The notes below the pieces were generated by a model. That model saw only the letters and a program-made list of their open reading frames with translations. It was not told where the DNA came from and searched no databases. Source: an uncultured Gammaproteobacteria bacterium (lineage in GTDB: Bacteria; Pseudomonadota; Gammaproteobacteria; GCA-001735895). From it: DNA of 47,273 nt. The position numbers were made by a program, and so were the translations under genes. Below are positions 1-47,273 of this stretch, in pieces. Every line of letters starts with the position of its first letter. Within the stretch, counting starts at the first letter, position 1. The stretch lies in contig CAMYML010000002.1 of assembly GCA_947259305.1 (NCBI GenBank), forward strand, positions 1-47,273, given 5' to 3'.

Positions 1-3000
1 CACGGCGATGCTGAAGGTATTACCCGCGCCAACGGTGCCGGTGTAAGTGTTGCCGTTGACATCAAGGCTCACGCTGTCGCCCGGAGTAGCGTCGCCACCG
101 ACGGTGCCGGTGACGGTGACAGAGCCACTGGCCTCAGCCGCATTGACGATATCATCAGCTGTAATCGCGTCAACCGCGATCGTTGCGCTTGCGGTCAGGT
201 CGACACCGTGCGTCGACGTGGTGCTGGCGCTGAACGGATTGCCGGCGCCGTCGTTGCCGCTGACACTAGCGTCCAACGTGGTATCGGCGGCGAGATCGCC
301 GCCAGGTACCGAGATACTGAAAACATTACCCGCGCCCACAGTGCCGGTGTAAGTATTACCGTTGACATCGAGGCTGATGCTATCACCAGGCGCGGCATCG
401 CCGCCCACGGTGCCAGTCACATTGATCGAAGCTGCTGCTTCGGCGGCGTTGACGATGTCGTCCGCGGTGATATCGTCCACGTTGATAGTGGCGGCAGCGC
501 CCAGCGAAACGCTATGCGTCGAAGTGGTCGTCGCACTGAACGGATTACCAGCCGTATCGGTACCAACAACCGTGGCATCCAGGGTCGTGTCGGCGACAAG
601 GTCGCTACCGGCAACTGCGATGCTGAATACGTTGCCTGCGCCCACGGTACCGGTATAGGTATTGCCATTGACATCGAGGCTGATGCTGTCACCAGGAGAC
701 GCATCACCCCCAACGTTACCGGTGACATTGATCGAACCAGCGGCTTCTGCTGCATTGACGATATCATCGGCGGTAATCGGATTGACTGCAATTGTCGCAC
801 TCGCAAACAGGTCGACCGTATGGGTCGAGGTAAATGTCGCGGTGAAAGGGTTGCCCGCAGTATCACTGCCGACAACAGTGGCGTCGAGCGTGGTATTTGC
901 CGCCAGATCACTGCCGGGTACGGCAATGCTGAAGGTATTACCCGCGCCGACAGTACCGGTGTAAGTGTTACCGTTGACGTCCAGGCTGACGCTGTCACCT
1001 GGTGAGGCGTCGCCACCGACGGTACCGGTGACGGTGACAGAGCCACCGGCCTCGGCCGCGTTGACGACGTCGTCAGCCGTAATCGCGTCAACCGCGATCG
1101 TTGCGCTTGCAGTCAGATCGACGGTATGGGTTGAGGTCGTAGACGCAGTGAAAGGGTTGCCTGCAACATCACTGCCGACAACGCTGGCGTCGAGCGTGGT
1201 ATCGGCGGCGAGATCGCTGCCGGGTACCGCGATGCTGAAAGTATTGCCTGCACCAACGCTGCCGGTGTAAGTGTTGCCGTTGACATCGAGACTAACGCTA
1301 TCGCCAGGAGTGGCGTCGCCACCGACAGTGCCGGTGACGGTAACCGAGCCGCCGGCTTCAGCGACATTGACGACGTCGTCAGCCGTAATCGGGTCAACGG
1401 AGATGGTCGCACTCGCAGCCAGATCGACGGTATGGGTCGAGGTCGTAGTCGCAGTGAACGGGTTGCCTGCAGTATCACTGCCGACCACGCTGGCGTCGAG
1501 CGTGGTATCGGCGGCCAGGTCGCTACCGGGAACTGCAATCGAGAATACATTGCCGGCACCAACGGTACCGGTATGCGTATTACCGTTGATCTCGAGGTTC
1601 ACGCTATCGCCCGGAGCGGCGTCGCCGCCGACGCTACCGGTGACGTTGATTGAGCCACCGGCTTCGGCGGCATTGAGCACGTCATCGGCGGTGATATTGT
1701 CGACGCTGATGGTCGCGCTCGCCGAGATATCGACGCTGTGGGTCGACGTGGTGGTGGCGCTGAACGGATTTCCCGCGACGTCGCTGCCGGTGACGCTGGC
1801 AATGAGAGTCGTGTCCGCAGCCAGATCACTGCCGGGGACTGCAATAATGAATAGATTGCCTGCGCCCACTGTACCGGTATAGGTATTACCGTTGAGGTCC
1901 AGGCTGATGCCGTCGCCCGGGGTGGCATCGCCGCCCACGGAACCGGTGACATTGACTGACCCGCCGGCTTCGGCGGCATTGATCACGTCATCGGCGGTAA
2001 TATTGTCGACACTGATGGTCGCACTTGCCGAGGTATCGACCGTATGCGTCGAAGTCGTGGTGGCGCTGAACGGATTGCCGGCGACATCGAAGCCGATGAC
2101 GGTCGCATCGAAGCTGGTATCGGCGGCGAGATCGGCGCCGGTTACCGCGACCGAGAAGGTATTACCTGCGACCACGGTGCCGGAGTAGGTGTTGCCGTTA
2201 ATATCAAAGCTGACAATATCTCCAGGCGTGGCGTCGCCACCGACGGAGCCGGTGACATTGATTGAAACGCCGACCTCGGCCGCATTGATGACATCGTCGG
2301 CGGTAATCGGGTCGACTGAAATCGTCGCATTGGCAACCAGATCGACGCTGTGGGTCGACGTGGTGGTGGCGCTGAACGGATTACCGGCGCCGTCGAAACC
2401 GATGACGCTGGCGTCGAAGCTGGTATCGGCGGCGAGATCGGCGCCGGCTACCGCGATGGAGAAAGTGTTGCCCGCAACCACGGTGCCGGTGTAGCTGTTG
2501 CCATTGATATCGAAACTGACGCTGTCGCCGGGAGCGGCGTCGCCACCGACGTCACCGGTAACGTCGATCGTAGCGCCCGATTCGCTCGCGCTGATGACAT
2601 CGTCGGCGGTGATCGGGTCGACGCTGATGGTTGCGCCCGCCGTGGTGTCGACGCTGTGGAGCGAGGTGGTAACGGCGGTAAACGGATTGCCGGCGCTATC
2701 ACTGCCGGTAACGGTCGCATCGAGCGTAGTATCGGCCGCCAGATCTCCGCCTGGAACCGAGATACTGAAGGTATTCCCTGCAGCCACGGTGCCGGTGTAA
2801 GTGTTGCCGTTGACATCGAGATTGATGCTGTCGCCTACGGCGGCGTCGCCACCGACCGAACCCGTGACAGTAATCGAAGCGCCCGATTCGGCGGCGTTGA
2901 CAATATCGTCGGCGGTGATCGGATCCACGGCAATTGTCGCGGCCGCGGAGAGATCGACGCTATGCGAAGACGTCGTGGTAGCGCTGAACGGATTGCCGGC

Positions 3001-5700
3001 ACCGTCGATTCCATTGACGCTGGCGTCGAATTCGGTGTCTGCGGCGAGATCGGCGCCGCTCACGGCAATGCTGAAAGTATTACCGGGATCAACCACGCCT
3101 GTGTAGGTAATGCCGTTGATATCGAAGCTGACGCTATCGCCGGGAGCCGCGGCGCCCGTGACTGAACCCGTAACATTAACGCTGCCGGCGGCTTCGGCCG
3201 CATTGACGATGTCATCGGGCGATATGTTATCCACGACGATGCTGGCGCTTGATCCCAGCGCTACGCTGTGGCTGGATGTCGTGGTCGCGCTGAACGGATT
3301 ACCGGCGCCATCGGTTCCGCTGACGGTGGCGTCGAAAGATGTATCGGCGGCCAGGTCGGCGCCGTCTACGGCGATACTGAAAGTGTTGGCGGGATCGACC
3401 ACAGCCGCATAAGTGGTGCCATTGATATCGAAACTGACGCTATCGCCAGGGTTGGCGTCGCCACCGACCGAACCGGTGACGTTGATGCTGGTCGCAGCCT
3501 CGGCGGCGTTGATTATGTCGTCGGCAGTGATGTTATCGACGCTGATGGTGGCGCTGGCGACGGTATCCACGGTATGAGTGGAGGTGGTGGTCGCGCTGAA
3601 CGGATTACCCGCGACGTCGCTGCCGCTTACCGTGGCATCGACGGTGGTGTCATTGGCCAGGTCCGTGCCGGGAACCGAAATCGTAAAGCTGTTGCCCGCG
3701 GTCACGCTGCCGGTATAGGTGCTGCCATTGACAACAAGACTAACCGTGTCGCCCACTGACGCGTCGCCACCGACTGAACCGGTGACATCGATTGATCCAC
3801 CGGCTTCGGCGGCATTGACAATATCGTCAGCGGTAATCGGGTCGATGGTAATGGTCGCAGCGGCTGCCAGGTCGACGCTGTGAGTCGAGGTCGTGGTCGC
3901 GCTAAACGGATTACCGGCGGCATCGCTGCCGCTGACGCTGGCGACGAAGCTGGTATCGGCCGCGAGATCCGCTCCGGATACCGCGATCGAAAACAGGTTA
4001 CCCGCGACAACAGTGCCGGAGTAGGTGGTGCCGTTGATATCGAGACTGACGCTATCACCCGCTGCGGCATCGCCGCCGACATCACCGGTAACATTGACAG
4101 AGCCGCCCGATTCAGTAGCGTTGACGACATCGTCAGCGGTGATTGGATCGACAGAAATCGTGGCGATCGCCGCAACATCGACGCTATGCGTGGAGGTCGT
4201 GGTCGCGCTGAACGGATTGCCGGCTACGTCGCTGCCGCTGACGCTTATGTCGAAGCTGGTATCGGCCGCGAGATCCGCGCCGGAGACCGCAATTGAATAG
4301 GTGTTAGCTGCCGTAACCGTGCCGCTATAGGTGGTGCCATTCAGGTCGAAGCTGATGCTGTCCCCGGGGGCGGCGTCGCCACCGACCGAACCGGTGACGT
4401 TGACTGTAGCGCCCGCCTCGACCGCGTTGATGACGGCATCGGCGGTAATCGGATCTACCGAGATGCTGGCGCTCGCAGTCAGGTCGACGCTATGGGTCGA
4501 GGTCGTGGTTGCGCTGAATGGATTGCCGGCGTTATCACTGCCCGAAACGGTCGCATCGAGCGTGGTATCGGCAGTAAGGTCGCTGCCAGGAACCGCAATC
4601 GAGAAACTGTTGCCGGCGCCAACCGTGCCGCTATAGCTGTTGCCGTTGATCATGAGACTGACGCTATCGCCCGCTGCCGCATCACCACCGACACTGCCGG
4701 TGACATTGATCGAGGCTGTCATTTCCGCGGCGTTGATGACGTCATCGGCGGTAATCGGATCTACCGAGATGCTGGCGCTCGCAGTCAGGTCGACGCTATG
4801 GGTCGAGGTCGTGGTCGCGCTGAACGGATTGCCGGCGTTATCACTACCGCTGACGCTGGCATCGAAGCTGGTGTCAGCGGCGAGATCCGCACCGGAGACT
4901 GAAATCGAGAAAGTGTTACCCGCGCTCACGGTACCGGAGTAGGTAGTGCCGTTGATATCGAAGCTGACGCTATCACCCGGGGCGGCATCGCCTCCGACCG
5001 TGCCGGTGACGTTGATCGAGCCGCCGGCTTCGCTCGCATTGATAATATCGTCGGCGGTAATGGGGTCGAGCGCGATTGTTGCCATGGCGCTGGTGTCGAC
5101 GCTATGGGTCGAGGTCGAGGTTGCGCTGAACGGATTGCCGGCGCTGTCATTGCCCGCAACCGTCGCATCGAGCGTGGTATCGGCCGCGAGATCGCTGCCA
5201 GGAACTGCAATCGAAAAAACATTCCCGGCAACAACGGTGCCGGTATAAGTGTTGCCATTGATATCGAAGCTGACGCTATCACCCGGGGCGGCATCGCCTC
5301 CGACCGTGCCGGTGACGTTGATCGAGCCGCCGGCCTCGGCCGCGTTGACGATATCGTCGGCGGTAACCGGATCGACGGAGATAGTCGCGCTGGCGACGGT
5401 ATCGACGCCGTGGGTCGAGGTTGTCGTCGCACTAAAGGGATTACCGGCGCTATCGATGCCGGAGACGTTCGCCACCAGGGTGGTGTCGGCGGCCAGATCG
5501 GCCCCGGGCACCGCTATCGAAAAGCTGTTGCCCGCGCCGACGCTGCCGTTATAAGTGTTACCGTTAATATCGAGGCTGACGCCGTCACCCGCGGAGGCGT
5601 CGCCGCCGACGCTGCCGGTTACGTTGATCACAATGCTCGATTCGGCAGCATTCACCAGGTCGTCGGCGGTAATGTCATCTACTGAGATAGTGGCCACCGG
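1..5700 (-). repeat. Tandem repeat array of about 306 bp units (Ig-like domains of the adhesin)
   Basis: Nineteen copies of the conserved ITADD..NAAE-encoding segment lie about 303-309 bp apart, from roughly 5650 down to 150. That gives 18 full units plus a partial one at the edge. All units stay in one frame, so they are protein domains of 101-103 residues and not non-coding repeats. Most units differ at many positions, but some neighbours are almost identical: 4437-4542 against 4743-4848, and 4952-5028 against 5258-5334. This suggests recent unit duplication or gene conversion in the N-terminal third of the array. The array also produces about 100-codon open frames on the plus strand, which are antisense by-products. 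Confidence 0.95.
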
Positions 5701-6240
5701 AGCGGGGCCCGACGGGGGGGTGGCCGTTGCCGACGAATCCGCTGTAGATGATTGGGCTGCAGCCAGCAGTTCGTCATCGCCGAAAAGCGGTTGGTCATCG
5801 GCGGCACCGGCGTCGAATCCGAGGGGCGTGCCCTGGGTATCGACAATACCCTGGTCGCCGTCACGCGAATAAACGGGAGCCTGATGCAGCGCATCACCTG
5901 CATCTCCGGCGGCGCCGGCCGCTGTCGCTTCCAGTTCGGCCAGGTCAATACCCTCGACTATGAGGCTCTGCAGTTCCGCCAGTTGGTCGGCACGCGCGTC
6001 GGGATAGGCGCCGAGGTCGGCAAAAACCGATTCATCGAGCAGTATCTCGGTGTTTTCACCCAGCTGCAGTTTCTGGCCATCGTAGAACTCGAGCACGATA
6101 CTGGTGCCGAGGCCGGTAGTAAGGATATCGCCCTCGTTGATCTTGTCGCCGATACTCAAGACCCGGATTACGCCATCAACGCTGCGAACCTGTGCGTCAC
6201 CGACCAAATCAGCGACATAACCAATACTTTTAGTAGCCAT
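1..6240 (-). CDS. lapA: Giant Lap/Bap-type repeat adhesin, N-terminal part (3' end outside window)
   Basis: This is the secreted biofilm adhesin of the adjacent type I system. The frame is open from the ATG at 6240 to the window edge, giving 2080 codons with no stop. Residues 1 to about 120 form a retention module that starts MATKSIGYVADLVGDAQV and has FecR-like beta segments (GDKINEGDILTTG). In LapA such a module folds in the periplasm and plugs the outer-membrane pore. Residues 106-109 are TAAG, the LapG cleavage motif, at almost the same position as the A108/A109 cut in Pseudomonas fluorescens LapA. After an acidic linker, Ig-like repeats begin near residue 181. Each has the pattern ITADD..NAAE, then SINVTGTVGGDA, GNTYTGTV, FSIAVPGSDLAADTTL and GNPFSATTTSTH. 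The C-terminus, where RTX repeats and a secretion signal would be expected, is not in the window. No strong Shine-Dalgarno precedes the start. Confidence 0.9.
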   Translation of the reverse strand, partial: MATKSIGYVADLVGDAQVRSVDGVIRVLSIGDKINEGDILTTGLGTSIVLEFYDGQKLQLGENTEILLDESVFADLGAYPDARADQLAELQSLIVEGIDLAELEATAAGAAGDAGDALHQAPVYSRDGDQGIVDTQGTPLGFDAGAADDQPLFGDDELLAAAQSSTADSSATATPPSGPAPVATISVDDITADDLVNAAESSIVINVTGSVGGDASAGDGVSLDINGNTYNGSVGAGNSFSIAVPGADLAADTTLVANVSGIDSAGNPFSATTTSTHGVDTVASATISVDPVTADDIVNAAEAGGSINVTGTVGGDAAPGDSVSFDINGNTYTGTVVAGNVFSIAVPGSDLAADTTLDATVAGNDSAGNPFSATSTSTHSVDTSAMATIALDPITADDIINASEAGGSINVTGTVGGDAAPGDSVSFDINGTTYSGTVSAGNTFSISVSGADLAADTSFDASVSGSDNAGNPFSATTTSTHSVDLTASASISVDPITADDVINAAEMTASINVTGSVGGDAAAGDSVSLMINGNSYSGTVGAGNSFSIAVPGSDLTADTTLDATVSGSDNAGNPFSATTTSTHSVDLTASASISVDPITADAVINAVEAGATVNVTGSVGGDAAPGDSISFDLNGTTYSGTVTAANTYSIAVSGADLAADTSFDISVSGSDVAGNPFSATTTSTHSVDVAAIATISVDPITADDVVNATESGGSVNVTGDVGGDAAAGDSVSLDINGTTYSGTVVAGNLFSIAVSGADLAADTSFVASVSGSDAAGNPFSATTTSTHSVDLAAAATITIDPITADDIVNAAEAGGSIDVTGSVGGDASVGDTVSLVVNGSTYTGSVTAGNSFTISVPGTDLANDTTVDATVSGSDVAGNPFSATTTSTHTVDTVASATISVDNITADDIINAAEAATSINVTGSVGGDANPGDSVSFDINGTTYAAVVDPANTFSIAVDGADLAADTSFDATVSGTDGAGNPFSATTTSSHSVALGSSASIVVDNISPDDIVNAAEAAGSVNVTGSVTGAAAPGDSVSFDINGITYTGVVDPGNTFSIAVSGADLAADTEFDASVNGIDGAGNPFSATTTSSHSVDLSAAATIAVDPITADDIVNAAESGASITVTGSVGGDAAVGDSINLDVNGNTYTGTVAAGNTFSISVPGGDLAADTTLDATVTGSDSAGNPFTAVTTSLHSVDTTAGATISVDPITADDVISASESGATIDVTGDVGGDAAPGDSVSFDINGNSYTGTVVAGNTFSIAVAGADLAADTSFDASVIGFDGAGNPFSATTTSTHSVDLVANATISVDPITADDVINAAEVGVSINVTGSVGGDATPGDIVSFDINGNTYSGTVVAGNTFSVAVTGADLAADTSFDATVIGFDVAGNPFSATTTSTHTVDTSASATISVDNITADDVINAAEAGGSVNVTGSVGGDATPGDGISLDLNGNTYTGTVGAGNLFIIAVPGSDLAADTTLIASVTGSDVAGNPFSATTTSTHSVDISASATISVDNITADDVLNAAEAGGSINVTGSVGGDAAPGDSVNLEINGNTHTGTVGAGNVFSIAVPGSDLAADTTLDASVVGSDTAGNPFTATTTSTHTVDLAASATISVDPITADDVVNVAEAGGSVTVTGTVGGDATPGDSVSLDVNGNTYTGSVGAGNTFSIAVPGSDLAADTTLDASVVGSDVAGNPFTASTTSTHTVDLTASATIAVDAITADDVVNAAEAGGSVTVTGTVGGDASPGDSVSLDVNGNTYTGTVGAGNTFSIAVPGSDLAANTTLDATVVGSDTAGNPFTATFTSTHTVDLFASATIAVNPITADDIVNAAEAAGSINVTGNVGGDASPGDSISLDVNGNTYTGTVGAGNVFSIAVAGSDLVADTTLDATVVGTDTAGNPFSATTTSTHSVSLGAAATINVDDITADDIVNAAEAAASINVTGTVGGDAAPGDSISLDVNGNTYTGTVGAGNVFSISVPGGDLAADTTLDASVSGNDGAGNPFSASTTSTHGVDLTASATIAVDAITADDIVNAAEASGSVTVTGTVGGDATPGDSVSLDVNGNTYTGTVGAGNTFSIAV
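5914..5925 (-). other. Predicted LapG cleavage site in the adhesin (TAAG, residues 106-109)
   Basis: The codons ACA GCG GCC GGC on the minus strand encode Thr-Ala-Ala-Gly. LapG proteases cut between the two alanines of such a motif just after the retention module. The motif sits at the end of a short alpha-helical stretch (LAELEATAAG), as in known substrates. The presence of LapG and LapD genes in the same cluster supports the assignment. Cleavage itself is inferred. Confidence 0.8.
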
Positions 6241-6289
6241 ATTTCTGCAGAAAATGAGAATGAGCAGTATATATAGGCGAGGTTTCAGG

Positions 6290-6308
6290 CTTTCGTGTCA
6301 TACGAAAG
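6290..6308. promoter_or_regulatory. Perfect 7-bp inverted repeat upstream of the adhesin gene
   Basis: The arms CTTTCGT and ACGAAAG are perfect complements separated by 5 nt. They lie 50-68 bp upstream of the adhesin ATG, in the 142-bp gap after the LuxR-type regulator. No T-run follows on the minus strand, so a terminator is unlikely. The symmetry suits a dimeric regulator, possibly the adjacent LuxR protein, but this is inference. A TATACT -10-like hexamer on the minus strand lies at 6266-6271, without a clear -35. Confidence 0.4.
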
Positions 6309-6320
6309 TCGTAGACTGGC

Positions 6321-6335
6321 GCGGTATTTGTGCCA
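6321..6335 (-). promoter_or_regulatory. Possible sigma-54 type promoter for the adhesin
   Basis: The minus strand reads TGGCACAAATACCGC. The -24 block TGGCAC is perfect and the -12 GC falls at the correct spacing, but the two bases before it are CC instead of TT. A start site near 6310 would leave a leader of about 70 nt. Pseudomonas lapA is under control of FleQ, a sigma-54 activator relative that binds c-di-GMP, which makes the idea plausible. A chance match is possible. Confidence 0.25.
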
Positions 6336-6382
6336 GATTGAGAGCCAGGTCACATGGCTGGGGCCAAAATGCAGCTGAAGAC

Positions 6383-6982
6383 TTAGCCCTGCTTCAGGTA
6401 TAGCACCAGGCCGACGCGGTCTCTAAGCTCGAGTTTCCTGAAAATATTGCTTAGATGGGTCTTTACGGTAGGTTCGGAAATTTCGCACAAATCGGCAATT
6501 TGACGATTTGATTTGCCATCGGCGACGGCCAGCGCGATTTCCTTTTCGCGCCCGGTTAACATCTCCAGCGGTTTTTCCGCGGGCGCTGGTTTCACGGCCT
6601 GCTGCGCCAGTTTGAAGGTTTCGTCCAGCATCTGCGGTGGAAACCAGCTTTGTCCCTGGCCCAGCAGTTGCAACAACTGGTTGTAATGCAGCGCTGCCAT
6701 GTGGCTGTTGCAATAGGCCTTGGCGCCAAGCCGCACGCATTCGAGCATTTCGCGGATATCGGGTAAATCCGAGCAGACCCCGACCGGGATCGGCTTGCCG
6801 GATACATGTCTTAACAGCCATTCATAGCAATCGAGTTCCATACCCGAAATATGCAACAGGTATTGCTGCTCCGGATCGTTGGTCGGGGCTTGCAGCTGTG
6901 CACTAAATTCAATCTCGGCTTCCAGATGATGGTCCAGAAACTTTACAAATGAACTCGATATTGAGTAAACGATCAATTTCAT
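6383..6982 (-). CDS. LuxR-type transcription regulator with degenerate receiver domain
   Basis: A 199-residue regulator. Residues about 1-125 look like a receiver fold (late part VRLGAKAYCNSHMAALHYNQLL), but no acceptor Asp is evident where phosphorylation would be expected. Residues about 140-199 are a LuxR/FixJ helix-turn-helix: LTGREKEIALAVADGKSNRQIA, then SEPTVKTHLSNIFRKLELRDR. Its ATG overlaps the stop of the lapC gene (TAATG), so it is translationally coupled to the secretion genes, and it sits directly upstream of the adhesin. The architecture resembles CsgD-like biofilm regulators. Control of the adhesin promoter is inferred from position. Confidence 0.85.
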   Translation of the reverse strand: MKLIVYSISSSFVKFLDHHLEAEIEFSAQLQAPTNDPEQQYLLHISGMELDCYEWLLRHVSGKPIPVGVCSDLPDIREMLECVRLGAKAYCNSHMAALHYNQLLQLLGQGQSWFPPQMLDETFKLAQQAVKPAPAEKPLEMLTGREKEIALAVADGKSNRQIADLCEISEPTVKTHLSNIFRKLELRDRVGLVLYLKQG

Positions 6983-8346
6983 TAACGTTCTCTTAACGCC
7001 TTGTCTATCCCGCGATGCACCGGTTCAGTCAGGTAAGACAGAATCGTTTTCTTGTCAGTGATGATGTCCGCCTCGGCGGTCATGCCGATTTTGATCGGTA
7101 AATCTCCGCTTTTTACGCCCAGAAAAGATTTACCGGGTTTGACCCTGACCAGGAAAAAGCTCTCTCCCTCTTCGTTGGTAATCGTATCCGCACTGATGAA
7201 GGTCACAATCCCCTGCAAGCTGCCGTGGATGGCAAAGTCGTAGGCAGAAAATTTCAACCTGGCGAATTGTCCGACGCTGACATAGGCAATGTCGGCAGGT
7301 TTGATTCTTAATTCGACCAGTAGCGCATCTTCTTGAGGCACGATATCGAGAATATTGTTACCGGGGCTGACGACGCCGCCGATGGTGTTGGTATAAAGGC
7401 GCTGCACGATGCCGTTGACCGGCGAGCGCAGGGTAGTACGCTTGACTCGATCCTGCAACGCGGTCTGGGTTTCCCGGATGCGGCCGATTTCCGCATTGAC
7501 CTCGTTCAATTCTTTTTTCGCCTTATTCTGAAAGTCGAGCCGCTCTTTCTTTTTGTTGAAACGGGCTTCGTCGATGGTCGACCTGATGCGCGGTATCGAT
7601 AATTTGACCGCCTCGATTTCACCTTCCATTTCCGCTTCGCGTTGCTGTAACTGCAGGAATTCGACTTCGCTGATAATGCCGCGATCCTTTAGCGGCTTTT
7701 TGATTTCGATCTCTCTTTTAACCAGCTCCAGCGATTTTATAAGCTGCTTTTGTTTGGACTGGGCCTCCAGCAGTGCGCTTTGCTGCTGGGTAATTCGCTC
7801 TTCGAGCACGCCCAGGGTTTCCTTCAATTGTTGCTTGTTGCTGTTGTACAGGCTCAGTTCCGATTTGATCAGCTGCGGCGCGTTGGCGTCGACTTCGGTA
7901 TCGGGCTTAAACGCGAGTTCGAAGGCTTCCGCGTTGAGGCGGCTGGAGCGGGCCAGCAGTTCGAGATAGAGCAACCGGTTTTCCTCGAATGAACTCGAAA
8001 AGGCAACGTCGCTGATTTTAATCAGCGACTGACCGGCGACCACGGACTGGCCCTCGACGACCATGATTTCCTCGATGATGCCGCCTTCGAGGCTTTGTAT
8101 GTTCTGTACCTGGCTCGCCGGGGATACCTTGCCGGTACCGCGAATAACGACATCAATTTTTGCCCAGTTCATCCAGACGATCGCGGCAATTACAAACAGT
8201 GCGATGATCATGACCACGGCGATCAGGTAGCGCGGCGTGCGGTGCACGGCGGCGGCCGACAGGCTGCGCATGTATTGCATGTCCTGCTTGCCATGCACGC
8301 CCATCTGGGTCGAATCTTCGAAGTCGGTATTGTCGTCGTTATCCAT
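6982..8346 (-). CDS. lapC: Type I secretion membrane-fusion protein, HlyD family (LapC)
   Basis: A 454-residue periplasmic adaptor that links the ABC transporter to the outer-membrane channel. It has an acidic cytoplasmic N-terminus, one membrane segment at about residues 40-60 (LIAVVMIIALFVIAAIVW), a first half lipoyl/barrel segment (GTGKVSPASQVQNIQSLEGG), a long coiled coil at about 150-290 rich in Glu, Lys and Gln, and a second lipoyl-barrel part (TLRSPVNGIVQRLYTNTIGG). The length is normal for the family. The start overlaps the lapB stop by 8 bp, and the stop overlaps the regulator start by 1 bp. Confidence 0.93.
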   Translation of the reverse strand: MDNDDNTDFEDSTQMGVHGKQDMQYMRSLSAAAVHRTPRYLIAVVMIIALFVIAAIVWMNWAKIDVVIRGTGKVSPASQVQNIQSLEGGIIEEIMVVEGQSVVAGQSLIKISDVAFSSSFEENRLLYLELLARSSRLNAEAFELAFKPDTEVDANAPQLIKSELSLYNSNKQQLKETLGVLEERITQQQSALLEAQSKQKQLIKSLELVKREIEIKKPLKDRGIISEVEFLQLQQREAEMEGEIEAVKLSIPRIRSTIDEARFNKKKERLDFQNKAKKELNEVNAEIGRIRETQTALQDRVKRTTLRSPVNGIVQRLYTNTIGGVVSPGNNILDIVPQEDALLVELRIKPADIAYVSVGQFARLKFSAYDFAIHGSLQGIVTFISADTITNEEGESFFLVRVKPGKSFLGVKSGDLPIKIGMTAEADIITDKKTILSYLTEPVHRGIDKALRER

Positions 8347-10492
8347 TCTGAGTACCTTTGAGGGCGTTCAGCACGTCTTCCTTGGGGCCATCCATTACGA
8401 TTTTACCTTCGTCCATAACGATCAGGCGCTCCACCAGGTCGAGCATTGGCGCCTTATGCGTTACCAGCAATAGCGTCTTGTCGCGGGTGTAGTCGTACAA
8501 TCGTTTCTTGACGATGGATTCGGTGGTGTTGTCGAAACTATTGGTCGGTTCGTCCAGAATCAGAATCGGTTCGTTCAGCAATACCGCCCGACCCAGTGCG
8601 ATCGCCTGCCTTTGTCCGCCCGATAAAAAGCCGCCGCTCTCGCCGACCTGGGTATCGAAGCCTTGCGACAGCTGGTTAACGAACAAATCTACGCCGCAAA
8701 TACTTGCCGCCTCGATCAGTCTATCGTCGTTGGCGTGCAGGTCCTTGTAAGCGATGTTTTCCCGGATCGTGCCGCGTAGCAGTTCGATATCCTGTGACAG
8801 GTAACCGATGTTCTTACGCAGGTCGGCGGGGTCGATCTGATTGATGTCGATATCGTCGATTGCGATCGAACCACTATCCCCCTGGTAAAGACCGATGATC
8901 AGTTTCAGCAGGGTAGTCTTGCCCGAACCGACCTTGCCGATGATGCCGACATGCTCACCGGGGCGAATCTTGAAGCTGATGTCGTTGAGCGATTTTTTGC
9001 CTGATTCGGGGTAGCTGAAATCCAGGTTGCGAAAACGGATGCCGCCATCGAAGCCGGGGCGCCGCACGTAAGATTTCCCCTCGGGTCGCTCGATCGGTTT
9101 CTGCATCAATTCGTCGAGTGAACGAAACGCGGTTCGGGTCTGTTCGAAGCTGGTAATCAGCGCCGCGATCTGCCCCATGGGTCCGACCGCGCGCGAGGAC
9201 AGCATGACGATGGCGATTAGCCCTCCCAGGCTCAGCTCCTGGTCGCTGATCAGGTAGATGCCAAACACGATCAGGGCGATGGTATTGAACTGCACCAACA
9301 GGTTGGTAACCACGGCAATCGACGAAGACAGCATGCGCGCGCGCATCGATTTATTGGCAATCGTGCCGGAGGATTCCTCCCACACCCATTGCGAATAGTT
9401 CGCGGCGCCGAGCGCCTTGACGGTTTTTATCGAATGCAGGGTCTCGATCAAATGGGCGTTCTTGTTGGCGGTGGCTTCATAGGTTGCCTCGACGCTGGCC
9501 TTGAGCGGCTTGACCAGGATCAGGCTGTAAAGCAGCAGGAGCGCGATGATCACCAGCGGCACCGCGATCATCGGTCCGCCAATCGTGTAAATCACCAGCA
9601 GGAAGATGACCGCGAAGGGCAGGTCGACCAGCGTCGCCAGGGTCGATGCGGTAAAAAAATTACGAATGCTCTCGAACTCTCGCAGCTGGCTGGCAAAGGC
9701 GCCGATGCTCGGCGGCCACTGGCTCATCTTCAGATTCAGCACCTGGGAAAAGAGTATCGACGACATGATGATGTCGCTTTTCTTTCCCGCGATCTCGAGC
9801 AGATAGGTACGCACGAAGCGTAACAGCGTATCGAACAGGTAAACCGTGACGATGCCGGCCGCGAGCACCCACAGGGTCGCGATGGCGTCGTTCGGCACGA
9901 CCTTGTCGTAGACGTTCATGGTGAACATCGGCGTCGCCAGTATGAACAGATTGATCAGGATCGACGACAGCAATACGCTGGCGAAAATATCTCTCGATTT
10001 GCCCAGTGTGCTCCAGAACCAGTGCTGCGAACCCGTGCGGGTGGTTTTTGCCGCGGTCGCGGATTCCTGCTGGAATTCCTTTTTGAGGAGAAAGGCATAG
10101 CCGAGGTATTCCTGCTTCAAGCGCTCCAGTTCCAGCCATTCCTCACCTTCGCCAATCTCGGGAAAAATAACCTTGGCGCGTTTGTTTTTACGATCGATGC
10201 TTTCCAGGATGCAGGCATTGCCGTTCTTCAGCACCAGGATGCAGGGCAGCAGCAAACGCGACAGACTGGCCAGCTCACGATGGATCAGCCGGCTGGCGAA
10301 CCCGGCGCGCGCGGCGACACGGGAAAACAAACCCTTGGGATTATCGATGCTGAACAGCTCGGGACCGTCGGCGCCGGGTTTGACCGGCAGCCCTGCAATC
10401 AGGGCCTCGACGCTGATCGGCCGATGGTGCAACTTCGCGAATATAACCAGGCACTCGAGCAGAGGGTCATATTGATGCTGTGGATCAATCAT
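8339..10492 (-). CDS. lapB: Type I secretion ABC permease/ATPase (LapB)
   Basis: A 717-residue inner-membrane exporter for the adhesin. The N-terminal 130 residues resemble a C39-like domain (PLLECLVIFAKLHHRPIS) in which the usual catalytic Cys position is not matched, as in LapB/HlyB transporters that bind the substrate without cutting it. Membrane segments cover about residues 150-430. The nucleotide-binding domain has Walker A GKVGSGKTT, signature LSGGQRQ, Walker B ILILDEPT and the switch His in LLLVTHKAP. A 140-bp gap with a possible promoter separates it from lapD upstream, and it overlaps lapC downstream. Confidence 0.94.
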   Translation of the reverse strand: MIDPQHQYDPLLECLVIFAKLHHRPISVEALIAGLPVKPGADGPELFSIDNPKGLFSRVAARAGFASRLIHRELASLSRLLLPCILVLKNGNACILESIDRKNKRAKVIFPEIGEGEEWLELERLKQEYLGYAFLLKKEFQQESATAAKTTRTGSQHWFWSTLGKSRDIFASVLLSSILINLFILATPMFTMNVYDKVVPNDAIATLWVLAAGIVTVYLFDTLLRFVRTYLLEIAGKKSDIIMSSILFSQVLNLKMSQWPPSIGAFASQLREFESIRNFFTASTLATLVDLPFAVIFLLVIYTIGGPMIAVPLVIIALLLLYSLILVKPLKASVEATYEATANKNAHLIETLHSIKTVKALGAANYSQWVWEESSGTIANKSMRARMLSSSIAVVTNLLVQFNTIALIVFGIYLISDQELSLGGLIAIVMLSSRAVGPMGQIAALITSFEQTRTAFRSLDELMQKPIERPEGKSYVRRPGFDGGIRFRNLDFSYPESGKKSLNDISFKIRPGEHVGIIGKVGSGKTTLLKLIIGLYQGDSGSIAIDDIDINQIDPADLRKNIGYLSQDIELLRGTIRENIAYKDLHANDDRLIEAASICGVDLFVNQLSQGFDTQVGESGGFLSGGQRQAIALGRAVLLNEPILILDEPTNSFDNTTESIVKKRLYDYTRDKTLLLVTHKAPMLDLVERLIVMDEGKIVMDGPKEDVLNALKGTQNG

Positions 10493-10596
10493 ATGTGGCT
10501 ATTTTTCTATGTGCGTGTTTCTTATATGCCCTGAGCTTGCCAAAACAGGCAGGGTGGTTGCACCCCTGAGCAGGTGCGCAATGGGAACAGGGATGG

Positions 10597-10602
10597 ATTA
10601 TA
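10597..10602 (-). promoter_or_regulatory. Possible internal promoter (-10 box) for lapB-lapC-luxR
   Basis: The minus strand carries a perfect TATAAT in the 140-bp gap between lapD and lapB, giving a transcript leader of about 100 nt. The -35 region at 17-18 bp spacing is a poor match, so the box is only suggestive. If real, it would let the secretion genes be expressed apart from lapG and lapD. Confidence 0.35.
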
Positions 10603-10632
10603 ACTGCACTGGCGCGGACGTGAAACCGCATG

Positions 10633-12558
10633 CTATATCGCCTCCGGAGAACCCAGGAAATTGCCCTGCATGGTATCGATTCCCAGTGATTTAAGTTCGT
10701 CGCATACGTTCTGGGAATCTACCGCAACGGCAATGATACGAATGTCCAGCGTATCGGTGATGGTGCGCAGGGCCTGGAATCCTGCCGCCATGTCGTTGCG
10801 GCTCATTTCATGCAGGGTAATCGCGTTGATCTTAACATAGTCGAACTGTCCCGATTGCAGCAGCTGCAGCGACTGGCCGAGATCGAGATTGTCGATGCCG
10901 AACTGGTGTTGATGGCGTCTGACGCGATCCGAAATTTTGCTGCACATGAGCGGATGCTGGTTGAGCACGTGATGGCTTGCTTCGATACAAAGCCGGGTGC
11001 CGTTTTGCGCGCAGTTGTCCAGCAACTGCTCGAACTCTTCCTGTCCCTCGGCCAGCTCGAAAAATGAAGCACTCAGATTCAGGGCCAACGGAATACTGCG
11101 GTCCAGTTCCTCGTTCGATGCCACCAGGCGAAACACTTCGCGGTCGATATCCAGCGCCATGCCCAGGCTCGAGGCCATCGGCATGAAGGCGGACGCCGGA
11201 ACGACCTGGCCCTGCTGGTTGCGTGCTCGAATGAAAAGTTCGCGCTGCATCGGCAGGCGGTCATTGCTGATTGCAAGTTGCCCGACCAGAAACAACTGCC
11301 TGCTCTCGAGTACCGATTCCAGCCAGCCACGCCACTGCATCTTGCCCTGGGGTAACTCGAGGTTAGTCGACAGCTGTCGCTCGATCGAGAACGGGCCACG
11401 GGTGTTGGCCTGTGACAGGCAGTAGTCGATTCCGGACAGAATGTTGCCAATCTCGCCTCCGGCTTCGAGATCGCAGATGCCGGCCAGTAGTTGCACCCCC
11501 GCCAGGTCGGTCTCGCGTTGAATTAATTGCTGAAAGTTATCGAACAGTTCGCGGATGTAAGCGTTGACCTCGGATTCTTCGGTGGCGCTTAGAAAAGCAA
11601 ACTCGTCTTCGTTAAAACGCGATACGCGTTCAGCTTCCTGGCCCGCATGCCTCTGGCGCAGCATGTCCGCGAGAATTCTGATCAGGTTGTCGGAAACCTC
11701 GTAGCCGTGACGATCCCTGAGCTGGTCGAAGTCGACAATTTTTATGATTGCCATGCAGCCGTGCAAGCCCGATTCTTCCGACATCGATTGCTGCAGCTGA
11801 TCCAGCAGGTAGCGCCGGTTGCCGAGGCCGGTCAGCTTGTCGTGATATAGCAGCTGCTGATAGCGGCCCAGGGTCTTTTCCTGGTCGTCGAAAATACCCT
11901 GCACCTTGGAAACCATCAGGTTCATCGCTTCGACCACGCGTTTGAGCTCGAGCGTGGCGGGCATTTTCTTCTGCTGCACGAACTGGTTGTTATGGATTGC
12001 GTCGGCCTGTTCCTTGACCCGTTGCAATGGCGCTAGCACATAGCGTAGCACCAGCCACAACACCACCATCGAGATCACGAACAGCAGTGCAAACCAGAGC
12101 AGCGCCGAGACCAGGGATTGGTACATACTGCTGTAGGCAAAGCCGGGATGCACCTCCAGATTGAGCTGTCCCAGTTGAGTCCAGCCCTTCATTACCTGGG
12201 TTGAACCGCTTGCAGACTCGAGCGGCACCAGGCCAATGAACCAGTCGGGCACAGCCTCTAAATCAAGCGCCTGGCTCTTTTGATGTATGACCTGACCATC
12301 GACGCCGACGAGTTCGATACGGGTGTAGTAGCCGCTGTCGAACACGGCGTTAAATAACACCTCGAGCGTTGCCTGGTCACCACCCTCGGGCAGATTGCTG
12401 ATGGCGATACCCAGCGTGGTTGCCATATCCTGGGCCGTGGTGCGCAACTGGCCCTGTTGAAAATTTCCGGTACGCGATAAATCGCTCATCACGATAATCA
12501 ATAACAGTATCAGGAATACCGTCGATACCAGCAGGGCGATCTGTTTGAATAAGGTCAT
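10633..12558 (-). CDS. lapD: LapD-type c-di-GMP receptor with degenerate GGDEF and EAL domains
   Basis: A 640-residue inner-membrane receptor that controls LapG. I place the start at the ATG at 12558 (MTLFKQIALLVSTVF), because it forms an ATGA overlap with the lapG stop; an upstream in-frame start would overlap lapG by more. The order is a membrane segment (about 7-24), a periplasmic domain to about 150 with the loop KGWTQLG (Trp126, near W125 of P. fluorescens LapD, which contacts LapG), a second membrane segment (about 153-175), HAMP (LAPLQRVKEQADAI), GGDEF and EAL. The GGDEF site reads NEDEF. The EAL motif reads ELF, the DDFG segment reads DNLD and the KID motif reads KIN, so neither synthesis nor hydrolysis of c-di-GMP is expected. 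Binding is. Confidence 0.94.
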   Translation of the reverse strand: MTLFKQIALLVSTVFLILLLIIVMSDLSRTGNFQQGQLRTTAQDMATTLGIAISNLPEGGDQATLEVLFNAVFDSGYYTRIELVGVDGQVIHQKSQALDLEAVPDWFIGLVPLESASGSTQVMKGWTQLGQLNLEVHPGFAYSSMYQSLVSALLWFALLFVISMVVLWLVLRYVLAPLQRVKEQADAIHNNQFVQQKKMPATLELKRVVEAMNLMVSKVQGIFDDQEKTLGRYQQLLYHDKLTGLGNRRYLLDQLQQSMSEESGLHGCMAIIKIVDFDQLRDRHGYEVSDNLIRILADMLRQRHAGQEAERVSRFNEDEFAFLSATEESEVNAYIRELFDNFQQLIQRETDLAGVQLLAGICDLEAGGEIGNILSGIDYCLSQANTRGPFSIERQLSTNLELPQGKMQWRGWLESVLESRQLFLVGQLAISNDRLPMQRELFIRARNQQGQVVPASAFMPMASSLGMALDIDREVFRLVASNEELDRSIPLALNLSASFFELAEGQEEFEQLLDNCAQNGTRLCIEASHHVLNQHPLMCSKISDRVRRHQHQFGIDNLDLGQSLQLLQSGQFDYVKINAITLHEMSRNDMAAGFQALRTITDTLDIRIIAVAVDSQNVCDELKSLGIDTMQGNFLGSPEAI

Positions 12559-13223
12559 TGTTTTTCCTTTTGTATATCGGCCAGCAGCTTCTTCCACTTG
12601 CTGTTTTTGATCTTGTTGGTGGGTAGCGATTTGCCGAGGCCGGCGGAAGCATTGGTGAGGAAAAGGGACTTGGCGTTGAAACTGTAAACCGGCAGCAGGT
12701 CTTTGCGCCGGTCAGCGCTGACGATCACCGGATTATAATTGTCCAGTATCTGCGGCACGCTGGACGGTGTCGGAAAATAGCTTAGCACCATGTGCGCGAC
12801 ATTCTGCTTCAGGGCTTTGACATAAGTCAGGTAGAGGCGCTCATCCGGCACGCCGAGCTTGCGCAGGGCGAAGTACTTGGCGATGACAAAATCCTCGCAA
12901 TCGCCTTTGTGGGTGCCGAGAAATTCGCTGGGCGTGGCCCAGTAGTCCGGTTCACCCCAGTGCACCTGGTCTTCCAGGTACTGGAACTGGTTGAAAAATC
13001 GATTTACCTCGGTCAACTGTTTCTCGATCCGCTGCCCTTTGAGTTGCACTAGCAGTTGATTGATGGCGACGCCTCGACGATAAGCCTGTTCGGAGTATTC
13101 GCTTTTCAGCTGATTTAGCATTTCATTGCTCACCAATGGACTTGCCGCCTGCCGACCCGGCGCAAGCGCCATGACCAGGGCAAAAACAGGGACCAATACC
13201 CGTTTCACCGAGCTGACCAGCAC
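12555..13223 (-). CDS. lapG: LapG-type periplasmic cysteine protease (bacterial transglutaminase-like)
   Basis: A 222-residue protease that releases the adhesin by cutting its N-terminal di-alanine site. There is a likely signal peptide (RVLVPVFALVMALAPGRQA). The bacterial transglutaminase-like cysteine protease core shows the triad Cys109 (HKGDCEDFV), His144 (NVAHMVL) and Asp161 (ILDNYNP). The start codon is GTG at 13223, and a second GTG five codons later is possible. The stop overlaps the lapD start (ATGA), so the protease and its receptor are made together. In the family, activity needs calcium; that is not visible here. Confidence 0.93.
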   Translation of the reverse strand: MLVSSVKRVLVPVFALVMALAPGRQAASPLVSNEMLNQLKSEYSEQAYRRGVAINQLLVQLKGQRIEKQLTEVNRFFNQFQYLEDQVHWGEPDYWATPSEFLGTHKGDCEDFVIAKYFALRKLGVPDERLYLTYVKALKQNVAHMVLSYFPTPSSVPQILDNYNPVIVSADRRKDLLPVYSFNAKSLFLTNASAGLGKSLPTNKIKNSKWKKLLADIQKEKQ

Positions 13224-13368
13224 CCGGTCAGGGGTTTATCAAGAACTCGGTAACATCGGGCCGGACCACAGGGTCGACGGAAAGATAGGGCCAGGGTGAT
13301 CAGGAGATATGTCCAAACTCATTCTACTGCCTTTAGTGTAGACTAATTGCCGCAAGTGGTAGCCTGCT

Positions 13369-15537
13369 TTACTCGCCTGACGATTTTGCTCTGAAGATGA
13401 ATTCACCGCGGCGATTGATCGCCTGGCCGGCCTCGGTGGAATTATCGGCGATGGGATTTTTCTCACCCATGCCGATGGCCTTGATATCGGCGCTGTCGAT
13501 GCCGTTGTCGATCAGCAAATTCTCGAGCGCTTTTGCACGCCGCGCAGACAGGGCTTCGTTATAGGCATCTGAACCGATGTCGTCGGTATAGGTGTAAATT
13601 TCGATCCTGATGTCCTCGGTCAACTTGATCTGTTCGATAATGGCTTCGACCCTGGATTTCGAAATATCGGTCAGTTCGGCCTCGTCGTAAACAAAATTTA
13701 CCAGCTGGATTTTCGACAGGCTCACGATTTCGGGTTCGCGCACCTTTATCTGCACGGTTGCGGTCGCGGTGGCTGCGGCGCCGTTATTGTCGGTCACCGT
13801 ATACTTGAAAAAGTCCTGGCCGACGAATCCTTCGATTGGCCGGTAGACGAGGTTACCACTTTGATTGAAAGCCAGTCGGCCGACTTCGGGCTGGCTGACG
13901 TCGACGATTTCCAGCGGATCGGAATCCGCGTCGATGTCGTTGGCCAGCAGTTGCGCCTGGGTGATAACCAGTATGCCGTTGGTTTCGATTTCGAATTCAT
14001 CGTCTTTCAGGATCGGCGTCGAGTTCGGTTTGGGTAACTCGATTTCGACCCTGGAGATGACGCTGGATTCATGGCAGCCGTAGGGATTAACCAGCATGCC
14101 GCTGAGCGAGTTATCGCAATGATCCAGCGGGTCGAATTCCCGGTCGGCGTCTTCGTCGTCGGGTAGCGGCAGTTGATCGACCTCATCGGCCACCAGTCGT
14201 GCTATCCTGAGCCTGCCCTGATCGAGCTCGAACTCGATATTGGCGGCTTCAAACAAGCGGCCGATGCCCTCGTAAACCCGGTAGCGGGCGCTCAGCGCGT
14301 CATACTTCGCTTCGGCAAGCTGGTTGCTCGCGCTATTTAGCTCGTTGGCGGCATCCAGCAGGTCGATCAGGTCGCGCTGCCCGATAAAAAACTCTTCCTG
14401 ATAGGATTCCACCGTCTGGCCGGCCTTGATGACATGCGCCTCGAGAAACTTCAGTTGCTTTGCCAGCAGGTCGTCGGCGGTCCAGGATAAACGCAGGGTG
14501 TTAATCACCTGGCGTCGAACCCGCGCGGCGAATTCCTTTTGTTCATAAACCGCGCTGATTTTCTTTTGCCTCTCGGCCTGGTTTCTGCCGCCGCTGTAAA
14601 AATTATAGGTCAGGTTCAGTACCAGGCTGGTTTCTTCGGTATTGCCATCGAGCCCGCCGATATCGTCGCCATATTCGGTCGCGAGCCGCAGGTCGAGATT
14701 GGGATAACGGGTACGCAACGAACGCCGATGATCTGACTGCGCGGCCTCTATATTGCCGGCCGCGACCCGCATCGCCGGATGATTGCCGAGCGCCTGATCG
14801 ATCAGCATATCGAGATCTTCGCGCGGCAGGGGCGGCAGGTCCGGATCGGACAGGGCTTGCGGATCGACATAACGGCCCAGAATCTGGTGCAGTTGCGTTG
14901 CCGCATCTGCGAGATTATTTTGCTGGGCTATCAGGCTCGCCTGCGCACGCGCCAGGCGACCCTCGGTCTGCTGCAGTTGCGAGCGCCGGCCGACCCCGGA
15001 CAGGTTGCGGTCCCGAATCTGCGACAGGATTTCTTCGTGCTCCGCGACGTTTTCAAGCGCCAGCTGGTACAGGCGTCGTTGCTTGATGACTTCCATGTAA
15101 GCCTGGATCGCGCGCAGCGCAATATTGTCAGCCGTATCGTAGACATCGAACAGGGCGGCCCTGGTCCGGGCTTCGGTCTGCTCGATCTGATAAGTGGTAT
15201 CGTATCCGTTGAACAGGTTTTGCGTCAGCGCCAGCTCGACATTACTGCTGTTATAGCTTTCCGACCGGTTGCCGGTAACGGGCGATTCGGTTTCATAAAC
15301 CCCGCTGGAGGCTTCCAGGTCGACACTCGGCCGCCAGCCGCTCTCGGCGACATCGCGATCGCTTCGCACCTGCCGGTAAACGTGTATCTTCTCTTTGACT
15401 TCAGGATGGGCACTGACTGAATCGACGATCATATCGGACAGGTCCAGCGCCATTAGCGGCGCGGGCAGCAGCAGCGACAGTAAAATTACTGTCAGCGTGG
15501 TCTTCGATATAAGGCCTCGACAATTCCTGGCGTTCAT
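13369..15537 (-). CDS. TolC-type outer-membrane channel fused to a cadherin-like and an OmpA domain
   Basis: A 722-residue outer-membrane protein, far longer than a usual TolC/LapE (about 450). The order is a signal peptide (1-30), TolC outer-membrane efflux halves (about 31-450, with the repeated pattern of helical stretches and beta segments such as NVELALTQNLFNGYDTTY), a linker with two Cys, a cadherin/tandem-95-like beta domain (about 505-600, LLANDIDADSDPLEI and DFFKYTVTDNNGAA), and an OmpA peptidoglycan-binding domain (about 604-722, NEALSARRAKALENLLIDNG and NRRGEF with the conserved Asp in TYTDDIG). In Shewanella bpf clusters the TolC and OmpA proteins are separate neighbours, and here they are one chain. 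It is the first gene of the lap cluster. It is expected to act as the channel for the adhesin and to tie it to the cell wall. Confidence 0.93.
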   Translation of the reverse strand: MNARNCRGLISKTTLTVILLSLLLPAPLMALDLSDMIVDSVSAHPEVKEKIHVYRQVRSDRDVAESGWRPSVDLEASSGVYETESPVTGNRSESYNSSNVELALTQNLFNGYDTTYQIEQTEARTRAALFDVYDTADNIALRAIQAYMEVIKQRRLYQLALENVAEHEEILSQIRDRNLSGVGRRSQLQQTEGRLARAQASLIAQQNNLADAATQLHQILGRYVDPQALSDPDLPPLPREDLDMLIDQALGNHPAMRVAAGNIEAAQSDHRRSLRTRYPNLDLRLATEYGDDIGGLDGNTEETSLVLNLTYNFYSGGRNQAERQKKISAVYEQKEFAARVRRQVINTLRLSWTADDLLAKQLKFLEAHVIKAGQTVESYQEEFFIGQRDLIDLLDAANELNSASNQLAEAKYDALSARYRVYEGIGRLFEAANIEFELDQGRLRIARLVADEVDQLPLPDDEDADREFDPLDHCDNSLSGMLVNPYGCHESSVISRVEIELPKPNSTPILKDDEFEIETNGILVITQAQLLANDIDADSDPLEIVDVSQPEVGRLAFNQSGNLVYRPIEGFVGQDFFKYTVTDNNGAAATATATVQIKVREPEIVSLSKIQLVNFVYDEAELTDISKSRVEAIIEQIKLTEDIRIEIYTYTDDIGSDAYNEALSARRAKALENLLIDNGIDSADIKAIGMGEKNPIADNSTEAGQAINRRGEFIFRAKSSGE

Positions 15538-15833
15538 TAAGGTTCCAAATACGGGGTCGATAGATAGATTGCGGAGAATACCGAATCATTCGCAGGTATC
15601 GAGCATAGCCCCGGCCACTTTCGCGGAGAGAGACTTGCCTAACACTTTGGAAAGAATCCAGCTTTCACGACAAACTATTAATAAATAAAATTAACTATAT
15701 GAGTTAAGTTATTGAAGATAATAAACTATATTGACTCTTATTCAACCAGAAATCGGCCAAAATTTTGACGGGTCAGCCGGCTTTTGTGACCTATTTAATG
15801 TTTTAACAGGGGCCAGCAGGGCGTTTTCGGAGG
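15538..15833. other. AT-rich intergenic region upstream of the adhesin-system cluster
   Basis: No gene was found in these 296 bases. The middle part (about 15660-15760) is markedly AT-rich, unlike the coding DNA on either side, and is the likely promoter region of the tolC-ompA, lapG, lapD transcript read on the minus strand. Several -10-like hexamers can be drawn, and none has a convincing -35 partner. Confidence 0.5.
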
Positions 15834-16106
15834 TTAACCGTAGAGTACGTAGGCCAGCACCGCGGAGGCTGCCAGGCCGAGGGCGATGATGATCCAGTCC
15901 GAGGGGGTATAGGATTTTTGCGCTTTCGGGGTATCCGAACCCTGCGTGATAGCGGTAAAGTTTTTTAGATCGGACTCATCGATGCGGCCCCTGGTTTGCA
16001 GGCGTTTTAACAGTTGGGCGCGAATCTCGATATATTGTTCACGTGAAATCAGATCGTTCGCATAGGTTTTTGCGAGCAGGCGGAGTGGGGATGTCTGCCG
16101 TTCCAT
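15834..16106 (-). CDS. Small tail-anchored protein of the kinase cassette
   Basis: A 90-residue protein not recognised by name. The N-terminal part (LLAKTYANDLISREQYIEIRAQLLKRL) resembles short SHOCT-like helices. A polar linker follows, and a single C-terminal membrane segment (IIIALGLAASAVLAYVLYG) ends the chain. The ATG at 16106 forms a TGATG overlap with the kinase stop; a TTG one codon upstream is also possible. Coupled translation suggests it works with the kinase, perhaps as a membrane partner or substrate, which is inference. Confidence 0.75.
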   Translation of the reverse strand: MERQTSPLRLLAKTYANDLISREQYIEIRAQLLKRLQTRGRIDESDLKNFTAITQGSDTPKAQKSYTPSDWIIIALGLAASAVLAYVLYG

Positions 16107-18103
16107 CAATCGAGATACTGCGCGTTAATCTGCTTGTTGAGACTTTGCAGACGAGTGTCCTCCGGGAACATTTTGAGGCCGGTGATGATGTAGTTTGATG
16201 CGTCCTTGTACTTGCGTTTGGCAATCAGTTTTTCCGCTTCGGACAGATACAGGTCTGACAGCGCCTTGTCTTTGAGCAGGTAATGCTTGGGATCGACGCG
16301 TTTGATCAGCGGCATGACCGTGGTGAGATCTTCACCGTTGGCGGATTTGACCAGTTTCTTCTCCTTGAAGTAGCGCTTGTACAGCGAAACCAGGCTATTC
16401 ATCAGGCGATCGCGTTGCTCCTTGACCTGATCTTCGATGGTCGAAAGGGCCACGGAGTCGGGGTAATGTTTTTTTGCCTGGGCCAGCAGGTTCTGCGCCT
16501 GTGGGTAATCGTACAGGCCTTCCTTGGGTCGAAATACCGAGCGAATCCGATCGCGGTAAAAGGTAATGATTTCACGCCGTAAACCGACCGAAATGATTTT
16601 CTGCTGCTGCGGTTCGAGTTGATCCAGCGACCAGATCGTCTCGATCATCATCGCCTTGTCGCCATTTTTAATGAGTTGAATCTTGTCGTAAAGCGCCTGC
16701 TCGGCACGGAAGGCAAGGAACGGCTTATAGCCGACGCCGGCGCCGATGACCGCGATAAACAGGGTGACGAGCAGGATCGACTTGGTGTGCGATTTCTTCG
16801 AGCGCATACCCTCTGCGAATTTTTCGACATCGGCAATCCGATCTTCACGCACCACGGTTAGCGCTTTCATCAGGGTTTTCTGCTGGCGGCGATTCAGGCC
16901 CTTGATCGGCTTGGGTTTAATGCCCAGTTCCTTGATCTTGGGAGACGCTACCTTGTTATAGGGGTGCTTGCCGCCGGCGAGTAGCTGGTAGGCAACACAG
17001 GCAAGGCCATAGATATCGTCGCGCGGATCGGGATTCATTCCGGCAAACATTTCCGGTGTAGCGTAGGCCGGAGTTACCGCACTCAGCTTGGCCGGATCGA
17101 ACATGGTGTTCTCTCTTTCCTCGTCGGTTTGCGTGCTCGCGCGCGCGATGCCGAAATCCAGCAGTTTGACGTGACCGTCGTTCAGCAGGAAGCAGTTGCC
17201 GGGCTTGAAATCGGAGTGGATCAGCATTTTTTCGTGCGCATAGGCGAGGCCGCTGCAAAGCTCCTCGATGATATGCAGGGCGTGATCGAGCTTGAGCGGT
17301 TTTTTGGCAATTTCCTTGATCAGCTGATTCAGCGGCTTACCCTGCAGATATTCCATCGTCATGAAGACGGTGTTGCCGTCGCGGTCGAAGTCATAAACCG
17401 TTGCGATATTGGGGTGCGCCAGGCGTTGCGCCTTGCTCGCTTCACGCTGCAGGGCGATGAACGATCCCGAATACTTTTTGAAGGCATCGGTCAATACCTT
17501 GATCGCGACGTAGGGGTCCTTGTCCTGGGCCTCGACCTTGAGTAAATCCTTGGCCTTGAAGACGACGCCCATGCCGCCCTGACCGAGTTTTTCCAGCAGA
17601 ACGAAACGATCCTTGAGGGTGACACCGGGACCCAGGTTTTCATAACGCGCCGAATTGTGCGGTTTTTCGACGATTTTCGGGCTCATCGGCGAATCGTCTT
17701 CCCTGGCACCGAGCGAGGGTTCGGAAATTTCGATTTCGTTGGTACCCTGGTTGACACTGACAATGACGGTTTTGTCGTTGGCGTCATCATCCTCGGTGAC
17801 TGACTCGAGACCCGACAGGTCGGTCAGATGCATGGTCTTGTCGTCACCGAAATAAGAAATATCGGTTTCCTGGCCGTTCTTCAGCGTGGACTGGATATTT
17901 ACCCTGGATATAACCTGCGAAATCTGCGTAAAACCGTCGGAGTCTATCTTGTCATCGGTATACAGGGATTGCAGATAGCTTTGCGCGTCGACATGACCTC
18001 CCGGCATCGCATCGAAGATGCTCGCCAGGCCCTGTTCCAGGTCGTCAATCTTTAACGAACCTGAAAAATAGTCATTGATCAGCGATTGGCAGACTTCAGA
18101 CAT
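16106..18103 (-). CDS. Transmembrane Ser/Thr protein kinase
   Basis: A 665-residue Hanks-type kinase. Residues 1-165 are an unassigned acidic N-terminal region. The kinase domain (about 166-435) has the glycine loop GQGGMG (174-179), VAIK with Lys202, Glu221, the catalytic loop HSDFKPGN (296-303) with Asp298, DFG (316-318) and the TPEMF segment. The usual HRD Arg is Ser, so it is a non-RD kinase. One membrane helix (about 442-459) leads to a helical region of about 200 residues on the other side of the membrane, possibly repeat-like (LAQAKKHYPDSVALS, LIAKRKYKDASNYI). It overlaps the phosphatase by 8 bp upstream and the small tail-anchored gene downstream. Confidence 0.93.
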   Translation of the reverse strand: MSEVCQSLINDYFSGSLKIDDLEQGLASIFDAMPGGHVDAQSYLQSLYTDDKIDSDGFTQISQVISRVNIQSTLKNGQETDISYFGDDKTMHLTDLSGLESVTEDDDANDKTVIVSVNQGTNEIEISEPSLGAREDDSPMSPKIVEKPHNSARYENLGPGVTLKDRFVLLEKLGQGGMGVVFKAKDLLKVEAQDKDPYVAIKVLTDAFKKYSGSFIALQREASKAQRLAHPNIATVYDFDRDGNTVFMTMEYLQGKPLNQLIKEIAKKPLKLDHALHIIEELCSGLAYAHEKMLIHSDFKPGNCFLLNDGHVKLLDFGIARASTQTDEERENTMFDPAKLSAVTPAYATPEMFAGMNPDPRDDIYGLACVAYQLLAGGKHPYNKVASPKIKELGIKPKPIKGLNRRQQKTLMKALTVVREDRIADVEKFAEGMRSKKSHTKSILLVTLFIAVIGAGVGYKPFLAFRAEQALYDKIQLIKNGDKAMMIETIWSLDQLEPQQQKIISVGLRREIITFYRDRIRSVFRPKEGLYDYPQAQNLLAQAKKHYPDSVALSTIEDQVKEQRDRLMNSLVSLYKRYFKEKKLVKSANGEDLTTVMPLIKRVDPKHYLLKDKALSDLYLSEAEKLIAKRKYKDASNYIITGLKMFPEDTRLQSLNKQINAQYLD

Positions 18104-18878
18104 CAGCTTCCTTCGGGCAGATTTTCATCGCGATTATCGACGTATTGTCAGTGCCGCCCGCATCCAGGGAAGAGGCCAGCAGGGTTTCGGAAAGTTCGGT
18201 CATATTCTCGAGGTGAGACTCGATAATAGGTACCAGCCTCTCCTCATCAAGATCTTTATATAGACCATCGGAACAGATAATGTAAACATCGCCTTCCTGC
18301 ATTTCGAAATAGTCGAAATCCATGCGCAGGTTGTCGTCGATGCCAACCGCTTTCAATACCACGTTGGCGGCGGGGTGCTCCTCGGCGTCCTTGGCCTCGA
18401 TTTTCCCCATTCTGACCAGTTCTTCGACATAGCTGTGATCTTCGGTCAAACGTTCCAGGGTCGAATCCCGGTAACGATAGAGGCGACTGTCCCCGGCCCA
18501 GAACGTAAACAGGTAATTGTTCCACACGTAGACACAGACCACCGTGCTGCCGATGGTTGCGTTGCGCCCCAGCTTGAAAGATTTTTTCCTGATGATCGAA
18601 TTCGAATTCAGTATATTTTCTTCGAGCAATAGTATGCTGTCATCCAGCGAAGCATGCTGCTTGAACAGGCTTAAATTGTTGGTGATCGTCTGGCTGGCAA
18701 AGTCGCCGGCGTGATGGCCACCCATCCCGTCAGCAACTATCCAGACATTCTCGTCATCATGCACCAGGATTGAATCTTCATTCTTGGTTCTGACGTGACC
18801 GGTATCGGTAACACCGTGGCTGGATATTTGGAAGCTGATTGAGGATGGTTGATCGTTCTGTGCTGTATAGCTAGCCAA
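18096..18878 (-). CDS. PP2C-family Ser/Thr protein phosphatase
   Basis: A 260-residue cytoplasmic phosphatase, the expected partner that reverses the kinase. Metal-binding motifs of the PPM family are present: RTKNED near residue 30, VADGMGGHHAGD at 48-59, AGDSRLYRYR, ICSDGLYKDL and GGTDNTSI near the C-terminus. The start is a TTG at 18878 with AGGAG about 5 bases upstream, and no ATG is available nearby. Such kinase-phosphatase pairs often accompany type VI secretion genes, but none are in the window. The pair lies directly upstream of the adhesin system and could signal to it. Confidence 0.93.
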   Translation of the reverse strand: MASYTAQNDQPSSISFQISSHGVTDTGHVRTKNEDSILVHDDENVWIVADGMGGHHAGDFASQTITNNLSLFKQHASLDDSILLLEENILNSNSIIRKKSFKLGRNATIGSTVVCVYVWNNYLFTFWAGDSRLYRYRDSTLERLTEDHSYVEELVRMGKIEAKDAEEHPAANVVLKAVGIDDNLRMDFDYFEMQEGDVYIICSDGLYKDLDEERLVPIIESHLENMTELSETLLASSLDAGGTDNTSIIAMKICPKEADV

Positions 18879-19017
18879 TGCAACTCCTTATCGGATTTCA
18901 AAATATTTTGGCATTTATAATTATAATAGTAAATTAATAGCAAAATGATACGTTTTAGGTGAAGAAGGCCGCATAACATAATGAAAATTTTATTTTTGCG
19001 TGAATTCTCTTCTGGCC

Positions 19018-19023
19018 TATAAT
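19018..19023 (+). promoter_or_regulatory. Sigma-70-type -10 box for the outer-membrane protein gene
   Basis: A perfect TATAAT lies 37 bp upstream of the start, in an AT-rich 181-bp divergent region. The -35 (TTGCGT at 18996-19001, 16-bp spacing) is weak. A start of transcription near 19030 would give a leader of about 30 nt. Confidence 0.5.
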
Positions 19024-19059
19024 CAACGGCAACGCACACTTGTTGAAAGGGACAATTAA

Positions 19060-19755
19060 ATGAAAAACTTTATTGGGCTTGGCTTCCTGCTGTTTTTTTT
19101 CGCGGCAAAAGTTAACGCCGTCGATCTCGGCGTCGGCGCCAAAGTGGGTGTCGATGGCGTCGGGCTTAATCTTAGCGTCGGCGTAACCCAGAGAGTCAAC
19201 CTGCGCCTATCCGTGTCGCAGGTCGATATCGATGACGAGAATGAAAGCGTCACCGTCGGTGATAGCGGTGCCGAGGGCGATATCGATGCGAAGCTTGAAT
19301 TCGATTTTGGCTCCAATGCGGTTTTACTGGATTGGCATGTTTTCAACGGCAGTTTTCGCGTCACGGCCGGCATGTTCAAACAAACGGGCGCCGTTGATTT
19401 AAGCGGAACTCTGCAGAGTAACATCGTCGTAGACGGTCAACCGCTCGCGACCGATGACCTGGGCGCAATTAGCGGCGAAGTCAAACTGAGCGACTCTTAC
19501 CAGCCCTACCTGGGAATCGGCTGGGGCCGTGGCGCCGGCGGCAAGGGCGGATTTTCGTTTGCCGCCGACATTGGCGTGGCCATGCTTGATCCCGAGGTCG
19601 ATCTTAATGCAACCGTGAATGCAGGTGGCAGCAACGGCCTGAGCCAGGACGAGCTCAATCAAAGGCTGGTGGAGATGGAGGCTGACGCGGAGAATGAGCT
19701 CGACGACCTGAAGTTATGGCCGGTGCTGGCGGTCGGCGTCAATTATGCATTCTGA
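19060..19755 (+). CDS. Predicted outer-membrane beta-barrel protein
   Basis: A 231-residue protein with a signal peptide (MKNFIGLGFLLFFFAAKVNA), alternating hydrophobic beta strands (VGLNLSVGVTQRVNLRLSVSQ, YQPYLGIGWGRG) and a C-terminal aromatic residue (VGVNYAF), all typical of small eight-stranded outer-membrane barrels. A charged helical insert (LNQRLVEMEADAENELDDL) precedes the last strand. GAAAGGGA is the ribosome-binding site. It is divergent from the phosphatase and followed by a terminator, so it is transcribed alone. The function is not known from the sequence. Confidence 0.8.
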   Translation: MKNFIGLGFLLFFFAAKVNAVDLGVGAKVGVDGVGLNLSVGVTQRVNLRLSVSQVDIDDENESVTVGDSGAEGDIDAKLEFDFGSNAVLLDWHVFNGSFRVTAGMFKQTGAVDLSGTLQSNIVVDGQPLATDDLGAISGEVKLSDSYQPYLGIGWGRGAGGKGGFSFAADIGVAMLDPEVDLNATVNAGGSNGLSQDELNQRLVEMEADAENELDDLKLWPVLAVGVNYAF

Positions 19756-19781
19756 TCAGAATCAACTCTGGTATTATATGA

Positions 19782-19809
19782 AGCAGCCGGCTAGCGGCTG
19801 CTTTTTTTT
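19782..19809 (+). terminator. Rho-independent terminator
   Basis: An 8-bp perfect stem (AGCAGCCG / CGGCTGCT) with a 5-nt loop is followed by eight T residues. It lies 27 bp after the stop of the outer-membrane protein gene and just before yggX. Confidence 0.9.
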
Positions 19810-19821
19810 GGATAGTAACTA

Positions 19822-20106
19822 ATGACGCGAATGGTAAAATGCGTGGTCCTGGGCGCAGAAGCACCCGGACTGGAAAAAGTTCCGTATCCCGGTGAACTCG
19901 GGCAGCGGATTTATGACAATGTTTCCGCCGAGGGCTGGAACCAGTGGATCGAGCGCCAGACCATGATCATCAATGAAAACGGGCTGTCGACGATAGATCC
20001 GGCCAGTCTGGCGATGCTCGAGCAGCACATGCTCGGGTTCATTTTCAAGGAAGGCGATCTGGGGCAACAGCCGGCGGGATTCAAGGCGCCCGGCGCGAAA
20101 AAATAA
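19822..20106 (+). CDS. yggX: Fe(II)-trafficking / oxidative damage protection protein YggX
   Basis: A 94-residue protein matching the family in length. Conserved segments are a short N-terminal strand (VKCVVLGAEAPGLE), YPGELGQRIYDNVS, WNQWIERQTMIINENGL and LEQHMLGFIF. The usual Cys near residue 7 is present (VKCVV). YggX protects Fe-S proteins from oxidative damage and is thought to handle labile iron. It starts 12 bp after the terminator T-run, and its downstream end faces the palindromic element. Confidence 0.95.
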   Translation: MTRMVKCVVLGAEAPGLEKVPYPGELGQRIYDNVSAEGWNQWIERQTMIINENGLSTIDPASLAMLEQHMLGFIFKEGDLGQQPAGFKAPGAKK

Positions 20107-20117
20107 ATCAGCCCTAA

Positions 20118-20264
20118 CCCGCTTTTCTCACCGATGTTCTGCTGCGGACGCCGATAAGCGCACGCTGACGCGGCACCCCGATGTGCCCTTGGCACATCGG
20201 GTTGTGCGCCGCGCCACCGCGTCTTCTCGGCGCCCTCGCGACAAAAATCGGTGAGAAAAGCGGG
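20118..20264. repeat. Near-palindromic element of about 147 bp between convergent genes
   Basis: The outer arms 20118-20135 and 20247-20264 are perfect 18-bp inverted repeats (CCCGCTTTTCTCACCGAT and its complement). The core holds a perfect 11-bp hairpin (20177-20187 with 20191-20201, 3-nt loop). The stretches between them also match on inversion, with scattered substitutions, so the whole unit could fold into one long hairpin. It fills the space between yggX and the ATP-grasp gene, and its right end abuts the ATP-grasp stop codon. There is no ORF inside. The structure suits a REP-like or MITE-like element, or a bidirectional terminator. Confidence 0.8.
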
Positions 20265-21506
20265 CTAAAGGTTTTCCAGAGCCCACTTCGGCTGGGTAAT
20301 AAAGCGGAGTTTCGCATAGGCGCGTTTCAGCGCGGCGTAAGTCTGCTCATAATCCGGCGCCTGGGCAAAGATAAATCCCAGATAGCTCGCGCCCTCGGGT
20401 AGCGGGATCAATTCGTAACCCGGATTGATGTGAATCTCGATATCCTTGACGAACTCGGTTTGCATCGCCTCGGTCAGTCCTTCGACTCGCTTCAGGATGC
20501 CCGCATCGGTAATCGGAATCATCAGTACGCCCGCCGATTCCGCCCGGTCACCGGTTTCCGGCATTATTCCACACATGCCCTGGATGACCAGTTCCTCGAG
20601 TTTCTGCTGTAGCGAAAATTCAATCAACTGGCCACATTGCCCGCCAATGGTGCGCGCCGCTAGTTCAAGCAACACCGGTCCCGCCGCGGACAACCGCGCT
20701 TCGGCATGCACCGGCCCCTGTTCGAGGCCGTAGGCGTGGCAGCATTTTTCGATTTCGTCGACCAGCTGCTGCTGCAATTCGGTACTTAGCCGGGTGGGGG
20801 TGAGATAGTAAGTTTCCTCGAAGAAGGGTCCGCTCAGCGGTTCGGGTTTATCGAAGATCGTGAGTAACCTGAAATCCCCATCGACCATGAAGCCCTCGAC
20901 CGCGTATTCCGGACCGTCGATATATGATTCAACCAGCAGTTGTTGACGCTTGAATCCGTTTGCCCCGGTCGACTCGAGAATGGCGTCGATGCGCCGGCAG
21001 GCGGCAGTGAATTCAGCTTCGTTATTGGCGCGGATGACGCCACGGCTCGCGGCAAGGCTCAGCGGTTTGACGACGACCGGGTAGGGCACAGTCAGCTGCG
21101 GTGTATCGATATCTTCGAGCGCCACGAGTTGAAAAAGCGGGCTGTTGCAGCCCGCCCTGGCCAGGGCCGCGCGGCCCAGGTCCTTGCGCTGGGTCAGCCG
21201 GGTGGCGTCGGTTTTGTTATGCGGCAGATTCAGCTGCTGTGCAATCCGGCTACAGAGTTCTACACAACTGTCGTCTGTGGCCAGGGCGCAGGCTACCGGT
21301 TTGTTGCCGACTGCGGCCAGGATTATTTCGAGCGCGGCCTCGGGTTGCTCGAAGTCGACCGTGATTCCGTTCGCGATATCCGGCACCAGCGAATGCTCGC
21401 TATTGGAAACCACCAGGATGGGCAGGCCGAGTGCCTGCGCGGCCGCGCTATAGGCCGCGATGCGGTAACTGCCCGAAGGCGCCACCAAAACAACAAAGCC
21501 CGGCAT
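20265..21506 (-). CDS. ATP-grasp domain ligase, substrate unknown
   Basis: A 413-residue enzyme of the carbamoyl-phosphate-synthase-like ATP-grasp group. It has an N-terminal Rossmann-like pre-grasp domain (VVLVAPSGSYRIAAYSAAAQ), the ATP-binding core (VPYPVVVKPLSLAASRGV, LLVESYIDGPEYAVEGFM) and the metal-binding end of the active site (GPVHAEARLSAAGPVLLELAARTIG). Such enzymes join a carboxylate to an amine using ATP, often making dipeptides or peptide-like products. The substrate cannot be read from the sequence. It lies 65 bp after the Fe-S carrier gene on the same strand and may share its transcript. Confidence 0.88.
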   Translation of the reverse strand: MPGFVVLVAPSGSYRIAAYSAAAQALGLPILVVSNSEHSLVPDIANGITVDFEQPEAALEIILAAVGNKPVACALATDDSCVELCSRIAQQLNLPHNKTDATRLTQRKDLGRAALARAGCNSPLFQLVALEDIDTPQLTVPYPVVVKPLSLAASRGVIRANNEAEFTAACRRIDAILESTGANGFKRQQLLVESYIDGPEYAVEGFMVDGDFRLLTIFDKPEPLSGPFFEETYYLTPTRLSTELQQQLVDEIEKCCHAYGLEQGPVHAEARLSAAGPVLLELAARTIGGQCGQLIEFSLQQKLEELVIQGMCGIMPETGDRAESAGVLMIPITDAGILKRVEGLTEAMQTEFVKDIEIHINPGYELIPLPEGASYLGFIFAQAPDYEQTYAALKRAYAKLRFITQPKWALENL

Positions 21507-21571
21507 CGTGCCAGGCTCTGAGTGACTATGTTGGCTGATGTTGATCAGCGATTAGCGGGCATCAATGGTGA

Positions 21572-22018
21572 TCAGCCGCAACCGCCGCCACCGCCACCGG
21601 CAGCACCGCAGCCGCCGCAGACGCCGGAGCCACCGGTTTCGGCAAACACGTTATTGAAAACGAAACGCTCGCGTCCGACTTCCTGAATGTAATCAATCTG
21701 TGCGCCTTTGAGGTAATTCAGCGCCACCACGTCGACCAGGATCTTGAAACCGTCGAATTGCAGGGTGGTGTCAAAGTCGCCTTGCTCGTCGGTAAAGGTC
21801 ATGCCGTATGACAGGCCGCCGCAACCGCCGCCGCTGATGTAAATGCGGATTGCGGATATGTCTTCGTCCGTCTGGGTGATGATTTCGTGCAGCTTATCCT
21901 GCGCCGGCTGGGTGACTTCCAGGTCGTTGACGGTCAGGCTGGGCTGGAATACTTCTGCTCCGCCGCCGCTGACGGTCGGCCGGGCTTGCGGTGGGGTGTA
22001 AATACCTACGTTGTCCAT
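21572..22018 (-). CDS. A-type Fe-S cluster carrier (IscA/ErpA family) with Gly/Cys-rich tail
   Basis: A 148-residue protein, longer than the usual 107-120. Residues 1-30 are an extra N-terminal segment. The A-type core follows (VTQPAQDKLHEII, IRIYISGGGCGGLSYGM with Cys66, FKILVDVVALNYLKGAQIDY). The family normally ends with a Cys-x-Cys pair; here the tail reads GSGVCGGCGAAGGGGGGCG, with Cys134, Cys137 and Cys147. It probably inserts or carries Fe-S clusters. The exact subfamily is uncertain because of the tail. It is divergent from glyA. Confidence 0.85.
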   Translation of the reverse strand: MDNVGIYTPPQARPTVSGGGAEVFQPSLTVNDLEVTQPAQDKLHEIITQTDEDISAIRIYISGGGCGGLSYGMTFTDEQGDFDTTLQFDGFKILVDVVALNYLKGAQIDYIQEVGRERFVFNNVFAETGGSGVCGGCGAAGGGGGGCG

Positions 22019-22244
22019 GAATAAATACCTGCGTTACGAGATTGGCTGATTATACACTTGAATCGACGAATTCCACACCAAATTGAAAATTGGCGGTCGC
22101 TGGACTCAATTTAACCGGAGATGGGGTGAATTCGCTGAATTACAAGCCTGTGTGCCCAGATAACCGACTAATTTGTCACGTTTTTTAGTGATACTTAAGA
22201 GAGTTTTTCGTATTATCGCCTTCTTTTTCCCCGAGGATAACCCA

Positions 22245-23501
22245 ATGTTCTCCAAATCTATGAATATTGCCGACTTCGACCCGGATCTCTGGAGCGCGAT
22301 GCAGGCAGAAGAAAAACGCCAGGAAGATCACATCGAACTGATCGCATCTGAAAACTACACCAGCCCGCGGGTAATGCAGGCGCAGGGCTCCGTGCTCACC
22401 AATAAATACGCCGAGGGTTATCCTTCCAAGCGTTATTACGGCGGCTGTGAATACGTCGACGTGGCCGAAACACTCGCGCTCGAGCGCGTCAAGAAGCTCT
22501 TTAATGCCGACTATGCCAACGTGCAGCCGCACTCGGGATCGCAGGCCAACGCGGCGGTATTTTTCGCCCTGTTGAACGCCGGCGACACCATTCTCGGCAT
22601 GAGCCTGTCGGATGGGGGCCACCTGACGCACGGCGCCAAGGTCAACTTCTCGGGCAAGCTGTTCAACGCAGTCCAGTACGGGTTGAATAATGATACCGGT
22701 GAGGTCGATTACGAGCAGGTCGAAGCGCTCGCCAAAGAGCACCAGCCGAAGATGATCATCGCCGGTTTCTCGGCCTATTCAAGGGTCATGGACTGGCAGC
22801 GTTTCCGCGATATTGCGGATTCGGTTGGCGCCTACCTGTTCGTCGATATGGCACACGTTGCCGGACTGGTGGCGGCCGGCCTCTATCCAAGCCCGGTCGC
22901 AATCGCCGACGTATGCACCAGCACGACCCATAAAACCCTGCGCGGACCGCGCGGCGGCATTATTCTGGCCAGGGCGAACGAGGAAATCGAAAAGAAGCTC
23001 AACTCGATGGTTTTTCCGGGCACCCAGGGCGGCCCACTGATGCACGTCATCGCGGGCAAGGCGGTAGCCTTCAAGGAAGCCATGAGCGATGAATTTGTCG
23101 AGTACCAGAAGCAGGTACTGGTGAATGCCAACGCGATGGCGGAAGAATTCATCAAGCGCGGCTTCGACGTGGTTTCCGGCGGTACCGATAATCACCTGTT
23201 CCTGCTGTCGTTGATCAGCAAGGGCATTACCGGTAAGGATGCGGACGCCGCCATGAGCAAGGCACAGATCACGGTCAACAATAATTCGGTACCGAAAGAT
23301 CCGCAGTCACCTTTCGTGACCTCGGGTCTACGCCTCGGCTCGCCGGCGATTACCACCCGCGGTTTCAGCGAACAGGATTCGCGCGACCTGGCCAACTGGA
23401 TGAGCGATATCCTCGATGATATGGGTAACGACGATTTGATCGCTAGCGTCAGGTCAAAGGTCAGCGAAATCTGCGCGCGTTTGCCGGTTTACCGCGACTA
23501 A
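22245..23501 (+). CDS. glyA: Serine hydroxymethyltransferase
   Basis: A 418-residue PLP enzyme that interconverts serine and glycine and charges tetrahydrofolate with a one-carbon unit. I chose the ATG at 22245 ([16 protein letters not shown]) because it matches family length; the 24 codons before it in frame look like leader. The PLP lysine is in [14 protein letters not shown]. Other family segments are [31 protein letters not shown] and [13 protein letters not shown]. It is followed 12 bp later by nrdR. Confidence 0.97.
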
Positions 23502-23513
23502 CACCGACGCATC

Positions 23514-24017
23514 ATGAAATGTCCTTTCTGCGGCACGCCTGATACTCGCGTGGTCGATTCGCGCCTTGCTGCCGAATCAACCCAGGTGCGCCGCAGAAGG
23601 GAATGCGTTTCCTGCGAGACGCGATTCACCACCTATGAAGCGCCATTGCTGAATATGCCGATGGTGATCAAGAACGACGGCAGCCGCGACGCCTTCGACG
23701 AGATGCGGCTGCGCAGCGGCATGATGCGGGCACTTGAAAAACGCCCGGTATCGGCCGAGCAGATCGAGGATGCGATCAATCACATCAAGCGCCAGCTGGT
23801 TGGTATCGATACCCGGGAAATTTCATCGCGCGAAATCGGCGCCATGGTAATGCATGAGTTACAGCGGGTCGACCAGGTGGCCTATATCCGTTTCGCTTCG
23901 GTCTACCTGAGTTTCGAAGACATTCAGGCTTTCGAGGAAGCCATACAAACCCTCGCCGCCGAACCAACTCCCGAAGAGCATCGTCGACAAGTCCCGTTAA
24001 TCGATGAGGACAGCTGA
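23514..24017 (+). CDS. nrdR: Transcriptional repressor NrdR
   Basis: A 167-residue repressor of ribonucleotide reductase genes that senses ATP/dATP. The N-terminal zinc ribbon (CPFC and CVSC, with the RRRRECVSCETRFTTYE signature) is followed by an ATP-cone domain from about residue 49 (VIKNDGSRDAFDEMRLRSGM, YIRFASVYLSF). It is the start of the conserved nrdR-rib gene run, and its stop overlaps the ribD start (TGATG). Confidence 0.97.
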   Translation: MKCPFCGTPDTRVVDSRLAAESTQVRRRRECVSCETRFTTYEAPLLNMPMVIKNDGSRDAFDEMRLRSGMMRALEKRPVSAEQIEDAINHIKRQLVGIDTREISSREIGAMVMHELQRVDQVAYIRFASVYLSFEDIQAFEEAIQTLAAEPTPEEHRRQVPLIDEDS

Positions 24018-25132
24018 TGCCACAGCAACAGCATCATCGCTGGATGGCGCAGGCACTGCGGCTGGCGCGCCGGGGATTATACAGCGCCCATCCTAATCCG
24101 CGCGTCGGCTGCGTGATTGTCAGGGATGGCGTTATGCTTGGCGCAGGCTGGCATGAATATACCGGCGGTCCGCATGCCGAGGTTAACGCGATAGCCTCCG
24201 CCGAGATTCCCACCGGCGCCGATTTTTACGTCACCCTGGAACCCTGTTCCCACCACGGCCGGACGCCACCCTGTGTCGACGCCCTGATCGCGGCCCGCGC
24301 GGCGCGGGTCATCGTTGCGATGCAGGATCCGAACCCCGAGGTCGGCGGGCGCGGGCTCGAGCAATTACGCGCCAGCGGTATCGAAGTAATCACCGGCGTG
24401 CTCGAGTCGGAGGCGCGTCAACTGAACCGTGGTTTCATCAAACGCATGCAGCGTCAGCTGCCTTTCGTCAGCATAAAAATGGCATTATCCCTCGATGGTC
24501 GCAGCGCGCTTGCCAATGGCGTCAGCCAGTGGATTACCGGCGAGCAGGCGCGCCGCGATGTCCAATTCCTGCGCGCACAGGCCTCGGCTATTTTGAGTTC
24601 CGCGCAAACGGTGCTGGATGACGATCCAAAGCTCAATCTGCGTCTGACGAAACGGGATCTGAACCAGGCCCGGCAAGCACGGCAGCCGATACGGGTGCTG
24701 GTGGATGCCAGACTGCGCTTGAGCGGCCATGAAAAAGTGTTTTCCAGCGCGGGCGACATCTGGATTTATACCTGCAGTAATGATGCCGACCGAAAACGTC
24801 GACTGCGAGAGCTCGGCGCGCAGGTGATCGAGATTGCCGTCACCGAGGCGGGCCAGGTATCGCTGGTCGCAATGCTGCAGGATCTGGCCGCGCGTGGCAT
24901 TAACGAAGTGCATACCGAGTGCGGTCGCCGTCTCGCCGGCGCCCTGATCGAGCATCGGTTGGCCGATCAAATGATGCTTTACCTGGCGCCGCATTTATTG
25001 GGCGACCAGGCCCGCGGCGGTTTTGATCTGGGCGAGTTAACCGCCATGGATCAGCGCAAGACCTGTCGCATTTGCGATATTCGCCAGATCGGCGAAGATT
25101 TACGCTTGACCTTGAATCTCGAACAGGATTAA
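24017..25132 (+). CDS. ribD: Riboflavin biosynthesis bifunctional deaminase/reductase RibD
   Basis: A 371-residue enzyme for the second and third steps of riboflavin synthesis. The deaminase half has the zinc motifs HAEVNAI and PCSHHGRTPPC. The reductase half starts near residue 150 (VSIKMALSLDGRSAL) and contains WITGEQARRDVQFLRA and VHTECGRRLAGALI. The length is normal. It is coupled to nrdR upstream, and its stop is 2 bp before the next GTG start. Confidence 0.97.
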   Translation: MPQQQHHRWMAQALRLARRGLYSAHPNPRVGCVIVRDGVMLGAGWHEYTGGPHAEVNAIASAEIPTGADFYVTLEPCSHHGRTPPCVDALIAARAARVIVAMQDPNPEVGGRGLEQLRASGIEVITGVLESEARQLNRGFIKRMQRQLPFVSIKMALSLDGRSALANGVSQWITGEQARRDVQFLRAQASAILSSAQTVLDDDPKLNLRLTKRDLNQARQARQPIRVLVDARLRLSGHEKVFSSAGDIWIYTCSNDADRKRRLRELGAQVIEIAVTEAGQVSLVAMLQDLAARGINEVHTECGRRLAGALIEHRLADQMMLYLAPHLLGDQARGGFDLGELTAMDQRKTCRICDIRQIGEDLRLTLNLEQD

Positions 25133-25134
25133 CC

Positions 25135-25704
25135 GTGTCGACCATAGTTGCCGTAGTGAAAAATAGCAGCGCCTGCATTGCCGCAGACAGCCTGACCAGT
25201 TTCGGCGATACCCGGCAGGCGGCCGAATTTGTCAGCGACTACGATAAGATCATTTGCTCGGGCAATAATTATATCGGTATCGTCGGCAGCGCGGCGCATC
25301 ACCTGGTGATGCAAAACCTGTTGCATAAGCATCGGGACAAGGTTGACTTCTCGGATCGATTCCACATCTTCGAGTCGATGCGACAACTGCATCCGATACT
25401 CAAGGAGGAATATTTTCTCAACAGCAAGGATGAGGACCAAGATTCCTACGAGTCGTCCCGGGTCGATGCGTTGATCTTGAATCGCAGCGGTATCTTCGGG
25501 CTTTACTCGCTGCGTGAAGTCGATCAGTACACGCGCTTCTGGGCGGTAGGTTCGGGTGCCGAGTTTGCCCTCGGCGCGATGCGCGTGGCCTGGGATCTGC
25601 TCGACGACGCGGCGGACATCGCGCGCGCCGGAATCGAGGCCGGAGCCTGCTTCGATAACAGCAGTGCGCTGCCCATGACCAGTTACAGCCTGGCGTTAGA
25701 CTAG
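25135..25704 (+). CDS. HslV/proteasome-like Ntn-hydrolase in the riboflavin operon
   Basis: A 189-residue protein starting at the GTG at 25135 (MSTIVAVVKNSSACIAADSL), just after the ribD stop. An in-frame ATG 21 codons upstream lies inside ribD and is unlikely. The N-terminus aligns with HslV and 20S proteasome beta subunits: the strand TIVAV, then AADSLTS with the Asp at position 17 if the initiator Met is removed, a Lys in DYDKII near position 37, and AVGSGAEFALGAMRVAWD matching the GSG segment. The nucleophile would be Ser1 and not Thr1. No hslU is nearby. The stop overlaps the ribE GTG (TAGTG). A role in flavin synthesis is not indicated beyond position. Confidence 0.8.
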   Translation: MSTIVAVVKNSSACIAADSLTSFGDTRQAAEFVSDYDKIICSGNNYIGIVGSAAHHLVMQNLLHKHRDKVDFSDRFHIFESMRQLHPILKEEYFLNSKDEDQDSYESSRVDALILNRSGIFGLYSLREVDQYTRFWAVGSGAEFALGAMRVAWDLLDDAADIARAGIEAGACFDNSSALPMTSYSLALD

Positions 25705-26369
25705 TGTTCACCGGAATCATCCAGGCGCTTGGCAGCGTCGAGCAAAGCGAAGCCCGCGGTGGCGATATCCGGCTCAGGATCAACTGCGGCCATCTGGACC
25801 TGTCGCGTACGCAACTCGGTGACAGCATCGCGGTGAACGGGGTTTGCCTGACTGCCATCGAACTCGGTGACCGGTCTTTCAGCGCGGATGTTTCGCTCGA
25901 AACCATGAACAAGACCAGCCTCGACAGTCTTGCCGCTGGTAGCCCGGTCAATCTGGAAACGGCGTTGACGCTGAACGATGCTCTCGGGGGGCATCTGGTT
26001 AGTGGCCACGTCGACGGGCTGGGCACGATGCTTGAAATGCACCCCGACGCGCGCTCGATTCGTTATCGCTTCGAAGTCGAACCCGCGCTGCAGCATTACA
26101 TCGCCGCCAAGGGTTCGGTAACCGTGGATGGCACCAGCCTGACGGTAAACGGCATCGACGGCAATCGTTTCGATGTTAATATCGTGCCGCATACGCAGCA
26201 GAAAACCGTTTTCCAGTACTATCAACCAGGCTCCCGGGTTAATATCGAGGTCGATATTATTGCTCGCTATCTTGAACGTCTGTTGCAGGGCAGAGCCGAA
26301 ACAAACAGAGACAAAGACCAACAGATGCTCGAAACCCTGATAAAATCGGGATTTATCAATCATGAATAA
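25704..26369 (+). CDS. ribE: Riboflavin synthase, alpha chain
   Basis: A 221-residue enzyme that converts two 6,7-dimethyl-8-ribityllumazine molecules to riboflavin. It has two similar lumazine-binding barrels: MFTGIIQALGSV...LGDSIAVNGVCLTAIEL and LVSGHVDGLG...GSVTVDGTSLTVNGI. The start is GTG, overlapping the previous stop. Its end overlaps the ribB start by 8 bp. Confidence 0.96.
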   Translation: MFTGIIQALGSVEQSEARGGDIRLRINCGHLDLSRTQLGDSIAVNGVCLTAIELGDRSFSADVSLETMNKTSLDSLAAGSPVNLETALTLNDALGGHLVSGHVDGLGTMLEMHPDARSIRYRFEVEPALQHYIAAKGSVTVDGTSLTVNGIDGNRFDVNIVPHTQQKTVFQYYQPGSRVNIEVDIIARYLERLLQGRAETNRDKDQQMLETLIKSGFINHE

Positions 26370-27483
26370 GCCAACACAGTTCGATATGAAATTGAATTCA
26401 ACCCAGGAAATCATCGACGACATCAAGGCCGGCAAAATGGTCGTGATCATGGACGATGAAGACCGGGAAAACGAAGGCGATATCCTGATGGCCGCCGAAG
26501 CGGTGACCGCGGATCATATCAATTTCATGGCCAAGCACGGACGCGGACTGATTTGCCTGACGCTGTCGGAACAGCGCTGCAAGCAGCTGCGTCTGCCACT
26601 GATGGTGGGGGACAACCGCGCCGCAATGGAAACCAATTTCACGGTATCGATCGAAGCGGCCGAAGGGGTTACCACCGGAATTTCGGCGGCAGATCGAGCG
26701 ACCACGATTCACGCGGCGATCCAGGCCGATGCCACCCCGGACAGCATCGTGCAGCCGGGGCACATATTTCCGGTAATGGCGCGCAAGGGCGGCGTATTGT
26801 TTCGCGCCGGTCATACCGAAGCGGGTTGCGACCTGGCAAGGATTGCCGGATTCGTGCCGGCCGCCGTCATCGTCGAGATCCTCAATGACGACGGTTCCAT
26901 GGCGCGACGCAAGGATCTGGAAAAATTCGCGATGAAGCACGATTTGAAAATCGGCACCATCGAGGATTTGATCCGTTATCGAATCGAAAACGAACATTCG
27001 GTGGAACGCATTGTCGAATCGCGCTTTGCGACCGATTTCGGCGAGTTCAAGCTGTATGCCTTCGAAGACAGCATCGCGCAGGAGCTGCACCTGGCGCTGG
27101 TCAAAGGCCAGATAGATCCCGAAAAACCGATTCCGGTGCGGGTGCATGTGCAGAACACCTTAATCGATTCGCTGGCAGGCACCGAAGGGCGTGGCTGGCC
27201 GTTGCGAGATGTCATGCGAACCATCGATAGCGCCGGTGAGGGCGTTATCGTTTTTCTGCGCCAGCCGGAAACGCCCAAGGACATGGTGCACATAATCGAA
27301 TCGATGATTCAGGGGCACCGCGACGAAGATCATGGTGACGATCAGCGCACCTATGGTATCGGCGCGCAGATTCTGGCCGATCTCGGAGTGCGCAAGATGA
27401 GCCTGCTGAGTGCACCCAAGGTCTTTCATGGCCTGGCCGGCTTCGGACTCGAAGTCGTAGATTATTATTCTGATCAGGGGTAA
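26362..27483 (+). CDS. ribB: 3,4-dihydroxy-2-butanone 4-phosphate synthase with degenerate GTP cyclohydrolase II domain
   Basis: A 373-residue fusion. Residues about 12-210 form an intact RibB domain ([17 protein letters not shown], the catalytic [13 protein letters not shown] and FRAGHTEAG segments), which makes the four-carbon unit from ribulose 5-phosphate. The C-terminal half resembles GTP cyclohydrolase II ([42 protein letters not shown]) but lacks the zinc-binding Cys cluster and other catalytic residues, so it should not hydrolyse GTP. Such ribBX forms are known in proteobacteria, with GTP cyclohydrolase II (ribA) encoded elsewhere. Confidence 0.93.
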
Positions 27484-27487
27484 CAAA

Positions 27488-27961
27488 ATGACAGATGCCA
27501 TCAAAATCGACGGTGACCTGACGGTCAACAAGGCGAAAATCGCGATCGTCGTCGGGCGTTTCAACGGCTTTATCGTCGAAAGCCTGCTGAGCGCGGCGCT
27601 GGATACCCTGCAACGTGCGGGCATCGATGCCAGGGATATCACCGTGAGCCATGTGCCCGGGGCGCTCGAAATTCCGCTGGTGGTGCAAAAGTATGCCGCC
27701 GCCGGCAAGCATGACGCGGTTATCGCGCTGGGCGCGGTGATTCGCGGCTCGACCCCGCATTTCGATATCGTCGCCGGAGAAAGCGCCAAGGCGCTGTCGT
27801 CGCTGGCCCTGTCCCATTCGCTGCCGGTGGTGAACGCAATACTCACCACCGATACCATCGAGCAGGCGATCGAACGCGCCGGCACCAAGGCGGGCAACAA
27901 GGGCGCCGATGCCGCCATGAGCGCGATGGAAATGATCAGCCTGTTGCGCAAGATCAAGTAA
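27488..27961 (+). CDS. ribH: 6,7-dimethyl-8-ribityllumazine synthase
   Basis: A 157-residue enzyme that joins the ribityl pyrimidine and the four-carbon unit. Family segments are [49 protein letters not shown] with the catalytic His region, and the C-terminal [17 protein letters not shown]. Spacing to ribB is 4 bp, and nusB follows. Confidence 0.97.
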
Positions 27962-27976
27962 TCCGACGATTCCATC

Positions 27977-28417
27977 GTGATTGACAAGGCACGGTTTATC
28001 AAGAAACGCAAGCATGCCCGCGACAAGGCATTGCAGGCGCTCTACCAGTGGCAGCTATCGGGTGAAGACCTCGACTGGATAAGAGACCATTACCTGCAGG
28101 AGCAGGGGGTCGCCTCGGGGGACGAAGAATATTTTCTCGAATTGCTCTACCAGATACCGCCCCGCGCCGACGCCCTTGACGCGCGTTATCGTAAGTATGT
28201 CACCAATTTCGAGGACCACCTGGATCCTATCGAAACCAATATTTTGCGCATTGCGACCCACGAGCTGGAAAATCATCCCGAAATTCCTTACAGGGTCGTA
28301 ATCAACGAAGCAGTCAATCTCGCCAAAACCTATGGCGCTGATGATAGCCACAAGTTCGTCAACGGGGTACTCGATCCACTGTGTCATGAGTTGCGCGAAA
28401 CCGAAACGGCCAGGTAG
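27977..28417 (+). CDS. nusB: Transcription antitermination factor NusB
   Basis: A 146-residue, all-helical protein that binds boxA RNA with NusE during rRNA antitermination. Conserved parts are the N-terminal RKHARDKALQALYQWQLSG, the middle DPIETNILRIATHEL and the C-terminal YRVVINEAVNLAKTYGADD...FVNGVLD. The start codon is GTG. It follows ribH as in many gammaproteobacteria. Confidence 0.96.
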   Translation: MIDKARFIKKRKHARDKALQALYQWQLSGEDLDWIRDHYLQEQGVASGDEEYFLELLYQIPPRADALDARYRKYVTNFEDHLDPIETNILRIATHELENHPEIPYRVVINEAVNLAKTYGADDSHKFVNGVLDPLCHELRETETAR

Positions 28418-28437
28418 TCGGCGCGCCGGAGACAGCG

Positions 28438-29391
28438 ATGGCGAACGAATTTGCGATCATCGAGCAGTATTTTACGCGCATCGGCAAAACCGCGGACAGC
28501 ACGATCCTCGGGATTGGCGATGATGCCGCGGTAGTCGAAGTGCCGGCCGGCCAGCAATTGGTGGTCAGCATGGATACCCTGATCGAAGGCACTCATTTCC
28601 CGCAAAATACCAGCCCCGTCGATATTGCCTACAAGTCGTTGGCGGTAAACCTCAGCGACCTGGCAGCGATGGGCGCGAGCCCCGCCTGGTTCTTGCTGTC
28701 GCTAAGCCTCGAGGACAATGACCCGAAGTGGTTGTCGCAGTTTGCCGATAGCTTGAATCAGACCGCAAGTACTTTCGGCTTACAGTTAATCGGTGGCGAC
28801 ACCTGTCACGGTAAGCTGGCCATCAGCATCCAGATCGCGGGCCACGTGCCCAGGGGGCAATATGTGGAACGCCGGGGTGCGGTCGTGGGCGATATCATTC
28901 TGGTTTCGGGCGAGCTCGGCAATGCAGCGTTGGGGCTGGCGCATAAAAGTGGAAAAGTGGAGCTTGAGCCGGTACTGCAGAAAAAATGTGAATTGGCGCT
29001 GAATCGACCGCAACCGCGACTCGAGCTGACCCCCTTCCTGCGCGAGTTCGCCAGTTCGGCGATCGATATTTCCGACGGTCTGGTCGGTGATCTCAAACAT
29101 ATACTCGACGCCAGCGACTGCGGCGCCAGTCTCGCACGTGCAGCGCTGCCGGTGGATGCATGGATCGAACAGCATGACGCCTATGAGTATGCGCTCGATG
29201 CCGGCGACGACTACGAAATATGCTGCACGCTGCCGGCCCGTTTCCGCGGTGAAGTCGATAACTGGAATCACGCACATCCGCAATGCCGCCTGACGCCCGT
29301 CGGCGAAATAACGCAAGCCGGATACCATCTGCGCGACGCTGAGCGTTTGATCGACTTGAGCAGGCGGCAAGGGTTCCGGCACTTTGACTAG
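28438..29391 (+). CDS. thiL: Thiamine-monophosphate kinase
   Basis: A 317-residue kinase that makes thiamine diphosphate from thiamine phosphate. Family segments include an N-terminal FAIIEQYFTRI, GIGDDAAVV, VSMDTLIEGTHF, the LAVNLSDLAAMGA and GGDTCHG nucleotide/metal regions, and AIDISDGLVGDLKHIL. The length is normal. The stop overlaps the pgpA start region. Confidence 0.96.
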   Translation: MANEFAIIEQYFTRIGKTADSTILGIGDDAAVVEVPAGQQLVVSMDTLIEGTHFPQNTSPVDIAYKSLAVNLSDLAAMGASPAWFLLSLSLEDNDPKWLSQFADSLNQTASTFGLQLIGGDTCHGKLAISIQIAGHVPRGQYVERRGAVVGDIILVSGELGNAALGLAHKSGKVELEPVLQKKCELALNRPQPRLELTPFLREFASSAIDISDGLVGDLKHILDASDCGASLARAALPVDAWIEQHDAYEYALDAGDDYEICCTLPARFRGEVDNWNHAHPQCRLTPVGEITQAGYHLRDAERLIDLSRRQGFRHFD

Positions 29392-29860
29392 GATTCCACC
29401 CAGGTTGTTGCGCAACCCGCGGCACTTACTGTCGCTGGGTTTCGGCTCCGGTCTCGCACCGGTCGCGCCGGGGACCTTTGGTACCCTGGTTGCAGTTCCG
29501 CTTTACCTGCTGCTGGCGCAGTTAAGCCTGCCCTGGTACCTGCTGGTCGTGGCCATCGCGTTTGGAGTTGGTGTTTATCTCTGCCAGTACACCAGCGATG
29601 CGCTCGGGGTGCATGACCACGGCGGTATCGTCTGGGATGAATTCGTCGGTTACTGGATTACGATGATTGCGGTGCCGCTGGCCTGGCAATGGATTCTGCT
29701 CGGATTTGTGCTATTTAGAGTGTTCGATATTGTCAAACCCTGGCCGGTCAAAGTTGCGGATGTGAAGATGAAAGGTGGTTTTGGAATCATGCTGGACGAC
29801 GTTCTGGCGGGGCTGTATGCCCTGGCCTGTATGCATCTGGCCCTGCAGTTGGTGCACTAG
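29384..29860 (+). CDS. pgpA: Phosphatidylglycerophosphatase A
   Basis: A 158-residue membrane enzyme that dephosphorylates phosphatidylglycerol phosphate. Signature segments are GFGSGLAPVAPGTFGTL, HDHGGIVWDEFVGYW and DIVKPWPVK, with several membrane helices. The start is a TTG at 29384 that overlaps the thiL stop; no ATG lies at a suitable place. It ends directly at the next start. Confidence 0.95.
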   Translation: MTRIPPRLLRNPRHLLSLGFGSGLAPVAPGTFGTLVAVPLYLLLAQLSLPWYLLVVAIAFGVGVYLCQYTSDALGVHDHGGIVWDEFVGYWITMIAVPLAWQWILLGFVLFRVFDIVKPWPVKVADVKMKGGFGIMLDDVLAGLYALACMHLALQLVH

Positions 29861-30517
29861 ATGCGGAAGATGCGGACCTTTCTTCCTGGCCTGTCGGCAA
29901 TACTGTTGTGCCTGTTGCTGGGAATTGCGATTGCCGACGAGGTCAAGGTCAAGGTAATCGCGTTGTTCGCCAACAAGGCGCTGCTGCAGGTTGGCAACCA
30001 GCAGAAAATTGTTATAAAGGGTGAAACCTTCGAAGGCGTGCTGCTGCAGTCGGCATCGGGTCGCGGCGCCGTGGTCATCGTCAACGGTGAAGAGATGAAG
30101 CTGGGCCTGAATCAGTCGATTGCCGGAAACTTCAAGAAGCCGAAGCGCGCTAATCTCAAAATCTACCCGGATTCGGGCGGCATGTATTTCGTCGATGGCG
30201 AGATTAACGGCCAGAGAACCCGTTTCCTGGTTGACACCGGCGCGACCTTCGTGACCCTGAGTGGCAGCAAGGCCAAATCCCTTAATATCGATTTTCGTAA
30301 AGGCATTTCCGAGACCGTGCAAACCGCGGCGTCGATGGTGCCGGCGTGGATCGTGAAGCTCGACTCGGTCACCGTCGGCGGTATTCGGGTGAGCAATGTC
30401 GATGCCACCGTGATCGCCGGCAGCCAGCCAGCCGAGGTGCTACTCGGCAACTCTTTTTTACAGCATACCCAGATGCAGAAAGCCGGCGCGGTGCTGGAAT
30501 TGAAGAAACGTTTCTAA
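29861..30517 (+). CDS. Retropepsin-like aspartic protease (clan AA)
   Basis: A 218-residue exported protein with an N-terminal signal or membrane anchor (LPGLSAILLCLLLGIAIA). A beta-rich middle leads to a single retropepsin domain at about residues 105-218, with the catalytic LVDTGATFV (Asp125), the flap region and the C-terminal EVLLGNSFL hydrophobic motif, as in the TIGR02281 family. One copy per chain means it would act as a dimer, probably in the periplasm. The substrate is unknown. It follows the pgpA stop with no gap and probably closes the rib-pgpA operon. Confidence 0.88.
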   Translation: MRKMRTFLPGLSAILLCLLLGIAIADEVKVKVIALFANKALLQVGNQQKIVIKGETFEGVLLQSASGRGAVVIVNGEEMKLGLNQSIAGNFKKPKRANLKIYPDSGGMYFVDGEINGQRTRFLVDTGATFVTLSGSKAKSLNIDFRKGISETVQTAASMVPAWIVKLDSVTVGGIRVSNVDATVIAGSQPAEVLLGNSFLQHTQMQKAGAVLELKKRF

Positions 30518-30535
30518 GACGAAAAATAGTCGGAC

Positions 30536-30564
30536 TTGACGGCCAATATTCCGTTAAAATACGG
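30536..30564 (+). promoter_or_regulatory. Possible sigma-70 promoter for gltX
   Basis: TTGACG at 30536-30541 is a strong -35, and the -10 region (around 30558-30564, AATACG or ATACGG) is weak, at 16-17 bp spacing. It falls in the only gap (73 bp) before gltX. Confidence 0.35.
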
Positions 30565-30590
30565 CGCTTCTAAACGCTAGTTCCAAGTTA

Positions 30591-32000
30591 ATGATAAAAA
30601 CTCGTTTTGCCCCGAGCCCAACCGGCGTGCTCCACGTCGGCGGCGCCAGAACGGCGCTGTTTTGCTGGCTGTATACCAAAAAAATGCACGGCAAGTTCGT
30701 CCTGCGCATCGAAGATACCGATCTCGAAAGATCGACGCCGGAATCGGTCCAGGCGATTCTGGATGGCATGGCCTGGCTGGGCCTCGACTACGACGAGGGA
30801 CCCTTCTACCAGACCCAGCGTTTCGAGCGTTATCACGACATCATCGATCAGCTGATCGCGCAGGGCGACGCCTACTATTGCGAGTGCTCGAAGCAGCGCC
30901 TGGATACGCTGCGCGAACGGCAGATGGCGGCAAAACAGAAACCTCGCTACGACGGCTGTTGTCGGGATCTGGGGCTACGGCCCGATTCCGCGAAGCCGAT
31001 GGTGGTGCGCTTCAGGAATCCGCAGGCCGGCGTCGTCAGTTTTAACGATCACGTCAAAGGACCCATCGCCGTCAATAATGCCGAGCTCGACGATCTGATT
31101 ATCAAGCGCAGCGACGGCAGCCCAACCTATAATCTTTCGGTCGTGGTTGACGACATGGATATGGATATTACCCACGTCCTGCGCGGTGATGATCACGTTA
31201 ACAACACGCCGCGACAGATAAACATCCTGCGTGCGTTAAAGGTCCCGATCCCCGAGTACGCGCATGTGCCGATGATTCTTGGCGACGATGGCAAGCGCCT
31301 GTCGAAACGCCACGGCGCTGTCGGCGTAATGGAGTATTTTGATGCCGGTTATCTGCCGCAGGCTTTGCTGAATTACCTGGTGCGGCTGGGCTGGTCTCAT
31401 GGCGACCAGGAACTCTTCACGCTGCCGGAAATGATCGACAATTTTTCGCTGGATGCGCTGAACCGATCACCGTCTTCCTTCAACACCGAGAAACTCAACT
31501 GGGTCAATCAGCAATACCTGATGAGTCTGCCATTGACTGACGTCGTCACGCTGGTCAGGCAGCGGCTGGATCGCCTCGAAATCGATTACGATCAAAACCG
31601 CGATCTGGCGACCGTCGTAGATTTGTACCGTCAACGCGTGGCTACCGTAAACGAACTGGTCGATAGTATCGGCTATTGTTTCCAGGAATTTGAAAACTAC
31701 GACGAGAAAGCCGCCAGTAAGGTGTTGCAAGCGTCGGCACTCGAACCATTGCGTCGCGCGCAGGCCCTGCTAGCGGCACTGGAAAGCTGGGATGCGGTGT
31801 CGATACATGGCGTTATCGAAACGATTACCGAGGAGCTCGAAGTCGGCATGGGCAAGGTCGGGCAACCGCTCAGGGTAGCGGTTACCGGGGGCTCGTTTTC
31901 GCCGCCGATCGATCAAACCATCGAACTGCTCGGCAAGCAGCGCAGTATCGCCCGAATTCAACGCGCGATCGATCATATTTCAACAAATAGCGCATCGTGA
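30591..32000 (+). CDS. gltX: Glutamyl-tRNA synthetase
   Basis: A 469-residue class I synthetase that charges tRNA-Glu. The HIGH-type motif is FAPSPTGVLHVGGART near the N-terminus, and the KMSKS-type motif is GKRLSKRHGAVG. A Cys-rich zinc-type segment (YYCECSKQRL, then RYDGCC) is present, as in many bacterial forms. The anticodon-binding helical domain occupies the C-terminal third. The length is normal. Downstream is a 146-bp gap with no visible tRNA gene. Confidence 0.96.
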   Translation: MIKTRFAPSPTGVLHVGGARTALFCWLYTKKMHGKFVLRIEDTDLERSTPESVQAILDGMAWLGLDYDEGPFYQTQRFERYHDIIDQLIAQGDAYYCECSKQRLDTLRERQMAAKQKPRYDGCCRDLGLRPDSAKPMVVRFRNPQAGVVSFNDHVKGPIAVNNAELDDLIIKRSDGSPTYNLSVVVDDMDMDITHVLRGDDHVNNTPRQINILRALKVPIPEYAHVPMILGDDGKRLSKRHGAVGVMEYFDAGYLPQALLNYLVRLGWSHGDQELFTLPEMIDNFSLDALNRSPSSFNTEKLNWVNQQYLMSLPLTDVVTLVRQRLDRLEIDYDQNRDLATVVDLYRQRVATVNELVDSIGYCFQEFENYDEKAASKVLQASALEPLRRAQALLAALESWDAVSIHGVIETITEELEVGMGKVGQPLRVAVTGGSFSPPIDQTIELLGKQRSIARIQRAIDHISTNSAS

Positions 32001-32146
32001 TTCTTTATATTATTCAGTAACATGCTATATAAACTTAAGGAAGAGCTGGATCAGTCATGCTAGACTCGGCCCCCGATCGGAAGAGGCTTTCAGCAAGGAT
32101 CGAAGAGAAAATGGCCCTAATGAAAGAATGGTTTACACCCTAGAAA

Positions 32147-33070
32147 ATGAGGGAAAGTAATTTGGTGTCGCGAGAAACCATCAATTGCGTGGTTATGTTT
32201 GCCGATGTGGCTGGCAGCACGGCCATGTACGAAAACATGGGCGACGATTTGGCCAGGGAACGCATCTCCAAGGCGCTGAACGCGCTGATTTCGATTACCC
32301 GGCGCCACAACGGCAACCTGGTCAAGACCATCGGCGACGAAATCCTGGTCTACTTTAACGATATCGATATGGCGGTATACGCGGCCAAGGCCATCCAGGA
32401 AGCGATGGAGGACGATCGTTCACCCGAAACCATCGGGGTGTCGATCAGGATCGGGATGCAATACGGCAGCGCCATCCTCGAGAGCGACGATATTTTCGGT
32501 GACACGGTCAATGTCGCGGCGCGCGTCGCCAGCATGGCAAAGGCACGGCAGATTCTTTGTACCCAGGAAATCGCGTTTCTGGTCAAGAATGCAGACCTGT
32601 CAAACAACATGCGCCCCTACGATCGATTGCGTGTCAAGGGACGCAACGAGCAGCTCGACGTTTACCTGTTTGCATGGGAGCAGGAAGGCGATATCACCAA
32701 TATGGCGACTGCCAGCAGCTTCACCAATCCGGCGCGTTACGAACAGGCCAAGAAGCTTACCCTCAAGTACGAAGACAAGCTCTACGAAATCTCAAATGAA
32801 ACGACTTCCTATATCCTCGGCCGCGGTAAGGATTGCGAGTTGATTATCCATGGTGATCTGATTTCCCGTTACCATTCCAGGATCGAGCATCGGCGCGGCA
32901 AGTTCATTATTACCGATCAGAGCACAAACGGCACGTTTGTGCGCACCACGGAAGGGCAGGATGTTTTCCTGCGTCGCGAAGAGTTCACGCTGTTCGGCTC
33001 GGGACACATCAGCCTGGGTAAAAAAGTCGATCTGAACGACGAAAATGTAATTCGTTTCGTTTGCGAATAA
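32147..33070 (+). CDS. Class III adenylate/guanylate cyclase fused to an FHA domain
   Basis: A 307-residue soluble protein. Residues about 10-175 form a class III cyclase domain with metal-binding Asp20 (VVMFADVAGS) and Asp64 (KTIGDEIL), the purine-contact Lys60, Asp119-Thr120, and the transition-state residues Asn122 and Arg126 (DTVNVAARV), so it looks active. Residues about 215-300 are an FHA domain with GR at 225-226, S240-R241-H243 and N261-G262, which should bind phosphothreonine. The product (cAMP or cGMP) cannot be fixed from the sequence. The FHA domain links it to Thr phosphorylation, and a kinase/phosphatase pair is encoded at 16106-18878. Confidence 0.92.
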   Translation: MRESNLVSRETINCVVMFADVAGSTAMYENMGDDLARERISKALNALISITRRHNGNLVKTIGDEILVYFNDIDMAVYAAKAIQEAMEDDRSPETIGVSIRIGMQYGSAILESDDIFGDTVNVAARVASMAKARQILCTQEIAFLVKNADLSNNMRPYDRLRVKGRNEQLDVYLFAWEQEGDITNMATASSFTNPARYEQAKKLTLKYEDKLYEISNETTSYILGRGKDCELIIHGDLISRYHSRIEHRRGKFIITDQSTNGTFVRTTEGQDVFLRREEFTLFGSGHISLGKKVDLNDENVIRFVCE

Positions 33071-33109
33071 CGCGATATAATCTCCGCGATTATCCGTTGG
33101 AGATACACG

Positions 33110-35740
33110 ATGAAACCCGGAAGCAACAGCTTTAACACGCTTACGACCCTCGAGCTGGACGGTCAGGAATTCCAATACTTCAGCCTCGAGAAACTCGCCG
33201 CACAGATACCCGAAATCGAACAGTTACCGTTTTCCTTGAAGGTATTGCTGGAAAACATCCTGCGTTTCGAAAAGGGTGACGCGGACGCCAGCGAGGACAT
33301 CAAGGCCTTTGGCGACTGGGTGCAGGCACGCAGCTCGCAGCGCGAAATCGCGTTTCGACCGGCGCGCGTACTGATGCAGGATTTAACCGGAGTGCCCGCC
33401 GTGGTCGACCTGGCCGCAATGCGCGACGCCGCCGCGGACAACCCGCAGCGTATCAATCCACAGATACCGATAGATCTGGTAATCGACCATTCGGTCATGG
33501 TCGACGAGTTTGCCACGCCGAATGCTTTTGCGGCCAACGTGGCGCTGGAAGTCAAACGTAACGACGAGCGCTATCGTTTTCTCAAATGGGGCGCCGCAAC
33601 CTTCGATAACTTTCGCGTGGTGCCGCCAGGGACCGGAATCTGCCATCAGGTCAACCTCGAATACCTCGCTAAAACCGTTTGGCAACACCAGGTCGGTGAC
33701 AAAACCTACGCCTTTCCGGATACCCTGGTTGGAACCGATTCGCATACCACGATGATCAACGGTCTCGGCGTGCTGGGCTGGGGCGTCGGCGGTATCGAGG
33801 CCGAAGCCGGGATGCTCGGGCAGCCGATATCGCTGCTGATTCCTGAAGTGGTCGGATTCCAGTTTACCGGGCAGTTGCGTGAAGGTATTACCGCGACCGA
33901 CCTGGTGCTGACCGTCACCCAGATGCTGCGTGCACACGGCGTGGTCGGCAAGTTCGTCGAATTCTTTGGCGATGGATTGACGCAACTGCCGCTGGCCGAC
34001 CGGGCGACGCTGGCTAACATGGCACCCGAATACGGGGCTACCTGCGGATTCTTCCCGGTCGACGTGGAGACGATTCGATACCTGGGACTGACCGGGCGGG
34101 ACGAGCAAAGCCTGCAACTGGTCGAAGCCTATTGCCGGGCGCAAGGCATGTGGTACCAGGCCGATACCCCGGACCCGGTTTTCAGCAGTAGCCTGACGCT
34201 GGACCTGGCCTCGGTCGAAGCCTCGCTGGCCGGTCCCAAACGCCCGCAGGATCGCGTGGCGCTGTCGGGCATCAAGGCCGCAACCCAGGCGATGATCGGC
34301 AATACGGAGCCGCTTGAGCGAGGTGTGGACGATGCCCTGCAGGATGGCGATGTCGTCATTGCGGCGGTGACTTCCTGCACCAACACGTCAAACCCCAGGG
34401 TAATGATGGCGGCGGGGTTGCTCGCGCGCAACGCGCGCGCGGCTGGACTCACGACCAAACCCTGGGTCAAGACTTCGCTGGCGCCGGGGTCGAAGGTGGT
34501 CACCGAATATCTCACTGTGGCCGGTCTGCAACAGGAACTCGATGCGATCGGCTTCAACCTGGTCGGCTACGGCTGCACCACCTGTATCGGCAATTCGGGA
34601 CCCTTGCCCGAGGCCATCGAAAAGCAGATCAGGGAACGCAACCTGAGCGTTGCCAGCGTGCTTTCCGGGAATCGCAATTTCGAAGGCCGCATCCATCAGC
34701 AGGTCAGGGCAAACTGGCTGGCTTCACCACCGCTGGTAGTCGCTTATGCGCTCGCCGGCAGTACGCGAATCGACCTGACCTCCGAACCGATCGGCGAGTC
34801 CAGCGACGGCAAGGCCGTGTACCTGCGCGATATCTGGCCGAGTAACCAGGCGATCGCCGACGAAGTTTTGCAAGTCAACCAGGCCATGTTCAGGCGGCAG
34901 TATGCCGACGTATTCTCGGGCGACGACAACTGGCGGCAAATCGATGTCGAGCAGAGTTTGACCTACCACTGGGACGATGATTCGACTTATATCCGCAATC
35001 CGCCGTACTTCAGCCTGGATAATAGTAATCAACTACAGCCGGTGAAGCAGGCGCGAATACTGGCGATGTTCGGCGACTCGATTACCACCGATCATATATC
35101 GCCGGCCGGCGCGATCGCGGTCGACAGCCCCGCGGGTAGATACCTGCTGGAAAAGGGCGTCGAACGCAACAGTTTCAATTCCTATGGCTCGCGTCGTGGT
35201 AACCACGAACTGATGATGCGCGGTACCTTCGCCAATATTCGGATTCGTAACGAAATGACCCCGGATGTCGAAGGCGGCGTAACGCGTTTCATGCCCGGCG
35301 ACGAAATCATGAGCATTTACGACGCGGCGATGAAATATCAACAGGCCGGAACGCCGCTGGTAGTCATCGCCGGTAAGGAGTACGGCACCGGATCGAGCCG
35401 GGACTGGGCCGCCAAGGGGACGCGCCTGCTCGGGGTCAGGGCGGTGGTTGCCGAGAGCTTCGAACGCATCCATCGTTCCAACCTGATCGGCATGGGCGTG
35501 TTGCCGTTGCAGTTTATCGACGGCTTCGAGCGCAAGCAGTTGCAGCTGACCGGTAACGAAAAAATCACCATTTCCGGCATGCAGAAGGGGTTGCAACCGG
35601 GGCAAAAGCTGGAGCTTTCGATTACCGATGATAACGGCAGCGTTTTAGCGGTAGACGTACTTTGTCGCATCGATACTCGTGACGAAGTGGCCTACTATGA
35701 AGCCGGCGGCATACTGCAGTACGTGCTGGATAAAGACTGA
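33110..35740 (+). CDS. acnA: Aconitate hydratase A
   Basis: An 876-residue TCA-cycle enzyme with a [4Fe-4S] cluster. The cluster Cys are in TSCTNTSNP and GYGCTTCIGNSG. Other conserved parts are DLVIDHSVMVD, VGTDSHTTMINGLGVLGWGVGGIEAE, FGDSITTDHISPAG and YGTGSSRDWAAKG. The start ATG follows GGAG by 7 bases. The length matches the AcnA/IRP-type branch. A small DUF1840 gene follows 12 bp later. Confidence 0.97.
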   Translation: MKPGSNSFNTLTTLELDGQEFQYFSLEKLAAQIPEIEQLPFSLKVLLENILRFEKGDADASEDIKAFGDWVQARSSQREIAFRPARVLMQDLTGVPAVVDLAAMRDAAADNPQRINPQIPIDLVIDHSVMVDEFATPNAFAANVALEVKRNDERYRFLKWGAATFDNFRVVPPGTGICHQVNLEYLAKTVWQHQVGDKTYAFPDTLVGTDSHTTMINGLGVLGWGVGGIEAEAGMLGQPISLLIPEVVGFQFTGQLREGITATDLVLTVTQMLRAHGVVGKFVEFFGDGLTQLPLADRATLANMAPEYGATCGFFPVDVETIRYLGLTGRDEQSLQLVEAYCRAQGMWYQADTPDPVFSSSLTLDLASVEASLAGPKRPQDRVALSGIKAATQAMIGNTEPLERGVDDALQDGDVVIAAVTSCTNTSNPRVMMAAGLLARNARAAGLTTKPWVKTSLAPGSKVVTEYLTVAGLQQELDAIGFNLVGYGCTTCIGNSGPLPEAIEKQIRERNLSVASVLSGNRNFEGRIHQQVRANWLASPPLVVAYALAGSTRIDLTSEPIGESSDGKAVYLRDIWPSNQAIADEVLQVNQAMFRRQYADVFSGDDNWRQIDVEQSLTYHWDDDSTYIRNPPYFSLDNSNQLQPVKQARILAMFGDSITTDHISPAGAIAVDSPAGRYLLEKGVERNSFNSYGSRRGNHELMMRGTFANIRIRNEMTPDVEGGVTRFMPGDEIMSIYDAAMKYQQAGTPLVVIAGKEYGTGSSRDWAAKGTRLLGVRAVVAESFERIHRSNLIGMGVLPLQFIDGFERKQLQLTGNEKITISGMQKGLQPGQKLELSITDDNGSVLAVDVLCRIDTRDEVAYYEAGGILQYVLDKD

Positions 35741-35752
35741 TCGGGGACAGTC

Positions 35753-36052
35753 ATGCTGATAACCTTTAAAACCAAGGCTTATTCCAACATAACCATGTTT
35801 GGTGATGTTGGGCGCAAGATGCTGGAAATGATGGCTTTCGGCAGCTCGGTGCCGGGCGCGATCAATGCCGCGGATGTTGCGACCGCGCTGGGTAATCTCG
35901 AGGCGGCGCTGGATAAGATGCCGCAACTGGTCGAACCGGCCGGCGAGGCCGCCGACGATCAGCCCGCGGTCAGCCTGCACACACGCGCGGTACCCCTGGT
36001 CGACCTGCTACGGGCGGCGATCGCCGAGGAAGCCTATGTGCGCTGGGAATAG
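35753..36052 (+). CDS. DUF1840 family protein
   Basis: A 99-residue cytoplasmic protein. It has the family pattern of an N-terminal strand (LITFKTKAYSNITMFGDVGRK), LGNLEAALDKMP in the middle and VSLHTRAVPLVDLLRAAIA near the end. No function is established. It shares the acnA transcript by spacing. Confidence 0.85.
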   Translation: MLITFKTKAYSNITMFGDVGRKMLEMMAFGSSVPGAINAADVATALGNLEAALDKMPQLVEPAGEAADDQPAVSLHTRAVPLVDLLRAAIAEEAYVRWE

Positions 36053-36215
36053 TCTCTGCGCTGGTGGTAGCTGTCCACGCCAGTATCGCGGCAGGTATTC
36101 GCCGCGCGTTTGAGATTTACGGCACTACGCGAAAACGATAAACAGAAAAGCAGTAATCGGGATTCCCCCGGACAATCTTTAGACAAGCTATCCGGGTAAC
36201 AACAATGGAGACATT

Positions 36216-37709
36216 ATGGCTGATAAAGAGATCCTGCTGGGTTACGCGACCCGGGATAAATCAGGCGCAGAAGGGATTTATCCGGTTCATCTGAATTTAA
36301 AGCGCGCGAACCGCCATGGGTTGATAGCCGGTGCAACCGGCACCGGAAAAACCGTAACTTTACAGGCACTTGCCGAAAGTTTTTCGCAACAGGGAGTGCC
36401 GGTGTTCCTGGCCGATGTCAAGGGGGATATATCGGGCATTAGCCAGGCCGGAAAATCCCATCCCAGGGTTAACGAAAGGCTGCAAGCCCTGGGCTTGCCG
36501 CTCGACCAATGGCGCGGCTGTCCGACGGTATTCTGGGATCTCTACGGCAAGCAGGGGCACCCGGTTCGAGCCACGATTTCCGATATGGGCCCGCTCTTGT
36601 TATCCCGGCTGCTGGGATTGAACGCGACCCAGGAAGGCGTGCTCAATATCGTTTTCGCGGTCGCGGACGACAACGGCCTGCTGTTGCTGGATCTCAAGGA
36701 TTTACGTGCCATGCTGCAACATGTCGCGGCCACCGCGAACGAACTCAGGAATCTCTATGGTAACGTTTCGTCCAGTTCCATAGGCGCAATCCAGAGACGC
36801 CTGCTGGTGCTCGAACGCAGCGGCGCAAAAAAGTTTTTTGGCGAACCGATGCTCGAACTGGACGATTTGATGCGGGTCGATGCTAACGGCGCCGGCGTGG
36901 TAAACGTGCTGGTGGCAAACAAGCTGGTGCAGGAACCCGCGGTTTATTCGACGCTGTTGCTGTGGCTGATGTCCGAACTGTTTGAAAACCTGCCCGAAAT
37001 CGGCGATCCGGAAAAACCCGGGCTGGTGGTGTTTTTCGACGAAGCGCATTTGATGTTCAAAAATACGCCGACCGCGCTCGTCGATAAAATCGAACAGGTG
37101 GTGCGTTTGATTCGCTCCAAGGGAGTCGGGGTGTACTTCATCACGCAAAGCCCCGGAGATATCCCGGATTCGGTGTTGGCGCAACTGGCTAATCGGATGC
37201 AGCACGCCCTGCGCGCCTTTACCCCGAAAGAGCAAAAAGCGGTGCGGGTGGCGGCGCAGACTTTTCGCAGCGATAAAAGTTTCTCGGTGCAAGATGCGAT
37301 CAGCGAAATGGGCGTCGGCGAGGCGCTGATTTCAACCCTGATGGCAAACGGTTCGCCTTCGATCGTCAGACGGGCAATGGTAAAACCACCGCTATCCCGC
37401 ATCGGCGCCGCGAAAAAGGCCGAGGTTTACGAGATCCTGGTGGAAAGCCCGCTGGCGGAAAAATACGGCACTGCTATCGATCGTGAATCCGCCTTCGAGA
37501 AACTGGCTAAACGCGCCGAAGCGGCGTCGCAAGCCGCCATCGAGCACAAACCGACCCGCAAACGCGCGCATGCTGCGCCGAAACCGCGTGGCCGTCCACG
37601 TCAGGGTGTTGTCGAGACTTTCGTCAAGAGTGTCGTCCGCAGCCTGGGCAGCAGAACCGGGCGGGCGCTGGTACGTGGAATTATGGGATCCCTGTTCAAG
37701 GGGCGTTAA
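36216..37709 (+). CDS. HerA-like ATPase (DUF853, YjgR type)
   Basis: A 497-residue P-loop ATPase of the FtsK/HerA superfamily. Walker A is GATGTGKT (39-46), Walker B is GLVVFFDEAHLMF, and the arginine/sensor area is VYFITQSPGDIPDSVLAQLANRMQ (positions about 305-330). The C-terminal tail is basic and Pro/Arg-rich (KRAHAAPKPRGRPRQG), as in E. coli YjgR-like proteins. The start has a good ribosome-binding site (TGGAGACATT). The function is unproven. It converges on the deacetylase gene. Confidence 0.92.
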   Translation: MADKEILLGYATRDKSGAEGIYPVHLNLKRANRHGLIAGATGTGKTVTLQALAESFSQQGVPVFLADVKGDISGISQAGKSHPRVNERLQALGLPLDQWRGCPTVFWDLYGKQGHPVRATISDMGPLLLSRLLGLNATQEGVLNIVFAVADDNGLLLLDLKDLRAMLQHVAATANELRNLYGNVSSSSIGAIQRRLLVLERSGAKKFFGEPMLELDDLMRVDANGAGVVNVLVANKLVQEPAVYSTLLLWLMSELFENLPEIGDPEKPGLVVFFDEAHLMFKNTPTALVDKIEQVVRLIRSKGVGVYFITQSPGDIPDSVLAQLANRMQHALRAFTPKEQKAVRVAAQTFRSDKSFSVQDAISEMGVGEALISTLMANGSPSIVRRAMVKPPLSRIGAAKKAEVYEILVESPLAEKYGTAIDRESAFEKLAKRAEAASQAAIEHKPTRKRAHAAPKPRGRPRQGVVETFVKSVVRSLGSRTGRALVRGIMGSLFKGR

Positions 37710-37731
37710 GCCGCTGGCGCTATTTTGTGGC

Positions 37732-38682
37732 TTAATCCTTAACCATCGAATCGACCACGGCGGTCCAGCCGTGGGCGATATTGTCATGGTTGTATCCGCC
37801 ACCGCCCATCGCCAGCATGCGACCTGCGCAATAATCGTCCGCTATTTTGCGCAAACTCGCGGCTGCATGAGCGTGTGAGGCCGGGCTGAATTCCATATTG
37901 GTGATCGGGTCGCCCTTGATACTGTCGGCGCCGCATTGCAGCAAGATGAATTCCGGCTCGTGTTTACGCAGGTAATTTTCGATAATTGGCCATACTTCCT
38001 CGAATACCGCATCATTGGAAAATGGCGGTACCGGAATGTTGAGCTTGGTGCCCTCGGCGGCCCCGGTGCCGGTTTCGTTGACGAATCCGGTGCCCGGATA
38101 GAGGGTGCGGCCATCTTGATGGATGTCGGCAAAAATCAGGTTGGGATCGTCTTCGAAGCTGTAAAACACGCCGTCACCATGATGCGCGTCGATATCGATG
38201 TAGGCGACGCGCTTGATGCCGTATTGCGCGCGCAGATACTCGATCGCGATGCCACAGTCGTTGAACACGCAAAAACCGGCGGCGACGTGCCTGCGCGCAT
38301 GGTGCAAGCCGGCAATCGGTGAAAACGCGCGTTTGAATTCGCCTTTCATGATGCGATCGATGGCGTCGGTTACCGAACCGGCGACATGGCTTGCGGCCTC
38401 GAACATACCGACGAAGGAGGGCGTGTCGCCGCCATCGAGGTAGCCGTGCCCGCTCACCGAGTAATCGCGTACCTTGTCGATATAGTCGCTGGTATGAAAC
38501 AGCTCGATGCGGTCGCTGCTCGCCGCTACCGGGGTCTGAATCGCCAGCTTTTTATCCAGTCCCTGCTTCAGCAGCTCGGCCTGGAAAGCATCATGGCGTT
38601 GCGGGCCGAACGGGTGCCCGTCTTTGAAACCGTAATCGGCGAGGGCCTGTCCGAGGTAGATGCAGGTGTCTTTGGAGGACAT
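37732..38682 (-). CDS. Histone deacetylase family (AcuC/HDAC-like) amidohydrolase
   Basis: A 316-residue zinc hydrolase of the arginase/deacetylase fold. The active-site segments are GLHHARRHVAAGFCVFND (the His-His pair and CVFND), YIDIDAHHGDGVFY (zinc ligands Asp and His), LQCGADSIKGDP (the third zinc-ligand Asp region) and GGGGYNHDNIAHGW with the catalytic Tyr. The substrate could be an acetylated protein or a small acetylated amine. The start is placed at the ATG at 38682; a TTG six codons upstream is possible and neither has a clear Shine-Dalgarno. Confidence 0.9.
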   Translation of the reverse strand: MSSKDTCIYLGQALADYGFKDGHPFGPQRHDAFQAELLKQGLDKKLAIQTPVAASSDRIELFHTSDYIDKVRDYSVSGHGYLDGGDTPSFVGMFEAASHVAGSVTDAIDRIMKGEFKRAFSPIAGLHHARRHVAAGFCVFNDCGIAIEYLRAQYGIKRVAYIDIDAHHGDGVFYSFEDDPNLIFADIHQDGRTLYPGTGFVNETGTGAAEGTKLNIPVPPFSNDAVFEEVWPIIENYLRKHEPEFILLQCGADSIKGDPITNMEFSPASHAHAAASLRKIADDYCAGRMLAMGGGGYNHDNIAHGWTAVVDSMVKD

Positions 38683-38766
38683 GGGTGGGTACCGGTTCAA
38701 TAAACAGGGCCATTAAAGACCATCTCCGGTGGGCGGGTCAAATCCTGGCATTAAATTACCCGGGGA

Positions 38767-39144
38767 CTATTTCTCTTCCTGTCCGATCACCCATTGGTGG
38801 TCGCATTTCTGACAGCGCGCATAAATTGGCCAGGCCTCGGCGCGAACCTCGAAAAGTCCGTATTTACCGCAGTGGCTGCAGGTAGCGGAACTGGCGCACT
38901 GCTGGGCGAATGTAAACTGCATCCAGAAGCGGCGAAACAGCTCGATGGCACCCAGGCCGATGCCGTACAAAACCACCAGCGAAACAATCGTGAAAATGCC
39001 GGAAAGATTTTTGCCGACAAACTCAATTACGGCGACAAACAGGAAACCGCATAGCAGGCAACTGAGCAGCCAGGCGAAGCTCAAAAAGAGCTGTCGTTCA
39101 TGCCAGCGATGGAATTTTTGGTGTTGCATGAGCCGGTTTTGCAT
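38767..39144 (-). CDS. Membrane protein with C-terminal zinc-ribbon-like motif
   Basis: A 125-residue protein. Two membrane segments (about 20-42 and 50-66) are followed by a cytoplasmic part with two CxxC pairs (CSHCGKYGLFEV and CQKCDHQW), a zinc-ribbon arrangement. It is not recognised as a named family. It lies between the deacetylase and the SPFH gene, with its own 5' region. Confidence 0.75.
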   Translation of the reverse strand: MQNRLMQHQKFHRWHERQLFLSFAWLLSCLLCGFLFVAVIEFVGKNLSGIFTIVSLVVLYGIGLGAIELFRRFWMQFTFAQQCASSATCSHCGKYGLFEVRAEAWPIYARCQKCDHQWVIGQEEK

Positions 39145-39333
39145 GCGTCTGTCCTGGGCCGATAAGTATATTCCTGTTGTCGGCTAATTTCCGTGAATAT
39201 TTAAATTTTCGATTTTGCCCACATATAAGCCATTGAATTGCTTGAATATTTTTTATATAGCGATTGCTTTAATGCAGGAATGAACTAGAAGTGACGCTAG
39301 ATCGAAGCGCTCACAACAATAAGGAGATGAGTC

Positions 39334-41013
39334 ATGTTAATGGTATTTTTATCGGTCGCGGCACTGATTGTCGCAGCAGTTATCTCGCGTCGTAGCCTCT
39401 CCGGGAGACCGGCGATAGACCGCGCGCTCAAGGGCTCGTTGGTAGTGTTCGCGATTCTCGGTTTCCTGTCGCGTTCGTTCGTGATTATCGATGGCGATGA
39501 AATCGGCGCGCTCAAACGAATCTATCTCGGTGAGCAATTACCCGCGGGCCGTATTATCGCGCTCGAAGGGCAAAAGGGCCCCCAGGCCGAGGTGCTTGGC
39601 CCGGGTTTCCACCTGATCCCATTTGTACGAGTTATCTATGAAATCGAATACTTCCAGGTGCAGGAAATTCCGGAAGGCCAGTATGGTCTGCTGGTGGCTA
39701 ACGACGGACAAGCGATAGACGAGGGCGCTTACCTGGCCAATCCCTGGCCCGAATCCGCCAGGGAACAGTGGCATAACGCGACTTACTTTCTCGAAAACGG
39801 CGGTCAGAAGGGCCCTCAATACGATGTATTGAAACCGGGTAAGTATCGTATCAATCCGTACCTGTTCAAAATCAACAGGCTGCTGGCGACCGATGTGCCC
39901 ACCGGACATGTTGCGGTCATTCGAAGCAATATGAAAACAACCAGCGAAAGCTGCCCGGATCCGGCGAAGTCGTTTGGCACCGCCGATCAGAGCGTCGCCC
40001 TGCCGTTGGTGCCCAAGGGTTGTGTCGGCGTCTGGGAAGAGCCGATTCCACCCGGGCGTTACTACCTTAATGAAAAGGCGTTTGTCTCCACCATTATCCC
40101 CACTCGCCTGCAGACCTGGGTTTACAAGGGTGGCTACACCGCGCGTCGCATTAATTTGACCGTATCCGACGAAGGAAAAATTCAGCAAAAAGAAGTTTCG
40201 GAGCAGATAAAGGTGCCCGCCGATGCCGCCGATCGTGCGATCAATGTACGCGTCGAGGGCTGGACCGTGCCGGTGGAAATGCGCGTCGTGGTCGCGGTTA
40301 ACCCGGCCAATGCCGCCAAGGTCGTCGCTTCGGTGGGTGGATTGAAGCAGGTCGAAGACAATATCATCACTCCGGTGATTCGCGATATTTTACGCACCAT
40401 CGGCGGCCACCCCGATCGCAGGGTGATGGACCTGGTGGAAAAACGTGCCGAAATCGTTGCCGAAGTGGAGCGCGCCATCGTGCCGGAAGGCCTGAAGGCG
40501 GGCGTTACCATACAGGAAGTGCGCATGGGTGAACCGGCGATTCCACCTGAATTGCTGGTGGCCACACTGCGTGAGCAACTGGCGATTCAGCTGCAGGCGA
40601 CCTACAAGAAGGAACAGGATGCACAGCGTGAGCGGATCAAGGTTGAACGCGAACGCGCTACTGCCGACCAGCAAAAAGAGCTGGTAGCGGCCGAAATCCG
40701 CAAAAAGGCAGCCGAATTCACCAAGGAGCAACTGCGTTTGCTTGGTGAAGGTGAAAAGCTGAAACTGCTCGAAATAGCCAAGGGCCAGGAGGCACAGGCG
40801 CTGGTTTTGGGTAAGGAAGCCGCGTTGCAGCTCGCCGCGCTGGAAAAGGCGCTCGAAGCCGCCAAGCAAAACGATCGCATCGTCAAGGTGCCGACCGTGC
40901 AGGTCATCGGTGCCCAGGCCGGCAGTTTCGAAGGTGCCGCGGCAATCCTCGGCTCATCCAATATCATCCAGGCTTTGCAGGGACTCGAGAAGAAAAAAGC
41001 GGAACAGAATTAA
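39334..41013 (+). CDS. SPFH/Band 7 domain membrane protein (flotillin-like)
   Basis: A 559-residue protein. It has an N-terminal membrane region (1-20 and about 33-52), an SPFH domain at about 180-400 (VPTGHVAVIRSNM, VRVEGWTVPVEMRVVVAVNP, VEKRAEIVAEVERAIVPEGL), and a long Glu/Lys/Ala-rich coiled coil at about 410-510 (KEQDAQRERIKVERERATAD). Such proteins form membrane scaffolds and often influence proteases or lipid domains. AAGGAG 7 bases before the ATG fixes the start. It is transcribed alone and ends at an inverted repeat. Confidence 0.92.
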   Translation: MLMVFLSVAALIVAAVISRRSLSGRPAIDRALKGSLVVFAILGFLSRSFVIIDGDEIGALKRIYLGEQLPAGRIIALEGQKGPQAEVLGPGFHLIPFVRVIYEIEYFQVQEIPEGQYGLLVANDGQAIDEGAYLANPWPESAREQWHNATYFLENGGQKGPQYDVLKPGKYRINPYLFKINRLLATDVPTGHVAVIRSNMKTTSESCPDPAKSFGTADQSVALPLVPKGCVGVWEEPIPPGRYYLNEKAFVSTIIPTRLQTWVYKGGYTARRINLTVSDEGKIQQKEVSEQIKVPADAADRAINVRVEGWTVPVEMRVVVAVNPANAAKVVASVGGLKQVEDNIITPVIRDILRTIGGHPDRRVMDLVEKRAEIVAEVERAIVPEGLKAGVTIQEVRMGEPAIPPELLVATLREQLAIQLQATYKKEQDAQRERIKVERERATADQQKELVAAEIRKKAAEFTKEQLRLLGEGEKLKLLEIAKGQEAQALVLGKEAALQLAALEKALEAAKQNDRIVKVPTVQVIGAQAGSFEGAAAILGSSNIIQALQGLEKKKAEQN

Positions 41014-41037
41014 CCCGAACGGATTAATAGTAACCGC

Positions 41038-41067
41038 AGGCAGCTAGTCGTTCGTGGCTAGCTGCCT
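41038..41067. terminator. Inverted repeat between convergent genes, possible bidirectional terminator
   Basis: A perfect 10-bp stem (AGGCAGCTAG / CTAGCTGCCT) with a 10-nt loop lies 24 bp after the SPFH stop and overlaps the last codons of the reductase gene. Only short T-runs follow on either strand, so termination efficiency is doubtful. Confidence 0.45.
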
Positions 41068-41814
41068 TTCCAGCAGTTTACAGGCTTCTCGCCAGGGCTC
41101 GAACGCCTGCTTATCCTGGAGCAGGTCGAGCCCAAGTTTCGAAAAGGTACCCTCGGTGGCAATCGCCGTGGCGATTTCCCCCGGCGATTGCTCTCGATTC
41201 GCCAGCGCCAGTTCGGCCGCGCCTTTCGCCATCCCCATCACCAGTTCGGCGCTGAGTCCGGCCGGCAGGTTGGGCCCCTCGGTCGCCTCGATCACTGCCT
41301 GGTAGAGCGAGAAAAACCAGCAGTAAACGCAGGCAAGTATGCTGCCCTGGGTGAAATAAGCTTCGTTATCGAGCGCAATCGCGTTTCCGCAGTAGTCGAA
41401 CATTTCACGCACGAAGCCCTGGTCGGGGTAAATTAGCGTCGGACTGGCGCTGGCCTCGGCGCTGCTGACCGGCATCGCGCGTACAATTTCGAGATCAGCC
41501 GGCAATACGGTTCGCAACTGTTCGATTTCGATTCCGGCGACCACGCTGATCAGCACCTGGTCAGGTTTGAATTCGAGATCGGCCAGGCTGTCCAGGCAGT
41601 GCGCGGGCCGGGTGGCAATCACGACGTAGTCGCTGCGCTCGACCACCGCCTGATTGTCGTTCAGCACTTCACAGGTAAAATGTTTTCGCAGGTAGGCCGC
41701 TTTTTCCCGATTACGCGGAGACAGCACTACCGGGCCGGTGTAACCGCCACGGCGCAAGCCCTTGATGGTATAAAGCGCGAGTTCGCCCACGCCGATAAAT
41801 CCGATAGTGTTCAA
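41044..41814 (-). CDS. Pyrroline-5-carboxylate reductase-like NAD(P)-dependent enzyme
   Basis: A 256-residue protein with an N-terminal Rossmann fold (NTIGFIGVGELALYTIKGL), SDYVVIATRPAHCLD and LISVVAGIEIEQLR in the ProC pattern, RAMPVSSAEASASPTLIYPD, and a helical C-terminal domain (AELVMGMAKGAAELAL, TEGTFSKLGLDLL). The canonical ProC ending (PGGTT) is changed to ATEGTF, so the substrate may differ from P5C. The TTG start overlaps the dioxygenase stop by 4 bp, so the two enzymes are coupled and may act on related compounds. Confidence 0.88.
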   Translation of the reverse strand: MNTIGFIGVGELALYTIKGLRRGGYTGPVVLSPRNREKAAYLRKHFTCEVLNDNQAVVERSDYVVIATRPAHCLDSLADLEFKPDQVLISVVAGIEIEQLRTVLPADLEIVRAMPVSSAEASASPTLIYPDQGFVREMFDYCGNAIALDNEAYFTQGSILACVYCWFFSLYQAVIEATEGPNLPAGLSAELVMGMAKGAAELALANREQSPGEIATAIATEGTFSKLGLDLLQDKQAFEPWREACKLLERQLATND

Positions 41815-42620
41815 TCATGTCCCCTGGTGAAATCGTTGCGGCCCGATCTGTCCTGCCCGCGCAACAGAAACAGCGCCCGATTGGAATAACCGTGCGGTGA
41901 TCCCGCGTCTTCCTTGATCTTGCCGCTGCGATGGTTGTAAAAGCTGGTTGCCGGCATGATGCGCAGCACCAGCCCCATGCGGCGTTTGGCGGACAGATTC
42001 GGCTCCGAACCGTGCACCAGGTAAACATCGTGCAGCGAAATCTGCCCCGGTTCGAGCACGATGTCGCGTGCCTGACTCAGATCGACCTGGTCATCGTCGA
42101 TTACCTGGGACAGGGTGTAGTCGTCGCGATGTTCGAAATGATGCGAGTAAATCCGATGATCGCGATGCGACCCGGGAATGTATTTCATGCAACCCTGTTC
42201 CGCTGTCGAGCCATCCAGTGATATCCATACCGTCAGCGTTTCCAGCGGTTCGATGGGGTAATAATCGCCATCCTGGTGCCACGGAGTAGCCTTGCCGACG
42301 CGTGCCGGTTTACCAAAAATAGTCATCCCCCAGAGGATGAAATCCGGGCCGATCAGTTGCTCGACCATGTCGAGGATTTCAGGGATGCGCGCCATTTCAA
42401 GCCATCGGGGATTGCCTTTAACCCCGTAGGCACCGTTGGCATCGAGGTGCGGGCCGAGAATGAAATCGGCGGCAAAGTCGGGGCTGTCGCGGTTGTCGTG
42501 CAGCAATTTCTGGTAAAGCTCGTCGATCCGCGCAAGGATTGTGTCCGCTACCCGATACTGCGCAGGAATGACTAGTCCATCTTTACGGTAGGTTTCGACT
42601 TCGGCTTCGCTCAGGGGCAT
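41811..42620 (-). CDS. Phytanoyl-CoA dioxygenase family protein
   Basis: A 269-residue Fe(II)/2-oxoglutarate-dependent oxygenase. The metal motif is HQD in TPWHQDGDYYP with a distal His in YLVHGSEPN, and the Arg for 2-oxoglutarate is probably in RRMGLVLRI. Other family parts are KYIPGSHRDHRIYSHHFEH and LEPGQISLHD. The substrate is unknown. I use the ATG at 42620; a GTG directly before it is in frame. It is the first gene of a two-gene unit with the reductase. Confidence 0.92.
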   Translation of the reverse strand: MPLSEAEVETYRKDGLVIPAQYRVADTILARIDELYQKLLHDNRDSPDFAADFILGPHLDANGAYGVKGNPRWLEMARIPEILDMVEQLIGPDFILWGMTIFGKPARVGKATPWHQDGDYYPIEPLETLTVWISLDGSTAEQGCMKYIPGSHRDHRIYSHHFEHRDDYTLSQVIDDDQVDLSQARDIVLEPGQISLHDVYLVHGSEPNLSAKRRMGLVLRIMPATSFYNHRSGKIKEDAGSPHGYSNRALFLLRGQDRSGRNDFTRGHD

Positions 42621-42691
42621 CACCCGAGGTTATTACAAAAGAGTTGGCGAATGAAGTCAGTTGTAACGATTCATGCAATCTTTGCCGCCGA

Positions 42692-42988
42692 ATGAGCAAG
42701 CCGATACTTCAAATTACGAGCGCGCCGATCGGCGTCGGACAGGAACGCGCCTGCTATCAGCATGCCGAAGATAACGGCAAGGTTATCAAGATCCAGAAAA
42801 GGGAGAGCGACAAGCAAACGCGGCGCGAATTCAGGCACTATCGCATCCTGGCGCGGCGCGGTATGCGCGATTTCGAGCATATTCGGCGATACTATGGAAA
42901 AGTCGAGACCAAGCTCGGAGAGGGTTTCGTCGTGGATAAGATCACGGATTACGACGGCAGTGTTTCGTTGACTTGCCGCTCCAGGTGA
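42692..42988 (+). pseudogene. Truncated YrbL-like (PhoP regulatory network) protein
   Basis: A 98-codon ORF resembling the N-terminal half of YrbL (about 210 residues): GVGQERACYQHAEDNGKVIKI, TRREFRHYRILARRGM and YYGKVETKLGEGFVVD, a kinase-like N-lobe. It ends at a TGA after SVSLTCRSR, and only 28 bp remain before the dksA-like gene, so the catalytic half is absent. I use the ATG at 42692 (MSKPILQITSAPIG); an ATG 16 codons upstream is also open. It may be a remnant or a short functional form. Confidence 0.65.
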
Positions 42989-43016
42989 TTAGCCCGTTCG
43001 ACGAATAACGTTTTCT

Positions 43017-43382
43017 CTAGGGACTTTCGCTGGCCGACTGGCACTCCAGGCACAGGCCGGCAAACGGTTGCGCCTGTAACCGGGCAAACGCAATCGGCTC
43101 GGCGCATTGCAGGCAGAATCCGTACTCTCCGCTGTCGATGCGCTGCAACGCGAACTCGATTCGTTTTGCTAGCTGGGTTGCCTGTTGTCGGTTGGCGAGC
43201 GCCATTTGTTGCTGCTGGATGGCATCGATACGCGAAACCCGGCCAACCGACTGCTGGTCGAGCGTTACCGGTTTGGTGGCGTCGTCGGCGTTGGCCAATT
43301 GTGCTTCGAGCTCGCGCCTTTTATCTTCGAGCTGATCATGTAACGCGTCGATTTGTTGCTGATTGAGTTCGGGCGCGGGCAC
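43017..43382 (-). CDS. DksA/TraR family C4 zinc-finger protein
   Basis: A 121-residue protein. A coiled-coil-rich N-terminal part (LNQQQIDALHDQLEDKRREL, IDAIQQQQMALANRQQATQ) is followed by the zinc finger CLQC...CLEC, with GEYGFCLQCAEPIAFARL typical of the family. DksA relatives bind RNA polymerase and tune transcription with ppGpp. The short length suits TraR/YbiI-type proteins more than full DksA. It has a GTG start at 43382, 3 bp after the glycosyltransferase stop upstream. Confidence 0.9.
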   Translation of the reverse strand: MPAPELNQQQIDALHDQLEDKRRELEAQLANADDATKPVTLDQQSVGRVSRIDAIQQQQMALANRQQATQLAKRIEFALQRIDSGEYGFCLQCAEPIAFARLQAQPFAGLCLECQSASESP

Positions 43383-43385
43383 GAT

Positions 43386-44222
43386 TCAGGAAGTCTCGAC
43401 AAGGCTCTGTGGCGCGGAGTCGATACCGTAATCGGTGCGTATTCTGCGCTGTTCGCGGGTATGTTTGCGAATACTCCTGTTCTTCGCGATCGACTCCGGA
43501 CGCGCATATCCGCGTCCGTGATCGAGGTGAACGCAGCTGCAACGATAGCGCACCTGCCTGGGCTTGATGCCCATATTCACCAGGCGTTCGCCGAATTCGC
43601 GATCCTGGCCGCCGTACTGCATGCGTTCATCGAATCCGTTGGCGTCGATAAAATATTTTTTCCAGGTCGATGAACTGTGGCCGTTCCAGGTGGCGCGCGT
43701 AATTGTTAAAGCATCCAGGATCGCGCCCATCAGCGGATTTGAGAAAAGCTTTGCAATTTTCGGCGTAAAGGGCACGCCATGGCGCAATAGCCAGCCTGGG
43801 CGGGTGCAGTTGCCGCTAATAATGTCCTGTTTGGTGATTGCGCGCGAGACCTCGAGTGGCAGCTTGAAATAACCCCCCGACAGCATCGTGTTCTCGGCCG
43901 CGAGCTCGACATGATTTTTGACGAAGTCAGGATGTGGAATACAGTCGCCATCGGTGAAGATGAGGTACTCACCGCGGCTTGCGACGATGGCTTTATTCAT
44001 AATCCGGCATTTCTGAAAACCGTCATCCTCCTGCCAGATGTGCTGAATCGGAATATCGATCTGCGATTTTAGCCGCTCGACGACTGCACGAGTCTCCTCG
44101 CCGGAGCCGTCGTCGGCGACGATAATTTCAAAATCGCGATAAGACTGCGCCGAAAAGCCCCACAGGGTTTTTTCCAGCCACTGTGGATGGTTATAGGTGG
44201 TGAAAATTACCGATGCAAACAT
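43386..44222 (-). CDS. Family 2 glycosyltransferase with chondroitin-polymerase-like tail
   Basis: A 278-residue GT-A enzyme. The nucleotide-binding N-terminal part is SVIFTTYNHPQWLEKTLWGF and IIVADDGSGEETR, with the DxD motif at FTDGDCIPHP. The C-terminal segment NGFDERMQYGGQDREFGERL (GGxDxEF motif) is of the Glyco_transf_7C type. I use the ATG at 44222 (MFASVIFTTYN), which forms a TGATG overlap with the upstream gene. It probably adds a sugar in lipopolysaccharide or surface glycan synthesis. Confidence 0.92.
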   Translation of the reverse strand: MFASVIFTTYNHPQWLEKTLWGFSAQSYRDFEIIVADDGSGEETRAVVERLKSQIDIPIQHIWQEDDGFQKCRIMNKAIVASRGEYLIFTDGDCIPHPDFVKNHVELAAENTMLSGGYFKLPLEVSRAITKQDIISGNCTRPGWLLRHGVPFTPKIAKLFSNPLMGAILDALTITRATWNGHSSSTWKKYFIDANGFDERMQYGGQDREFGERLVNMGIKPRQVRYRCSCVHLDHGRGYARPESIAKNRSIRKHTREQRRIRTDYGIDSAPQSLVETS

Positions 44223-45331
44223 CAGCTGCACTCAGCGTAGATTGATTCCAGTTTGGCACATTGCTTGCGCACATCGAAATGTTGTTCGACACGCTTGCGC
44301 CCCGCCATTCCCATATTGTGACGCAGGCTGGAATTTTCCAGCAAATCCGCAATGTTTCGCGCCAGCCCGGTCACGTCTTTTTCATCGCTCAACAACGCCG
44401 TGCTGCCCTCGTCGACCGCTTCGACCAGGCCGCCACTGCGAAAACTGACCACCGGGGTTTGCAGCGCCTGGGCTTCGAGAAATACCATGCCGAGCCCCTC
44501 GGCATCGCCGCTTGCGGCGGTTATGCTGGGCGCGACAAATAGCCAGCTACGAGCCAGCTGTTGTCGAATTTCCGCGGCGCCGGCGGTGCCGGTAAAGTCG
44601 ACATTCAATTTGCGCGACGCGGCTTCCCGTTGCAACGAGGCTTTCAAATCGCCTTCGCCGATAATGGTTAGCCGCAGTTCGGGGAAACGCGGTTTCAACT
44701 GCTCCATCGCCTGCAGTAAATAGGTGCAGCCTTTTTTCTCCACCAGGCGCCCGACGAAAAGCAGCGAAGGCTCATCGGTTTCGTTTTTCTGCTGGGTAAA
44801 CTTGTCCAGGTCGATACCGATATAGTGTTGAATCAGTTTTTCCTCGGGGCAGCCGCGTGCGAGCGCCTGTTGCGCAATAAAATGCGAAACCGCTATAACC
44901 CGATCCACGTTGGCAAAAAATTGCTGATTGCCGTGGCTCTGCGCGGTTGCATTTTCATACTTGGTAATATCGTGACCGTGGACCGTGGTTACTACTGGCA
45001 ACTCGAGCCGCTTGCCAATTTTGACAGCATCGAGTCCATCGTTGAAGAAATGCGCATGGATTAGTGCTGGAGAATGGCCGGCGATGGCCTTGAGCCACGC
45101 GTTCGCGCCGCCGAGACCCTGGCGCAGCATTAATTTCGACAGGGACGCAATACGGCTGTAATCATCCAGTAGCAGGGTGGTAGCCGCGTCCAGCAACTGT
45201 AGCCCGGACAAATCCTTCTGGTAGCCGCAGAAAACGGCGCGAAAATTCGGCAGTAATTGTCCCTGGTCGGCAATAAAGGTTTCCGAGTACGAGAGCAGGC
45301 GCTTGCGAAAAATAGCAACGGTTGAAGTCAA
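44222..45331 (-). CDS. Family 4 glycosyltransferase (GT-B)
   Basis: A 369-residue GT-B enzyme. The N-terminal acceptor domain has LIHAHFFNDG and VTTVHGHDITKYEN. The C-terminal donor domain has LLFVGRLVEKKGCTYLLQA, LTIIGEGDLKASL and the EGLGMVFLEAQALQTPVV motif with the conserved Glu residues. The start codon is TTG at 45331. It overlaps the next glycosyltransferase by one base and follows another by 54 bp, so it is part of the same operon. Confidence 0.93.
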   Translation of the reverse strand: MTSTVAIFRKRLLSYSETFIADQGQLLPNFRAVFCGYQKDLSGLQLLDAATTLLLDDYSRIASLSKLMLRQGLGGANAWLKAIAGHSPALIHAHFFNDGLDAVKIGKRLELPVVTTVHGHDITKYENATAQSHGNQQFFANVDRVIAVSHFIAQQALARGCPEEKLIQHYIGIDLDKFTQQKNETDEPSLLFVGRLVEKKGCTYLLQAMEQLKPRFPELRLTIIGEGDLKASLQREAASRKLNVDFTGTAGAAEIRQQLARSWLFVAPSITAASGDAEGLGMVFLEAQALQTPVVSFRSGGLVEAVDEGSTALLSDEKDVTGLARNIADLLENSSLRHNMGMAGRKRVEQHFDVRKQCAKLESIYAECS

Positions 45332-45385
45332 TATAAATTGCCCTTGTGACCGCCGGCTGACGGCGCCGGCTTAGCGTTTCTGGAA

Positions 45386-46387
45386 TCAGGACTGGGACAG
45401 CTTATGCCGTATCTGTTTGAGTGCCAATTGCATTTTAATATAACGGTTTATGCTGCGCAGGCCAAGCCGGTCGCGCAGGATAAGAGGTAACAGCCTGATA
45501 TTCCACTGGCGGCACTTTTGCTCGATGACGTCGATAACTTCCGCCGCGCTGGGGGCTGAAATTTTACGGCATTCGCGCGAGATCTGGGTCAGGGTGCGCA
45601 CCAGCAAACTTTTATGCGCTCGTTTCTGGCGCGCGCTGTGCGCAAATTTACCCGAACTCTCGACCGCGCCGAGCCAGTCGATATAGGACCCCGACTTAAA
45701 CTTACGGCCGGTCGAGCCACTATCATGGTTGCGATATCGGTAGACGTTCTTATCGAGTAGCAATAACGACCTAGCATTTGCGAACACTTCGCTACAGTAA
45801 AACAAGTCCTCTGCCATGCGTACGCCTACCGGAAACCGGAAGCTGCCGAGCTGGTCACGACAAAATAGCTTGCCCCAGGCATGCCCACGTACAGTGTCGT
45901 GTTCATACAACGTGGTCAAGACTGCATTGTTTTCGACGAGTTTTGAATTGTCGACGTTGTAGCTGGACTCGGTTTCACGATTTTGGGTGAAGATAGTGTT
46001 ATTACCCTTGACGATATCGACCTTAAACGATTCGGCTGCCTGGTATAAAGCGGATAATGCCTGAGGCGGCAGGACATCGTCGGGGTCCACAAACATGAAG
46101 TATTTGCCCACGGCGACTTCCAACCCCCGATTTCGGGAGATGCTGACGCCCATATTATGCTCGTTTTCGATATATCTAAAATTTGCAGTATGTGCCTTTA
46201 TCCAATTACGGCAAATCTCCGCACTATTATCGGGTGAACAGTCATTAATCACGATGACTTCATAGGCTTCCTGAAAATCCTGTTCGGCAATACTGTCAAG
46301 ACACTCGTGAATGTAATCTGCTACGTTGAACATCGGAACGATCACAGAAATGACCGGGATGCTGTTATTGACGCTTTCTCCCGTCAT
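45386..46387 (-). CDS. Family 2 glycosyltransferase
   Basis: A 333-residue GT-A enzyme. It has ISVIVPMFNVADYIHECLDS, VIVINDCSPDNSAEICRNW, SISRNRGLEVAVGKYFMFVDPDDV (DxD as DPDD) and MAEDLFYCSEVFANA, followed by a basic C-terminal helix region that may touch the membrane. The ATG overlaps the stop of a tiny ORF upstream (TAATG). It probably acts on a lipid-linked surface glycan. Confidence 0.92.
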   Translation of the reverse strand: MTGESVNNSIPVISVIVPMFNVADYIHECLDSIAEQDFQEAYEVIVINDCSPDNSAEICRNWIKAHTANFRYIENEHNMGVSISRNRGLEVAVGKYFMFVDPDDVLPPQALSALYQAAESFKVDIVKGNNTIFTQNRETESSYNVDNSKLVENNAVLTTLYEHDTVRGHAWGKLFCRDQLGSFRFPVGVRMAEDLFYCSEVFANARSLLLLDKNVYRYRNHDSGSTGRKFKSGSYIDWLGAVESSGKFAHSARQKRAHKSLLVRTLTQISRECRKISAPSAAEVIDVIEQKCRQWNIRLLPLILRDRLGLRSINRYIKMQLALKQIRHKLSQS

Positions 46388-46560
46388 TACCGATCCGCCG
46401 TAGTTTGCATTTTTTTATGATTACTGATCCTGGCCAGTAACACGAACCAGGTTTTCGCAGTGTCGGTATAGCGTGGCAGCATTACCGCGTAAAGTATGGA
46501 AAGTATCGTTCCCGAGATCGGCATCAGCTTCGACTTCATGTCAAAAAAATCGACAGGCAT
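46387..46560 (-). CDS. Possible small membrane peptide ORF coupled to the glycosyltransferase
   Basis: A 57-codon ORF running from an ATG at 46560 to a TAA at 46387 that overlaps the next start as TAATG. It reads MPVDFFDMKSKLM, then a hydrophobic stretch (ISGTILSILYAVML), then a basic tail. An in-frame TGA lies directly before the ATG. It is not recognised. The coupling favours a real gene or a remnant of a longer one. Confidence 0.4.
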   Translation of the reverse strand: MPVDFFDMKSKLMPISGTILSILYAVMLPRYTDTAKTWFVLLARISNHKKMQTTADR

Positions 46561-46938
46561 TCAGGTTTCTCTTTGCACCAGGTCGCGCGCTATCAATCTG
46601 AGCGCAACCAGGGTCGGTTTTGAAAGCGCGTAGGTTATCACAAGCACCGGGCTTTGCTATCTGCGACCGGCATTTTTGCCGCCGATATGGTTTTGCCAGC
46701 GGTTGACGGCTGGCGCAGCTCTTATGCTAGAGATCCCGAATTCGCAGGCCGTACGCGGCCCGAGTTCTCGAACAATGCTGCATAGGCCCGCCGCCGACTC
46801 TGGGCCTCGATAGATTCGTTAGCTGAAATTGATTCTGGCTAGTTAACCCGACTTGAAATCAGTTGAGCAAACCCTAGTTAATCTCGCGTAGAAGGTCGTT
46901 CTTAGTGAACGTTTAAATCAATTGACTGGGAGACTGAT
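46561..46938. other. Intergenic region between the glycan cluster and hsp20
   Basis: No convincing gene was found. The left part holds only very short minus-strand frames. The right part holds the promoter-like signal described separately and small inverted repeats (AGGCCC...GGGCCT near 46780-46810, CGTTC...GAACG near 46895-46912). Confidence 0.5.
46852..46879 (+). promoter_or_regulatory. Sigma-32-like heat-shock promoter for hsp20
   Basis: CTTGAAA at 46852-46858 is a perfect heat-shock -35. A 13-bp spacer leads to CCCTAGTT (46872-46879), a fair match to the CCCCATNT -10. It lies about 60 bp upstream of an Hsp20 gene, where such a promoter is expected. Confidence 0.5.
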
Positions 46939-47273
46939 ATGAATCTTGAAAAATTTAAACCCTGGAACTGGTTCAAGCACGAGGAAGGCAACAACAGCAG
47001 CCAGCAGATTCCGGTGAGTCGCGAGCAGGCTGAAATTCAGACGCGCGGTCACGGCGGGTCTTTGATTGGCCTGCATCGCGATATGGATCGCTGGTTCGAG
47101 GATGCATTCAAATCTTTTGGCATGCCCTCGCCGCAAGTGCAAAACCGGCTCGCTGACAGGTTGCCGGAATTCTACCGCCCGCAAATCGATGTTTCGGGTG
47201 ACGAAAACTGCTACCAGATCAGCCTGGACGTGCCGGGACTGACTGAATCCGATTTGTCGCTTGAGGTCAAGGA
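46939..47273 (+). CDS. Hsp20 family small heat-shock protein, N-terminal part
   Basis: An ORF starting with MNLEKFKPWNWFKHEEG that is open to the window edge (111 codons). The segment LHRDMDRWFEDAFKSFG and the start of the alpha-crystallin domain (YRPQIDVSGDENCYQISLDV, PGLTESDLSLEV) identify the family. GGGAG 9-13 bases upstream is the ribosome-binding site. The C-terminal part lies outside the window. Confidence 0.92.
   Translation, partial: MNLEKFKPWNWFKHEEGNNSSQQIPVSREQAEIQTRGHGGSLIGLHRDMDRWFEDAFKSFGMPSPQVQNRLADRLPEFYRPQIDVSGDENCYQISLDVPGLTESDLSLEVK

Follow-up and report, generated by a model that had tools for sequence, protein, structure and literature searches.

A Lap-type type I secretion channel that likely carries its own peptidoglycan anchor

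Adhesins of the LapA type are retained through a plug in a pore of the outer membrane, and the open-licence literature that we searched does not explain how such a pore, embedded in a soft membrane, stays in place under load. A single gene in the stretch of DNA analyzed here (the window, 47,273 nucleotides from an uncultured gammaproteobacterium) encodes in one unbroken, ATG-started frame of 722 residues a TolC-family channel, a TSP3-like linker, a cadherin-like domain and an OmpA-family peptidoglycan-binding domain (Table 1). In this report, we describe the fused channel, its locus and its relatives, and we argue that the protein is likely to be a Lap-type outer-membrane channel of type I secretion (T1SS) that carries its own peptidoglycan anchor.

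Table 1. Features of the window and, below them, tails of TolC-family channels at other loci
Feature	Position	Strand	Basis
Fused channel gene, TolC - TSP3-like linker - cadherin-like - OmpA	13369..15537	-	Pfam, TIGR01844, orthologues
Probable Sec signal peptide, residues 1-30, no lipobox cysteine	15448..15537	-	Read from sequence
TolC/OEP channel domain, residues 32-434	14236..15444	-	Pfam OEP x2, TIGR01844, Foldseek
TSP3-like acidic linker, invariant Cys474 and Cys488, residues 454-488	14074..14178	-	Alignments, Pfam TSP_3 in relatives
Cadherin-like / Big_9 Ig-fold domain, residues 505-597	13747..14025	-	Pfam, predicted fold
OmpA-family peptidoglycan-binding domain, residues 615-709	13411..13695	-	Pfam, phmmer, Foldseek
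Codon of D652 (= A. baumannii OmpA D271)	13582..13584	-	Alignment
Codon of R667 (= A. baumannii OmpA R286)	13537..13539	-	Alignment
LapG-type periplasmic cysteine protease	12555..13223	-	Peptidase_C93 over cut-off
LapD-type receptor (LapD_MoxY_N, GGDEF, EAL)	10633..12597	-	Pfam, LapD_MoxY_N over cut-off
LssB-type T1SS ABC transporter	8339..10492	-	TIGR03375 894.5 bits, over cut-off
HlyD-type T1SS adaptor	6982..8346	-	TIGR01843 over cut-off
LuxR-type regulator, travels with cluster	6383..6982	-	GerE; order conserved in relatives
Giant LapA-type adhesin, N-terminal 2080 residues	1..6240	-	Contig end at base 1 cuts gene
OmpA tail, genus g269	L124 8798-10654
SPOR tail, genus g269	L123 8474-10288
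Short tail with apparent SPOR remnant at end, genus g269	L111 8750-10267
Other TolC tail, BBP2_2 beta-barrel	L103 6573-9176
Other TolC tail, bacterial SH3	L143 6071-8032
Other TolC tail, Cds6_C NTF2-like domain	L127 8448-10331

The initial annotation had read a channel, a cadherin-like domain and an OmpA domain in one chain and had named a domain search and an AlphaFold model as the check; both bear this layout out. Pfam matches OEP twice (3.2e-43, above the gathering score), Big_9/Cadherin_5 at residues 505-597 (7e-19 and 4e-18, above gathering) and OmpA at residues 615-709 (2e-19; 70.2 bits against a gathering score of 27.2); at 262.8 bits against a curated cut-off of 225.15, the protein also qualifies as TIGR01844, type_I_sec_TolC. 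In Foldseek, the channel part resembles TolC/ST50/OprM-type channels and the OmpA domain resembles Pal (4g4w, TMt 0.84), A. baumannii OmpA with a stem peptide (3td5, 0.78) and OprF (5u1h, 0.74), the last of which was also aligned by phmmer (1.8e-17). The AlphaFold models, which are monomers of moderate confidence with wall geometry outside their reach, fold as TolC plus OmpA, poorly over the whole chain (pLDDT 64) and at a mean pLDDT of 74 over the C-terminal part, where the Ig and OmpA cores are mostly above 75 and the strand-rich cadherin-like domain is mostly at 84-92. Public annotation labels such fused channels simply as TolC family.

Overlooked by the initial annotation was an acidic linker between the channel and the cadherin domain (about residues 454-488, DEDADREFDPLDHCDNSLSGMLVNPYGC), which contains two invariant cysteines and resembles a TSP3 calcium-binding repeat in degenerate form; Pfam finds no TSP_3 match in the window protein and reports TSP_3 at the corresponding place in three relatives (L081, L082 and L116). 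This linker is the more widespread of the two tether elements among the fusions, the cadherin domain being confined to the window clade, where it is 31-43% identical to the adhesin repeats of relatives.

An anchoring role had been made to depend on the peptidoglycan-binding residues of the OmpA domain, and the Asp/Arg pair is present as D652 and R667. The two residues are 15 positions apart, the same spacing as between D271 and R286 of A. baumannii OmpA, which hold diaminopimelate (PMC6572160), and both are invariant across 16 aligned orthologues. The D-N-R motif is intact in 24 of 32 fused OmpA domains, all window-clade members among them. Ser stands in place of the diaminopimelate-binding Asp in six fused OmpA domains (L119, L122 and L129-L131 are examples) and in 16 separate ones, including most of the separate TSP3-OmpA lipoproteins (L163-L194), and because of this replacement the wall binding of these domains may be weak or different.

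The gene is real and conserved. The initial annotation had allowed for an assembly error or a frameshift joining two genes; we looked for one and found none, and such an artefact is ruled out because intact, full-length orthologues were found beyond the window, in 13 genomes of its genus and also outside its family. Counting the window, the full-length fusion occurs in 14 genomes of the genus (orthologues 69-84% identical) and in two further genera of the family (60-63% identity), and an identical layout was found in three more families in a survey of 369 genomes of the class. In one genome (G025, L049), the fused channel gene stops after residue 276. In pairwise comparisons, dN/dS lies at 0.06-0.14 in the OmpA part, close to the 0.04-0.10 of the TolC part, indicating that strong purifying selection acts on the OmpA part.

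The surroundings of the channel gene are those of an adhesin system. Downstream on the channel strand follow LapG, LapD, the ABC transporter, HlyD, LuxR and the start of the adhesin, with the T1SS partners (TIGR03375 and TIGR01843) in one gene run with the channel, and the tight order TolC-OmpA / LapG / LapD is conserved in relatives. The LapG-type protease scores 186.9 bits against NF045674, the NCBIfam LapG equivalog, which is under its cut-off of 320. The adhesin contains 19 Ig_like_ice repeats and a TAAG at residues 106-109 of its N-terminal module, a position near which the adhesins of relatives have TAAG or PAAG; judged by its sequence, the window adhesin carries a retention module with a putative di-alanine cleavage site. 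Apart from the adhesin C-terminus, which lies past the contig end, the locus is a complete Lap-type adhesin system. Immediately upstream of the channel gene, at 16106-18878 on the minus strand, are genes for a Ser/Thr protein kinase (665 aa) and a PP2C phosphatase.

The co-occurrence of the fusion with LapA-type control, which the initial annotation had raised, is strong but not absolute. All 29 OmpA-fused loci adjoin T1SS genes, LapG/LapD or a giant adhesin, but two genomes with the fusion (G026 and G615) have no LapG match genome-wide, which rules out a strict link of the fusion to LapG, and none was found in the fusion cluster of Arcobacter. At one locus of the window genus (L044 9893-12076), the fused channel is followed directly by the ABC transporter in a cluster without LapG/LapD, and the genome gave no LapG match.

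That related clusters encode the channel and an OmpA protein as separate neighbours also proved correct. A Marinomonas algicola plasmid (this locus and that of Arcobacter were obtained by BLAST of plasmids) has the order TolC, LptE-like lipoprotein, TSP3-OmpA protein, LapG, LapD, ABC, HlyD and LuxR, which reproduces the gene order of the window, the OmpA part being encoded separately; the LptE-like gene (L081 13255-14109) lies between the TolC and TSP3-OmpA genes. Marinomonas counted, 17 surveyed loci have a separate TSP3-OmpA gene beside TolC; most of these genes encode lipoprotein-like N-termini, and they usually start -1 to +19 nt from the TolC stop, so that adjacent genes of this kind are a plausible source of the fusion. 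A further example is the OmpA-like SO4321 of Shewanella, which contributes to full biofilm, its deletion lowering biofilm (PMC4523816). A second, separate OmpA gene was found at none of the 29 OmpA-fused loci against 25 of 90 unfused loci (fetched regions; Fisher p 0.0005, with relatedness of loci not corrected for), and the searched ORFs of the window likewise include no separate OmpA gene, such as one of the SO4321 type with its own lipobox. A wall anchor is not essential, however, because 17 loci have LapG nearby yet neither the fusion nor an adjacent OmpA gene.

We then consider how often the join has arisen. On a quick tree of 124 TolC domains with SH-aLRT support only, the OmpA-fused state requires at least eight changes, in which gains and losses are not separable, and a single ancestral fusion is rejected by the AU test. 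OmpA-fused channels are polyphyletic, which suggests that other bacteria reached the same or an equivalent join several times independently. The fusion is not unique to the window organism, since it is present in other families and in Arcobacter: a plasmid of Arcobacter cloacae, from another phylum, carries TolC-TSP3-OmpA beside T1SS genes and a giant protein. At locus L092 (9123-10961, minus strand), the OmpA domain is at the N-terminus of TolC rather than at its C-terminus; this channel adjoins a giant cadherin-type adhesin gene.

In addition, the OmpA domain has alternatives. Ten Pfam-checked channels end in a C-terminal SPOR domain (L100, L113, L123, L133, L136, L145, L146, L149, L161 and L162), and no LapG was found near them in the fetched regions. 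SPOR is a wall-binding fold unrelated to OmpA. In genus g269, orthologous channels of one T1SS cluster are 75-92% identical in their TolC parts and differ in their tails, which are OmpA, SPOR or a short tail. Two further channels with a SPOR tail (L212 4117-5736 and L214 7941-9767) had no T1SS genes in the regions fetched around them, which means that adhesin export is not the only setting in which wall tails occur, and three tails of other kinds were seen (Table 1). The sample behind the tree deliberately took in long frames, and its frequencies are therefore not population estimates. None of 75 NodT-type efflux channels from 114 genomes has an OmpA- or SPOR-type tail, a count for which only the eight long-frame channels were opened, the remainder being too short for a tail; the long NodT frames, considered as candidates for wall-tailed channels, were N-terminal over-reads without wall domains. 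In an unselected sample, wall tails occur in 8 of 141 TIGR01844 channels against 0 of 75 NodT channels (p 0.053), an excess that is only suggestive. In the open-licence papers searched, we found no description of TolC-OmpA or TolC-SPOR fusions or of an interchange of OmpA and SPOR.

These observations can be combined into a mechanism. TolC termini are periplasmic, and the three OmpA domains of a trimer would therefore be able to reach the wall. They would hang in the periplasm from the trimeric channel on the TSP3/cadherin tether and grip the wall, while the N-terminal module of the adhesin would plug the pore until its cleavage by LapG; a pull on the adhesin would pass through the pore and the tether to the wall, instead of falling on the outer membrane alone. 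The fusion would fix one anchor per subunit, where other species use a separate TSP3-OmpA lipoprotein. We infer a plausible mechanical-load role for the OmpA tail, in that the anchor probably prevents the pore of this marine bacterium from being torn loose while the cell adheres. We favour this wall-anchor reading because the fold and the Asp/Arg pair are kept, with the OmpA part under purifying selection, in a Lap locus whose adhesin has the TAAG, because an unfused arrangement occurs elsewhere, OmpA-fused channels are polyphyletic, one of them has its OmpA domain at the N-terminus (L092) and SPOR takes the position of OmpA in other lineages, because fused loci lack a second OmpA gene and NodT channels lack a tail, and because deletion of Shewanella SO4321 lowers biofilm (PMC4523816). 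Against a coupling to the wall, a simulation of AtaA-TpgA indicates that an adhesin can be strengthened by a partner in the periplasm even if no coupling to the wall exists (PMC13082670).

The main rival is a role of the OmpA tail in biogenesis or placement, positioning the channel or seating it at a wall gap for tripartite assembly, with no load. We regard this as unlikely: it gains from the SPOR tails on L212 and L214, and from the E. coli lipoprotein YbjP, which binds TolC and apparently does not bind avidly to the wall (PMC13082787), but the absence of tails from all 75 NodT efflux channels and the position of all 29 OmpA fusions beside T1SS or adhesin genes speak against it, although the difference in rate between TIGR01844 and NodT channels is by itself just suggestive. 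A docking of LapG, LapD or the adhesin N-terminal module by the OmpA/cadherin tail, coupling cleavage to the pore without a grip on the wall, would fit the tight gene order and the position of the separate Marinomonas OmpA gene between TolC and LapG; it is nevertheless improbable, because SPOR can substitute for OmpA without sharing a common surface with it and some fusions occur without LapG (G615 and G026), and the Asp/Arg pair is retained in the window clade. That loss of a stop codon fused two neighbours and left the tail as neutral baggage is mechanically easy given the close spacing at split loci, but is hardly credible in view of the purifying selection on the OmpA part, the retention of the tail in several families, its repeated origin and the N-terminal version.

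Returning to the wall anchor, its parts are of known kinds (TpgA, TssL/TagL and SO4321), while the channel fusion itself is absent from the open-licence papers searched. LapE of Pseudomonas fluorescens and E. coli TolC are likewise TolC-family T1SS channels, as the TIGR01844 match places the window protein. To our knowledge, neither has a wall-binding tail. The partner that has been found for E. coli TolC is the lipoprotein YbjP (PMC13082787). The TolC-SPOR proteins also join a TolC-family channel to a C-terminal wall-binding domain, but with SPOR in place of OmpA. AggA and SO4321 of the Shewanella oneidensis Bpf system similarly bring together a TolC channel and an OmpA-like protein in a LapA/LapG/LapD-type locus (PMC4523816), but as two proteins, whereas the window has one chain with a cadherin domain. 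TpgA, which acts with AtaA in Acinetobacter, is also an OmpA-type wall-binding partner of the pore of a giant adhesin (PMC5861075, PMC13082670), but it is a separate lipoprotein and belongs to type V secretion, whereas the window has a fusion in type I secretion. In the type VI secretion system, an OmpA-like wall-binding domain is either fused to a core part, as in specialized TssL, or supplied by the accessory TagL (PMC8253398); TssL, however, is an inner-membrane protein of a contractile injector, and the window protein is the outer-membrane pore of an adhesin.

More broadly, we lean slightly towards the view that evolution has repeatedly arrived at tying the type I adhesin pore to the wall, as a general design principle: a pore plugged by a giant adhesin must pass tension to the wall, and lineages would do so through a neighbouring lipoprotein, an OmpA domain fused at either terminus or a SPOR domain fused to the channel. 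Wall-binding domains of unrelated folds have been joined to this channel class several times, which suggests that the wall is the partner that takes the load, and the wall-anchor reading would give the OmpA-like SO4321 of Shewanella, so far unexplained, a function. The natural swaps within one genus, with OmpA, SPOR and a degraded tail, constitute a clean test set for the anchor idea.
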